Below, piece after piece: positions 1 to 64,000 of a DNA stretch of 64,000 nt. Numbering within the stretch: the stretch's first letter is position 1; each line of letters begins with the position of its first letter. Below the pieces are notes generated by a model, which ran no database searches, had not been told where the DNA came from, and worked only from the letters and a program-made list of their open reading frames with translations. The position numbers were made by a program, and so were the translations under genes. The stretch comes from Polychytrium aggregatum (lineage: Eukaryota; Chytridiomycota; Chytridiomycetes; Polychytriales): NCBI RefSeq assembly GCF_025602895.1, contig NW_026516212.1, positions 372,001 through 436,000 on the forward strand, in the 5' to 3' direction.

Positions 1-132
1 CCATCCGTCGAACTGATGACCGAAAGGACATTGAGAGCGTACGCGACGGCAATGTCCATGCCACACTTGAGTTGCATCGTCAGTGTGTATATCTCTACTG
101 AGCCTGCAAGGCAAATTCATGTACAAGGCGCA

Positions 133-2968
133 TTAGCGAGGATCACCCAGTTGCGAACGGCGCTCACTCTCAGCATTCCAAAAGTTGCGGCCAGAAGCAT
201 TTTCTCGCCACGCAACAGGTCCTCGGGGCTCATGTACCAAATGTGGTGGCCGCTGATCAGATCCGTCGTCTGTCAACAGACACCTCGGCCCCGGTCCTGA
301 GTTCAGGCAGCCCATACTAGCAGGCCTTGTCAGCAAAACACCCAGCCAAAACGACTTACCAAGCTGCTCTTTCGACATTGGATAGTGATGCTTGAAGTTC
401 GCAAAGAGATCGACGTTGATGCCAGCGTATGCGCTGTCGATACGACCGCTCGCCGGTGTTTGCAGGTGTCGAGATCCATGGGCCATCATGCCCCCCTCGC
501 CTTCGGAAGGGAACGAGGCATGAGCCGGATGCCCCTGCTTCAAGCCGGGCTTCATCATGTGCGGCATGCCCTTGGGAGGGGCCACAGGGTACAAAGCCGG
601 ACCAGCCGAAGGAGCAGTCTGCGCAGCGCCAACCGCACCCGGCTGAACGCCATAGACCATTTCGCCAGGGCCCTTTTGCATCGAGCCGACCAAATGCCCG
701 GCCGCTGGAGAATATGGGAGCTGCGACTGGAAAAGCTGCTGTTGAAGGGGGAAGGCGTGCGGCTGGGGCGTCATCAACGGAAGCGGTGGATGCTGACCGA
801 CCATAGAAGTGTGGACCAACGGTGATGGCACCTGTTGTTGCTGCTGCTGGTGCTGCTGCTGCTGCGGTGTTGATGGTAGCTGCTGTTGCTGCACCAGGCG
901 AACAGGAGTTGAAAATACAGGCGGTGTACCTGGACTTTGTTGTGCAAACTCAGGGGCTGCACCAGGTTGCGTTTTTACATCGGAACGGCCTGGCTCGCCA
1001 AGTCCAGCGACGGCCGGAGGCATCTTGATTCCAGCTGCATTTGCTGATGGTGTGTCCGTCCCGGGAGCTGCGTGCTCGGCGCGATGCTGGATGGAAGCTG
1101 GACCGTGCAAAGCCGATGGATCCATTGTTTGAGGGACGGTGGCAGTGGCGGCAGTGCTCGTTATGACAGGGGATCGACCAAGCACCTCCGCACTTGCGTG
1201 GGAGAGTGCGGGACTTGCAATCTTGGAGTGATCCAGCGGCAGTCCATCTGCATGACTACCGGCGCCGTGAGGATAGGGGCCACCAGAAGCTGCTCCAGCG
1301 CTTGTGACATTGGTGCCTGCTGCCGAAGGTCGACCATGACCAGCAGCAGAGCCCGATGCCGGCTGGGTCCTGTCCACCAATACGTTTGCCATCGCCTGAA
1401 CAGATGCACTCCGTTCGTGAGCTGCCATTAGCTTCTTGTTGCCGAGGATGAACTGCTCAAACTCTCGGAACCAAAAAATATACAGATCCCGGATCTGGAT
1501 CGGCTGAATGGCACGAAGCCCGAGTTTGGACGTGATCAGCGACCAATCGGGTATCTACAGGAACGGCGAGGCAGCCCGTAGGGCAGATGTGGTCAGCAAC
1601 CAAAGCAACCAAAGCAGCCGTGATAGTCGCGGATCAACCTCATCGCTCGCAGGTGTCGGTAGATCGATGGCACGAGACGCTGTGATCCGACCTCGCCACA
1701 TCCTGCCACAGATTCAACCGGTGTGCGAGCTCAGGGGTACAGCCGCGACTTACATGCTCGCAGCCTCCATGACCAATCACGAGCCTGCACAGCAGGTGCA
1801 GATCGACGGTGCATCCTTCAAAGCTGACAAACGAGGTGAATGGCGTCGACTTGCGCTTCTCGAGGATGGCGTATCTCTGCCGCAGCGCCGGATCGGTTGA
1901 TGGTGGCATGACGGTCTCGCTGATGGCCTTTTGCATCCGCTTCCAGAACACGGAAAAGATCCGGTCAAAGTCGGGACGTGCATTGATCGAGGAAATCGAA
2001 AAGCTACGACCGTAGTGTTCGTGCGAACGAGACGGGTCCACATCCCCATGCAGATGAGCGGCAGCCGCAGAATGGCCGGGCTGGCTCGAGGGCATCGCAA
2101 GTTGGGAGGGCTCCGCCGTTTTTGATCCATCCAGAGCGTCGGGGCTTTGCATTGATCTGCTGCCGACCACAGCTTGGTCGTTTGCTTGCTCCAGAACTAC
2201 GCCGTTCGCCTCGGAGGAAGCGACTGCTGCAGGAGGAATACCTGAGCCTGCTAGAGGATCAGTGGCAAAGGCAGGTTGGGCTTCTTTGGGGCAAGGTGAA
2301 CGCGGAGGGAAACCAAGCTTGTTAGATCGCAGAATCCAAGCAATCGATACACCGCCGTTGGATCCGCTTACGCAACGGCCCGCTGCCTTGGAGATCTGAG
2401 TGGCAAGCTCTCGTCCGTCACAACTTGCAGATACCAAGCGAGCGCACACATACCAGCGTTTGGGGGCACACTCGTGATCATTTGGGCGAGTGACGTCTTT
2501 TGTGCCTGAGCTTGGCCTGGCGACGGCCGTTGGTCATGTGGGGAGAGCTTTTGCTGGGTCGACTGCAGCGCTTGCTGGATCCCATGACGGATTTGACTGC
2601 TAAGCGAGCTCGAACCGGCCGAGGTTGCTCCGGGCTGCGACGTCTGAGGCTGTGGAGGGGTATTTTGCGGGGACGGCGAGGGGCGCGACGGCATTTGCGA
2701 TGCAGGGTGACCTGCAATCTGCGCAGGAAGCTGACCTGCCGATTGCTGGGGCGTCGAAGGAGTTTGGAGCTGCTGTGAGCCCATGAGCACGGATTGGACT
2801 CCCGATTGAGCAGCCAAGGCAGCGATGTGAGATGGAGGCTGGCCACCTTGGTGGGCAGATAACTGCCCAGGCTGCGTGGCAGTGTGCTGCAGAGCAGCTT
2901 GAGGATTCTGTTGCAGAAACGATTGCTGCAGCAGCGCCTGTTGTTGTTGTTGCTGCTGCTGTTGTTGT

Positions 2969-3015
<47 letters not shown>

Positions 3016-5277
3016 ATAGGCCTGGCCCGACATCTGCTGCATCTGCTGCATCTGTTGCATTTGTTGCATTTGCTGCATTTGCTGCATCTGCTGCAGCATC
3101 CACGCCGAGTCCATGCGCTGCTGGGGATTTGCCACAAGAGAGCCCGAGAATTGCGAATACTGTGGCTGCTGCTGTGCAATCGAAATCCCGGCTTGGCTTA
3201 CGATGGCAGCGTTGAGTCCTGCAGGGACAGCGCCGGCATAGGGCTTGGCACCTTGGATCTGGCCAAAGGCACCCATGTACGGGGCGCCCCCGGGTCGTAC
3301 ACCTGCAGGCATAGACATGAGCGGGTTCTGGAGCTGCATCTGCTGCAGTTGTTGCATCTGCTGGAGCTGCTGCATTTGCTGTATCTGCTGCATCTGTTGA
3401 AGCTGGAGCTGGTCGTAGGCCTGAGACTGCATCCGAGAGAGGGCATTCTTGTACTGCATCTGCTGGAGCTGGAGTTGTTGGGACTGCTGAAGCTGGAGTT
3501 GCTGGGATTGCTGGAACTGCTGCAGGCTGAGCTGGGGGAATTTTTGAGGGGTGCCGTGCGTGGCAGACGCGGCACTGCCGATCGATGGTCGGAAGGGGAG
3601 ACCAGGACTCTGGGGAAGCGCTTGATTTTGGGCGAGGAGCTGGCTTTGGGCAAGTGACAGGCTCTGGTTGCTGTGTGGAGCCTGACTCTGAGCTGCATTC
3701 GAGGTTTGCATCGTCGCGATGGGGTCCAGAAACTCGCCCTGTCCAGGCGTTGGCGGATTCGATGGGGTTCTCGATGCTGAAGCCGGTTTGGGCGTCTTTG
3801 GGCCAGGAACCTGTGCGAGGGCAAGGCCAAGGTGAGACTAGCGCAAATACAGTATATCATCCGTGCGAGGCAATCAGACTGGCACATGCGCTGGTGCTGG
3901 AGCTGGCTGTACCTGCTGGAGCTGTCCTGTTTGTGACGACCTCTGCATCAAGGCTATGCCTGCCGGGTCGGGGGCAGATATCGGGGATCCGGCAATGAGC
4001 TGTGATGGCGTTGGGCTGGGACTCGAGAAAATCGAGGTCGACAACGCAGGAAGGGTCTGGGGAAGGTGGGATGCGTTGGGCAGGGACATGCTAGCAGGGT
4101 GGACTGTCATTGCTGGGCCTGTCGAGTCAGAAAGCTGGGTGGACGACTGCGAGCCGAGCGGCCGCTGTCCATCTCGGTGCAGCGAATGGCCCAACGCCGC
4201 TGGCTGAGGCTGCGGTGATGAATAGGGATACGGCGACGCCGATCTTGACACATGCGACTGGGCAACGGAATGCATCGCCATGGATGGCCCAGACAGGTCC
4301 TGTTTCGAGGAGACAGGCACGTCACCCTGCGATGACAGGGGAGCTGATGGGTTTGCCGCCGACTTGTGCAGATGTGTTGCCGACGCTGGATCGAGATTGG
4401 CACCATGGCCCCCGGTGAACCAGCCCATCTCCGAGGCTGGCTCCGAGGCTGACGAGCCGGCGAGCGAGGAATGGTTGGACTGGAGGGTGGAGGCTGCTGG
4501 ATCGCCGGGGATATCGGTACGATCGGGAGGGATTGAGTCACCGGCCGATTCATCGATATATCCAAAGAGTGCCGAGTCGTTCAGGAAGTCTGGCACCGCG
4601 GCAGTGTTGCAGGAGAGAACGACCAAGTGGAGCCGTTGTTAGTATCAGAGCCCGGATCGGGAGACAGCACTGAACGATCCAAGAATCGGCAAGCGCCCTC
4701 GCTGATACTGGCCAAAGCCATCAATCCTCGCGGCAAAGCAAGTCCTGGTCCAGGGGAATACCGGGGAACAACCAGGAAGATCCGGGACGAGCAGATATCC
4801 TCACAGACATCCTCACAGACATCCTGGGAGAGAGCGAATGGCCCTGGGTCCCAGGCATCGCTATCCGGCCAGCAGCAGACACAGGAGTTGGTCGTGGTCT
4901 ATCCAGCAACGGCAAATGCTCGCACCTGAACCTAGGCTCTCCCCTGCCGTGCTTGATCCTGTGGGCTGGATGGCGTCGGACGATCCAAACTGTCCGCCCG
5001 TCAGGAAACTGCCCACCGGAATAGGCGGCAGCCGATTGCGCCGCGACATACGATGGCGTAGGCACACAGGAGTTGCGAGGCAGTTAGTTGCGGGGCCATT
5101 CGCAAAGCACCATCACCGAGATGCCCGATCGATCGAACTAATCCAGTGCCGACCCGTCAGCCGCGGCAGCATCTTCTCCTGCACTGCCTGCATCCAACTG
5201 GCCACCATGGCTTACAGCTCTGACTGTAGGATATCGGATGTGTCGTTGAAAAAGGCGTTGGAATAGGACTGGTCCAT
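133..5277 (-). CDS. SWI1: SWI1-like ARID-domain subunit of SWI/SNF chromatin remodeller, Q-rich
   Basis: Multi-exon gene. The first exon (5277-5216) begins MDQSYSNAFFNDTSDI and ends at a GTAAG donor. The next clear coding block (about 4596 to 3880, start FLNDSALFGYIDE) follows a TACTAAC branch point at 4635-4641. A long Q-rich block runs about 3805-2454, including roughly 27 glutamines in a row and QM-repeats. An ARID domain is split by a 199-nt intron (1555-1753). Joining the exons restores the motif TVDLHLLCRLVIGHGGCEH followed by IPDWSLITSKLGL and helix IQIRDLYIFWFREFEQFI. This is the ARID core (V-D-L, GG, W, L-G). The C-terminal part (1428-133) is P/Q-rich. In known SWI1 proteins the ARID subunit binds DNA and the remodeller core in the nucleus. 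The joins at about 5215-4596, 2453-2251 and the last intron near 362 are uncertain, so the true stop may differ. Another ARID protein is possible, but the Q-rich N-terminus favours SWI1. Confidence 0.72.
2936..3110. repeat. CAG/CAA tract: polyglutamine plus QM repeats inside the SWI1-like gene
   Basis: On the minus strand this stretch encodes a run of about 27 glutamines in mixed CAG/CAA codons, flanked by repeated Gln-Gln-Met units. The codon mixture shows a long-lived coding repeat and not a pure CAG expansion. Confidence 0.9.
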
Positions 5278-6996
5278 TGCGGGAAGGGTCGAGACCTGCA
5301 GTGATGCCGATGCCAGACAAGAGAGCGGCCAGGATCCAGATATTAGAATCGCAATCGATCGGACCGATGCGCCTTTGATGGAGGGCCATGCGCGACTCGG
5401 TCGACAGGCCAGCTCATGGATGGAGATGGACCAACGCTTGCTGCAGATCGGCACCCAGGGACCGAGGCGTACCTGGAGGGCCAGGTGCTGGTTTTACTGG
5501 TGGTCGTGGAAGAGCCGAGAGAGAGCCGGGATAGAGCCGGGATAGAGCCGGGATAGAGCCAGCCGGAACAACCGGGCGGACACGCAAGGACGATGAGAAT
5601 GGCAGCAGAGACAGGACAGGACCCACCCCGGGCGAGAAGGACAGATGCAAGAAGTCTCGGCAGGCCAGCGGGCTCGCTGGACGAGGGAGGAGCAGGCGCC
5701 CGTGGCAGAGGACGAGGCCGGGGTTTGGCTGGGAGGGCTGAAACACGAAGATCCCCGGAATCTCGCAAAGCTGCAGCCGGCCCCCAAGCCCGCAGCAGGG
5801 GGTGTGCCTGGCCCGCAGCGGCCGCAGACATACCAAGGACGGAGGAGAAGGATATCGGGAGGCCGGGCCAGGGACGGCGGTCATGAGCCGGGGGGGGTGG
5901 TGGTATGGCCGGTGGGTGTGTTGGACTTGGCGAGGCGACTTGGGCAGTATGCGTCCATCAACCAAAAGGACGAGCCCAAGTCGAGCGCCATAACAGCAGC
6001 GTCTGTGTTTGTGTAGGACGGCCAACTGCCTCTCGGCGCCGCCTGTCGGCGAGGGCGAGGGCGAGGCGAGGCGCTCTCGTGCCGCCAGCGAGGCGGGATG
6101 GTTGTGCTATCGCCGCCGCTGTCTGTGTCTCGGCCGTCTCGCCGGCCTGTCTCGTCTCTGCTCGTGGCTGCTCTCGCTCCCGGACCACGCTCTCGCTCTC
6201 CTCGCCCGGCTTTTGCGTTTTTTGGGTGTCTGGCGACCCGTTTTGGCGTGATGAAACGCGGCGCCTGGTCATCAGCATCGGCAGTATGGGACCAACAACA
6301 TCACCAACACCAACAACATCAATAACATCACCAACAGCATCGGCAGCATCGGCAGCATCGACAGCATCGGCAGCGTCGGCGATCATCCATGCCGATAGCC
6401 CCGCGCGGCTTGGGCCACCCAAACAGCCCTGTGCACCAGAATGCGGCACGGCACAAATCGCCAGGGCCCTGGATCCAGTGGCCAGTCCCAGCCCCAGCAC
6501 CGCCCATCATCCATCGACCCCTGTATGTCGCCGTCCGACGCACTGGCAACCCACCTGTGCCGCCCCGGGTGCCCGGCCTTGCTGTGGTCCGATCACCAGA
6601 AGCAGCCACAGCGATCATGGCGATTGTGCACACAGACGGCCACATGACGCCGCTCATCCAGCATCAGGGCAGGCACAATCCACCGGGCACAACCCACCGG
6701 GCACATGCCCAGCCAGAAGCAGCGCCCACGGCCGGGCATGCGCCGGGAATGGAGCATGCGACGGCGCTGTGTCGCTGATGGCCGATTGCCAACGGAGCGA
6801 CGCCGGCATTGGTGTGGGTGGAGCAGCGACAGGACAGGCAGCGGCAGGCCCGGTGTGCCCAGAAGCCAAAGAAGTAAAGACCGAGCCTGTTGCACACACC
6901 GCTCTGCAGAGCCCTTCGTCTCGATCGCTCTTCTGGTCCTCACGCCGACCCAGCTCCCCCAACCGACCCACCACCCAACGACTGCCGCCACAGCCA
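5278..6996. other. Intergenic region between divergent SWI1-like and PhzF genes
   Basis: GC-rich, low-complexity DNA without a convincing gene. It holds three to four copies of a GGGATAGAGCC-type unit near 5525-5565, CAACA/CATCA-type repeats near 6290-6345 and CAGCATCGG repeats near 6345-6380. The long open frames here have biased composition and no recognisable domain. It probably contains the promoters and 5' leaders of the two divergent genes. Confidence 0.5.
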
Positions 6997-8300
6997 ATGT
7001 CACTGGAATATGTAAGCCATCGGCTCGCAGCAGCCCTCAGCAGCGCAGTTGAGAGTCGTTGCCGTGGCATGTCTCACTCAGCCCACGGAACATCTCCCAG
7101 ACCATCGTCGACACATTTCTGCCCTCGCCCGGCACTGCCTTTGCGGGAAACCCAACGGCCGTCGTCCGGATCGTCTCGAGCGCGGTCTTCCCGCCTGACT
7201 CTGTTCTGCAGGCAATTGCCATGTAAGTCTGGATCAATCGCCACCCCAAAAACCATGGCCCGATCCGTCAGCTAAAGCCCGGGGCGACCTCTTTCTTCGC
7301 ACCCCACAGCGAGTTCAACACGGCGGCAACGACCTTTGTGATGGAGCATCCCGATTCCACCACCGGCCTGCCCGTATACTCGATCCGGTGGTTCACGCCC
7401 CAGTACGAGATCATCCGATTTTGCGGTCACGGCACCATGGCTGCCTCTCACTGCGTTTTCAGCCAGACCGCCATTGGCGACGATGTCGACCGCATCCAGT
7501 TCGTTGCTGGCAACCAGGAGCGCTACTTTACCCATCGACGAGGACGGCAGTTTGAGTTTGAGTTCCCGGCCTACGTCGTCGAGGAACTCTCCCCCGATGA
7601 GACCCAAACGCTCCGATCCGTTGTCCTGCGTTCCTGTCCCGCGTTGTCGGCAGCCGACCTGCTCCACATCTCGGTCAGCAACGGCCGACGGGATATCCTT
7701 GTGGAGATCGCCAATGACGTCGACCTCGGCGGCCTGCACGTCAACTGCTCGGTCCTGGTGAGTGCATGACCGGGGTGAATGGAGGCCCGGTGCGGTGGAA
7801 CAATGCGAACCAGCATCTTGGCCATGCCAGAGATCAGACGCCGGTCTGGACCGCACATCCGAACTAGTGGCGGACTGATCCGAGAGCGAGCGCAAGTGCA
7901 CATTCAAATCACTCAAGTCCCTTACGGCTGTCGCCTCCCACCGATGCAGGAGTCTGTCGAGCAAACCCGGATGACCTTAACCAATACTTGGAAGAACGGA
8001 TCCGTGCCAGAGGCCGACATCTGCTCGAGGGTGTTCTACAAAACCGGAGAAAATCCCGTCTGCGGCGTTGCGCATTCGTCGCTGGCCGTGTACTGGTCGC
8101 CCAGGCTCGGCAAGACCAGTCTGGTGGCCTTCTCTGCCTCGGCACGTCGGGGCCGGCTCGAAGTCAGTCTCGACACCGCGCGGCATATGGTGGCTCTGCG
8201 GGGCCTCGCAGGCTCCGTCATGACCGGCACCATCCTCTTGAATTGGACGTGTACCGACCAGTATGCCCGAAGCCAGCACAAGGTTGTACTCGAAAAGTGA
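6997..8300 (+). CDS. PhzF-family (phenazine biosynthesis-like) protein, four exons
   Basis: Exons 6997-7011, 7101-7222, 7310-7757 and 7950-8300 join in frame through GTAAGC, GTAAGT and GTGAGT introns. The first exon codes only for MSLEY. The mature protein reads TIVDTF..FAGNPTAVV, then EFNTAATTFV, then the family motif IRFCGHGTMAASHCVF (usual CGHATLAAAH). The second lobe carries ENPVCGVAHSSLAVYW, equivalent to EDPVTGSAHCALAPYW. This two-lobe diaminopimelate-epimerase-like fold is typical of PhzF proteins, which isomerise small metabolites in bacteria. Most eukaryotic members have no known substrate. The catalytic Glu position (GNPTAVV region followed by EFN) is present. Length, about 311 aa, is near the family norm. 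The last residues after GTILLNW are less certain, and a further splice there cannot be excluded. Confidence 0.82.
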
Positions 8301-8625
8301 TGTGGTGAGGGAGAACAGCTCCGTCTGCGACATGGGGGCATTGTGTCGGTCAGCTGCATCGCACGAGCACGGATGTCTCGGGGATATCGACCACAGGTTT
8401 CTCATCAGCGACGGAGACACGAGGAGACGCTGATATTGGGAGTTACATGGGCGTCCGCAAAGGTGTCCAGATACAATACAGGAATATAAGATGCAACTGT
8501 CCTGGTTCGGACGCAAATAGATCGGCAAAGCCGAAGAGCACCTCCACAGAGGCGCACATGAGATCGGGGAACAACAGCAACATATCTATCAAAGAGAGAA
8601 TCCACCCAATGGCCGACTAAACGAA

Positions 8626-9824
8626 TTAGCGGCTCTTGTCAAACTCGATGGTGACGCTGCCAGCCGGGGCGGCGTGGACGGCCTCGATGATGCCAGTGCA
8701 CTCGGGGCAGCGAGTGGCCTTGATCGGGATGCTGGTTTGGTGGACGCAACAACGTGAAGAGTACAGACACCGGATGGGCGCAGAGATGAGTAAGTACCAA
8801 ACACAGCTCCATCAGGAGCGACTGCATGGCGGACGCTAGGTTAGGCAACAGCGACATCGCCATGATCGCCATAAACAGACATAGCTCGGGAGCCCGGGGG
8901 CTCATCGGCACCCGGGACCAGCATCGGACAAGTCACTTACTCCTTCGTGCAGTAGGGGCACTCCTTGGTCTTGGGGTCCTCGACCTTCTTGCGGATAAAG
9001 GCGGCGGTGTAGACCTTGAGCAGGAAGAACAGGATGATGGCCGTCAGGATAAAGTTGATGATGGTCATGAGGAAGTTGCCCCAGTTCCAGGTGACGGCGC
9101 CAGCCGAGTGGGCCTGAGTGGTGGTGTTGTAACGGAGACTGATCGGAAGGTCGCGGCAGCCAGGCGTCGCAGGTGGGCATCGGAAGATGATGAAGCTTTG
9201 ATCGAGCTGGCTCTCTGAAAGGGGATAAAATGCCGGAAATCAATGAATGCCGCATTGGTAGCCGAAGCCGCAGCAGCAGCAGCGATGCCACACCCAACGA
9301 GCGTGCGATTCACAGGGGGCAGTTGCAGTATGAGTCGCACAGAGCAATGCGTTTTTGATCGGCTACATACGGGTGGCCAGAGCAATGACGGGCGAGATGA
9401 TGTCTGTTGGAAGCGACACGGGAAATGCGTTAGCAGACGCACATTCGCTTTGCATGAATGCAAGCACGCCGAATCGAATCGAATCGAATTGACGGGTTGC
9501 CGAACTGGCATCCGCTTGGAGAGTGTGCGCCTGGTCGACACAATACGTACCGGTGACAAAGGAGGTGACGATTGCGGTAAAGGCTCCACCGATGATGATA
9601 CCGACCTGTGCAGAGCAGCGCGGGCTGTTAGCTCTCGGGGGCACCTGGCGATCGAGTATCGGGCGACGACGGCATGTTGCTCATGGTGGAATACTTACGG
9701 CCAAGTCAATGACGTTGCCGCGGGAAATGAAGGCATGGAAGTCCTTCCAGACGCTGTTGACGGCCTGGACGCCCTTCACGGCGCCAGCCTTGGTGGCCTG
9801 GGCAGCTTGCTTGGCCTTATCCAT
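8626..9824 (-). CDS. Large-conductance mechanosensitive channel (MscL family) with C-terminal zinc-ribbon-like tail
   Basis: Five exons: 9824-9699, 9605-9551, 9403-9371, 9214-8941 and 8731-8626. All joins keep the frame. The protein begins with a short Ala/Lys helix, then WKDFHAFISRGNVIDLAVG, the MscL N-terminal/TM1 signature, followed by IIIGGAFTAIVTSFVTDIISP. The external loop LDQSFIIFRC... leads to GAVTWNWGNFLMTIINFIL, the conserved start of TM2. The C-terminus has CPYC and CPEC pairs (CPYCTKDIPIKATRCPECTG), which look like a treble-clef or zinc-ribbon pair. MscL is a pressure-gated pore that releases solutes on osmotic downshock. It is mostly bacterial but known from some fungi. For a zoospore without a wall it could act as an osmotic safety valve (inference). 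Membrane location, plasma or mitochondrial, is not decided by the sequence. Confidence 0.9.
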
Positions 9825-10260
9825 AGCGACAGATTGAAGCGGGAGAGAGGAGTTGGAGCGAAGGGAAGACGGGAGATGTGTCGAGAGGGACGGGATGCAG
9901 CAGGAATCGGCGAGCCTCCAGGCTTTATGGCAAAGAAAGAGAAAAGAGGCAGCCGTGCGGCGCGCAGCTGTGGGCGTGTCTGGCGTGGCACCTGTGCAAG
10001 CCGAGGACGTGTTTCTGTCGCACAATATCAGGCACCGCGTCCACAGAGGCATATGGGCCTTGACGGCGCCCGCTGTACTGTGGAGCACTGAGCAGTGCTG
10101 TCCGCGCTGTGTCCGAGTGCGCTGGACTGTGCTGTGTTGGCGCAGGGTGCTGCGCACTCCATTCCCTGTGTGGGGGAGGCGAATCAGTCCATGTCACCGC
10201 CCCGCACCACAGCCTTGTGCGCGGCGCGCGTGGCTTGCGCTCCCTTGTGCCAAAGTCACC

Positions 10261-10349
10261 AGCCCTAGCAAGCCCCCGCCAGCCCTAGCAAGCCCCCGCC
10301 AGCCCTAGCAAGCCCCCGCCAGCCCTAGCAAGCCCCCGCCAGCCCTAGC
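10261..10349. repeat. 20-bp tandem repeat
   Basis: Four perfect copies of AGCCCTAGCAAGCCCCCGCC followed by a partial fifth copy. It lies in the GC-rich spacer between the MscL and Tim44-like genes (9825-10575), which otherwise shows no gene. Confidence 0.95.
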
Positions 10350-10575
10350 GACCCCTCGCGTGCCCTGCGCAGCGCCGTCTATGAATTTCATTTGGGTCCG
10401 CAGCACGCCCTCCCGAATCGCTCTTTTCGGCTGTCCTGATCTCTGCCAAACCCAGCCCGTCGCTGATCCCTCTGCATCGCTGATCCCGGCCCATCGAATC
10501 GATCTTGGCCAGCTCGCCAGTCAGCCAGCTCGCTGATCCGCCTCCCGCAAGCCGATCCCCATATCACCAGCAGGC

Positions 10576-11736
10576 ATGCTTCTGCGGATTACCCGGCCGC
10601 TGCGGTCGACACATGCCTCCCAATCCGAATGGGTGCGCAGAATCGCTGCTCCAGTCTCCCGTCTGTCGTCGACCACCTCGGCATTGTCCTCAAAAGCCCC
10701 TTCAGCGTCCAGCGCCGACGGCGATGCCGAGCCGCAGCCAGCCAACTCGTCTGCGTCCGCATCTGCATTTGCATCTGCATCTGCAGCCCAACTCGAATCG
10801 TTCGCCTCGCAGCCCTCGGAGCGGCCCGAGCCGTCGCCTCAGCCCGATGTCGCTGCCGCCCGACCCGCAAAGCCGGCGACACCCTTTGGATTCTCCTCCT
10901 TCACGTTCCCGCTCCCAAGTCTCTTCAACAAGGAAAAGTCGGTGCAAGCACAGGTCATGGACTATCCCTGGCTGCTAAGCACGGCACCGCCGCGGCAAGA
11001 ATCGCCGACAGTGTGGTCTGTCCTCAAAGAGAAGCACTTCCTGGCCCTTGGCATCGAGCGCGCAAAGAAGCACTTGCACTATCCCGCCTACGACTTCCCC
11101 ATGATTTTCACCGAAGACATCGAGCCCGTCGTCACCAACCTCTTTGCGACACTCTCGGATCGTAACTGCTCCGAGGAGACGCTGCAGCCCGTGATGATCC
11201 GCGCACTGGTCGATCGATTCCTGCCAGCGTATCGTGCCATGCAGGAGAAGGGTCAGCGAGTCGAGTTTGTGCTTTGTGGAAAGCCCGTCGCCTCGGTCAC
11301 CGGACTGCACTTTACATACGGCCCGTACCCAGCCCCGCCGGACTATGTGACGCAGCACTGGTGGAATTTTCTGACACTGATGGTTCCCGAGGAGGACGGC
11401 CTCTACCAGTCGCACTCGCAGTACAAGGCCCTCATGCAGCGCGCGATGGACGACGGCGTATACATGAAGATCAACTGCCGAGTCAAGTGCGACCTTGAGT
11501 TTATTCTCTGGGACAAGAACGACATTCCTCTGGTCCGTGACCGGCGGCAGCGGGTCGATATTCAGTTCATCAGCCCTCACTTTACGCCCTGGGACGAGAT
11601 CTTTGATACCGACGACGCCGGCAAGTGGCATCTGAAGTGGGCTTGGCGTGTCTCGGATATTGACGACATGATCAAGGCACAGCAGCCCCCCGTTTCGACC
11701 AACATCCAGATCGACTGGCGCTCGCGGCAGTTCTGA
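10576..11736 (+). CDS. Mitochondrial Tim44-like domain protein (MBA1/mL45-like), copy 1
   Basis: Single-exon gene of 386 aa. The N-terminus (MLLRITRPLRSTHAS...) is Arg/Ser-rich and lacks acids, so it resembles a mitochondrial presequence. Residues about 30-110 are Ser/Ala/Pro low complexity. The conserved part follows from about residue 130. The C-terminal half (KINCRVKCDLEFILWDK...WHLKWAWRVSDIDDM) has the strand pattern and closing W-x-(I/V)-x-D-(I/L)-D of Tim44-like domains, as found in MBA1 and mitochondrial ribosomal protein mL45. Those proteins link ribosomes to the inner membrane or take part in import. The assignment to this family is from pattern only. The gene faces a related gene on the other strand. 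Confidence 0.5.
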   Translation: MLLRITRPLRSTHASQSEWVRRIAAPVSRLSSTTSALSSKAPSASSADGDAEPQPANSSASASAFASASAAQLESFASQPSERPEPSPQPDVAAARPAKPATPFGFSSFTFPLPSLFNKEKSVQAQVMDYPWLLSTAPPRQESPTVWSVLKEKHFLALGIERAKKHLHYPAYDFPMIFTEDIEPVVTNLFATLSDRNCSEETLQPVMIRALVDRFLPAYRAMQEKGQRVEFVLCGKPVASVTGLHFTYGPYPAPPDYVTQHWWNFLTLMVPEEDGLYQSHSQYKALMQRAMDDGVYMKINCRVKCDLEFILWDKNDIPLVRDRRQRVDIQFISPHFTPWDEIFDTDDAGKWHLKWAWRVSDIDDMIKAQQPPVSTNIQIDWRSRQF

Positions 11737-12398
11737 AACAAGCAACCAAATCGCTGCGACCTCGTGCAGCCGCGAGACCCGATCCTGGTGGACGTTGGGT
11801 CCTGTCTTGCCCTGTCGTGGACACAACAGCAATCGATGCAGGCCCCCCGACTTCCTCCCCACCCCACCCTAGCTATTCCCTTTGACATCTCGTCGCGCAC
11901 CCATCCATTCCAGATCTTTGATGCACAATCTCAGCCTCGTTTCCACCAGGGCGCTCGACTGACTCAGGACGCGCACACTCCTGTTGCAACCTTGCTCGAC
12001 TCTGGATGCGAAATGTGCACTCGGTTGGAGACCAACTGTCTCCATAATACATGTACAGCTACAGGCAGAGAAAGGCTGCACAGCCCTGTTGTCACTACAA
12101 TCACGAGCCTGAAGCCCGAGAGGATGTGCAGATCGCACGATCTCAGTCGTGCGATCGGGGCGAACGAGTCGCTTTGGGATGCGTTGCTCTTGGTCCCTCT
12201 GAACAGTGGATGCATGCTCGATTGGCCACGAATGCGGAGCAGCATCAGCCGATGCCGCTCTTGGACAGATAGCGCGAACACCAATGTATTCACCATCCAG
12301 AAATATGCAGTTGGCTGTCGTTACAGGGTGCTCGGTGTCATTTCGGAAACACCGGCATCGGGTCGGAGCACGGGCTGGCCATCAGTGGACCTTGGCCC
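11737..12398. other. Intergenic region between two convergent Tim44-like genes
   Basis: Contains the 3' ends of both neighbouring genes and no supportable gene. No repeat stands out. Confidence 0.5.
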
Positions 12399-13808
12399 TC
12401 AGAGCCTCTCCTCCTCGGCAACGATCTTGGAAACAAAGTAGTTGTCGAGGTCGGCGATTTTCCACTGCCCATCCCACTTTTCGGCCTGACCAAAGTATCC
12501 TGACTCGAAGCGGACCCAGAACGGCCGTCGCGACTTTGCCTGGTAGGCCAGCTCGCCGGTGGACTTGATCCGGAAGACGCACTCGAGGTCGACAGTGGTG
12601 ACGAGATCCACACCCAGGGTCGAGCCCTTCTTCATCTGCTCGAGCTTCAGCTCCAGCTCGGGCAGGCGGCCGCCGTCGTACTCGTTTGCGTTGAGCACAA
12701 ACTCGAGCGTTACCTCGCGATAGATGATATGGCTGGGGTCGCTGTCGATCTTGCGACTGTAAGTCATCGAGTCAAAGCGCTTGACGAGCGGGCCGTGCTG
12801 GAGTGTCGAGCTGGCTGTCTCGCGCGATCCAAAGACGATCCACGAGTCTCGAATGTCGCCTTCGCCCAGCGGCTGGATCGAGATCTCGGCGACCAAGTCC
12901 ATCTGATCGAATCCGTGGTGGCAAGCTTGCAGCTTGCGGTACAGGGCCGGGGCAAACAGCGAGCTGGCCTGGTGTCCCTGGCCACTCCAATCCGATAGCG
13001 CCTGGCCGATCTGGGGAAGACATCCAACTGCGCCCTTGAGGAACTTTTCGGGGAAATACTGATCCTCCAGCTGCTCCGAATCGGAAAAGTGACGGTTGCC
13101 GACCCGCAGGGTGGTCGCTTTGGACATGAATCTGTTGGAGGCAGGACAGTCCAGAGAGAACGTACGACCGGCGTCAGCGCGGCAGCATTGCAATCCACGC
13201 AGATGAACCTGCCAGCATCGAGTAGCGACGATTATGGCGAAAAGAAGGGGAAAGAGGCGGGTCGACTCCAGATGCAAAGACGAATTGGATCAGGGAAGGA
13301 GGCGGCATTCTGCTTCGAGCAGCGATGCCAAAGCCCAGACTGACCGTCTAAAACCATAGGCAGATGCTGTGCAGCCACAGCTGAGCAAAAATCATATCGA
13401 GGAAGTTGTCCGCGATGCAAATCGTCGCCGCACCTCTATCCGCCTGCCCGCATCCGCCTGCCTGCTCACGCTCGCTTGCTCGCACCTCTTCAACGGATTC
13501 AATCCGTTTCGTTCAATGAAGGACAGGAGCGGATTGCTCTCTGCCAAAGCCTTGGGCTTTCGTGGGGGCTCGAAGGACGACTTGCGCGGCACAAAGTCGT
13601 CAATTCCATCGCCATCGTTCGCTGCTCCCGGCAGAATGATCGGGTATGCATTCAGGAGGTCGCGGGGGTCGGAAGAGTAGCATCGCAGCCGACCGGCCAG
13701 GGCAGAAGGGAGTCGCTGCGCGCATGCCCGGGTCGACAGCACCGGCACGGCCGAGCCATTGCTGGAGGCAGTCGCTACGAGCCAGCGGCGACACAGGGTT
13801 GCTGTCAT
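12399..13808 (-). CDS. Mitochondrial Tim44-like domain protein, copy 2 (two exons)
   Basis: Exon 1 is 13808-13486 and exon 2 is 13131-12399. The intron uses a GTGCGA donor and CCAACAG acceptor and joins NPLKR to FMSKATTLRVG in frame, giving 351 aa. The start (MTATLCRRWLVATASS) and the later RCYSSDPRDLL look like a cleavable mitochondrial presequence. The C-terminal domain (VDLECVFRIKSTGEL...KWDGQWKIADLDNYFV) aligns by eye with the same region of the facing gene at 10576-11736: DLE-(F/C), then a basic R-R, then the closing W-x-(V/I)-(S/A)-D-(I/L)-D. I infer a Tim44-like family member and a diverged paralogue of its neighbour. A role at the inner membrane or mitoribosome is possible but unproven. 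Confidence 0.55.
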
Positions 13809-14187
13809 AGAGGGCGCTTGTTCCTGCGATCGGGCAGATGTTCGCTGGGGACAATCTCGCTGGGTTTCGCGATCGGTGCTGGTGACCACCGAAGCCCCAG
13901 GCATGGGCAAGAGGCTGCGGACGGACGCCCAGTCATGTGAAAGTCACCGATTCCGCGCCACAGGCGGTCCACCAACCAGCACAACCGAGGCTGCACATCG
14001 GCCATGAGGGCCGAGCGACTCCTGCTCTTTCCTCTCGCACACGAGGAGGCTCTGTGGCATGCACAGCACCAACACAGCACCGGCACAGCAAGTCTCGGTG
14101 CAGCTGATCTCATTGATTGTGAAGACGCCGGGTTTTTGCGTCTTGATCGAGCTCACGCTGTCGACGGATGGCCCGCGGTGCTCGTCG

Positions 14188-14790
14188 TTAATCACAGAAC
14201 GGACCAGGGACGGTCTTGCGGCGCCTGGGCGCGATTTGAAGCAGCCGACCCGCTTTTTGATGAAGCTTGACTTTGCTCGGGTCTGGGCTTAAGATCCACG
14301 TGGCCTTTCCGAGCACATTTCGCCACCGAGCGAGGACTCGGGCAAACTTCGAGATTTCGAAGGACGTGGTCTCTGCGCCAGCGTCACTACCCTTGCGACT
14401 GAAGCATCCGACGCCAGCGGCACCAGCGACCTGGCGCCCGTCTGTCGCTCCGAGTCTGTGAATCTCGTCGGAGGAAGCTACGCTTTGGCGAGTGTTGTCG
14501 GATCTGGACTTGTGCGCATCATGCAGGCAATCGTCGTTCGGGACGTTGCTGCCACAATCCGGATTGCCGTGGTTGTGTGAGGCACATCCCATGTCGTCCA
14601 GGAGATATTCGCCACCAACCGGGGCGCGATGAGTCTTGTAGCCGTCGGTGAGATGCATGCTTGGGAGCGGACTCGACGGTGTCGTGACATTCATGGCTCT
14701 CATCTGTGTACAAAATCCACCGATGGAATTCCAGGGGGAGAAGACGGACAAGGCGCGGATGCCATCAGCACGCATTTGTGGATGACGCAC
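14188..14790 (-). CDS. Possible coding region, function unknown
   Basis: Open for about 200 codons and ending in a plausible basic C-terminus (SFEISKFARVLARWRNVLG...). The first codon of the frame is not ATG, so a start at an internal ATG or an upstream exon is needed. No family was recognised. It lies just downstream of the tandem unknown pair and could be a third gene, or the 3' part of the one at 14903. Low confidence. Confidence 0.25.
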   Translation of the reverse strand: MRHPQMRADGIRALSVFSPWNSIGGFCTQMRAMNVTTPSSPLPSMHLTDGYKTHRAPVGGEYLLDDMGCASHNHGNPDCGSNVPNDDCLHDAHKSRSDNTRQSVASSDEIHRLGATDGRQVAGAAGVGCFSRKGSDAGAETTSFEISKFARVLARWRNVLGKATWILSPDPSKVKLHQKAGRLLQIAPRRRKTVPGPFCD

Positions 14791-14902
14791 AATGCAGACG
14801 GTCCTTTCTCAGAGCTCGCTCAACCTCAAAGATACAGTCGCTCGTCCATGCACACGGAGCCACTCGGCAATATGCCGAATCACCGATGCCATCAATATGC
14901 AA

Positions 14903-15628
14903 TTATGTGACGAACTTGACCTGGGGACAAGAGTGCGTGCTGGGCAGGACTGGCCTGGGTGATATGCGGTCTGTGTGTCGAGGAGTGCCATCAGATGAGT
15001 GGCCAGGGTCCCCCTCCGCCAGCGCTGCCGAGCGGGTATCGTCTTCGCGGTAGAGCGTTTTGCTGCTCGAGCTCGCCAGACTGAGACTGAGGACTGCATC
15101 GAGCTCGTGCTCGTTGTCTGTGGGCGGCTTTGTGGTGCTGCAGGTGCGTCGGTGGTCAGCCCAAGTCGCTTTGCGGCTGCAGCCCGTCCGAGCAGCGCGA
15201 TCGTTCTCGAGGCAATGATCCATTGTCCTGCAGTCGTTGTGCTCGGTTGTGGATCGCGGCTGAGCCAGTTGGGTTTGCTCCCCAAAGCGTGTGTTCCAAA
15301 GCATCAGCTCGACGAAGCGGTCCTCATCCTCCTCTGTCGGGAGGTCGCTGTAGATCGAGCTTGTCGAGTTGATGCGGGTAAGAGCCGCGTGGACGTCTGA
15401 GAATGCAGGGTTCCAGAATCGGAGAGCCACGGGGTTGGTTTGGCTGGCGGGACTGTCCTCAAGCTCGGATGTGCAAATGGTGGCCAAATAGCACAGAAGA
15501 CGCATGGATTGCGGAAATCGTTTCGGCTTACATGCGCCTGTCTTTCTCTTTCGATGCTTCAAGGACTCGGCCCTGTATCTCTCGATGTGCTCCAGCGGAG
15601 CAGCCAGATGCAGGCCCTCGCTGGGCAT
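14903..15628 (-). CDS. Unknown small protein B of a tandem pair (ALTRI-motif family)
   Basis: Exon 1 15628-15532 codes for MPSEGLHLAAPLEHIERYRA... and ends in KTGA plus one base. A 135-nt GTAAGC..CAG intron follows. Exon 2 15396-14903 continues YVHAALTRINSTSSIYSDLP and an acidic stretch TEEDEDR. The predicted protein is 196 aa, hydrophilic, rich in Ser/Thr/His, with no membrane segment or known domain. The exon junction, intron phase (1) and flanking residues match gene A (16059-16712), so the two are tandem duplicates. The RINSTSSIYSD segment has the look of a phosphorylation or docking motif (inference). Confidence 0.55.
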   Translation of the reverse strand: MPSEGLHLAAPLEHIERYRAESLKHRKRKTGACKPKRFPQSMRLLCYLATICTSELEDSPASQTNPVALRFWNPAFSDVHAALTRINSTSSIYSDLPTEEDEDRFVELMLWNTRFGEQTQLAQPRSTTEHNDCRTMDHCLENDRAARTGCSRKATWADHRRTCSTTKPPTDNEHELDAVLSLSLASSSSKTLYREDDTRSAALAEGDPGHSSDGTPRHTDRISPRPVLPSTHSCPQVKFVT

Positions 15629-16058
15629 TGCGGCTGGTGGCTCGGGCTTGGGGGCAACTGTGAGGCCAATAAATAGTGAGCTTCTCATAAAACGGCGGGG
15701 GGGGGAAGGTAAGAATTTGGGCTACTTGGATGGAAGTGGCGAGCGAGAGTGGATTCCGCTGGAGAGGCATGCAGCTCAAGCCTGGGTGGGAAGGACGGAT
15801 GGATTGACCCGCTCTGATTCCGGCACGGCCAGGGCCGCTGGAGACCATGAGACCTTTGGCGGGATGACAGAGCCACAGCCCCAGACGACAGGATCTGCTT
15901 TTGGCCGGGGCCAGTGTGGTATGACCGAGCATCTTGCAGCGCTCACAGCACGGAGCTCTGGAATCATGGCTCTGGGTCGCTCCCGTACGACACTCCCTCC
16001 CTGTTGTGCAAATCACAGTGATGTGGCTACAATCTTTGTTGGAACGACGGCGGACAGG

Positions 16059-16712
16059 CTACTGGAAGGATCGACGGTTTCGTTCAGAAGCCAGCGAGGA
16101 CGAGCGGGGCGGCTCGGTCGAGTCGAGGCCGGACTGCAGCAAGGTTGTGCGGAGGTAGTGGACGTAGTCCATCGACCTTGCCCTTTCGTTGCGAAGGCTC
16201 ACATCGTCGGAGCGCCCCGAGGTCGACAGACCCGACGCAGCCACCAGGGGAGCGCTCGGGCTTGAGTTCCCGGTCCGGCTTGGGGCTACAGGGTGCAGCT
16301 GGGGATCTTGGCTCGAGCGATCCTTGTGAAGGTGCTGTTCGGCATCGTACTGGTCATCGACGCTCTGGCAGTCGATTCGCTGAGCGTCCTGAGGTAGAGT
16401 GGATGTTCTTGGGGTGCTGGTCAGCGGCGAGTCGCCCGAGATGTCGCTGAAGACGGAGCTCGTTGAGTCGATACGGGTCAGAGCGGGGTGATGGTCTGTC
16501 GATATGCAGAGGCGATTGTGAGTATATCTGGCAGTGTCGATGGGTAAAGGCGAGGGAGCATCGACCGGCCATGCTCTGTGGTCGGGGAGTGGGAGTTCCT
16601 GGCAAGCAATCTGCGCAACAGGATGCGGACACTCACAGGCGCCGGACTTTCCCCGCGGCCGGGGCGGGTCCGTCGAGACAGGTGGCAGGTATGAGCTCAC
16701 GGTCGAGTGCAT
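16059..16712 (-). CDS. Unknown small protein A of a tandem pair (ALTRI-motif family)
   Basis: Exon 1 16712-16637 codes for MHSTVSSYLPPVSTDPPRP... and ends in KSGA plus one base. A 141-nt GTGAGT..CAG intron follows. Exon 2 16495-16059 begins YHHPALTRIDSTSSVFSDIS and continues through a Ser/Thr/Gln/Asp-rich region to MDYVHYLRTTLLQSG near the end. The protein is 170 aa with no recognised domain. It shares with gene B the core (K-S/T-G-A-Y-x-H-x-A-L-T-R-I-N/D-S-T-S-S-I/V-Y/F-S-D) and the intron position and phase. The rest has diverged. The start codon is the first ATG in a frame that fits the splice phase. Confidence 0.55.
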   Translation of the reverse strand: MHSTVSSYLPPVSTDPPRPRGKSGACECPHPVAQIACQELPLPDHRAWPVDAPSPLPIDTARYTHNRLCISTDHHPALTRIDSTSSVFSDISGDSPLTSTPRTSTLPQDAQRIDCQSVDDQYDAEQHLHKDRSSQDPQLHPVAPSRTGNSSPSAPLVAASGLSTSGRSDDVSLRNERARSMDYVHYLRTTLLQSGLDSTEPPRSSSLASERNRRSFQ

Positions 16713-16878
16713 TGGCAGTAGGTAGAGCTGGTGCTGGCGATGGATGTGGTGGATGCGATGTGGACCAGACACTATGAAAAAATTTCATGTTAATAAAATG
16801 AACGAGAACGAAAAAACGCGCTCTCGGAGCCACCTCGGTCGGCGAGAAGAGCAGTCTCTGGCGAGAAGCCTCTCGCCG

Positions 16879-16880
<2 letters not shown>

Positions 16881-16930
<50 letters not shown>
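16881..16930. repeat. (AC)n dinucleotide microsatellite
   Basis: About 25 uninterrupted AC units between gene A and the 3' end of the Fanzor-like gene. Confidence 0.98.
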
Positions 16931-16932
<2 letters not shown>

Positions 16933-17086
16933 TGCACACACTTTGCACAAGGGAGTCAAACACCTCCCATCACCATCCCAAGAGGGATGGCAACCCCGAA
17001 GTGGACTGCCCAGAATATGGGCGACCCGGCATCCACTGTCGAAATGAACAAGATACTTACAGTCAATCCAGAAAGAAACGGGACAG

Positions 17087-17998
17087 TCACTTTCTGGCTT
17101 CTGAAACCCGCTGACTGACTTGTAGGCCCAGCGGGCAGGCCATGGCATTGCACTCCTGTCTTCGTTGGCAATCTATTTGTTTTGTTGGTTTGGGAAGCAC
17201 AGTCTTGAATACACCCGGTCGATCTCCTGTGGCGATGATCGACTGGCATACCGAGATCATGTTCCTGGCTGCATTGATGTCTCGATCCCACAGCGTATGG
17301 CAGCTTGCACAGCTCCGGACAAAATGTGGCTTCTCGATATCAAGATACTCGGGTGACTCGAGTCGTTTGGCTTCCCGACAATGTGAGCACACCTGGGATG
17401 TGTTGAACTCGTTCACCGAGCACACACGGATCTTGGAGACGGATCGGTCTGGTGGTCGTCTCTGGTGGTGTATGAACTGCTCAAAGTACTTGGCGAACCT
17501 GAGTCTCCTGGGACTGGATGCGTATCCCCTCCCTTGTTTCCACGAGGCATTTCCAAAGGCAATCACCACTTCGGTCTCCCTTGGTGCCTGGTCGATGACT
17601 CGCTTGCAGATCTCGTGGACGGTGCGCTTGCTGTGGAGATCGAGTCGCTTGAATCGCCGTCGCCGGGTCAGGCTGAAGTACAGCTGTTTGTCCAGCATGT
17701 CTCCATTGAACACATGGCGAATGTATCGCAAGAAGGAAGCCAACCCGGTGATCGTGGGACTTGGTGTGGTGCTCATCCATTGCTGCAGACCAAGGATCTT
17801 GTGGGTGCTCTGGATCCACTTGGTCGCCTGGGGGGTGTCTTTCGCTTGCGGGGAGCCATCTGGCGAGAAAATAGCGACGATGGCTGGTTCTGCCCTTGGG
17901 GAAGAGAGAATCTCCTCAAAACCAGCGCATTTTGGGCTGGCAGAGATGCTGCGCAGTGGCGTCCTTGATTCAGATCCAGAAACGCATCGCTCGCTCAA
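17087..17998 (-). CDS. Fanzor/TnpB-like RNA-guided nuclease, C-terminal half (probably a degraded or partial copy)
   Basis: A 303-codon open frame without ATG at its 5' end, preceded in the same frame by a TGA at 17999. In order it shows: a Lys/Arg-rich helix region (LYFSLTRRRRFKRLDLHSKR); the Fanzor strand VVIAFGNASWKQGRGY; VNEFNTSQVCSHC, where the Glu sits in the position used by the relocated RuvC-II glutamate of Fanzors and CSHC starts the zinc ribbon; then CASCHTLWDRDINAARNM, which is the second CxxC and the RuvC-III Asp. The RuvC-I Asp is not found in its usual DPG setting. The only candidate is SPDGS near residue 47. Fanzors are eukaryotic relatives of TnpB carried by transposons and guided by an RNA encoded at the element end. 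No recognition-lobe N-terminus is visible, so this looks like a truncated copy, or one with its 5' exons unresolved. Confidence 0.75.
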   Translation of the reverse strand: MSERCVSGSESRTPLRSISASPKCAGFEEILSSPRAEPAIVAIFSPDGSPQAKDTPQATKWIQSTHKILGLQQWMSTTPSPTITGLASFLRYIRHVFNGDMLDKQLYFSLTRRRRFKRLDLHSKRTVHEICKRVIDQAPRETEVVIAFGNASWKQGRGYASSPRRLRFAKYFEQFIHHQRRPPDRSVSKIRVCSVNEFNTSQVCSHCREAKRLESPEYLDIEKPHFVRSCASCHTLWDRDINAARNMISVCQSIIATGDRPGVFKTVLPKPTKQIDCQRRQECNAMACPLGLQVSQRVSEARK

Positions 17999-18535
17999 TC
18001 AGTCGTGGGAAGACATCTTGTCAAGGTGAGTCTTGCCTGATAGCCAAACGATCATGTCATCTCGCTGACACACAGCCACGCTTGACTCGGTTTCCAACCA
18101 GAGAGATTCAGACGGTGGTGGTTCTTGTCCGCAATCGGAGTGGAGCTTCCAACAATGATACAATTGGTCATTCCTCCACACCAATCGCCCACCTTCACGC
18201 CGACACAATCGGCTCAAGGTGATACCAAATGCCGTCAACCGACCATGGCCAGATTCCAACTTTTGCTGCGCCACATACAGCGTGTATTCATATTCGAGAT
18301 GAGCAACCGCGAGGGGCCGGAAAAAATTGATAGTGAGTAAGCAGGCGCCCAACGCCAAGAAGCCGGATGTGGCTGTGACGGGGCTGGCACGCATGGATAC
18401 ACAAACCGCGCCACAGGCGCAGCAAGCCAGCCCCATGGAAATAGCGGTCATGGATCGCTCGCAACAAGTCATGTGAAGGTGTCCCAGTCTGCTGTATTCA
18501 AAGGCGAGCGAGGCCATCAAGCATAACCAATCCGA
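17999..18535 (-). other. Open frame upstream of and in frame with the Fanzor-like gene
   Basis: About 180 codons ending in a single TGA directly before the Fanzor-like frame. It contains a hydrophobic Cys/Ala stretch (ISMGLACCACGAVCVSMRAS) and a more ordinary segment (NFFRPLAVAHLEYEYTLYVA). Neither half resembles a Fanzor N-terminus. It may be a separate degraded gene, or the 5' part of the locus with a premature stop. Start codon not settled. Confidence 0.25.
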
Positions 18536-18576
18536 GGCCATCAAGTGCAATCGATTCAAGGACGAGCGAGGTCATC
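18497..18576. repeat. 23-bp imperfect direct repeat at the Sel1 stop codon
   Basis: Positions 18497-18519 and 18554-18576 match at 20 of 23 bases. The second copy overlaps the last codons and stop of the Sel1 gene. Possible remnant of a local duplication or an insertion junction. Confidence 0.6.
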
Positions 18577-19968
18577 AAACGTAGCAACGCAGCTCGTTTC
18601 GCGTCTCAGGCGATCGAGGGCTTCCTGCGCCTGTGGGTGTCCACCGGCCCAGGCTTTAGCAAACCAATCGATGGCCTTTGCCCAGTCCCGCGGGGCACCA
18701 TGGCCGTGATAAAACATGGACCCGAGCATGTACTGAGCCTCCACGTGTCCCAGCTCGGCGGCTTGGGCAAGCCAGTTGACGGCAAGGATTAGATCGGTTG
18801 CTGTCCTGCGGCCATTGAGGTGGTGCTTTCCAAGACGGTACTGGGCATCGGGGTGACCGTGCTCTGCCGCCTTGGTCAGCCAGTGTGCGGCCGCTGATCG
18901 ATCTTTGTGAACCCCGATGCCGTCATTGTAGCAGAGACTGAGAGTGTACTGAGCAGCTGCATGGCCCTGTTGGGCGGCTTTGGCGAGCCACTCGGCTGCC
19001 TTGGTATCTTCCCGGGGCACTCCATGTCCGTTGGCGTAACAAATGCCAACTTCAAACTGACTCTCGGCAACCTGCTGCGTGCCCGGCCTGTAATGCCTCC
19101 AGAAGTTTGCTGCGTTGATGCCCCACGGAAACCGATCATCGTCCATGGTGTAGAGCAGCACAAGGGCCTCTTGAGCCTCCTTGCAGCCATCGAAGGCTGC
19201 CTTTCTGTAGAGCCCCTCGGCTCGGAACGTGTCTTGTGCGGTGCTGACCCCGAGCTCGCAGCATTGAGCGAGATAGAAAAGCGCCCCTGGATGTCCCGCG
19301 ACCGCTGAATCTTTCAGACAGCAAAAAATTTCGCCGGATCTTGTGCTTAAGACGGGACTGCGATGGTCCACTGAGAGGTCTTGAAGAAGAGACGCGTTGG
19401 ACATGCTCGGGTCGATGATGTGCTGCTCTTTGAGTGTTGCGGAGGCATAGGAAGAGTTGGTTGTATACTCGATTTCCAGATCCCAATCGACCTCGGTCAT
19501 TTCGGCACATTTCTCAAGTCCCCCAGCTTCGGCCATGAGGACCCGGGCGAGAAAGTACTGGGCAACAGCGTCGCCTCGGTCTGCCTGCGCCACAAGCCAG
19601 GAGCAGTCATCGGCATCCTGTTTCTCGTAGTGTCTTGCCAACATGACCATTTCGCTGAAAGAAACCAGTTCTGGCAGACAATCATTCCGGGAGCACAGCT
19701 TGGCGACTTGACACCAGCCTCGGAAACGATTCAGCCGGGACATCAAGATGGGCCGGGCACGCTTGCAGACCAGGAACAGGACCTCGAGCTCATCAAGTGT
19801 CAACGAGAGGGAGAAGCAGTCGTTGGAGAAGATTATAGTAAGGATGTCCGGATCGTGACGGCCGAGCACGATCGCGAAAAGCTCAACAGCCGAGGAAGTA
19901 GACCCGGTCCTGGCCAGTTTGTGCGTATTCGCGTCGGCTTCGTCGTCATTAATCAGCCGCTTGCACAT
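18556..19968 (-). CDS. Sel1-repeat (TPR-like) protein
   Basis: Single-exon gene of 470 aa starting at an ATG (MCKRLINDDEADANTHK). The N-terminal 110 residues (PDILTIIFSNDCFSLSLTLDELEV) have no recognised domain, though they include a helix pattern reminiscent of BTB-type tails. From about residue 125 and especially 225-460 there are repeated Sel1 units of about 36 residues with the A-x-x-(W/Y)-(L/Y)-x-(K/Q)-A-A-x-x-G-H-x-x-A-Q-Y-x-L-G signature, for example AAEWLAKAAQQGHAAAQYTL and AVNWLAQAAELGHVEAQYML. Sel1 solenoids are protein-binding scaffolds in ER quality control, chitin synthase activation (Chs4/Skt5) and signalling. No prenylation CaaX motif is seen at the end (DDLARP), so a Chs4 identity is not supported. 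Likely cytosolic. Confidence 0.9.
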   Translation of the reverse strand: MCKRLINDDEADANTHKLARTGSTSSAVELFAIVLGRHDPDILTIIFSNDCFSLSLTLDELEVLFLVCKRARPILMSRLNRFRGWCQVAKLCSRNDCLPELVSFSEMVMLARHYEKQDADDCSWLVAQADRGDAVAQYFLARVLMAEAGGLEKCAEMTEVDWDLEIEYTTNSSYASATLKEQHIIDPSMSNASLLQDLSVDHRSPVLSTRSGEIFCCLKDSAVAGHPGALFYLAQCCELGVSTAQDTFRAEGLYRKAAFDGCKEAQEALVLLYTMDDDRFPWGINAANFWRHYRPGTQQVAESQFEVGICYANGHGVPREDTKAAEWLAKAAQQGHAAAQYTLSLCYNDGIGVHKDRSAAAHWLTKAAEHGHPDAQYRLGKHHLNGRRTATDLILAVNWLAQAAELGHVEAQYMLGSMFYHGHGAPRDWAKAIDWFAKAWAGGHPQAQEALDRLRRETSCVATFDDLARP

Positions 19969-20563
19969 GATGTAGACGTATCAAGTTGATGCGATGAGAT
20001 GGGATGGGATCAGCCGTGTGGGAGAGCTTGGACGGCGGGCCAGGCGGTCATAAGAGGCCATCGCAGTTGCGGAGATCGACTTTGCACACCGTCGAAACCA
20101 AAGCAACCCAAAGCATCGCCAAACGGCAGATACCCACCTCCGCTCCCACGAAATGATGCTCGGGCCGGCGCAGTCTCCGCCAGCCGGGGGCATCCAGACC
20201 TCCGCTTCCTCCGACAGAAGACCAGACCTTTGTCGAGCCATCTGGCATACGATTCGATGTGTTCAAGGCAGAGGCAGGTGCTGCGGCAGCTCCTCGAGCT
20301 GGCCAGTGCCGAGCACGACCGGAGCGAGACGTTCCCTCGGCTCACACATCAGCGAGGACGTGACCTTGGCGAGCCAGCGAGCTTTGTTATCGAGTTGATC
20401 GTCATAAGGAATCGAGTATATTCAGCGTCACTTGATCAGGCCGAGCTCCAGTGCATCGATACGAGGCGAAGCGATGCAAGACCGGGGGGGGGAGTGCTTC
20501 AGATTAGTGAATAACATATGCTGGGCAGACGGAGACCTGCATTGATGATCCAAGACAGGTCTA
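19969..20563. other. Intergenic region upstream of the Sel1 gene
   Basis: No supportable gene. It should hold the Sel1 promoter and the 3' end of the DUF1348 gene. A run of nine G lies near 20491. Confidence 0.5.
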
Positions 20564-21431
20564 CTAAAGCAGCTTGGGGGCTGGATCCGGTCCACGCTCG
20601 AGCCCGGTCTTGAACCAGCGCTCGTCATCGGAGATCTTGACGTCGTTGCCAGACATGCGGCGCTCCTGCATCAGGCCCTGTGCGTCGAAGGTCCAGTGCT
20701 CCAAGCCATAGGCTGCAGGGAAGAGAGTAGACGGCACTCAGAACGCCTGTTGGTCTAACTCGAGACTAGATCGCTCAAAATGCCAAAGCCGGATCTCAGG
20801 TTGACATGATCAGACAGGCTCGGAACTCACCTCGCCACCACTGGATTGACAAGGCAGAATCGGGAGTGCAGAGCCGGGAAGGCCGAGGGTCAATCCAACA
20901 GATGACAGGCGCAGACCATCACACACCGCTTCTCCTCTTTCCTCTCGCAGCCCTCGATCGTCGGTTCACTGCAGCAGAGGCTCGTTACCTGTCCTTCATC
21001 GTCGTGGTATTCGTACCAGAACTGCACGGCAATCTTGTTGTCGGAAAAGCAAAAGAGCTCCTTGCGCAGGCGGTAGCCGTTTTCCTTGCTCCACTTGCGT
21101 CTCAGAAACGACTTGATGGCCTCGCGGCCTTGGAGGAACTCGTCGCGATTGCGCCAGCTGATAGAGAACCGGGCCGGGGCAGAAGCGCACAGGGATTGCC
21201 GGAGTGAATACCCTCTCTGGGCTCCAAGAACGGATCTGTGCCCATGCGACGCATTCGCAGCGACGGCTAGAGACGGAGCCCACTCGAGGGCGGGCATCGA
21301 GGCAGATCCTACATCGAATCCTCGGTGTAGGCTGGGGCAACCAGCTCGGGATCTTTGGTGTTCCAGAGGTTCTGGGCCCGCTGAACCTTGGCGGTGGCTG
21401 TCTCGAGGGTGAAAGGCGGAACGAGCGACAT
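20564..21431 (-). CDS. DUF1348 (nuclear transport factor 2-like fold) protein with a 10-nt microexon
   Basis: Four exons: 21431-21313, 21157-20989, a 10-nt exon 20840-20831 and 20712-20564. Joined they code for 148 aa. The sequence is [20 protein letters not shown]...YTEDS, then [25 protein letters not shown]-type [20 protein letters not shown] and EYHDDEGQ. The microexon supplies WWR, and the last exon gives [20 protein letters not shown]...ND. This matches the whole DUF1348 domain of bacterial and fungal SnoaL-like proteins in order and length (usually 140-160 aa). The biochemical role of the family is unknown. The microexon is required because without it the frame breaks and the conserved W-x-R-x-Y-G motif is lost. 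Confidence 0.88.
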
Positions 21432-22338
21432 AGCAGGGGGCTCGGCTGGCAGATGTTGCGGGCAGGATACGATGGCGATCTGGACAGGACTTGGCGGCTG
21501 GTTGCTCTTGTCGCTGGCGGTTCTTGCTGCTTTTGTATCGGTGTTCGTCCTCGTGCCTCGGGCATGCGGGTTGTCCCCAAATCTTGTCGGAGGGTCGGCG
21601 CAGTCCCCGCTGCAGATGGCGAGCATCGTCATGCGGATATGCGAGTTTGGGGTCTGGGGTTTGGGGCCTGGGGCCTGGGTGTGTCGCCTCTCTTCGAGGG
21701 ATGCATCAAGTCGATTGGACCGGCACCGGTGCCCAATCATCCTCTGAAGCGATACCGCACGGTCAGCGGATTGATGTGATACGCCTGCCTGCTCGCGGCG
21801 ATGGGCTTCTGCAGCGGGGCGGATCGAGGGATACAGCATACCTGGAAGCCATGGGGAAAGCACATTGACTGCTCACTGCAGGCCATCGATGCAGAGCACA
21901 TTCCGCATCGCATTCTGGCGGCGGCCCATCCAAGACGAATGCAATCTCGTCTGGTAGAGCTGTTGCCGAGCCGTTCGTTTGGTGGCGAACCTTCCGTCGG
22001 TCCGATCAGCAATCATGCCGTCAATGGCAAACATGGCCAAGTCGGAATCGTCCTTGATGGCGACAATCGGGGCCTTCTGCGTGGACTTCCAGGTTTCTGT
22101 GGGGAGTTTCCAGCCACGGCGGTGTACATGATCGTGCTTGTGGGGTTTCCAGAACAGCCCGGCTTCTCAAAGTCCCGTCTGACAGACCTGGAAGCGACAG
22201 AGGCGATCAGCTTGCGGACGGTAGCAGTCGTCCTTCTTCATCGGCGGACGCTTCCTCGTCAGAGAGTGACATATCGAGCAGTCGTGCTCCAGCATCAATC
22301 TTCGCCATCTCCAACGCCGCGACCACCGCCATCGTAGA
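21432..22338. other. Intergenic region between divergent DUF1348 and MFS genes
   Basis: No supportable gene. A short GGGGTCTGGGG / TTTGGGGCCTGGGGCCTGG-like G-rich stretch lies at 21650-21685. The region should carry both promoters. Confidence 0.5.
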
Positions 22339-24190
22339 ATGATGAGCCGGGTCGTTCAATCTCTGCGAGAGGTCTCACCCCAGCAGGCCATATCTCTGGC
22401 CTCGGCCTTTGTGTTGATGCTGACATCGGGGTCGCTGTTTGCATTCTCGTCTTTCGGAGACGACCTCAAGACGACTTTCCAGTACAGTGTGCAGGACCTC
22501 AATGTCATTTCGTCCGTGGGAAACACAGCTCTCTACCTGTGCTATATGGTTGTTGGACCCATCTACGACAGCCGTGGAGCGGCGGTGACGCTGGTGAGTT
22601 TGTCTTGCTGCAAGAGGCCGGCTGACGAGCACTTTTCCTGAGTCTCTGAGCACTCGACAGCCAGAGACGGCCCAGGCAGCACGGCGCTGGACATGGCGAG
22701 CGGCTTGTCTGCTTCTCACAATCCCAATGACGCACCATCCGCCACATCCAGGGAATCGGCGCCATCACCTTTGGTGGTGGATTCTTGCTGATCTATCTGT
22801 GCTTCATCGGAGTCATCTCGGGTGCGGCTGCGGGCTATGGTCCCATGTCGTTCTACTACTTTCTGTGCGGCCTTGGATCGACATCGGGGTGGGTACTCCC
22901 GCGAACACACCATGTCCTAGGGACGGCGGCTGTGCTGCTTTCCTGCAGGTCTGTTGCGAGGATGCTCTCGCTGACTCGGACACCATACTCTGCCCCGCGC
23001 CAGGTATGTGGCCGCCCTGGCAGTCAACTTGGCCAACTTTCCCAGCTCGCAGACCGGGCTCATCAGCGGCATCCTCGGGCTGTCCTACAGTCTGTCAGCC
23101 GTGCTCTTCAGCCAGGTCAAGGCCAACTACTTTGACAAGGACCCGGCTGGATTTTTCAAGTTTGCGGCCATCCTAGTCTTTGTTATCCACGTCGTTGGCA
23201 TCTGGACGATCCGAAAGTCACCGCATCCGTCCTTGGTTGCCGCCACACAGGATCGCCCATCAGCCGCAAGCAAAGCATCGCCGAGCTCAGCATCGCATCC
23301 AGCCGCATCGAGCGCGGAGGAACCCCGGAGCAGCGTCCGGGCGTCGAAAGCTGGCCATGCCAATGCCGGGGGACTCGAAGGCATGTCCAAGCTGGAGATT
23401 CTGATGTCGCCCATCTTCCCGCTCTACGCCTTTGTGTGCATCTTCCAGCAGGGCATCACCTACTACAACAACATCTCGACCATCATCCTGTCACTGTATC
23501 CACAGTCCAGCACATCCGACATGGTGGCGCTGCACATCACACTGCTCTCGGTGGCCGGATGCATCTCGCGGCTGTTCGTCGGGGCTGTTTCGGACATCGT
23601 GGTCATCTACTTCCGGATCGAGCGGACCGTGCTGCTCATCGCTGCGTCGGTCTTGACATGGATTCCACTGGTGGTGCTTGGTACCGCCGGGAACATCAGC
23701 AATGGCGTGTTGGTTGTGTGCTCGCTTCTCGTTGGTCTGGGCTATGGCGCCCAGGGCACCCTCTTTTCGGTTCTGATCGTGAGTATGCTGCCGCTGGCAG
23801 ACTTGCGCTACAACAGGTAGCCATCGTTTGCTGATCGTCAACGTTGTCGCTGATCGATTCCGCTCGGCTGCTTCTGTTGTCTCCCGCCTTGACCTCACCC
23901 ATCAGGCGGACTACTTTGGACACCTGAACTACGGGACGGCAAGCGCCCTCGTGCTGCTGGGCGTGCCCGGCGGCGTGTTCCTGTCAAACATGCTCTTTGG
24001 CAACCTCTACGACCAGGCCGTGCAATCCAACTGTGTGGGGTCCAGTTGCTATCGACTACCGTTCCTGATCTTTGTTGGGCTGCAGTTGATTCCGATCATC
24101 CTAAGCACGGCACTATGGATCAAGCGGCGCAAGCAGTTCCGCCGCAAGCGATCGGTGCACGCCGCTCAGCCCGAAGACGATGTAATCTAA
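22339..24190 (+). CDS. MFS transporter, nodulin-like / MCH1-like family
   Basis: Exons 22339-22593, 22752-22888, 23004-23778 and 23906-24190 join in frame to give 483 aa. About twelve hydrophobic segments are visible: AISLASAFVLMLTSGSLFAF, LGIGAITFGGGFLLIYLCFI, and so on. Diagnostic for the nodulin-like/MCH1 branch are NFPSSQTGLISGILGLSYSL in the first half and DYFGHLNYGTASALVLLG...LYDQAVQSNCVGSSCYRLPF near the end, where the Cys-x-G-x-x-C-Y-R motif is typical. A long hydrophilic Ser/Ala-rich loop lies between the two bundles (about residues 200-245). Yeast Mch1 is a monocarboxylate-permease homologue without proven monocarboxylate transport, so the substrate is open. Acts in a membrane, vacuolar in yeast. 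Ends in a basic cytosolic tail (KRRKQFRRKRS). Confidence 0.85.
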
Positions 24191-24284
24191 TGTATGAAGA
24201 AGGGCCGGCAGCAGCACCGGGGATGTGTGCATCTGCGGACATGCATGGTGACAAGCCATGAGATTGAGGCAGGATCTATGCATG

Positions 24285-26015
24285 TCACTCGCGCTCGTAC
24301 TTGAGCTTCCGCTTGAGCTCCTTTTCTTGCTTCTCCTCCTCCCTCTTGCGCTTGTAGCTGATAGAGTAGTAGTGTACATACAAGGCGAGGATAATAATAA
24401 TTAATATACGCGGTAGAGGTACTGATCGACGACGGATCCTAGTTCATGGGCCGCGGCGGGTCATAGTTCATAAGGCTGTGGTAGGTCATAGTTCATAAGG
24501 CTGGGTGTGCAACCAGAGGCAACTCACAGCGGGCTATCGATGATAAACTCGGGATTGCGACAGAGCCCGAGCTTTTTGTTGATCGTGGCTGCGTCTTCCC
24601 GGGACACAGTCTTGGTTTTTCGCTCAGCGAGGGAGTTCTTGATCTCGGTCACCCGAGCCATAAGCAAGTCTATGGGTAGCGGCTCCTTATCCTTGTGGAC
24701 GCCATCGGTAGCTGGAGTCTGCGGGGTCTCCTTGGCATCGGGCAGTTTAGGCCGAGCACCAAATCTTGTGACGAAGTAGGCCATATCGTCCTTGGATCGG
24801 CGGGTATGCTCGCTCGCCATGAGCCAACACGCAATCGCAATCTGGCTGGGTGTGCACCAGAACATCAGATCGGTGAGCAGGCTCTCTCGGACCCATTCCC
24901 TAGCCTTTTGGAAGGTCTCCCATAGGCTGACGATGAGCTCGCGCTTGCGGTCCTGAATGGAGATCGGATTGCCATCCGAGTCGAAGGCCGGGGTCGACAG
25001 CATCTTGGCCGAATGGTAGGACTGCATGTCAAGGAAATAGCCGTGTAGCGGCCAGTAGGGATGCTGGCAAGCAAAGTGGAATCGGAGACCGCGGCAAACG
25101 ATGAACTCGAGTGCTGTGATGGTTTCGGCGGCCGGGGCATTGGGAATGGCGGCCAGGAACTTGTCCAGGGGCCGGGCCGAGTTTTCGACCTTTGCGGCGA
25201 GAAAGAGTATCGTGATGCTGTCGAGCGGCACGTATGCAGAAGAGCCCAACGGATAAGGGGCGGGCCAGAAGAAGCGGGCCAGAAAGGAGTCGGTTAGATG
25301 GGCCATTCGGAAGGATCATCTCCCTGTCGACACGCAATCGCTCATAGGAAGGCTGGAGTCTCGGCTGCAGGAAACCCCGGCTGTTTGGTCGCATGAACCT
25401 ACAGCGCATTCTTTGGATCATAGTCCATGACGGTGTTGAGGAGATAGAAGCGCTTGAAGAAGGTGATCGCTGTGGCCTGGAGGCACCCATGACCGGAAAG
25501 GCAAGCCGAGGATGATGCAAGAATGAGCGTTCAGCCGGCAGCCAGCTGCGGCAGGGTGATCAATTCGGAGAAACCTACCTCAACCACGGCATCCAGCTTC
25601 AGCCGGGTGCAGAGGGTACGGATCATGTATTCGTAGTAGAGCGTCAGATCAGCCTGTTCGCTGGCGCTCAGGAACTCGACAGAATCCAGCTGGGATGGAG
25701 TTGAGGGATCGGCGGCGACAAGAATCCCCTGTGACGAAGCGAGTGTGAGCGTCCTGGCCGCAGTGACTCGGATTCAATATCGCCATGAGAGACAGCGACA
25801 GTGAAAGTGCAGTGTACGCAGGCGGACGCATGCGAACGCTGATCGCGCCGGTGTTGGATGCATACATAGTTGGCTTGCCGGGCAGCTTTGACGGCCTTGA
25901 CGGCATGGGCCATGGAGGCCTCCCGGAGCTGCAGCACGACGGCTGGGCTGGGGAACAGCCAGTGCTTGTACTGGGTGTACTGCTCGGTGAGGTTTGGCCG
26001 GGACTGCTGATCCAT
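24285..26015 (-). CDS. CCL1: Cyclin H (CCL1-like), TFIIH kinase cyclin
   Basis: Five exons: 26015-25866, 25728-25579, 25476-25403, 25217-24528 and 24357-24285. They give 378 aa. The start EQYTQYKHWLFP is the cyclin H N-terminal signature. The cyclin box follows: LYYEYMIRTLCTRLKL, then ATAITFFKRFYLLNTVMDYD (usual TA..YFKRFYL..SVMDYDP), then ITILFLAAKVEN, and QHPYWPLHGYFLDMQ. The last exon adds a highly basic/acidic tail, YKRKREEEKQEKELKRK, reached through a GTGAGT donor that would otherwise be read as an immediate stop. Cyclin H pairs with CDK7/Kin28 and MAT1/Tfb3 in TFIIH, where it drives RNA polymerase II CTD phosphorylation in the nucleus. It is 0.9 kb from, and divergent to, the chitin synthase gene. 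Confidence 0.92.
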
Positions 26016-26925
26016 GATGGCGGCTTGGATATTGTTGATCGGGACAGAGCCGGGCAGGCGAGAGGGCAGGCGGATGCGAGGGCGCTTCGCGTCGGTGTCA
26101 ATCAGAAACCGGGGGTCGAGACACGGGGACGTTCCCACAAAAGCGCCATGCCCACAACCAATGCCGCTCCCGGGGTCTCCATGTCCGAGGCCATGCCACT
26201 CGCGGGGTCTTGACGCTGGGAGCAGCATCAGCTGCGGACACTGGCCGTTGTCGCTGGTCTCGCCCGAAGGAAACGGCAGCGCAAACGACCATGCAAACGG
26301 CGGCTGGCAGAGCCAGAGGCCACACCGCCACCGTCCTGGACAAGGGGCGGATGGGGCGAGGCGCTGCTGCGCAGGCCAGGGCCATGTGTGTGTGTGGCGA
26401 GAGACGGCGAGAGGACACAGAGAGAACAGCGAGAGGACAACGAGAGCACACAGAGAGGACACAGAGAGGACACAGAGAGGACGATAAGACGCGGGGAGAC
26501 ATCCGCACACGCGCACCGCGACACACAGCACAGTGCACCACAAGCCGCGCGCAGCACCCGCTGAAACCAAGCACGGCCACTGCCGCCCACCACAGACACA
26601 GCGGGCGCAGCACTGCCTGCCCATACAACGCACACACACACGCGTGCTTCTCGCCGTGCTCTCGCCGCGCTTCTCGCCGCACCGCCTCGGCTGTCTTGCC
26701 ACCGCCGCCATCGCTTTTATTCTCCCCGCGGCTGGGGCTGGCTCTTCCACCATCTCACATCCTCCTCCTCCTCCTCCTCCTCCTCCTCCTCCTGCAGCCC
26801 CTTGGCCGGCTGGCTCCTGCTTTGCTGCGTCGCCTGTCTTGCTGCCGCTGCCTTGCGCCGTCTGTCTCCCTCACCAATAACCCTCGTCTTTGATCCCAGC
26901 GATCTCGTCTCCTCCGGTCCAGATC
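26016..26925. other. Intergenic region between divergent cyclin H and chitin synthase genes
   Basis: Holds both promoters. Purine-rich GAGAGGACACAGA repeats occur at 26395-26480 and a (TCC)n microsatellite at 26761-26793. No gene supported. Confidence 0.55.
26761..26793. repeat. (CCT)n trinucleotide microsatellite
   Basis: Eleven CCT units in the 5' leader of the chitin synthase gene. The pyrimidine bias is common in fungal leaders close to transcription starts. Confidence 0.9.
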
Positions 26926-29900
26926 ATGGATCCGCCCAATCCCCAGCACCCCAGGCCTGTCCAGGCGGCTACCACCTTTAACCTGCCCGATGCCGGCCCT
27001 TCCAGCGGTCCCGGTCTCGCTGTTCCCTCTGGTGGTCCTGGTCTCACTGCTCCAAGCAGGCGCATGACCACCGGTATTCGTAGAACCACCGACGGTGGTC
27101 TCGTTGGCCGCCAAAAGACTCTCATCAAGCCCGAGCGCGCTGTCGAGCCTCGTCCGCTGCTCAATACCCAGCAGGTCAAGGTCGCTCCGCACCACAAGGG
27201 CACCAGCCTCGACTCCAGCCGTTCGCCCTGGAAGAGCCCGTGGATCTTGTTCTCCTGGCTAGTGACCTGCTGCTGCCCCGGTCCGATCCTGCGCGCATGC
27301 GGCAAGTCGACCCCGGGCGTCCAGCAGGCTTGGCGTGAAAAAGTGGCCCTCTGTGTCATCATTTTCTTGATGTCGTCGGTCGTGATCTTTTTTATTGTCT
27401 TCTTCAACTCGGTCCTTTGTCCGCCGGCCCTGCAGACCCCGCACATCTCGGTCAATACCGCTGGTAAGTCGGTCGCTCGACCAGCATCTGCTGCAAGCAG
27501 TGCCTGCGATCGGTCGCCGCGAATACCCAACTGGGGAGCGATGCAGACGTCGGGCCCGGTGGCTGTTTATTCGATATAAATACGGCGGCAGTGCACTGTC
27601 AGATCAGCTCCCCCTCTGTCTTGTCCTCGCAAGAGTCGAGGAGAGATCGAAAGCACAATGGACGGCGTTCCGGAGGCACTCTAGGATCTGCCTGCACCAC
27701 ATCCTTGCCACCACCGGGACTCGACCGGCCAGCGAGCGTTGCTGCAGTTTCTGCTCTTCGACGTCACTCTGCTAATCCTTGTTATCTGCATCGGCGCCCT
27801 CAGGATCGGTCGTCGTCGGCGGCCTGCTCTACAATACCCGCAACTCCACCGTCGATCCTGTCGCCCGTACGCGCTGGGCGCTGCTTGACCAGGTGTACCC
27901 TGGATACGACGTCAGCACCATGTTCTTCCAGCGCTCCGAGAACCTGGTCAATTGCGCTGGCCTGACCGAGAAGTTTGCCCAGCTCCAGTATCCCTGCGAG
28001 CAGGACAACAGCTGTCTCCAGTCCGCCACCGAGGCTGACATGGAGAGCAACGGCTTGGTGCTCTACCAGCGCTTCAACTGCACCGCCAGCACCTCCAACT
28101 CCAAATCAACCTGCAATGATCAGACCTCTCGCGTGATTCCCTCGCCTGCCTATGAGTGGACCGACATCGGCAACCGCGGCTTCTTTGCCATCGACGGCAT
28201 CGTTGTCAACCTCAAGCCCTTCTTTGACCAATACCCCAACGAAGCGGCGGTCGATGCCAGTGAGGCCCCTCTCTACCGCCTACTCTACCAGCAGTACACG
28301 CTCAAGAGCGACGCCACCCACATCTTTTGGAAGCTGCCTCAGTACAAGGCCCAGGTCAAGTGCCTGATCTCCAAGTATGCCGCCGGTGTCGTCGAAACCC
28401 AGCCTTACTCCTGCAGCATTGCCCAATACGTCACCCTGGTCACCAGTGCCGTCATTCTGTGTATCCTCGCTACCCGCTTCAGTCTCGCCGTCATCTTTGC
28501 CTGGTTCCGCGCCGACCGCGTCTCCCGCAAGCCCAAGGACTCGGATCTCGTTGATCGCTACAAGGGCCGCCAGATGCCGGCCTCGTATGCCCAGCGTCTG
28601 CGCGACGTCGACATTGAGCTGCATCCTCTCACCGACAACCGAGCTTCGATGGACGGCCGCTCCGGGTCCCGCAACTCCGAGTACTCCAGTATCGACCTTG
28701 GTCGCGGCTTTGATAAGCGCTACAGCGCGCAGTCCGGCCAACGCCTCGCCCAGCAACAGCAGCAGGAAGACCCGGACTTGTACACCATCGTTCTGGTTAC
28801 CTGCTACTCCGAAGACGAGAAGGCGCTCCGCGGCACCCTCGAGTCCATCTGCTCCACCCACTACCATGACCAGCGCAAGTTGCTCTTTGTCGTTGCTGAC
28901 GGCAACATCAAGGGCGCCGACTCCACCGATACAACTCCCAACCTGCTCCTGGGTATGATGCGCAAGTCTGAGCTCAAGACCGACCCTGTCGAGGCCAAGT
29001 CCTACATTGCCATTTCCTCCGGTGCCAAGGAGCACAACATGGCCGAGGTCCACGCCGGCTTCTTTGATCACAAGGGCCGTGGCTGCCCCATGCTGCTGAT
29101 CATCAAGTGCGGTACCCCCGAGGAGCGTAGCAGGCCGCGTGCTGGCAACCGTGGCAAGCGTGACTCCCAGATGATCCTGATGAAGTTCTTCAAGCACCTG
29201 ACGTTGGACGAGCCCATGCCCCCTCTGCACCATGAGATCTACAACCGCATCCACGAGCTGATGGAGGTTACCGCCGATGTCTTTGACCTGGTCCTCATGG
29301 TTGACGCCGACACGCGTGTCCATACCGAGTCCCTGCAGAAGATGATGTACGCCATGATGAACGACAAGATGATCATGGGTCTCTGCGGCGAGACCCGCAT
29401 CGTCAACAAGACCACCAGCTGGGTCACGCGCATCCAAGTCTTTGAGTACTACATCTCGCACCACTTTGGCAAGGCCTTCGAGGCCATGTTTGGTGGCGTC
29501 ACCTGTCTCCCCGGTTGCTTCTGCATGTACCGCATCAAGACCACGAACCTGAAAGGCGATGCTGTTCCGATCCTCTGCCATCCCGATATTGTGGAATACT
29601 ACTCTGTCGGCAGTGTCGAAACCCTGCACGAGAAGAACTTGCTTCTGCTCGGTGAGGATCGTTTCCTGACGACCCTAATGATGCGCCGCTTCCCGAAGCG
29701 CAAGATGATCTTTGTTCCCCAGGCCATCTGCAAGACCACCGTTCCCGAGGATTTCAAAACCCTGCTCTCCCAGCGACGCCGATGGATCAACTCGACAATC
29801 CACAACCTGATGGAGCTTGTCAAGGTCCCGCTCTGCGGAACTTTCTGTTTCAGTATGCAGGTGAGCATCCCGCCGGTGCCGTCCCTATCAGACCACGCCA

Positions 29901-30648
29901 TGCGATCCACGGATTGTCTGATGCCAAACCCCACTTGATCTGATCTGATCAGATCTGATCAGTTCTGTTCTAACCCGTCCACAACTCTTGTTGCTCGTCT
30001 TGTCACCAGTTCATCATCTTTATGGATCTGCTCAGCACAGCCATCTTGCCTGCCAGTTTGTGCCTCACCTACTACCTGATTGTCATGGCCGTCCTCAAGG
30101 GCAACATTGCCGATCCCAACACCATCACCCTGATCACGGTCATGTTCCTGCCGGCCGTTCTGGTCATCCTGATCAGCCGCAAGTTTTCGTACATTGGCTG
30201 GATGGGCATCTACCTGCTGGCGCTCCCTGTCTGGCAGCTGATCCTGCCCCTGTACGCCTTCTGGAACTTTGACGACTTTTCCTGGGGCGAGACCCGCAAG
30301 ATCGAAGGCGGCGAGGGCGACCATGCGGCCAAGGAGGGCCACTTTGACCCCCGCCAAATCGAGCACCGGCATTTGGCTGAGTGGATCGCCGGCGACCGCC
30401 AAAAGATTGACAACTATCGCCGGTCTCAGATTATGTTCTACCAACAGTCCGGCGGCTCCTCGTCGACTCTGGCCGGCGGTCAGGCCCCCGGCAGCACCTC
30501 GTCAGGCTGGGGCCCAAGTCCTCAGTTGCAAGGTGTCCCTGTCAGTGCTTCGAACACTGCGCCCACATCCAAGTACGCCCCTGTGAGCGACAACCGGCTT
30601 CTGTCCATGGACACGATCACCGCCCAGCGAAGTAGCCACAGTGGGTAA
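26926..30648 (+). CDS. Chitin synthase (division 2, class IV/CHS3-like)
   Basis: Exons 26926-27463, 27804-29860 and 30010-30648 give 1077 aa. The N-terminal 145 residues are disordered. Membrane segments follow (VALCVIIFLMSSVVIFFIVF at about 148-170, and YVTLVTSAVILCILATRFSL near 400). The glycosyltransferase-2 catalytic core has CYSEDEKALRGTLES from about 513, VDADT from 679, GEDRF from 796 and QRRRW from 836. These are the donor-binding, metal, acceptor and processivity motifs of chitin synthases. After the last intron come C-terminal transmembrane helices (FIIFMDLLSTAILPASLCLT and others), then a Ser/Gly/Pro-rich tail. It polymerises UDP-GlcNAc into chitin at the plasma membrane. There is no myosin motor, which excludes classes V and VII. 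A cytochrome-b5-like region between the N-terminal helices and the core is possible but not clearly seen. Confidence 0.95.
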
Positions 30649-31038
30649 GCGACAAGCCGTCGCCACAAGCTGCGTTCCCTGCGGAGGACACGCTACATTC
30701 GATATGCACTGCACTGCACTGCGTCCCTGTCCAGTGCGTGTCTGTGTGTCAATTTCCTGTGATCCAAAAAACATGTGTCTCGCGCTGTACGGGGCTGTTG
30801 TACTTGTTCTTCACCTCGCTGTTGTTCAATCGGTCCCTCTCCTCGAGAGACAGCTTGCCCTTGGATTGCCTGCATTCCGTTCATCCATTCATCCAACTGC
30901 TCTTGCGTTCTTTTGCCGCTCAGTTGCGTGCTCGCCTGCCATTCTTCCTGTATGATGTTCCTACTGGGTGATTTCCCTTCCACCGCCCAATACAGCTCTT
31001 GCAAAACACGAGCCGACCCCCAAGAGCTTCCACATCAC

Positions 31039-31083
31039 ACATCCCACATCCCACATCCCACATCCCACATCCCACATCCCACA
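31039..31083. repeat. 7-bp tandem repeat (ACATCCC)n
   Basis: About six consecutive ACATCCC units. Confidence 0.9.
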
Positions 31084-31529
31084 CCGCCGTCGTCCGACTG
31101 TCCGCGAGCCTGTGCTTGCCTCTCACAGACGCATGACCCGGTCTCTGTCCAGCCAAGGTCAAGCCCCCGAGCCGCTCGGCTGGTGGACCGGGTCTGGTGA
31201 CGCCGACGGCGTGGCATGAGCCGCGCGCCCTTTCCTTTCTTTTGCACTCTCGCACTTTCCAGACCACCGATCCGCATTGCAGCAATGGGGGGCAATCGCA
31301 TCCTGGGCTCGAAGGATATGTCATTCAATGTCATGCAGCGATTTGCACCCTCTTTCATCAGTTTTGCAGCGACTCTCTCTCCGTAAGCCGCAACGCCGCT
31401 GCTGAACCATCCGCCATTCGCCTTCCTCCACATCCCAGCCTCCCGCCCCACAGTCCCCCACACAACCCGGCCCCGCTCCGCTCCGCCCATTCCAGCGTCT
31501 GGTCCCCATCCCTTGGCCCTTGGGGGGGA

Positions 31530-31536
31530 TATAAAT
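31530..31536 (+). promoter_or_regulatory. Probable TATA box of the small secreted protein gene
   Basis: TATAAAT within GGGATATAAATTG, about 145 bases before the ATG at 31675, in otherwise GC-rich DNA. The position fits a fungal core promoter with a leader of 50-100 nt. Confidence 0.45.
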
Positions 31537-31674
31537 TGTCGCCCGAGGCACCGCCGCCGACCCGTCCGTCCGTCGCCTGCCCACCAGCTTGCTTCCCAAA
31601 AGTCTCTTTCCCTCGCTCGCTCCTCATCTCGTTTATTCTTCGACAGCGTTTGAGCCTCCATCGCCTGCAAAACA

Positions 31675-32531
31675 ATGAAATTCGAATCGGCCCAGCTCGT
31701 CCTCCTTGCCACCGCTCTGATCGGTACGTGAGCCCAAGCTTGATCCTTTGCTCTCGCTGCTACTTTCCCCTTCTCCCCTCTCCCTCTCCCCACACCACTT
31801 CCACCAGCGATCTCATCCACGCCATCGCTGCCACCCCTCGTTTTTACTCGTGCGTAGGTGCCCAAACCGTTTCGGCTGCCAACGGCGTCGGCGGTGTCTG
31901 CGGTGGCTCTGCCAGCAACGTCGGTGCCATCTGCCAGACCGGTCTGGTTTGCGTCAACACCCAAGGAAAAGATGCCGCTGTGTATGGAGGCACTTGCATG
32001 GTAAGATCAACAGCCCTTCCGCACTCTCCTGTTCCTCCACTCTTAACCGTGGCTTTGGCGAAACCAGGATCGCCATGTGGTGTGTGTGGGTGGCCATGCT
32101 GCCGAGCATGGCGGGTGGAGTATGTGTGGGACAAGTCGGGCCTGAGGCTCGGCCTTCATGGTTCCTGCTTCAGAGCTGCTCTGCCTCTCTGCCTCTCTGG
32201 TTGTCTGTGGTGGCCGGTCGAGCCGCAACTCTCTTCACCTCGATCCCGCCCTTGGTATTGCCGTCTGCTTCTCATTCCAACCGCATCCAATCCGATCCAA
32301 CAGCAAAGCAACTCGACCACGGTCTCCAAGAGCGGCGCCTCCATGTCCATGTCGATGCCCATGTCGATGTCGATGATGCCGACGGGCAGTGCGTCCGCCT
32401 CGGCCTCGGGTGCGGCCCCGTCCAAGACAGCCGCAGCGTCGTCGTCGCCGACCTCGGGTGCTGTGGCTGCCTCGGGCTTCACATCCTGGCTCGGTATCTT
32501 CTCGGTGGTCGCGGCCGCACTGGCACTGTAA
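31675..32531 (+). CDS. Small secreted, probably GPI-anchored cell-surface protein
   Basis: Exons 31675-31723, 31858-32000 and 32304-32531 join in frame to give 139 aa. The N-terminus MKFESAQLVLLATALIGAQT is a signal peptide. The short folded part (about residues 25-65) has four cysteines: GGVCGG, AICQTG, LVCVNT and GTCM. A Ser/Met/Thr-rich linker follows (SMSMSMPMSMSMMPTGSA), then Ala/Ser-rich sequence and a C-terminal hydrophobic tail WLGIFSVVAAALAL. That is the architecture of a GPI-anchored fungal wall or surface protein. No catalytic or carbohydrate-binding family was recognised. The four-Cys pattern could be a mini carbohydrate-binding or adhesin-like module (inference). A TATA box and strong leader suggest good expression. 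Confidence 0.7.
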
Positions 32532-33062
32532 TCAACCTCATTCCAGGAACCCCTCTTCCTCCTCGGTTGAAGCTCGATCCGTCCCCCCATCTCCATCTTC
32601 GCTCACACCCAACTGGCACTCGTTGATGTCGCCCTGTGCGTGTGTATCATTATCTTCCCTCGATTTTCCGCCCTCCTCTCGCTTGTTGGTGTTTGTTGCA
32701 TTGTTAGGAGTGTCTCCAGGTCCTCTTTCCTCCTCGCCCCCTTCTGGGCGAGTGTATCTCAAGGTTCCGGAGTGCAGCCTGGTTGCTGTTGAATCCGAAG
32801 CATATCGTAGCTATCAGCGATTTGCGGGGGCTCCCCTCCCTCACAATTCTTTGTTGTATTTTCCTGATTTTTTGAGGGGGGGGGCGGAGGGCAGTTGGGT
32901 CCTTGAACATCATGTTGCCATCCTATCCAAGCTATGAAATACCATTCCTTTCATCCCAACGGAATCCTTCTATCGTCCCTCCGACGAGTGGTGTGTAGAA
33001 CTTGGCACTAATGGCTGATGCCAAACAGCCTAGAGCATCCGTCCGATGACATTCTTTCCCGA
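32532..33062. other. Convergent 3' region
   Basis: Lies between the stop codons of the secreted protein gene and the FSIP1-like gene. Nothing but probable 3' untranslated sequence is seen, with a run of ten G at 32876. Confidence 0.5.
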
Positions 33063-36026
33063 TCATGAGGTGACTGTGCCAATCTCTTCGCCTCGACTGA
33101 CGCCTCTGGTTGGCGCAGAGGTCGCTGTCTGTGCGTGCTCGTACACTGTATAGATGATATTGCGAATGAGTGTTGGTGAGGAGAAGAAGAATACAGGGAA
33201 GTGAGGGTTTGATTCCATCAGCGTCATTGACCAGCGGGTGGGCAAGGGCTGCTACTATGAGGGCAGTTGCAGACAGCAAGGTTTCCAAACAGTCAGCCAG
33301 GCTGTACTTACCCCAGCGCCGGGTGGGCGACTGCTCGAAGCATGTTTGGTCGGAGGCAACGCATTCGGCAATGAACGAGTACAACTCCTCTTGGGTGATG
33401 GGCTTCAGGTGTCCGTGTCGATTCGGTTAGTGACGAGCCACAGATATGAATGAAGAGCATTCCAAACCGGAGAGAGCGAGAGAGTACGGATGGGACCGAT
33501 CAACGAGGAGTTAGATTATCCTGATTGCGCACCGGCGAGGGGAGCCGGGGCAGAGGGGTGGGGTGTGGGAATTGATGACATCTGCTCTTGCTGGCGGCTG
33601 TGCCGAGCAGTCGCCGTGGCTGTCTGCTGCCGATATTCCATCGCATCCACTTACTCGCGGCTCATGCGTCTTCAAGGCCTCGATATCGCTGTCGATCTTC
33701 TGGATCCGCTCCACGTCGCGCTCGGATGAGATCTTGTCGATTTTGTAGATGCTGACGTCGTTCATGACCTCGTCAACATCTGGGATTCACGACCCAACCG
33801 ACCCGACCGATTGGGACCGACCGGGACCGAGGTGGATCGACGGTGAGATGCCGGCAACGCAGCGATGAGTGGTCTGGCCAAACGAAGAAAAATGGATCCG
33901 TCTTGGCGTGGCGGCTGGTGCGCTGAGATGGCGAGTCGCCATTCATTCGAAGCCGGAGCGGCCCACCCTTCTGTCCAATGCGATGCCCGACAGCGACATT
34001 GTCTCACCACGGATGCTGATGACCGAGCTGTGACCACAGGAAGTCTCGACCCGGAACCCTGGCGACGGCGCTGTGATCTCCGACACGTCCGAGACGGTTG
34101 CCGAGACGCTGGCGTCTGGAGTCATGTACCCGCTCGTCGGAGCTCGGCTCCAGATGATGGACTTGAGGTCCCACTGGATGGACGGAATCAGTTCGGAGAG
34201 ACGGTGGTCAATCTCGATGAGCTTGTCGCGATCCTTGGGCAGTGGCGCAAATCCTGAGGAAAGTGTGGTGGCGGGACGGGTGGGAGTTGCGAGTGCAGCC
34301 GCATGGGACGTCGAGGGCGCCTATGGAGATCGAATACGGTGAGTCTAGCTCTGGCGATGTGGGTATAACCATCGGGGAAACACGTCAAATGGCCAGACAG
34401 CAATTGGTGCGCAACATGAATGGCTGCATGGTCCGGCGGCATCCGAGAGAGATTATATGCGAGTTGTTGTCAGGGGCGTGGAGGCAGGGCGGGTTGACTT
34501 GACAGATGTGGGTGGAAGCCGTGATGATTGGGGAGAACGGCCAAGTAACAATACCGATGATGCATCGTCTGGGAAGTCGTCGTCGTCCTCGTGGTTGTCG
34601 AGGATGGATTCCACCCGAGCACGCTCCTCCTCCGTCATGGCACAGTAGTAGCGGGCCTCTGGTCCGAGCTGAGTGGATATAGAGAGACCGAGTAAGAGCC
34701 AGCCATGGCAGCCAAGCTGAGACCCTGCGCTGCAAATGCGCGACGGCTTGTGCAAGGCGGGCGATCCACACGGGACAGGCGATTCGCATGCTAACATGAC
34801 ATGTACGCTCGACGTGACCGGGGTGGTCCGGGGTGGTCCGGGGTGGCCCTGGGATACTTACCACAATGTTTCTCTGGATAAAGTCGCCGGGTCTGTATCC
34901 CTTGGGCAAGGGCGCCTTGGCTGCAGACAGGTTCTGTTCGGGATGCTCATGGTTCGCCGCGCCGTTCTCGACTGTGCGGATCTTGCCTGGGATGCGGGTG
35001 AGCTTGGCGTTGGTGATAAACGTCTTGATGTCTCGGCTCTGGACGCTGCCAGTCTCGAGCTTGTCCTGAAGGGAAGAGCCGTCGCTGTAGAGCGACTCGG
35101 TGTCCTCGCAGTCGTCGACACAGCCGTCGTCGTCGACCGTCTGGGCTGGTGTTGCCGAGTTCCGTGATGAAACCGAAAGCGACTTTGCCAGCTGAAGCGC
35201 AAAGGGTAGGCACAAAGCAGTCAACCAGCCGGGTGGTGTCGGAGCCGGCGGTTGAATAGCCGAGGGCAGGTCCAGGTTTCAGACGGATGGCAGGCTCGAT
35301 AAATGCAATGGGAAGTGTCTGCGTACCAATGTCTTTTGCTTCAGTATTTCGTCCAGATGCTTGATTTTTGAGAGCCCTTGGCGAATCTTTTCGGCCAGGG
35401 CGTCGTTCTCTGCTTTCTCTGCAGGGCCCTAAATACACATGCCAAGAGCTGAGTCGACCCAGGCAATGCTGCTGCGACACGAGAACGCAGCATGTAGAGA
35501 CCATACCAACTGCTGTTGTAGCGTGGGATCCTGATGAGTGTGGGTTTGTGGCTCCAGCGCCCGGGCAATGTGTTCCTGGTGAGGGAGATCGGCAGCTGTT
35601 CGTCAGAATCCCAGGCGCGGATCTATCGGTGGCATGCCCTCGGATGTCGGCTTGGAGGAGACGCATGCAGATTACCTCGGCTTGTCGCCCATTGCCGCTG
35701 CCGAGTCTGCTGGTTCGTGTTGCTGGACGTCTGTCTTGGACATGGCAAAGTCCCCGGTAGTCATTGATGGCGAGTCCGTCTTCGTCGACATCATCGTCAT
35801 CGGTGTTGTCGCTGTCGCGGTCGTGGCCGTGATGAAGATCGATGTCGTTGTGTATGTCGCTGGCTCCGTGGACGCTGTCGGCGTGATCCTCGTTAAAATA
35901 GCCCCCGGCGCTGGATGTGATGTCGGTCCACGCATCGGCGTCTGGGAGGGGAAGCCGGCTTGGCATCAGTGATGACTGAACCGAAGCAAGCAAAGCCTGA
36001 AGCGGTGTGATTCCGATGCGCTCCAA
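33063..36026 (-). CDS. FSIP1: FSIP1-like (fibrous sheath-interacting protein 1 family) protein, probable flagellar gene
   Basis: Multi-exon gene. Resolved exons include 33779-33655, 33402-33312 and 33145-33063. Blocks that match FSIP1 in order are: DALAEKIRQGLSKIKHLDEI (about 35430-35350); YRPGDFIQRNIV followed after an intron by LGPEARYYCAMTEEERARVE (about 34890-34860 and 34670-34600), equivalent to DFIKRNIELAK...V; DKLIEIDHRLSELIPS (about 34240-34190); VERIQKIDSDIEALKTH; and PITQEELYSFIAECV, equivalent to the LSEEQLKCLLDEC region. The N-terminal exon (from about 36026, MERIGITPLQALLA) is acidic and His/Asp-rich. FSIP1 proteins occur with cilia and flagella, so this fits a zoosporic fungus. 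The first exon and the join near 34560-34260 are not settled. Confidence 0.72.
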
Positions 36027-38552
36027 GAGTCCGGGCGGGGAGCTTCACGAAGGGGAGATTCGACAGGACCTGCTGTCAACACGCAAAGACAAGTCTCACC
36101 ATCGTCGGTTGGCAGGGGCGTCAGACCGCCATCGGATCGACTGTGCACCCGCTGAGGCAGCCCGGTTCATGTGGTGGCGCGAATGCGATCGTGGGATATC
36201 AGAGTCAGATCGAGGCCATCAGAATTCAGTGGCGAGTGCGCCGCGATAGTTATGCGGTGAGCATGGTATAAAATGCGCAACTTGGCTTGGATGAGATCGG
36301 TGTTGGCGAGACTGGCGAGGATACCATGATCGTAATCATGGATGTTTGTGTTGATCCAACCGCGGCGGAGCTTACCCGGATGGCCGACGGCGCTGGACTG
36401 GGCTGTTGGCTTCTGCTGCAGAAGGGATCGAGTGCTCATGAGACTCTCGAACCAACGACGACTGTCTGCAGGCAACTGTCATGAACCATGACGGCCGATC
36501 CAGGTGCGACGCGACAGCGCAGCAGACAAACGAACCTCTCGAACCGCGAATCCCGATTCATGACCACTGGGAGGAATCCCGGAGACACGGGGCACTCTTG
36601 ATGGGTGGGGTACTCGGAAGGAGTTCAGTCGGGCGGACCAGTGGATTGAAGAAAAGGACAGGCAGCTCGCGCTCGGCCTGGATCTGAATCCTCAGGGCCG
36701 TGGCGCGCGGTTCGTCCAGGGTTCGGCAAAGGTGTTCTTGGTCGGATTGGCCAGGAGCCCGCTTTCTCCGACGCCGACGATCCGACTGACACAGCACATG
36801 CCGGCATATCCCGTGCGGACGGGTGGTGTGCTCATGAGAGCCCGGGAGAACGGCAGCTCTGCGCTGGCATTGACGCTCATGTGCAACAGGGTGGCCCTGT
36901 CTGCGCATCCATATTCTTTGCAGGCCGGTCTCTGCCTCTGGCCATGACGACGCTGCCGCGATGCACTCTGGGTCTGTCCAACCTACGCTACTCCTGCTCT
37001 GCATCTTGTGACCCTGTCCAACGCAGGACAGAGCGCACGCGAGGACGGCATGCAGCACTTTGCAAGCGCTTGCAGGCATCGTCTCGCTGAATTGGGGGCT
37101 GGTCTGGTCGGCTGACAGCGAAGCGCAAGGATGGGTCGCATATGGGGGGAAGCCAAAGGAGCGTCCCAGTGAGTCGATGCCAACGCATGGCCCCACGTGG
37201 ATGGATGACCGGAGGCTGGGCTATCAGCGACAAGGGGGCACGCCTGGTCACCAGACGCCGCCCTTCGAGAGTTGGAGCAAAGTCGGGTGGGGTTGTTCCC
37301 GTGGAGTGGGGGGGGGTGGGATGCTGGGCCTCGGATGCCCAGGCGCCTCGGTCAAGTTTGCAGCGAGGCAATCCGCGCAAATCTGAGGATGGGAAGGCCG
37401 AGGGCGAGTATCCGACTTGTGCTGGACGAAGCCACCACGGCAGATACTGACTTGGACGAAGCCAGCGCCGTCGACACGGGGACGTGGCCGCAATCTTGCT
37501 TGGCGTCGAAAGAGCGCACAACCAAGGCCTGTGTGCCATGGAACAGCGACACGATGAAAAAATAGGACGTGACCCCTGTGCAGTGGCTGTGTTCGGCTCG
37601 GGACCTGGTCAGCAGGACAATTTCGACACAGAATGAGTCACGTGTGTGCCGACAGTCTGGTGCAGCCTCGTCTGAACGATGCCATTTTGGGACTGCTCGC
37701 TAGCCAATCAACAGCGTTGCTTCCCACACGTGCTCTGGCCCGATTTGGCATTCGCTTGCCGTCCCGCTCCGTCCCGCTCCGTTCAGGGACCCCTCCGCCC
37801 CGGTTTCTCCCGGCCCCGAACCTCTCATATCCTCATTCTCCCTCACCATGACCCGTTCTGAGAACTGCCTTTCGGACACCCCAGTTCCGACCGCCGTTGG
37901 GCGGCACCGTGAACTCCTGGGGCAATCCTCGGCCGTTCTAACTAGTCCAGGATTAGGTCAAACCCGCGGTGGTCACTGCTCCACCAGCCAGTTTAACCTC
38001 AGAGTCGCAAACAGAATGCGGTATGATATGCCGTGTTCAGTAAAAACGCAAGTGATAACAAACCCGAAATGATAATAATCAAGATAATGTCCCATGGGGG
38101 CGAGGATATCTGGAGGGAATGAGCGATGCGGTTAGTTGAAGCGTCGCCTTCGAGCTCTCTCAGATGATGCTCAATCGTCATGAAGGAGCTTACTTGGATT
38201 TGGATGGCTTCCTGCATTCGAGATATATTCAAGATAGTGAAAGAGGAAGCGTTAAAGTTAATAACATTAGAGGCATATTCATGATGCGGCTCATCCTCAA
38301 TATGCATGCGTTTAACGGCACCTATGTCATCGATCGGCTCACGGGCCCGTCGAGGAAGTTAGGATAGAGAGGGCCTGAGGGGAGTATTGACTTGAGCCTG
38401 ACGACGGAAGCGGGCAGGAAGCGGTGGTCGGGGGGATATTTATATTCCAAACCTTCCGACTTGACCTGTCATTACACTGATATGGTCACTATGGGTCAAG
38501 TTCGGACAAACTCCCTTCGTCATCAAGCAGCCTCAAGCACTTTTTGGCCCAA
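36027..38552. other. Mixed region without a confirmed gene
   Basis: On the minus strand a short ATG frame (36475 to about 36377, MPADSRRWFESLMSTRSLLQ) ends at a GTAAGC donor and could be the first exon of an unresolved gene or an upstream exon of the FSIP1-like gene. A second codon-like stretch at 36886-36692 (ELPFSRALMSTPPVRTGYAG) has no recognised family. From about 38000 rightwards the DNA turns AT-rich, which marks the edge of the transposon block. Confidence 0.35.
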
Positions 38553-41500
38553 CTACCTGCGACATTTGCATCGACTTGTCAAATCGGAGGATCTTGCTCG
38601 ATAATATAAAAGCCACCTGGAATAGTTGGTATGAGTATCAGCCTGACTTTGCCTCTCCATCCACTCTCCAATTGCAGCAAAGCTGTACCCACCGCCTTCC
38701 ATCTCGAAGTATCCGACAGTAGAAACGATGGCATCGGCTGGAACAAAGATATGATTCGTTGACTCCATGCTGTCGAGGTGGAAGGTAGCGCACTCGTTGC
38801 ATGGGCGGTATCCTGAACTGTCATCTCCATATCTGATGTTGATCTTTGGAATCACACAGTATGCCCAGTTTGTTGTTTCTCCATCAAAGGAGTGGCTGAT
38901 GAAATATTGGACTTGATAGAAGCGGACAGAAGAATATGGGTGATTGCTTGCTGATGCATCGGGCATATTGGTCCAAACCTGTAGATTCAGAATGCATTAG
39001 CTCATATGAGGCTTCGCTATCGCGCGCTGCCGAATGCCTTACCTTCACAACAGAGTTCATCCGATGATGTGCCGTGCTCATCCGATGTGATTGAGATATG
39101 ACATGTAGTTCCCCCGCGTCCATCTTGGTGTGTTTGGAGCAAGTGTCCGAATTCTGATCCCAAAGTGAATGGACATATTGCAAGGCTTCACGATAGCCGT
39201 ATGAGGAATTGGCAGAAATCGTCCTGGCATAAGCGCTCTTTAGCTTCGCGACTTGTTCAGAGGGTAGCTTCAGCTTTTGCTGCTGGCCAGACAAGGTTCC
39301 GCGGCTATCTTGATTCGAGGTCCGTCCATTGTTTGCAAAGGAAGATGGCCATATCCCGGGATCTCCGCCCAACCTGGATGTTCCTCTCAAAGTCAAGTTC
39401 GGAGCAATGCTTGGACCGCTCAAAGAGCTTTGGAGGACGAGCCGATTGGCCATATTGTCCACTGGATGGACCTTTGATCGCCCGATGAGCTTCAGCCAAC
39501 CACAGGTTCTTTCCATTTCAAACTGCCACTGATATACTAGGGGTCCAAACAATCGGATGCACCTGGGTAAGTGTTGGAGCTGATGCACGTAGGTTTTCAT
39601 CAAACGAAGTCCAGACAGGTCTGGAGCTCTGTCTGGAGGAGGTTCAAGTGACTCTGGGAGATTTGCGATTGATCTGGTGAATACATTCCGAGTATACGTG
39701 GTTAGATATTGAGAATCAATGAGCTGCCCAACATCCTCAAGTGAAGGGACTGCTGTCTCGTGCTACTTGCTCTGTGTAGTACTCCTGGAACCTCTGAAGA
39801 TTTGTTTCGATCTGATTGCATTGAGCAACATTCAACTGGGGAAGCAGCATCAATCGAAGGGCATAGACAAAGCGCCTCCATCCCAATCTAGGCACAATAG
39901 CATCACTGTTAGGATCAATTCGAATCAAGTATCTCATCGACCGTAGGACGGGCCCCGGTTCGAGCAGGGTACAATATCAAGAGCTTACAAGTGCTCTGGT
40001 GGAAAGCCTGCCGCACTGAGCAGAGGGAGGGAGTACATGATAATCCAATTCTTCCATTCTTCGGTTTTGAAGGTTTTGTATGAGACAGGGTCCCGACAAG
40101 AGGCGCCAAAGCCTGTTGGAATCTGAATTCTGCCTTCGCTGATCCACCTTCCGATCTTTTTCAGGCACTTGGACGTGATCTTTTGGTCCAAACTTGAGGA
40201 TGAGGGAGCCTTCCGCGTTCCATTCCAAATCTCCATCATGAGTGGACCGATGTTCGAGATCACATGCATCAGATCGAGAGGAAGACAGAAGCTGAGCTCG
40301 ATGGACTCAAGTTGAGTTACACCTGGTCGCCCCACGATCCCTGATCAACATAGTTGATGTTAACATCGGAGTCGAAAACATCACCTGACTGGTCTCATTA
40401 ACGTACCGTTTCGGGGCATGCCGTCTTGATCGATGGCCTCCCATATTCTGTTCAGACTCGCTTCGGTGCGGTATGGACTGGGAGTGTCACGTTCATAGAA
40501 GCACATGGCACCCCCTGCCCTCGTGGCCGTTATTTCGCAGAGTCGACAGCCCTTCGTAGCGGTGTGCCTAGAAAATTTACCGAATTTGTTGGATCCAGGC
40601 ATGTCACTCTGACAGTACAGCAAGTGACCTCGGAGAGTGAAAGAACGTTCCACGCCATTTTGGTCGACCCTTATCGCCTCAACACCTGGGAGAGTGGCAT
40701 TGCTTCGTCAGACAGAGTACTCTCGCGAGGATTATGTGGAGTGACCAAGTGATCCACACCAGAGGAGGCGTACGCACCGGTCTCAAGTCTCTTCATATCT
40801 TCGAAAAACGGCTTCAAAAATGTATCAAAGTCTCGAGGCGATCGTGGACCTGGCGTAAGCAAGACCGTAATGAGATTTTCCTTTTTGTAGCGCAGAGCAG
40901 GTGGAAGATTGAAGTTGATCAAGATGAAGCCCCACGATTGATGGCTTTGCCTACACCAGATACAAAGGTCAGCTGTGGTTATAATCTGATTTTGAAACAG
41001 AGAGCGGGCGTACCTCTGATTGATATTGAAGCCATCAAAATGCAGCCCGAGAGCAACGTCGGTGGGCTGCTGGAACATTGAGCGACTACGAAGGTGCTGG
41101 TAATATTCGGCATCGAAAATGTCGCTCATGACGCCTGAAGATTCAGATTTGGTGAGTTCAGAGCACCATATAGCAATATAGTATTGGGAAAGAATACGGG
41201 TGGAAAGTACCTGGTTCGCTCGCTCTGTTTGCTCTGTACATCATCAACTCTGCCATAGTTGGATTTCGGTAGAGTGTCTGAAGTATCTGAACAAAATCGA
41301 AATACTTGTAGGTCTGAATCGGCCTCAGTTGTGGTTGAATGCCGCCATTCAGAAGTTTTTCGTTCACCGTCGCATAAGCATCCTCTCCACAAAACGTGCA
41401 TATTCGACTCTGGTTATCATTGATGTCGAATCCCATGCAGCTGTTTGGGCAGCAGGGAAGCCTCTGAAGATACTCGTTCCACTCGCAACAAATGATCTTT

Positions 41501-42760
41501 TGGATCTTGTACAGACTGGGTGCAGCTGGTAATGACAATCCTTGGAATTTGTTGCAATGATTAAGGACAGATTTGATGGCTTTGTCGGTAACATTGCACT
41601 CGGTCAACACCTTGACCAGCTGCGAATAGAAGGGCGGGATATCTGGGGGAAAGCCGCGGGTGAATACATCAATTCGGATGCTACATCGGATTGCTATCTG
41701 TCCTTTGAATTTGACTCACCATCTGATATGCGGGGCTCTTCGTCACCAGTTTCTTCATCATCTTCATTCATTTCAAGCAGTCGAAAGTGGCCGAGGAAGC
41801 TATCCGGATACTGTCCTGGAAGGTGAACCGTGGCATTTATATGAGTCAACCGGACTCTGAAGCAAGACCAGGAAGATTCGACGATACGATCAGGCCGGGT
41901 GACGTTGATATCTCACCCGAAATGTCATCGAATTCTCTCGGTGAGCTTGAAGTGGTGTCTTCTGAGTCTATCGAAGAGTCTTCAGAGTCTTCGTAGTACA
42001 TGGACGCTTCTTCAGAGTCCCGCGATGCCCACATGCTTGGCGACCACGAAGGGCAGCGTTCAAATTGAGCTGGAGCAGGGCCTTCGTTGTCTTGGGTGCA
42101 TTGCTGAATAGATGCTCCTGTTTGGATATCCATGCTCTCGTGCTCAAATGCGCGGGGTGAGCCTTTGGGCCAGGCCAAGGATGAAGAAACAAAGTCGGAC
42201 AAATCGAGAGTGTATTGGTCATTTCGTAGTGAGCTCTGGCAGCGTCCAAGCACAGATCACTGATTATTGCTCAAGACTGAAACCGTGACGCACACAAAAA
42301 TTTAGCGAGAATGTGATATCAGGTGCTCAGTCTTACCCAATGAAGGTCGCTGCGATGTTATCCCATGTGGTCGCAGTTCATCTACCACCAACACTGGGGG
42401 ATGAAATGTCGGCGAAGTTCGCAAATTGGGGTTATTTTCGCATATGCTTGTAATAGGACGGTGAGGGAACGAAGAAAGATGGCCAGCTGTGTTTTCTTGA
42501 GGATCTTTGAGCGAGTACATGTGAACAGGGGGGACTCCAGGTGGAAAGCCATAGCGATAGAAGTGGTCGTAGTAGGTCGTTCTGGAGACAATCCTGAAGC
42601 CTTGCGAATCGGTGCTACACTTGCGACAACGACAGATGGATCTGTTCTTGGGAAGCCCATCGTGAGCCCTATTTATCGAGGATGGTACCCTGGTCGATGA
42701 TATTGGATATGGAGTATGCCTTGGGTGATCGTGCCCAGATGGTTGAGCGGCTGAACTCAT
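38553..42760 (-). mobile_element. tnp2-type (CACTA/Plavaka-like) DNA transposon, multi-exon transposase
   Basis: At least eight exons on the minus strand, read by successive open blocks. The N-terminus (from 42760, MSSAAQPSG) has a metal-binding-like CRCRKCSTDSQGF motif. An acidic Ser/Glu/Asp stretch follows. Next come CCPNSCMGFDIND...CTFCGED and PTMAELMMYRANRA. The tnp2 core is next: MSDIFDAEYYQHL, then DVALGLHFDGFNINQRY, then SWGFILINFNLPPALRYKKE and PGPRSPRDFDTFLKPFFEDM. Later blocks are KGCRLCEITATRAG, CLPLDLMHVISNIGPLMMEI, then IRLFGPLVYQWQFEMERTCG and a C-terminal domain to 38553. This order is that of fungal tnp2/Plavaka transposases (cut-and-paste, DDE/RNase H fold). No frame-breaking stop was found in the conserved blocks. 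Terminal inverted repeats and target duplication were not located. The block is AT-richer than its flanks, suggesting a different origin. Confidence 0.8.
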
Positions 42761-44729
42761 GATTAGAGTCGGATGAGAAGGTCGAGGGGAGAAAGGATCA
42801 AGAGGAGATTGACGAAGCAACTGGGGGCGGAAATGCCCGGTTTTTGTCCAAGTCCGAAGGCTCTGATGACCCATGAACACAGATGAGTCAGGAAAGCAGC
42901 CGGGGGTCATGGACAGTGAACGAGTCGCGGAAGACAGTGAAAAGCCGGGATGACTCGGATGCCATGTCACGTGAACGGACGCATTCCATTGGCCGAGGGC
43001 TCCACGGGATGTGGCAGTGCGGGTTCGGGGACACCCAGGGAGCCAGCAACCTGGACGAACAAGGAGAAATGCGGGTGACCTGAGCCAGTCGCGGTCGCTT
43101 CAGTGGCCAGACGCGACCCCCAAAGCGAAACAAAACGCGAGAAGACGTGTTTTTCCTTGTTCGGCTGAGTCCGGTGGGGGATTTGCGAGGGAAGCATTGG
43201 CTAACGCGTAATTTACACGTCAGCTTTTTTTTCATAGTGCGAGGGGCGGCCACGCGAGCACGACGGCGACAAAGCCGAGACACCGACAGAGCAGGCGCGT
43301 GAACCGGGGCAGCAAGCAAGGACAGCGCGTGGGAAGCGCCAAAGACGACGCAAACGGCGCTCGGACAGGATAAGTCCGGGGGGAGGACAAAGCGGCAGCG
43401 GATTGCGAATGCGAATGTGAATGCGAATGTGAATGTGGATGGCGGTGTGGATTGCAATGTGGATTGCAATGTGGACTTGGATGCGGATTGCGAGCGCCCT
43501 TGGATTGCAAATCGCAGCAGCAAGTCGGGTGGCGCTCGCCGAGATGGCGACAGCGCGGCGCCTTGTGTGTGGCTGTGTGATAATGTGCGCGCACCGCCAC
43601 AAGGCCCGTGCGCGCACAGACGGCAGACGACTCCGTGTGACGCTGCTGCGCACAGTCACCGCTGTGTCGTGACGCTGTGTCTCTGTTGGCGGGGTGTGTT
43701 TGTGTGCGTGGTGCGCCAGTGTGCTCTTGCTGCTGCGGTTGCGACTGTGCCTGTGGCGGCGGACGGTGCCTCTGTGTGGGTGTACATCCCCTCGGCATGT
43801 CGCACCACCCACCGAGTGTGTCATCAGCAGCACCACCCACAGCGACAGCAGCACCACCCACAGCGACAGCAGCACCGCCAACACCCACAGCGACAACAGC
43901 GACAACAGCGGCAACACGCGCGCCCGGACACCCGCCCGCGGCCGCTCTGTGTTTGGCGTCACTTGACTTTTTTCTTCCCTCGCCTTCAGCGCCGCCCTTC
44001 ACCCTGCGCTTCGCTTCTTTGCCCCCACGCCGTCTGGCCTTCGTCCTGATTCACCCTCTCCATCGGCGGGTCTTTCGGCTTCTGAATCACCCTCCCCCGG
44101 CGCCGTTCTTCGTCTTCTGATCCGCTCTATCGCCGGCCTTCGCCGATCGCTGCTCCCCATCGCCGCTCACCTTTGGGCTCTGTTCTCCATTGCTCCCCTC
44201 CAGGCCTGCCTGCCTCTGCAACGCCCCCGCCAGCACACACGTCTCTGTTGTGGCTGCATCAAATCCTATTTTACACCTCTCGGTAGGTCCCTTCCGTCTA
44301 TTTATAGGCTCTTCTTCAGGACTCATACACACTCTTTTTCTTGGCCACCTGCCTGCTCGTCAGCTGCTGGCTCACGCATCGCCTTTGCTGGCCTCGAGTC
44401 AATATCATCAGCCCGTTTCCCCCCTTCGCCACTCGCCACTCATCCACCCGCTGTCCTGCTGGTGCGTCGGCTCTCCCCGCTGCACCTCTGGCCCCGTTGA
44501 CTCACGGGTCCATCCCTCTCTCTCTCGAACATTCGCTCTCTTCCTCTCTGTCGCAGGCTCCCTCGTTCTCCGCAGCCGAGGTATTTGTCGCTCTCTCATT
44601 GTCCAGACCCCACCCGGCTTGCCATCGTCGTCCGCCCAGCACGATGCATCTTTCGTGCGTCCCTGGCCCCCGTCGCCCGGTGACACTCCTCCTCCTTCGC
44701 ATCGTTAAATCTCTTCCTTCTCCCAGCCC
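42761..44729. other. Region between the transposon and the areA-like gene
   Basis: GC-rich and repetitive. GCGAATGTGAAT / GTGGATTGCAAT hexamer repeats occur at about 43405-43495, and 18-bp CAGCACCACCCACAGCGA repeats at about 43827-43905. The right part (44100-44729) is pyrimidine-rich and is probably the promoter and leader of the downstream gene. A TATTTATAG element lies near 44298. No gene supported. Confidence 0.5.
43827..43905. repeat. 18-bp tandem repeat
   Basis: About four diverging copies of the unit CAGCACCACCCACAGCGA. Confidence 0.8.
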
Positions 44730-47700
44730 ATGTCCACAAACCCCCCAAAGTCCCCGCTTCAGATCTCTGGAGACAGTCGGAAGCCCATCTACAAGCTGCT
44801 CTTCACCGACCCGACCCCGAATGTCTCCAAAAACGTGAGGTCGCCGCCCTTCAACACCCACGACTCGGCCGTCGTTGAGCCCGTCGTCGCCACCGCCGTT
44901 CCCCCGCTACCTTCGCCGCCCCAGGCCGATTCCAAATCCGCCTTTGCGGCCGTCTCCGTGGCCTCGCCCGACGGCCGCGACATTCTGCCCTCACTCATCA
45001 GCACCGCCAGAAACCCCACCGACAACCATGATGTCTGGAAGCTCTGCACCCGAGCCAAGGACGCCCTCCCCAACGGCGCCCGTCTCGAGAATCTCACCTG
45101 GCGCCTGATGCATATGAAGCTCAAGGAGAAGGAGCGCAAGGAGCGGGAGGCCGCCAAGGCTGCCGACTCGACCGCTCCCGTCCGCAGCTCCTCCGAGCCG
45201 CTCGCATACACCGACGACTCGTCGCCCGTGCCTCTCTCGCGCACCAACCCCTCGTCTCCATGTGATCCGCGCCTGATGGACTACATACCCCAGGACTTGC
45301 ATTCATATGATCGGACGTCGTCCCCCACGGCGGCCTCGTCGTCAAATCCCTATGCCGATCTGCCGCCAAAGCTCAACATCTTTGGCATGCCCATCCATCC
45401 GGCTCCCCTGCCGAGCGAATCCCAGTTCTCCGGCCCGCCTCCGCTCTACGCCAGCATCACCTCGGCCGCATTCGACTCGCACACCATGTCCACACCCTCT
45501 CCCAGCTCCACGTCCGAGAACTCGCCTGCCCTGGGCTTTGAACGATCATTCAATGATCCGACCGTAAGCCGTTGTCCCGCACGAGTTTGGTGATGCTGTC
45601 GTTGGGCTGCCGATTGTGTGTGGTGGTGCTCGGAGCTGGAATCGGACTCTTGGCTGGCTGCCTTTGACACGCACTCCTTTTCATGCTGGCCCGTTGCTGA
45701 CCATACTCTGCTGCCCCGCCCTCGCTTCCACTCTACTTTTTCAGTTTGCCGACTCGTTCCATCCCAACCAGGCCTTTGCCCAGCCCGACGCCATGTCGGT
45801 GTCGGTGTCGTCGCACACCCTGATGGACCTGGTTTCGTACGACATGCCCGACCCCGGCTTCCCATCCTTCGACGACGTCTACATGAATCCTCAGATTCAG
45901 GCCAGCAATGAGGAGTGGATGAAGCAGTTCATGACCATCGACACCGACCCCATCGAGCTCTCGGTGCCATCGTCTGCTGTCGATTCGTCCTCGCGGCTCT
46001 CAGCCACGGTGACTCCGCTGGCCGCCGCCCAGTTTGCAAAGCAGCCCATCCCTTCGTCGGCTCCGGCCATGAGCAGCCAGCTTTCGCTGGCCGCCGCCAG
46101 TATGGACCCGAGTCCTGCTTCGATTGCCCCGGTCGCCGGCACCCATGCCTCCGTTCCGCTCGTCCCATATGTGCCCGCCTCGCTGCCGTCTGCCTTTGCC
46201 ATCCCTTCATCCTCGCCCTCCTCGTCCCTAGCTTCCTCGTCGTCGCCCTCGTCCCAGTCCCTGATGCCCAAGCGCAAGCCCTCCAAAAAGTCCATCGTCA
46301 CCACCCCTGCTCCCTCTTCTGCCACCGCCGCCACTGTCGCCGCCTCGCCCATGCTCAACAACTCCAGCAACAACCCAAGCACCAACTCCAACTCCTCGAT
46401 GCACGTCAACACCCGGTGTACCAACTGCAGCACAAACAACACTCCCCTCTGGAGAAGAAACGCCAACGGCGAGCCGCTTTGCAACGCCTGTGGTCTCTTT
46501 TACAAGCTTCATGGCGTCGTCCGCCCCCTCACCATGAAAACCGACGTCATCCGCAAGCGCAACCGCAACACCAAGAAGGACGAGGTGGCCAACCCAATCG
46601 GCCAGCCCGGCACCCGTCCCCGTCCCAACTCGGTTGCCGTGTCGACTCCAGCTTCGTGCCAGCCGTCGGCCCGGCCTGATGGCTTCCCGTCCTACCCCGG
46701 GGTCGATCGCGCTGTGTTCCTCCCGTCGGGGCCGTCCGGGGTCCCTGTCGGTCCATTCAGTGCCGGGGCCGCCTCGGGGCCGCTGTCGCTCCCTGCCAAT
46801 GTCGGTGCCCAGCCCATCGTCTCGCCTCGCACCACCGGTTTCATCATCCCTAACGACGGCAGCTCCATGGTTGACTCGGACGGCCTCATGTCCATGAGTG
46901 CCTCGAGCTACACGATGCCCTACGGCTCCAGCATGCCCGACTCGGCTCCCAATGCCATCGTCAACATTGCCCAGCAGCCGCTGGCCATCCAGATGGCCTC
47001 GTCGCTGCCCACGCACTCCAACATGTCCCCGATGGGCACCGGCATGGGCAAGTCGGCGCCCTCCAAGAGCTGGATCGGAGCTGTCCCGCCGCCACCCCCG
47101 GCGGCCTCCTCGTCCGGCCGCGCCTTGAAAACCGGCAAGCGTGCCCGCCGCGACTCGGAGCCTGACCCGCGCGAAGCTGCTTGGGACGCCGATCAGCAGC
47201 AACAGCAAAGCTCCCTCGCGGCTTCCGGCAAGGGCGAGTCGGGCTCCTCGAGCATGTCCGCACCGGTCTTGGACATGGCGGCCCTTGCTGGCGGCATCCC
47301 TGGCCTGGCCGATCCCTCGGTCAGCGGCACTCCCGAGATGCTCCAGCTGCTGCTGGCCCACATCATCGAGTCCCAGACCCAGGCCGGCGTCGTGGCACCT
47401 GGCCTGAGCCCCGCTCTGGTCTACGACAACCTCAAGAAGATCCTCGAGTCCATGGGGATGGACGTCAACCAGGCGCAGGCACAGCAGGTACAGCAAGCAC
47501 AACAGGCACAGCAACCCATGCAGACCTCGCCGCCGCCCCAAGACACCGGCGCCAACGGCACCGCACCCGCGGGATTCTCTCCCAACGGCCCTGCGACCCC
47601 GCGCCAGCTGACCTGGGCCGACCTGACGCTCGAGCAGCAGCACCAAGAGCGCATGGCGCGCCAGCTCTTTGGCTCCGAGACGCCCTTCATGATGCCGCCG

Positions 47701-47805
47701 TCGACAGCGCCCGCTGCCGCACCCAACGACCCTCGTCTGGTTCAGGTCAAGACCGAGCCTGGCTCTGTCGAATACTCGATGCCGGTGCAGTGGCAGCGGT
47801 GGTAA
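44730..47805 (+). CDS. areA: GATA transcription factor, areA/NIT2/GLN3 type (nitrogen regulator)
   Basis: Exons 44730-45563 and 45745-47805 give 964 aa. Residues 101-127 ([20 protein letters not shown] then NLTWRLM) are the DUF1752 module that marks fungal nitrogen GATA factors. A basic helix follows. The single GATA zinc finger starts at residue 503: [37 protein letters not shown], with the basic tail [10 protein letters not shown]. It has the C-x2-C-x17-C-x2-C spacing and binds GATA sites. The rest is Ser/Pro/Gln-rich and disordered, with KRKPSKKS (likely nuclear signal) before the finger and [15 protein letters not shown] after it. In known fungi these factors activate genes for using poor nitrogen sources. 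The extreme C-terminus does not show the conserved NmrA/TamA-binding end of areA with certainty. Confidence 0.9.
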
Positions 47806-50800
47806 AGGTGCTGCTGTGCTCAAGAGTGCTCGCCACCAGCCTCCTTTGCGGAGGCGGCTGGCAAGGCTCTGTGCCTGAGCCGTGCAGCGCCACCACTGTC
47901 AGGCCGCCACATTGGGCTTTGGGTGCATGCGCCGGGGTGGGTCGTTGTTACGTCCCGCCTGGCCGAGCGTGTGGATAGATGGAGGCCGCGGGCTTCCAGC
48001 AGCAGCAGCAGTCTGGCGGTGCTTCGATTCGGCCAACACCACAGAGAGCCGCGAGCAAGAAGAACAGCTGATTTACAGAAGAAGAATAGACGGATCAAGT
48101 CAGCGGCGGGAACATCGCAACGCAAGGCCCCTCTCTCCCTCTCCCTCTCCGTTCGCTGCCGCTGATTGCCCTTGGACTCTTTTGCTGTCGTTGGGCTGTC
48201 GATGGGCTGCTGTTTCCTCCTGCGTGCTTCCTTTTGCTTTCGCTCTTTTTGCACTACCCCTCCTTTGTAGCTACGTCTGTACAATCGTTTACCCTTCCTT
48301 CTCTCTTTTGGTAGTGCGTGTGCATTTCTTTTCGTCTTGATTGCCTCTGCCTGGTCTCCTCTGTAATCTCTCGCCCTCTCTCGCCCTCTCAGCCGATGTA
48401 TTTCCGTTATAACGTTGTGTCAAAAGTAATATGTGTATCCCTCAGACTCTCCCCCCTTCCCCCCCTCCTCTCTTTGCTTGCAAATGAATCAATGAAACAA
48501 ATGTATCAAAATGGCTTGACTTGCCTTTGACTGATAACGGGTACAGGCGATGGTGGTCTGGATTCTACGATATGCACTGGCGTTGATACCCATTTGCGTC
48601 GAGGGTGAAGGGCTTGCGGTACTTGCATGGGGCGAGCTGCAAAAGCGAGAAGGAAGGGACGTGTGCAAACATGGTCTCAGCCGCGATCCAATGCATACTT
48701 ACATGATACCCTCGCCCTCGCAGCCGGAGCTGGGCGTTGACTTGATGGTCGAGAGACGGGGCCACAGGCGCGGCGGGCAGGGGAGGAGGAAGGGAGGGGG
48801 GCAGAGTCGGCGGTGGGTGATATATACCAGGCGAACCAGCAGGCAAAGCCATGGCTGGGCTCGGCTCGGAGAGCGGCATGGCGACATGACAGTGTCATGA
48901 GACACCACGACGAGAGCGAGGGGTCCTCGGACTGGCCTGCCGAGTAATGTCCGGATGGCGGCCGGGATGAGGATGTACACACTCAACGAGGAAAGCAAGG
49001 GAGACTGCAGCAGCAGCACAAGTAAAAGAGAGCCCCGAGCAGGGCGGTGCGCGCGAGGCTCGATTGGAACAGACGACGCAGCGAAACATTACCTGAAAAA
49101 AATGTGAGTGCGAAAAGGAGGGGGGGATTCATGTTCCCATGGTGGTGAAACAAAGCAAGAGTAGGAGGGGGGGGGCTGGCAAGTGCACGTTCCTGTCCCC
49201 CAGCCGCGGCATGACCGTCCTCGTCCCGCAGAGGCAGAGGACGGGAGTGGCTCGGTTGTTGAATCCCGCAGACCCGCGCGAGGACGGAATGCGGGATGGG
49301 CATGGGGAAGGAGGAGCCGAGCGAGTCCAAGCAGCAAGCCGCCGAGGACGACCAGCCAAACAACGAGTCATTCAAACAACGAGCCATTCAAACAACCAGA
49401 CAGCCAGCCACGCCAAGGCCGGAATGGGCGGGGAAGTGAGATTGTGCAGAAGAGTCCCGGGGGGCGAGACACTTGGGGCCGGAATGGCGGTGAGTCAGCG
49501 GAGTGAGCGTGCTCGGAACCAGAAGGGACGGGGCCAGGATCGTCAGGGACAACGCAGGAGGGAGAGGGGGGCCCTCCTTGATCATTTCACCCCGAGCACC
49601 GACTGCGACGAAAGACCGCCCCGAGCATAGCGGCGAGACCGAGATCCGTCAGCCGGGATATCCGAAGTAGAACGGCGCAAGGGAGAGGCGTTGGGATGGA
49701 GGAGACAGCGCCAGTGGCGACCGTGAGAAGTGGACCCGGAACAGCAGAAGAAAGGAGGCAATAGATACCAAGCCCGAAACGGTACTCGAACCGACGTGGC
49801 GGGCTGCCATCGCAGAGCCGAGAGCACATGGCTATGATCCGACGGGTCGCTGGGAACGGTGAGTTACTGGCCTGAAAGTAGTGAAGCGAAAGCGAGACGG
49901 GTAGCAGGATAGATGGCAAGAACGAGGCAGGGAGGCACAGGAAGAGACGACGAGAAGATGAGGGGGATGAGTGAGGAGGCGGGGAGTGCAGGCAATAAAT
50001 GAGGCTGTGGTCCAGAAAAAAAAAATAGGGTATGCGACGGGCGGAATGGCTGGCCCATGACCAGAGAGGGCGAGGACAGCGCGGCAGACAGGAGCAGAAA
50101 GCAAGATGGCCAGGCGGAAAGCAACAAGCATGTGGTGGGTATCGACAGGATGAGAGTGGGAGTGGAGCAGGAAGGCGTGGTGCTGTGGATATGCTGAGCG
50201 AGGCCAAGGCGAGCAGGAGCGAGCATGGCAGCAGGTGGACGAGGCCAGACACATGGGAGACAGACGAGCAGAGCGGGTGTGATGGGGGGGGTGCTGGTGG
50301 GTGAAGCGATTGGGTCCGTGTGAACGAGCAACAAAGCAGAGTGAGCCAGGGTGAGCCGGGGTGGTCTGCAAGAGGGTGTACACCTGAGCAGAGCAGAGAT
50401 TAGATTGGCATGGCTGGCCCATCGACTTGCCAACAGACTTGTCAACGGCGGGCGAGAGAGGCAGGGCGGAGGAAGCAATGCCGGTGTGGGTCGGCGGATG
50501 GGCGGACCTGCCGGGCTGCCCGATAGCCAGGTCATAGGACCGAGATAGCTCTCCTCCACTTGGGCAAATTTGGCGCTCCTGCCTTGGACATGCTCTGCTC
50601 TGGCTTGCTCTGCCCTGTCGTGTTCTGCTTGCTCTGGTCTGGTCTGATCCGGTTTGCTCTGCTTGCCCTGGTCCGGTTTGCCCTTACTTGCGGGCTCCTC
50701 TCGCAGCTTGGCCTTTGTCTGGGCTATGTGGTGCTCAACCACTCTGTTCAGATGCGAGCAGCACGGCCAGTGGCAATGCCCCCCGCAACGCCGCTCTCCA

Positions 50801-52210
50801 TCCTCGCTTTGCGCACCCTGTTCTGATATCTCTGCCTCGCGACCGGCCTGCAAGCTCATGCCGCGCTTGCAGGCAGTGGGCGGCGGGCATGGTGCAGCTG
50901 GCTCCCCATCTCCGCCCATCCACTGCCCCCCCTCATATCGCCCATATCGCCCCTTCCTCCATATCGCGCCGTATCTCGGCGCGGCAGAATCCCTGTTGGG
51001 CGCGTCTTGCGCTGCCACATGCCCTCCCCGCTGTGCGGCGAGGGGGAGGGAGATTTCCGGATCTGCTCGGATCAAGATAGAGCTTTGGCGAATCCCCTTG
51101 CGTCTGCACCGAAACCCTCCGATGGAGAGCGGGTCGCTGCCGGGTGGTCCTCCCGAAGCCCACCGGGTCCAGCCAGCGCAATGCCGCGAGAGGGAAGAGG
51201 CGGCGCGCTCCTGTCTCTGGTGGGTGATGGGCTTCGTCCCGGCAAGTGGCTTCACCGCCAGGACCATCAGATCCTCGCCGGTCGACTGCAGCGAAAAGAC
51301 CAACCATGCCGAGCGTCTGCTGGTTCCAGCGGGTCGATAACGCTGTCGGAACCACCCTCCTCCGGGGCGACACTGTCATTGCCCTGCATCGGGTGGGCAA
51401 ACACTGCTCGCCCGGCTTTCCGCCTCCAACCCCTGCCTCTGTCCGCCATCGTTCGCACCACTCCCAGCTCCACAACCCAGAGACATAGCAAGCCACGATT
51501 TCGAGGTATCGTTGCTCTATTGAGACGATGGCAGGTCGATGCTGGTGGCATGCCAGCCAGCAACCCAGCCAGCCACACCCATTATCAACTCTCGCCCGGA
51601 TCCCCACCTCTCTCGCCCCAAGCCCGGTTGACCCGCAGCCAGGGCAAAGCCAAATCGAGACCGAAGCGATTTGCAAAAAGGGCCAGCCAGACGAGCCAAA
51701 ATCGCCATCCACGACAGCAGGCTTCCAACGAACAGAGCATAGGGGATTGGTATAGCAGGAGGTATGTTTTTCGAGGGCAAGGAAACGAGTGCGGGACCAA
51801 AGCAGGGTGGGCAAAATGGCAAGCAAAGAACAAGAAAAATGAAAAACAGAAGAAATAGCAAGCGGAAACAGTTGACACGAAAGCAAGTATGCAGAAACAA
51901 AATCAAGTAGACAGTCCAGGGCGTTGGGCGATGCAGATTCCTCAACAGCAAGGCGTCGCATCGTCGTTGTCGTCATCATCGCCAAACCGGGTCGAGGGCA
52001 ACAACCAACTTCTCGCCCGATGGCGTCCATCATCATCGTCGGTGTTGTTCTCGCGGATGCCGGTGTCGATATCGCTGTCGTCCCAGGGCGGCAAGTCGAG
52101 GCAGCAGGTTTCCAAAAAGCAGCAAGAGAGAGGCCAAAACCGCAGAGATAAAAAGAGCCCATGGTGGTGGTGGTGGTGTGATATCGATGGAGAAGCGAAA
52201 AGAAGGCTAT
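47806..52210. other. Gene-poor 4.4-kb region
   Basis: The left part (47806-48500) is pyrimidine-rich and looks like the 3' region of the areA-like gene. The rest is low-complexity and strongly purine-rich on the plus strand (48700-50500), with GAGAGGGCGAGG-type sequence, and later has TGCTCTG/GGTCTGG repeats (50580-50690). Long open frames on both strands have biased composition and no domain, so none is annotated. A non-coding RNA or an unresolved multi-exon gene cannot be excluded. Confidence 0.5.
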
Positions 52211-54623
52211 TTACAGCAGGGGAAAGATGTCGAACGAGCTGAAGCTCCCGCCGACGCTCTTGAACTGCCGGGGCAGACTCACGGCTCGGAGCTGCCGGCA
52301 GGACCCTTTCATCTTGGCCACCCACTCGGCTGTGAGGCGGTCGGCGAGCTGCCGCTCCTCGTCTGTCTCGGCTGGGGAGTCGTCGCCAGAGCCAGGTGCG
52401 GCCGCCTTGGCCAGCAACGCCGTCTGGGGCAACTGCTGTTGTTCAGCCAAGAGCGGCGCTGGGTCGGGAGCCGATTGATTGTCGATCTCCGAGTCGGACA
52501 CCAAGGGCGAGAAGGCGTCGTCGTCATGGAGGAGCGACTGGAACTTCTTGGTGGCCAGCCCGATCTGTTCCAAGCCGGTGGCATACTCGGCAAGGTACTT
52601 GAGCACCAGGTCCGAGACAATCTCGCCAGAAAGGAAGAGGGCCTTGAGGCGGGTGTTGCGCTCCTTGATCAACCGGAGCAGACTGCCTCGCACCGGCCGG
52701 GTCGACTCGTTGCATGGCGGGAGGCAGAGGGTGTGCAGCTGTGGGCACGACGACAAGACGGCATCGATGGTGACCTTGGCCGAGACATGGGTCGACCGGA
52801 TGTCGAGTTGCTTCAGCGAGCCGAGCTGACGCAGCATGGCGGCCAGCGTGGCGTCGTCGAGCTCATGGGTGCCAAAGAGATCCAGGTGCTCGAGCGACTT
52901 GCCGCAGTACGACGGGATCTTGAGGAGGGTGGACTGGCCAATGTCGCAGTACCACAGGCCCAGGTGCTTGAGCCGGTCGATGCTGGCGAGCAGGTCGCCG
53001 AGGTAGCCCTCGGGAAGGCCGCAGTCCGAAATCACGACTCGCCTGAGACGACGGGGTTGGCTGGCCTGCAGCGTCTCCCAGAAAGACAGGCTCGAGTCGT
53101 AGTCGATATCAAAGATGAAGAGATTGGCGAGGCGGCCGAGGCCCTCGGCCAGGGCCGGATATGCCTTGCGGGCGCCGCGGATGCTGCCCCGGATCGGCTC
53201 CGAGCCCACCTTGGCGGCATCGTCCTGGAAGTATCCGATTTCCAGGTGTGTGATGGCCGGGCAAGCCGCAAACACGGCCTCGAGCGTGTCCATCTCCATG
53301 ACCCGGATGTCGAGCTTGAGCCGGTTGAGGCGTGGGATGTGCTGGGCGAGCAAGATCAGGTCGGGCGAGCTAACGGGTGACGACAGGAACTGGGCCGACA
53401 GATCCAGGATGCGCACAAAGCGGGCGGGGTGATTGCTGGGCGATACATGTGCAAGCGACCCTGATCGACAGATCCCAAGGAATGCGTTGAGCAGCTCGTT
53501 GGACTGCAAGATCGGATTGTGCCATAGAAACCGCGTCGCCGTTTGGTAAAACAGGCGGCTGACCTGGCAGAGCATGGCCAGGGTGGCCTGGATGGACTCG
53601 CGGTCCTGGCTTTGCTGATAGACAAACTGGAAGACGCGGTGCCAGAGCTCCGGAGGCAGACGGGTGGAGGATCTATGGGAGCGGGGCGGGAGAGACGCAT
53701 CTGTGCGAGGGCAGATCATGGCGGGGAGGGGGAGAGTGTTAGCGCTCTGCTGGGAGCCCCACTTCCAGGGAGACCGGCGCTTGGGACAGGCTTTATGAGC
53801 GTGTCCGACGCATGTCACCGCGGCGTTCATGGCGGAGAGGGAGATGGCTGTCGCCAGAGCGAGCTCATCAGCAGTGCAGACAGGGGCCCGGCTGGAGGAG
53901 GAGGGAGACCTTACCATCAGAGTGGAGCCGGGCGGGCTGGCTGTCGGAGCAGCCAGACGATTGGGTCAGTTGACAGGCGGATGATCCAGGCTCGACCGGT
54001 GATGGACGGACGCTGGGTGATTGCTGCGAGTCTGGCTGCACGTCGACATGGGGCTGCGAAAGCCGTCGGCGATGGAACCGAGTCAGCCGTTTTGAAAACG
54101 AGAGTCTTCTTGCTCGAGACGGCCGAAGCGGGTACTTGGGCGAGGCATGGGACGAGTGTCCGGAGTGGTGGAGGTGGTAGTTGTGGAGGTGGTAGTTGTG
54201 GTTGTGGTTGTGGCTGTTTGGATGGTGAGATTTGGTTTTGGATGGATGGGCGAGGCGATGAAGTCGGGCCTTGAGAGTGTCCAGCGATGGCGACGATGAC
54301 TGGATCTGGAGCGGCAGCTCGTCGGCTGAGGCAAGAGACTCAAACAGGGCAGCGGCAATGATTTGGCCATCGAGTTCGCCACTGACGTCAGAGGACGCGC
54401 GAGGGCGGTGTGCGTCGCGACAAGCAGGGGTTGGCGACAGCGGAACATGGTGGTGGTGGTGGTGGTGGTGGTCGACCAAGAGAAGCGAGGCCAGGGCAGG
54501 ACGATACTTGGCCGCCCACTTGACCAGGGCAGCGCCGTCCAGGTCAGGCACAGACAAATTGTCGAGGGCAGCGAGCCAGGAGACGGCAGCTGGCTGCTGC
54601 AGACGGAGAGCATGCTCGACCAT
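52211..54623 (-). CDS. F-box / leucine-rich-repeat protein with His-rich N-terminal region
   Basis: Exon 1 54623-53915 and exon 2 53700-52211 join through GTAAGG..CACAG at GAT (Asp 237) to give 732 aa. The N-terminal region (MVEHALRLQQPAAVSWLAAL) includes a run of eight histidines and a second His/Asn-rich stretch (HNHNHNYHLHNYHLHHSGHS). The F-box starts near residue 251: LPPELWHRVFQFV, then LAMLCQVSRLFYQTATRFLW. LRR-like units follow: LNRLKLDIRVMEMDTLEAVF, LKHLGLWYCDIGQS, LEHLDLFGTHELDDATLAAM and LKQLDIRSTHVSAK. An acidic, disordered C-terminus follows. In F-box proteins of this kind the F-box binds Skp1 in an SCF ubiquitin ligase and the LRRs pick the substrate. The substrate is unknown. 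Confidence 0.85.
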
Positions 54624-55370
54624 GGCGGGAGGGCTGATGCGGCGAGTTCGAGCCGGGTTTATTGAGTAAAAGAAGGAGCGACACTGATGCGGTGGAGCAG
54701 AGATACTGATGGGCAGACGAAACGAAGAGCGGCAGCTCGAAGGAGTGCGGCGGGAGGGCGAAGGCCAGAGGCTTTAAGTGCTCGGAGGAGGAAGAGGGTG
54801 ACGCACAACAAGCGCCGCAGAGCGGCATTGCGGCTGTGACAACAACATGATCTCATCGAGGGCCCGTATGATCCCAAACATGCCGAGCCAGGCGGGTTTG
54901 GGGACGCGCGGCCAGAGGAGCACAGGCAAGGCCGGCGCCATGACGGGGCAATGACGGGAGGTGGCGGGGATAGGACCAATCACCGAGGAGGGCGATCGGG
55001 CAGAGTTTGTGTCGGCAGAGTGTCTCTTTGGGGGGGGGGATCGGGCAGGAGGGACTGAGGCGGCTGCAGCCTGTGCGTGGCGGCGAGCGAGCTGGCAGGC
55101 GGTCATCCGCCCGGCGGGACAAGACGCCGAGGCCTCTGCAACGAGGTCATCCGCACACCAGATGGAGTCGGTGGGATGGAGAGCGTCTGATCGGGTGTGT
55201 CGATGCAGGCGACTGGAAGGGCCATGTTAGTTGGGCAGATCGGTGCTTGGCCATCGATCTGCTCGCATTAACATTGTCTCCTCGTATCGACACTGTCTCC
55301 TCGTATCGACACTCTGGCTCCTCGCATCAGCACATCCCCATCCATGGTCCATCATCCATCCATCCATCCA

Positions 55371-55424
<54 letters not shown>

Positions 55425-56509
55425 GGCCCCGCTCCTGCATCTCCGCAGCCCAACGAGCGCGGCCCACACACGACTCCAGACCGGTCATGAGGGCATCAGC
55501 CAATGCCATGGCCGCGCGCGCGGACCAATCAGCTGCCCGCCCCGTGTTCGCCGTGAATCATCGCCCAACCAATCGCCGCCGAGTGAGTCAGGTCATCCGC
55601 CAGGCGCGCGCTGTCTGCCGGGGGTCACGGGCCTCTGCTTGCGGGGCTGCCGCTGCTGCTGCTGCTGGGGCCTGGCGCCGTGTGGATGGGTCCGCCGTCG
55701 CTGGCGGGCGTGGCAGCGGGACGGGCACTTTCGCAAGTGGCATCCGCGGGTGGCATTCGCAGCCGTATTTGCGCTGTTCCTGGCCAACGCCTGCCCTTCC
55801 AAGTTGCATCATCCGCGGCATCGTCTGTGGCATCATCCGCGGTGAGCGTGGCTGTCAACTGTCCCTGCTCCGCTGTTCACCCGCTCTGAGTCACCCGCTC
55901 TGATTCTCCTGCCCTGGCTCGCCACTGGCATGCTGGCTTCATGCGTCGCTGGCTTCTGGGATCCGTCGGCTCGTTTCCGGCTCACTGCACGAGAGTCCCA
56001 GATGCTGTGACAGCTCTCGCCCAGGTGCCTTTGATGCCGGACATGCTGATTCCCCGGATGCTGGCATACCAAAGCGCACGTTGCAGCCCCATTGCCAAGG
56101 ACGTGCTGCGGTTGTGTACTTTTCCGTCCACCACCGCCGTGACTTTAGCCCAGCCCTTCGCTTGCCCATTCTCCAAATGAGCATTGAACTGTTGCTGGAT
56201 ACTTCTTTTTCCTGGCTTTTCTTTATTGGCAAAACCAACAATCCTGGAGCACAGCTTCGCGGACACCGATGCTAATTTTTTTTCTCTTTTTCTCTTTTTT
56301 TTGGTCTTTTGCTATTGAATTTGGGTTGTGAATTGCTCCAGCTGGAAGAACGGTGTGGGCGACATGAGGAGAAAGGTCGAGAGGGGTGCGCCGACAAGCT
56401 CGGGCTCGGGCTCGGGTTCGGGTTCGGGTTCGGGAGCATTGAGTCGGCCAAGCCAAGCAAAGCAAAAGCCAAGCCAAACCAAGCCAAATCGGCCAAGCTC
56501 GCTCTCCGT
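54624..56509. other. Intergenic region with CTGT microsatellite
   Basis: No confident gene. It holds a (TCTG)n tract at 55371-55424 preceded by (CATC)n, and a GGGTTC repeat near 56412-56430. A 94-codon minus-strand frame at 55982-56266 lacks ATG and a known domain. Confidence 0.5.
55371..55424. repeat. (TCTG)n tetranucleotide microsatellite
   Basis: About 13 uninterrupted TCTG units directly after five CATC units. Confidence 0.97.
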
Positions 56510-57802
56510 CTAGTACCGGTAGAGGTTTATGCTCTTGCCAGAAAGCGCACCGGGTGAGGAGCAGGTCATGGCCGGGGTCGAGGGCGAGCCGTGCTCGCTG
56601 TCGCTGTCCTTATCGTTGTCGTGGCCACATAGAATCATGGACCGGTGCGAGTGCTTCGATGCCATCATGGCCTTCAGATTCATCACTTCCTTGACCCGGA
56701 GCTGGTTGGCCCGCTTCAGCGCCTTGTACTCGCGGAGCAGGTCGTCCTGCTGGCTGGCCCATCGCTCGCGCTCCTGCAGAAGCTGCTGGACCGTGTCCTT
56801 GGCGCCGGCCAGCTCGCTCGAAAGCGTGCGAATGTACGATCGCTCGCGGTCCTTCCAGTCGCGCAGCTGGGTCTCCATCTGGCCGTACGCCGCTCGGTAC
56901 TGCTCCGACTCGTGGCGGCTGGTGAGGGCCATCTCCTGCGAGGACGTGAGCTGGCTCTCCAGCTTCTGCACCCGTTGCGACATGTCGGTGAGTTCCCCAT
57001 GCGCTGCCGACAGAGTGTACTCGAGATCGCTGATTCGAGCTTCGTATCGCTCAGCGCGGGCGTCCGAGAGGCTGATTTCGGTCCGGATGCGTCGGTTCGC
57101 GCGGGACAGGGCCTCGACTGCAATGTCGAGCTGCGCCCGCAGAACCTTGTTCTCCTTGGCAAGCAGATGCATGTGGTCGAGCTGACGGGTGTGCTCATGA
57201 GGTTGGTGTTTGCTGGACCGCCGCTTTCTCTCGGGTCGGGCGCCGTTGGATCCCGGGATGGTGCTCGAGACCAGGGGGGTCGGGGGCAGGGGTTGTTCGG
57301 TAACGGCCTCGCCCAGGCTGTCCTGGGTGGGCTCGGGAACTGCAGCCTCGATGCCGTCGGTCTGGGTCGGAGCCGCTCCAAAGAGCGAGACCTTGGGGAA
57401 GGCCAGGGCGGCTGTGGACGAGAGCCGGGCAAGATCCGTCAACGAATCGTGGTCGACAAGGGCGAGGATGTCTTCGGGGTGCTCGCCGAGGGCCATGGCC
57501 GCATCCATGAACTCGCCCAGGGCCCTGGAGAGCGCCTCCTTGGCCTGGTGGAACCGGGTCATCAGTGGGTGGCCATGGCTTGTTTTTGGGATGCCTCCGT
57601 GGGAGTGAGGGCCAGCAGTGCAGTCGCGGGACGGCGGCTTGGAATCGTATCCACCAAAGCTGCTGCTGCTATTAGTATGTGATTGAGGGAAATGTACATT
57701 GCTTTGGGGCGAGGAGCAGAGACTGTCCAGATGAGAGTCGTGACTCTCGCTGTCGCCATCCGACAGGGACGGGCTGGAAGGAGGCGTGACTTTGTAGACC
57801 AT
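56510..57802 (-). CDS. Coiled-coil protein, function unknown
   Basis: Single-exon gene of 430 aa with an ATG start (MVYKVTPPSSPSLSDGDSES). The first 70 residues are Ser/His-rich and disordered. A short helical part follows at 78-140 (FHQAKEALSRALGEFMDAAM). A Pro-rich stretch and a basic cluster (RPERKRRSSKHQ) precede a long coiled coil, about residues 205-385 (LAKENKVLRAQLDIAVEALS ... LRDWKDRERSYIRTLSSELA). The tail is Asp/Ser-rich. The design fits a scaffold or cytoskeletal adaptor, but no family was recognised. The segment at about 80-135 could resemble an ATG- or kinesin-adaptor helix, but this is not supported enough to name. Confidence 0.75.
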   Translation of the reverse strand: MVYKVTPPSSPSLSDGDSESHDSHLDSLCSSPQSNVHFPQSHTNSSSSFGGYDSKPPSRDCTAGPHSHGGIPKTSHGHPLMTRFHQAKEALSRALGEFMDAAMALGEHPEDILALVDHDSLTDLARLSSTAALAFPKVSLFGAAPTQTDGIEAAVPEPTQDSLGEAVTEQPLPPTPLVSSTIPGSNGARPERKRRSSKHQPHEHTRQLDHMHLLAKENKVLRAQLDIAVEALSRANRRIRTEISLSDARAERYEARISDLEYTLSAAHGELTDMSQRVQKLESQLTSSQEMALTSRHESEQYRAAYGQMETQLRDWKDRERSYIRTLSSELAGAKDTVQQLLQERERWASQQDDLLREYKALKRANQLRVKEVMNLKAMMASKHSHRSMILCGHDNDKDSDSEHGSPSTPAMTCSSPGALSGKSINLYRY

Positions 57803-59561
57803 GTTTTTTTTTTCTTTTTTTCGGACGCAAAAGAGTCACTTGGAGGGAGGTGTCTGAGGAGAGGTGGGTCGGAGGGCGGATTGGAGGGCGGAGGGACTGG
57901 GTCGATGAGAGTTTCCTTTGTCGCTTTGGAAGGACAGCTGGAGGGGCGGACTAGGGGGCCGTCAATTTGGGGCCGGTCGAGAGGTCGCGGAAACTGGTGA
58001 AGCAGAATCAGCGAGTGACGGTCGGTCGGAGAGGAGGGTTGCTGCTCGGAATAATCTCAGCTTTGGTGAGGGAATCAGAGCGGCGGCGGATAGGGCTTGT
58101 TTGAAAGGGCTATCCAGGGGGGTGGGGTCGAATGGGAGCGCAGGAGAAATCAAGGCAAGAACTGAAAGCAAACAGCAGTAACGGAAGAGACAAGCAAGTG
58201 CTGGGAAACAGAAACGCAGTACCGAGGGAGGGCCAGAAGGAACGAGGCTGTCAGGGAACAAGAGAGAGGGCCAACAGGAAGAGGCGAACGAGAGAAGAGG
58301 TCTTGGTATTCAACTTGAAAGAGGGGCAATGGGCGCTAAGCGTCGGAGAGAGAGAGGAGGGACAATTTGGCACTCCAGCACAAGGTTCGTTGGCACAGGG
58401 GGGGGGAACTGGTTTCTAGTTGATTTTTGAAGGAATTTTGTGGGGGCAAACCGGGAGCGGTTTCTTCAGCGACGACTGAAGCTATCTCGCTCTTGACCTG
58501 AACTCCTAGGAGAGAGGGGGTCCTGGACAGGTCGTCGAGAACGGTAGAAAAAAATGGTTCCGGGAAACCAGAAACAATAAATAAATAAAAAAAGGCAACT
58601 CCACCAGCGTATTTGACTGGAGGGGAGGATAGACGAAAGGTGGTAAAGAAAGACCTGAGACGACGGGAGACGGGAGGCAAAAAAGGGGGGGGAAGCGAGC
58701 GACGGGCGACACGGCGAGAAGCGAGGGGGGGCGAGGGCGCCGCGAGGACCCGGCGAGAGCGCCTTGTTGTTTGTCCGTCTGCACAGGAATGCTGTGCGAG
58801 TCCGAGCTGAGGCGCTGAGAGGCAGCAAGTGCATATGCAAGTGCATATGCAAGTGCATATGCAGAGGTAAGGAGGAATAAGATGCAGAGTGCCCTTATTC
58901 CGTTTGGACTTGGCGTGCGCCGGTGCCAATTGCATTTCATGTCTCTGCCTCGCTGGTGTTGTCTGGTCTCGCTCGTCGTCTCGCTGGCCGTCTCGCTCGT
59001 CGTCTCGCTGGCCGTCTCGCTGGTCGTCTCGCTCGTCGGCCCCATGGCAAACGCGGCAATCTTGCCAAAGATGCGTGTTCGCGGCCAAGTGGCTTTCTCC
59101 ACCGCCCTTTGACGGCCTTTGCGGGTCTATATCTGCGTCCATCTGCGTCCATCTGCATTCACCTGCGTCCATCTGCATCTGCGTCCATCGCACCTCCCGC
59201 CTGTTCTCTTCGACGCTGCTGATCGCTCGCACGGCCCACGTAGGTACATGCGTGTGCGGTGCCCTCGTCTCTGTCCGCAGATCCTCAACTCGATGCACAT
59301 CGCCGGTTTCGATGGCTCAGATGGCCCCCCCTGCACCACTCGCCAATCTATCTCGTTGGCCGCATGGCGCGGACAGCTGGCTCACCGCTCTCTGCTGCGA
59401 TCTGCGTTTCGTCCCCTCCCGTCTGTCGCCGCTGCCTGAGCAGTTTCCACCAGCAGCAGCACCAACTCGAGGCTGAGCCAAATCACCAGTCAACACCACC
59501 CTCATCACCCAGCCCTTGTCATTGTCGGGTCTCGGCCGCGTTCGTCAATTAACCCTCCAAG
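57803..59561. other. Intergenic region between divergent coiled-coil and YOS9-like genes
   Basis: Purine-rich leader of the minus-strand gene (57803-58750), three GTGCATATGCAA units at about 58828-58862, and TCGCTSGYCGTC 12-bp repeats at 58962-59040. No supportable gene. Confidence 0.5.
58962..59040. repeat. 12-bp tandem repeat (TCGCTSGYCGTC)
   Basis: Six to seven slightly diverging copies in the spacer upstream of the YOS9-like gene. Confidence 0.85.
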
Positions 59562-61610
59562 ATGCGCCGGTCGCTTGCCTCGCTTGTACTGCTCTCGGGA
59601 CTCTGCTCGCTCTCGAGACAAGAGTCGGGCTCATACCTCAACCAGGGTGCCGTCTCGGCCGATGTGTTTGCAAAACATCCACACAAAGTCGTCTTTGAGC
59701 GCAATCCCGTCAGCTCGCTGGAACTCGTCGATCTGGACTGGGTGAGTCTCTGGAGACGAGCCTTCTCCCTTATGTGCAGGGCCATACCGAGCGTGCAAGC
59801 CGAGTCTCTCACACTCCCTATCGGCCGCGCCTCCCTCGCTTTCTATCCAGTCCGATGCATCCTCGGTGATTATGCCAATCGCCCAGCTCGAGACCAAGTT
59901 TCTGTGTCGGCTGCCCAAGATCGACCTGGATGCTCCCCAAGATGACCTGGTCGAGGACGAAGATGCCATGATAGAGTCGGGCTTGCAGCTGCTCTCGCCG
60001 CTGTCAGACAAATGCATTACATCGGTGAGCTCCCTGTCTCGCTTTGGGGACCAACGTCCGATCCAGCCGTCCTCAGCAGCGGGTGCTTGTAATCTGCCGT
60101 GCTCATTCGCCTTCCTGCTCAACATGCACATGCCCAGCCTCGAGGATGGTGGGTCTACGAATTCTGCTTCAACTCCAAGGTCCGGCAGTTCCATCCCGTC
60201 CCTGAAGCAGAGCAGGCCAAGATCGTCAATGACGAGAATAATAATTTTCTGGGCAAGTTTGTGGCGTCCAAGCTTCATCCGGCTCCAACAACAAACCTGG
60301 TCGAGGCCATCGACCACGAGGGCAGAACCATCCGGGCCCTCAGGCAGCGGTATGGAGACGGATCGATCTGCAAGCTCACAGGCCAGCCCAGAACGATCGA
60401 CGTCGAGGTGAGCAGAGGCTCGTGCGCGTGCCCCTGCTTGAAACGGAAGAGAGGAGACCATTGCACATGCCGTTCCCACATGCATATCCGCCGAACGACG
60501 AGGCCTGTGGCGAGGCTGTGTTCTGGATCGTGCTGGCCGAGTGTGTCGCATTGCTTGCCACCAACGCATTGCTTGCCACCAACGCATTGCTTGCCACCAA
60601 CGCATTGCTTGCCACCATCGCATATGCACATGCCGATCGGGATACTTTGCCGCATGCAATCGTTCTCAACCGTGTCGACCCGCTGTCTCGTCTAGTTCCA
60701 CTGCGCCAACTACGAAAGCCACATCTCTACTATCAGTGAGCCGTCGAGCTGCCACTACCACATGGTCATTGTCACCCACCATCTCTGCAAGAACCCGTTC
60801 TTCCGGCCTCAGATTATGGCCCACTCCAATCTAATCGTCTGCCGTCCCATTGACGAAGATGTTCCCTCAGCGTCTGAACAGACCGAGTCAGTACCGCAGG
60901 CGCCGATCGGTGGCTCTGATGCTGCTGCTGCTGTTGTCGCTGATGGTGCAGTCGCCGATGGTGCTGCATCGCCGGATCTGTCGCCAGGCTTGCAGCCAAT
61001 CTCATCGCCGCCAAAGGACAAGTTGCGCATCTTCCGCCCGAGCAAAAATGCACCTCCCAACGATGGCGATGGCGCGAGTTGGCTCACTACCCGCGAGCTG
61101 ATCCACCTGATTGGCCGACGGTCAGCGTCGGTACCAGATCCATCAGACCAGCCACCCAAGAAAGCCAAACCGGATGCACACTCGGAGGGCTCGCAGAAGC
61201 TGGTTGACCTGTTTGACTGGCTGACTGTGTCAAGTGCCGATCCCCAGGTCCGTGAGCTGAGCCTGGAACTGAACCTGGACCAGCATCCCGAGCAACAGTC
61301 CCTGTTGGATGATATCATCGGGGAATACATTGCCCGGCTTACTTCGGATACAAAGGACGGCAAGGACGCTGGCGATTCCCCAAACGCTCGCGATGACGAC
61401 TCTAGCCGAGAACAGCCTGCCGAGAGGGCAGCTGGCCACTTGGCTCAGCAAGCACCCGAGCAAGCACTCGAGCAAGCACCCGAGCAAGCACCCGAGCAAG
61501 CACTCGAGCAAGCACCCGAACATCGGGGACAGGAGGAGCGAGCTGAATCGCACGACCCGTCCACCCCCGACAACGCCCCGCAACATCCAGCGGACCACCG
61601 CGAGCTGTAA
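59562..61610 (+). CDS. YOS9: YOS9/OS-9-like ER lectin (MRH domain)
   Basis: Exons 59562-59741, about 59887-60024, 60138-60407 and 60696-61610 give about 500 aa. The first residues (MRRSLASLVLLSGLCSLSRQ) are a signal peptide. The MRH domain, split by the last intron, has GWWVYEFCFNSKVRQFHPVP, then DGSICKLTGQPRTIDVE and, after the intron, FHCANYESHISTISEPSSCH then HYHMVIVTHHLCKN. Its W-W, Q, R, E and Tyr residues bind mannose, and its six Cys are paired as in OS-9. A variable C-terminal region follows with a PEQALEQA repeat. In known fungi Yos9 recognises trimmed N-glycans on misfolded proteins and hands them to the Hrd1 ligase (ERAD) in the ER lumen. No HDEL/KDEL end is present (ends DHREL). 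The acceptor of exon 2 is uncertain. Confidence 0.85.
60548..60619. repeat. 18-bp tandem repeat within intron 3 of the YOS9-like gene
   Basis: Four copies of the unit ATTGCTTGCCACCAACGC, the last with one change. They lie wholly between the GTGAGC donor at 60408 and the CTAG acceptor at 60695. Confidence 0.9.
61445..61521 (+). repeat. Coding repeat (PEQALEQA units) in the YOS9-like protein
   Basis: Units of GAGCAAGCACYCGAGCAAGC code for an acidic Glu-Gln-Ala helix repeat near the C-terminus. Confidence 0.9.
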
Positions 61611-62206
61611 GCATTATCCCTCGGACGGTTCTCTCGGTGGGGGCACCCAGCATTCGCAATACAGACGACCGACGTCTCTATGTCCTCTCTGGAGCTTGAA
61701 TACGCCAATGTTCATTTCAAATGTGTCCAAATGCATCATTCGTCCCTCTGGGCCAACTGGCAGCTTGTGTGCACATCATTTTGCCTTTCCTGCACTGACT
61801 GTATTAGAACATGATGCGGTTGTCCACGTCATCGTCGCGCCGTCATCGATTCTTGGCCGATCATCTCCCTCTTCCCCAGAAATGCACATGAATTGGGTGT
61901 GACAAGAGCGGGTACAGGATTGATGCATGGATGGGAGTGAGCAGGAGATAGGGGGCGGGCAGCTCTTGCATAAGATGGCGACCGCATGTAACGGGAAGGG
62001 GTACATACCGGAGCCAGACACAGAAGAGGAGGGAGGGGGAGGACATCGAGAAAGTGAGTCTAGCAGCTCAGGAAGAAGGGAGGGGAGAGGTTGGATGCTT
62101 AGAAGTGTGCTGGTGGATCGATCCGGCTGGGATATACAACCAGAGTATCCATCAATGTTACGCTGAATGTTGGAGGGGGGAGAACTCGCAAATGGCGGCT
62201 CGCTGC
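61611..62206. other. Convergent 3' region
   Basis: Lies between the stop codons of the YOS9-like and PPR genes. No gene supported. Confidence 0.5.
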
Positions 62207-64000
62207 CTAGATTCGCTGGATCAGAACCTGGATCTCGTTCGCCTCGAGGGCCTCAGCAACCTCGGGATGCAGCGCAGCGTCGGGGATCAGACCGCGCTCG
62301 GAGAGATCCAGGAGCAGAGCCTTGGTCTCGACAGCGTTGTTTTCCTTTTGGAGACCCTTGAGGAGCTCGTTGTACTCGGTCACACGCTGCTCCTGGCTTG
62401 AATAGGGCAGCGGCGAGGTCAGGGCCTTGAAGAAGACCTCCTTGGCCTTGGTAACGTTGTTGGCTGCGACAGAGGTGCGGATCCACTGGGCGTAGGTCTC
62501 TCGCGCGATCGGGACGTGGGCTTGCTCGAGCTTCTCGATCATGGACTCGCCCTCCTTGACCTTGCCGTCGTTGAAGAGCAACAGCGGCACGACGGGCAGG
62601 ATGACCTCGTCCGAGGGCGACACAGTGGCAAGGCGACCCTTGCCCAGCTGCTGATACAGGCCCTTGGCGGCATCCAAATGGGGGGTCGAGGCCGTCAGGA
62701 ACGACTCGAGCAACAGCGCAACGATACGCGGCAGCTGCTCGGCGGGAGCGTATGCCAGCTGCAGCATGTCCAAGAGATAGTCGGTGTGCTTGTCGGCGTG
62801 GAACTCGGCCAGCGGCGCGATGAGGGTCCGGTTCAGCGGCTTGTGCTTCAGGATCGATACGACATGTCGCCAAGCAACGCCTGCCTGCGGCGGCTTCTGC
62901 GAGACATAGCCGCGGATCAGGGCAGCGTCCATCTCGTCGGCCGTCTTCCACCCTCGGACGTGTTCTTTCTTGTGGTAGTATCGCAGAGCCGAGGTCATGC
63001 CGTCGACTCGGGCACACACGCTGATCAGCGAGGTCAGGCACTTGGGCGAGGCCGGCACGAGCTTGGCCCGCATCGTGCGGTAGGTCTCGATGGCCAGCGA
63101 CAGGTTGTTGCGGGCATCCAGGGCCTCGAATAGGCCTTCCCACGCCGCAGGCGGCGCAGGCTGGGTCGAGATCTTTTCAAACTTGCGCATGTACTGGTAG
63201 GCATGTGTCACACGGCCCAGCTTGCCATAGCCGCTGATGATGGCAGCGTAGGTGTCGGCGATCTGGGGATGCGACGGCGGGAGCTTCTGGAGAAGCGCCA
63301 CAGCATCGTCCAGGGCGCCGTCGAGAGCGAGTGCCTGCGCAGCGAGTGCAAGCGTCTCGTCGTTGGGCTGGACGCCGGCCTTGACCATGTTGCCATAAAT
63401 GATGGTTGCATGACGATGGTGTTGGATGCGCACGAGCGACTCGATCAGGGCGTTGTAAAGCTCGACCGAGAGCTGGCCATTGCTGTGCTCCTTGACCGAG
63501 TGGGCATACTGGAGCGCGGCACCGACATCATTTCCAATGAGCGCGAATGCCTGGATCAGGAGGGCATGCAGCTCTGTGGTGACCTTGATGCCATTCGCGC
63601 TCAGATCAGCCTGGATGTGGTCGATGGCCTGCTTGTTGCCGGTGCCGGGGTGTCTGGCGAGGCATCGCAGGAGGCCGACCAGATCGCCAGACGACAGGCG
63701 CTTCTTTTGTGCCTCGTTCTCACGGATGGACGAGTACGACGCCAAGGCGAGCTGGGCGTCGTCGATGGCGATGTAGTTCTGGAGGACAATCAGCGGATCC
63801 GCAGCCGGCGATGCCGTGGAGCCTGGCAGTGGTTTTTGCAGATATGGGTTTGCGGCATTGTAGACCTGGGCCTCTTTGGGACATTTGCCGATGAAGCTTC
63901 GGGTTAATGAGGGCCGACAGAAGACTGCAGCGGCGGCAGGTGAGAACGGGAGTACCGGGCGAGCGAGACTGAGCGACCGGGCGACCGGGCGAAGGATGAA
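62207..64000 (-). CDS. PPR-like mitochondrial protein, 5' end cut by window edge
   Basis: One open frame running from the right window edge to a TAG at 62207-62209 (about 597 codons). There is no in-frame ATG before the edge, so the start lies outside. The upstream part (SLSLARPVLPFSPAAAAVFC, then RSFIGKCPKE) looks like a mitochondrial targeting segment. The body is a series of about 35-residue helical-hairpin units typical of pentatricopeptide repeats: VELYNALIESLVRIQHHRHA, TIIYGNMVKAGVQPNDETLA, and TYAAIISGYGKLGRVTHAYQ. The pattern is clear in the first 250 residues and weaker later, where repeats resemble HAT/TPR-like helices. PPR proteins bind RNA and act in organelle RNA processing, stability or translation. 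The closest fungal types would be RMD9/CBP1-like or mitoribosome-associated PPRs. The exact homologue is not recognised. Confidence 0.78.
   Translation of the reverse strand, partial: FILRPVARSLSLARPVLPFSPAAAAVFCRPSLTRSFIGKCPKEAQVYNAANPYLQKPLPGSTASPAADPLIVLQNYIAIDDAQLALASYSSIRENEAQKKRLSSGDLVGLLRCLARHPGTGNKQAIDHIQADLSANGIKVTTELHALLIQAFALIGNDVGAALQYAHSVKEHSNGQLSVELYNALIESLVRIQHHRHATIIYGNMVKAGVQPNDETLALAAQALALDGALDDAVALLQKLPPSHPQIADTYAAIISGYGKLGRVTHAYQYMRKFEKISTQPAPPAAWEGLFEALDARNNLSLAIETYRTMRAKLVPASPKCLTSLISVCARVDGMTSALRYYHKKEHVRGWKTADEMDAALIRGYVSQKPPQAGVAWRHVVSILKHKPLNRTLIAPLAEFHADKHTDYLLDMLQLAYAPAEQLPRIVALLLESFLTASTPHLDAAKGLYQQLGKGRLATVSPSDEVILPVVPLLLFNDGKVKEGESMIEKLEQAHVPIARETYAQWIRTSVAANNVTKAKEVFFKALTSPLPYSSQEQRVTEYNELLKGLQKENNAVETKALLLDLSERGLIPDAALHPEVAEALEANEIQVLIQRI

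Follow-up and report, generated by a model that had tools for sequence, protein, structure and literature searches.

A 1,566-bp non-autonomous element with CACTA-type ends, on the minus strand at 16770-18335 of a 64,000-nucleotide stretch of a Polychytrium aggregatum contig (the window, to which all positions below refer), probably has a layered origin. In the reading preferred here, a Tc1/mariner-type transposon carrying a Fanzor gene was captured in a CACTA-type element, and the resulting chimera spread, underwent an internal deletion and exchanged sequence with its relatives. The element was delimited by blastn of 50 loci and comparison of their flanks; the copy in the window is a short, non-coding derivative.

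The Fanzor part lies within a 303-aa frame that is read by ORF translation on the minus strand, from 17998 to 17087, with a TTG start (a plus-strand reading of 17087-17998 is ruled out by stops). A preliminary description, made from the letters alone, had claimed FGNASW, VNEFNTSQVCSHC, a second CxxC and WDRDINAARNM for a Fanzor C-terminal fragment without RuvC-I; all are found, in the minus-strand translation. On its sequence, the frame is the C-terminal third of a Fanzor1-type protein, the remnant itself (RuvC-II region, TNB zinc ribbon and RuvC-III) occupying 17087-17829, with the relocated Glu putatively assigned from motif position. That it is such a fragment is borne out by Pfam as well as by the motifs: PF07282 (Cas12f1-like_TNB) matches residues 189-247 at E 1.1e-10 (42 bits; cut-off 26.3), which puts the zinc ribbon and the RuvC-III Asp at 17258-17434, and the Pfam scan of the frame gave nothing beyond the TNB zinc ribbon. 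In the TnpB-type profile search that had been suggested as a check, PF07282 passes its cut-off, while NCBIfam guided_TnpB matches below its own (E 2.9e-6 and 26.8 bits, cut-off 100); the TNB ribbon region is also where the NCBIfam TnpB and Cas12f models match, with scores under their cut-offs. A PDB profile search returned nothing at E 1, single-sequence PDB searches gave weak matches to Cas12m and TnpB-like L79 (E 0.025-0.053), and a scan of viral_contigs with the full-length alignment yielded no confirmed relative. The RuvC-I Asp and the recognition part are absent from the window copy, having been removed by internal deletion, and the first ~54 residues of the frame are read from 5′ sequence outside the Fanzor frame. 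Residues RQ, present in L034 and L032, are missing from the window copy, and each of the 49 other loci compared has at least one in-frame indel relative to it.

Relatives are numerous in the assembly searched (64.7 Mb, 418 contigs). Of 1,771 first-look candidates for the window frame, 130 were scored as matches, well beyond chance given that even the weakest has E 9.2e-135. At the DNA level, 40 long copies of the region (87-100% alike, the window counted) and two 60-base matches were scored. By match start the 130 rows comprise 74 of short type, 35 with a later start and frames of at least 700 aa, and 21 that are neither, the short-type call having been verified for L001-L030. Allowing up to two mismatches, 154 occurrences of a 34-base right-arm stretch were counted, and none of its reversed control. 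Of the loci compared, L001-L030 are the 30 best protein matches, the window included, and L031-L050 were chosen for long frames, so that counts of intactness among them are not genome rates. A repeat-control genome search listed only diverged or short matches and missed the query itself, on which account absence in searches of that type is weak evidence.

One internal deletion, of ~1.8 kb at 8-bp microhomology, is present in all 30 best loci when these are set by blastn against the 20 long-frame loci. In the window its junction is at 17830-17837, where the matches to full-length copies overlap (element positions 499-506), and the window element is the two ends of full-length copies joined at this microhomology. 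The deleted segment holds REC and the RuvC-I motif. Full-length copies, whose existence elsewhere in the genome had been raised as a possibility, were found, IDPG being kept in 20 of 20 long-frame loci; in four of them (L041, L045, L046 and L050) one of the compared motifs differs. L034 conforms to the Fanzor1 signature, given in the part of PMC3627910 drawn on here as D-X(125,275)-[TS][TS]-XX-[C4 zinc finger]-X(5,50)-RD, with D557, T755 S756, C759 C762 C785 C788 and R794 D795 (spacers 197 and 5). The native Fanzor start codon (MAPRKRK...) survives in the window at 17857-17859, its product after the deletion being a 28-aa peptide short of the Fanzor C-terminus. Translation from the native ATG stops short of that C-terminus in 30 of 30 short loci, and short copies are accordingly not expected to give a working nuclease. 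At most, the window copy would supply element ends, and perhaps a candidate guide RNA, to full-length Fanzors in trans. A different, larger deletion was met in two of five further copies read (L068 and L071). As a separate matter, an insert of 366-368 bp, bounded by TGTCA...TGACA, is situated close to the start of Fanzor in full-length L031, L032, L034, L035, L044, L045 and L047.

CACTATC and CATAGTG are the first and last bases of the element. Its left arm, 18019-18335, starts CACTATCAATTTTTTCC and is not common to the composite Tc1/mariner copies L043 and L048. Next to it, at 17970-18017, are the last 15 codons and stop (DVFPRLIERAMRFWI, followed by the stop) of a DDE_3 (Tc1/mariner) transposase, recognized by tblastn of the L067 transposase, to whose counterpart the first 14 residues are identical. 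Beyond the Fanzor remnant an old Tc1/mariner right terminal inverted repeat (CAGTCAATCCAGAAAGAAACGGGACAGTCAC on the plus strand) lies at 17060-17090, with TA at 17058-17059, and this old right end recurs with unrelated flanks in L043, L048 and L037. The right arm, 16770-17057, ends TTTTTTCATAGTG and has two conserved stretches, 16945-17040 and 16770-16882, with a variable GT repeat between them (the GT/CA microsatellite at 16880-16938). A 21-nt deletion in the second stretch is found in the window and two others among 32 copies. On the minus strand, GTAAGT at the old mariner end (17053-17060) and TTTTTTCATAG at the terminus (16770-16782) are splice-site-like. An upstream 186-aa frame (17999-18559) was rejected as a gene: the majority of copies have TAG in frame, and G at that base is peculiar to the window (45 loci: 42 T, 2 gaps). 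A Sel1-repeat protein gene at 18556-19968 (PF08238, E 1.2e-37) directly adjoins the element.

With nine loci left out before the count, an exact 3-bp target duplication is seen at 16 of the 30 non-redundant loci with both flanks, against a mean of 2.4 and a maximum of 8 for shuffled pairings; 4-bp flank matches occur at one of the 30. The remaining 14, window copy included, are without an exact 3-bp duplication, that of the window being the imperfect ACT/TCT. Insertion sites favor T at -3 (23 of 34) and C or A at -2 (29 of 34). The family thus shows both the CACTA termini and the 3-bp duplication that define CACTA (CMC) elements, the duplication being inexact in the window copy. Transposase_21 was not matched in the two element frames scanned, and a genome search with PF02992 placed none inside the element. 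The Tc1/mariner set of TA duplication, inverted repeats and DDE_3 transposase is incomplete in the window copy, which is left with the right repeat, the TA and 15 transposase codons.

The complete Tc1/mariner set exists elsewhere in the genome. In L043 and L048 a transposase directly precedes Fanzor in units of 3,655 and 3,786 bp, flanked by TA and having related terminal inverted repeats (23 and 22 of 30), so that TA duplication, inverted repeats and DDE_3 transposase are found together. The L048 transposase is an open 324-aa frame (DDE_3, E 2.9e-24); in L043 no transposase frame stays open over 230 aa. Counted manually, the final two acidic residues of the transposase are 34 apart, a spacing that is the Tc1 convention. 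By blastn, L043 and L048 have in common with the window element positions 318-370 and ~499-1282 only, the former being the transposase tail and the latter the Fanzor 3′ part up to the old right repeat and TA. Because just these parts are shared, the window family is interpreted as a captured Fanzor with foreign outer arms. L067, a related Fanzor that is 41% identical over 762 aa, also lies directly downstream of a DDE_3 transposase, and at least eight of the 130 Fanzor rows have a DDE_3 match just upstream by coordinates and strand, in a transposase search in which 150 of 415 candidates were scored; L043 and L048 are the two of these that were read. L037 ends at the mariner repeat with unrelated flank, yet clusters with the CACTA-type copies in the tree.

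Some neighboring observations may be recorded here. The right sides of short copies L015, L016, L020 and L027 stop at the old mariner repeat with unrelated flanks, and their left ends are irregular or truncated. Several other PF07282 groups can be told apart by score in the genome, e.g. C124:405504-405698, C279:35225-35422 and L067 (150 of 663 candidates scored); among these, one group shows great uniformity and frames of ~809 aa, and the copy read from it (L067) is the one adjoining a DDE_3 transposase. Reverse transcriptase (PF00078) clusters are present on C115, C201, C366 and C75 among others (150 of 1,671 candidates scored), the copies being mostly of equal score, often with an open 1,284-aa frame, and many within tens of kb of each other.

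A candidate trans helper is a CMC/EnSpm (CACTA) transposase element (PF02992, E 3.1e-11) on the minus strand at 37550-43239, 19 kb from the Fanzor element, with ends CACGATGAAAAAAT and CACTATGAAAAAAAA and the 3-bp duplication CGA. Fifteen other near-full copies are 98-100% alike, and from this near-identity it was probably recently active. The right ends of the CMC and Fanzor elements have 13 terminal bases in common, and their left ends share little beyond CACTAT. Judged from these ends, the CMC element may help the Fanzor element in trans.

The preferred history would begin with the insertion of a Tc1/mariner-type element with DDE_3 and Fanzor1 genes, as in L043 and L048, at a TA in a CACTA-type element; the old right end and TA within the right arm point to this. 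Its left part would have been lost down to the last 15 transposase codons, enclosing Fanzor by CACTA-type arms (the resulting anatomy is observed, the order of events reconstructed). The chimera would then have spread with 3-bp duplications, its mobilization in trans most likely being due to the resident CMC transposase, after which the 1.8-kb deletion at the 8-bp microhomology would have removed REC and RuvC-I and severed the native start from the Fanzor frame. The short form, to which the window copy belongs, would finally have spread by transposition along with gap repair or gene conversion as the presumed cause of its transfer between copies. Against this history, no CACTA-type element without the Fanzor insertion was found among the copies read; the extra right-arm copies read were five, each with the old mariner end. 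The scant likeness of the left end to that of the CMC element and the 14 loci without an exact 3-bp duplication also weigh against it.

Why such ghost elements persist is a further matter, and retention for a right-end guide RNA is a possibility to be held tentatively. The guide would be encoded either at the old mariner end, with the scaffold in the Fanzor 3′ end plus inverted repeat, or in the CACTA-type right arm. The region 16.9-17.2 kb, earlier put forward as the element end that may encode a guide, is not one element end: it combines the old Tc1/mariner repeat (17060-17090) with a CACTA-type arm of separate origin (16770-17057). In folding, both right-arm stretches of the window surpass shuffled sequence (z -2.6 and -3.1, though the second is -1.8 in L034), and they are almost invariant in 29 and 32 copies. 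However, these sets were picked by motif from 35 (6 and 3 failed), which favors likeness, and low arm diversity may reflect just a young family. For the old end, sequence common to mariner-type and CACTA-type copies stops at the old right repeat, and a scaffold common to both element types must therefore lie there. A hairpin forms in that repeat when sequences are folded singly, and RNAalifold has one pair that is changed on both sides (3 of 41 distinct rows, in one lineage), but otherwise RNAalifold of the old end yields short helices only, and Rfam gave nothing near gathering score, with one chance-level match at 12.8 bits versus 65. According to the literature drawn on, published ghosts carry at their right end a region that resembles the omegaRNA region found in full loci (PMC10432273), and for published guide scaffolds of Fanzor1 the prediction is that they take in the inverted repeat (PMC10711439). 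By logic, the old mariner end is the favored candidate for the guide site. Three loci were left out of a right-arm alignment, and four each from the right-arm GT-repeat and old-end RNAalifold sets. Two other candidates fared less well: a plain CACTA-type Fanzor with guide RNA in the last 110 nt was weakened by the discovery of mariner-type copies, and the conserved 5′ stretch, which is partly transposase tail, was rejected as a structured RNA (z -0.04 for 150 nt folded).

Exchange between copies is apparent where they share an insertion site. Nine pairs among the 50 loci have a common left flank, and seven also a common right flank, the right flank of the other two being outside that test. Interiors differ, patchily, in eight of the nine (0.6-5.2%) and not in one, and the eight pairs with flanks aligned throughout have flank substitutions of no more than 0.2%. 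In L014/L017, 16 of 17 differences are within one 200-bp stretch. Across eight site-matched pairs the differences are skewed to synonymous (pN/pS 0.29), which suggests that they were imported and did not arise in place. L008 (short) and L039 (full) represent one insertion with the same altered ends (flanks 97.8-99.1% matching, the left one diverging past 450 bp); to the left of the junction the two are almost alike and to the right of it they diverge, as expected were the short interior copied in. A PHI-type test gave none of 1000 permutations as low (three loci were left out of this test and the private-variant analysis). In the 3′ tree, short and full labels are mixed, with nine changes, at least four of them forced; since the labels are still more clustered than shuffled ones (mean 15.9, 0 of 500 as low), the short form may have had a single origin followed by exchange. 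The mosaic interiors at shared insertion sites point to gene conversion; the exchange is established statistically, and its cause would be gap repair or gene conversion. It has to be allowed for when dating copies or inferring selection.

Assembly or polishing error as the source of the mosaics is unlikely. Many similar copies are the circumstance in which it could arise, but copies several percent apart should have their reads mapped separately, and the synonymous skew of shared-site differences (pN/pS 0.29) also speaks against it, as does a clean control, a paired 10-kb stretch whose 9,977 aligned columns include 9 substitutions. Eight CMC copies, too, fall into two exact sequence types, which differ patchily from each other as well (L051 and L052 were unaligned in the comparison that served as this control).

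Still less probable, as a cause of the exchange, is a drive based on a locked guide. With the mariner-type right end now facing fixed CACTA sequence, such a guide would be drawn from inside the CACTA-type element; Fanzor would cut sibling CACTA elements without Fanzor, and repair would copy in the Fanzor-bearing or short interior. If true, this would be an intra-family homing drive, accounting for both the mosaic interiors and the single breakpoint on many backgrounds. Past the old end, family sequence (AAGTAT or close variant) follows in 42 of the 49 loci, among 50, in which that end was found, and unrelated sequence in seven. Against it, the stretch past the old end varies in length and letters among copies, and no Fanzor-free target element was found.

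It is very doubtful that the short frame is a selected functional mini-protein of RuvC-II, zinc ribbon and RuvC-III, e.g. a dominant regulator of full-length Fanzor. Mean pairwise dN/dS (Nei-Gojobori, 215 codons) is 0.23 among the 20 full and 0.30 among the 30 short loci, and the frame is without stop or frameshift over the 215 codons in 29 of 30 short copies, though in a set of best protein matches. However, native ATG translation misses the Fanzor part in all 30, and exchange with full-length copies accounts for the low ratio just as well, as in the eight site-matched pairs (pN/pS 0.29); because copies exchange sequence, short-copy dN/dS proves no product. The signal is weaker in private variants of short copies, with a pN/pS of 0.73 versus 0.31 for shared ones, with the same trend in full copies (0.52 and 0.22) and with private sites few. 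Diversity among short copies, six loci being left out, is 0.013 at element positions 151-318, 0.137 at 1-150, 0.056 in the interior, and 0.042 and 0.033 in two right-arm parts; given the value at 1-150, the arms are not uniformly more alike than the interior. Hardly tenable is the isolated, decaying gene fragment of the preliminary description: the window copy is indeed a fragment, with no RuvC-I, an unusable native start codon and an imperfect target duplication, but the recurrence of one breakpoint in all 30 best loci, most of which have both element ends, contradicts isolation and, together with the 74 of 130 scored rows that are short-type by match start (verified for L001-L030 only), marks a defined multi-copy internal-deletion derivative.

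What is new here is a Fanzor1 gene that, as its sequence surroundings suggest, moved from a Tc1/mariner composite into CACTA-type ends. Fanzor hosts named in the parts of PMC3627910 and PMC10711439 drawn on include Mariner, Sola, IS4, Helitron, MuDr, hAT, Crypton and others; EnSpm and CACTA are absent from the main texts of both, and PMC12633428, in the portion concerned, has Fanzor and EnSpm as separate repeats. No literature pairing Fanzor with CACTA was found, and another 2023 Fanzor survey may report CACTA-type hosts. Why Fanzor genes occur in many unrelated transposon superfamilies is a question raised in PMC10711439 (in the part drawn on), and transfer between two of them seems readable in one genome, as composite source, chimeric intermediate and shortened derivative.

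Of known systems, SPu-1 / SpuFz1 of Spizellomyces punctatus and its ghosts, as portrayed in the relevant parts of PMC3627910 and PMC10432273, are similar in their Fanzor1-type C-terminus and multiple copies, many without a working gene. SPu-1, however, has a length of ~2.1 kb, repeats of 33 bp and TA duplications that are putative, whereas here the ends are CACTA-type with 3-bp duplications, and the window derivative retains the 3′ third of the gene. PGv-1 and PUl-1, as described in PMC3627910, have the same plan as L043 and L048, transposase plus Fanzor between TA-flanked inverted repeats; the window family lacks that transposase and left end and has gained outer CACTA-type arms. The likeness to CMC/EnSpm (CACTA) elements lies in the CACTA ends, the 3-bp duplications and the 13 terminal bases common with the resident Transposase_21 element, but the window family encodes no CMC transposase and its cargo is a captured Fanzor. 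Ds- or dSpm-like internal-deletion derivatives keep their ends, have the coding part deleted at microhomology and are multi-copy, in all of which the short form resembles them; it differs in having one breakpoint on mixed backgrounds, consistent with spread by conversion.
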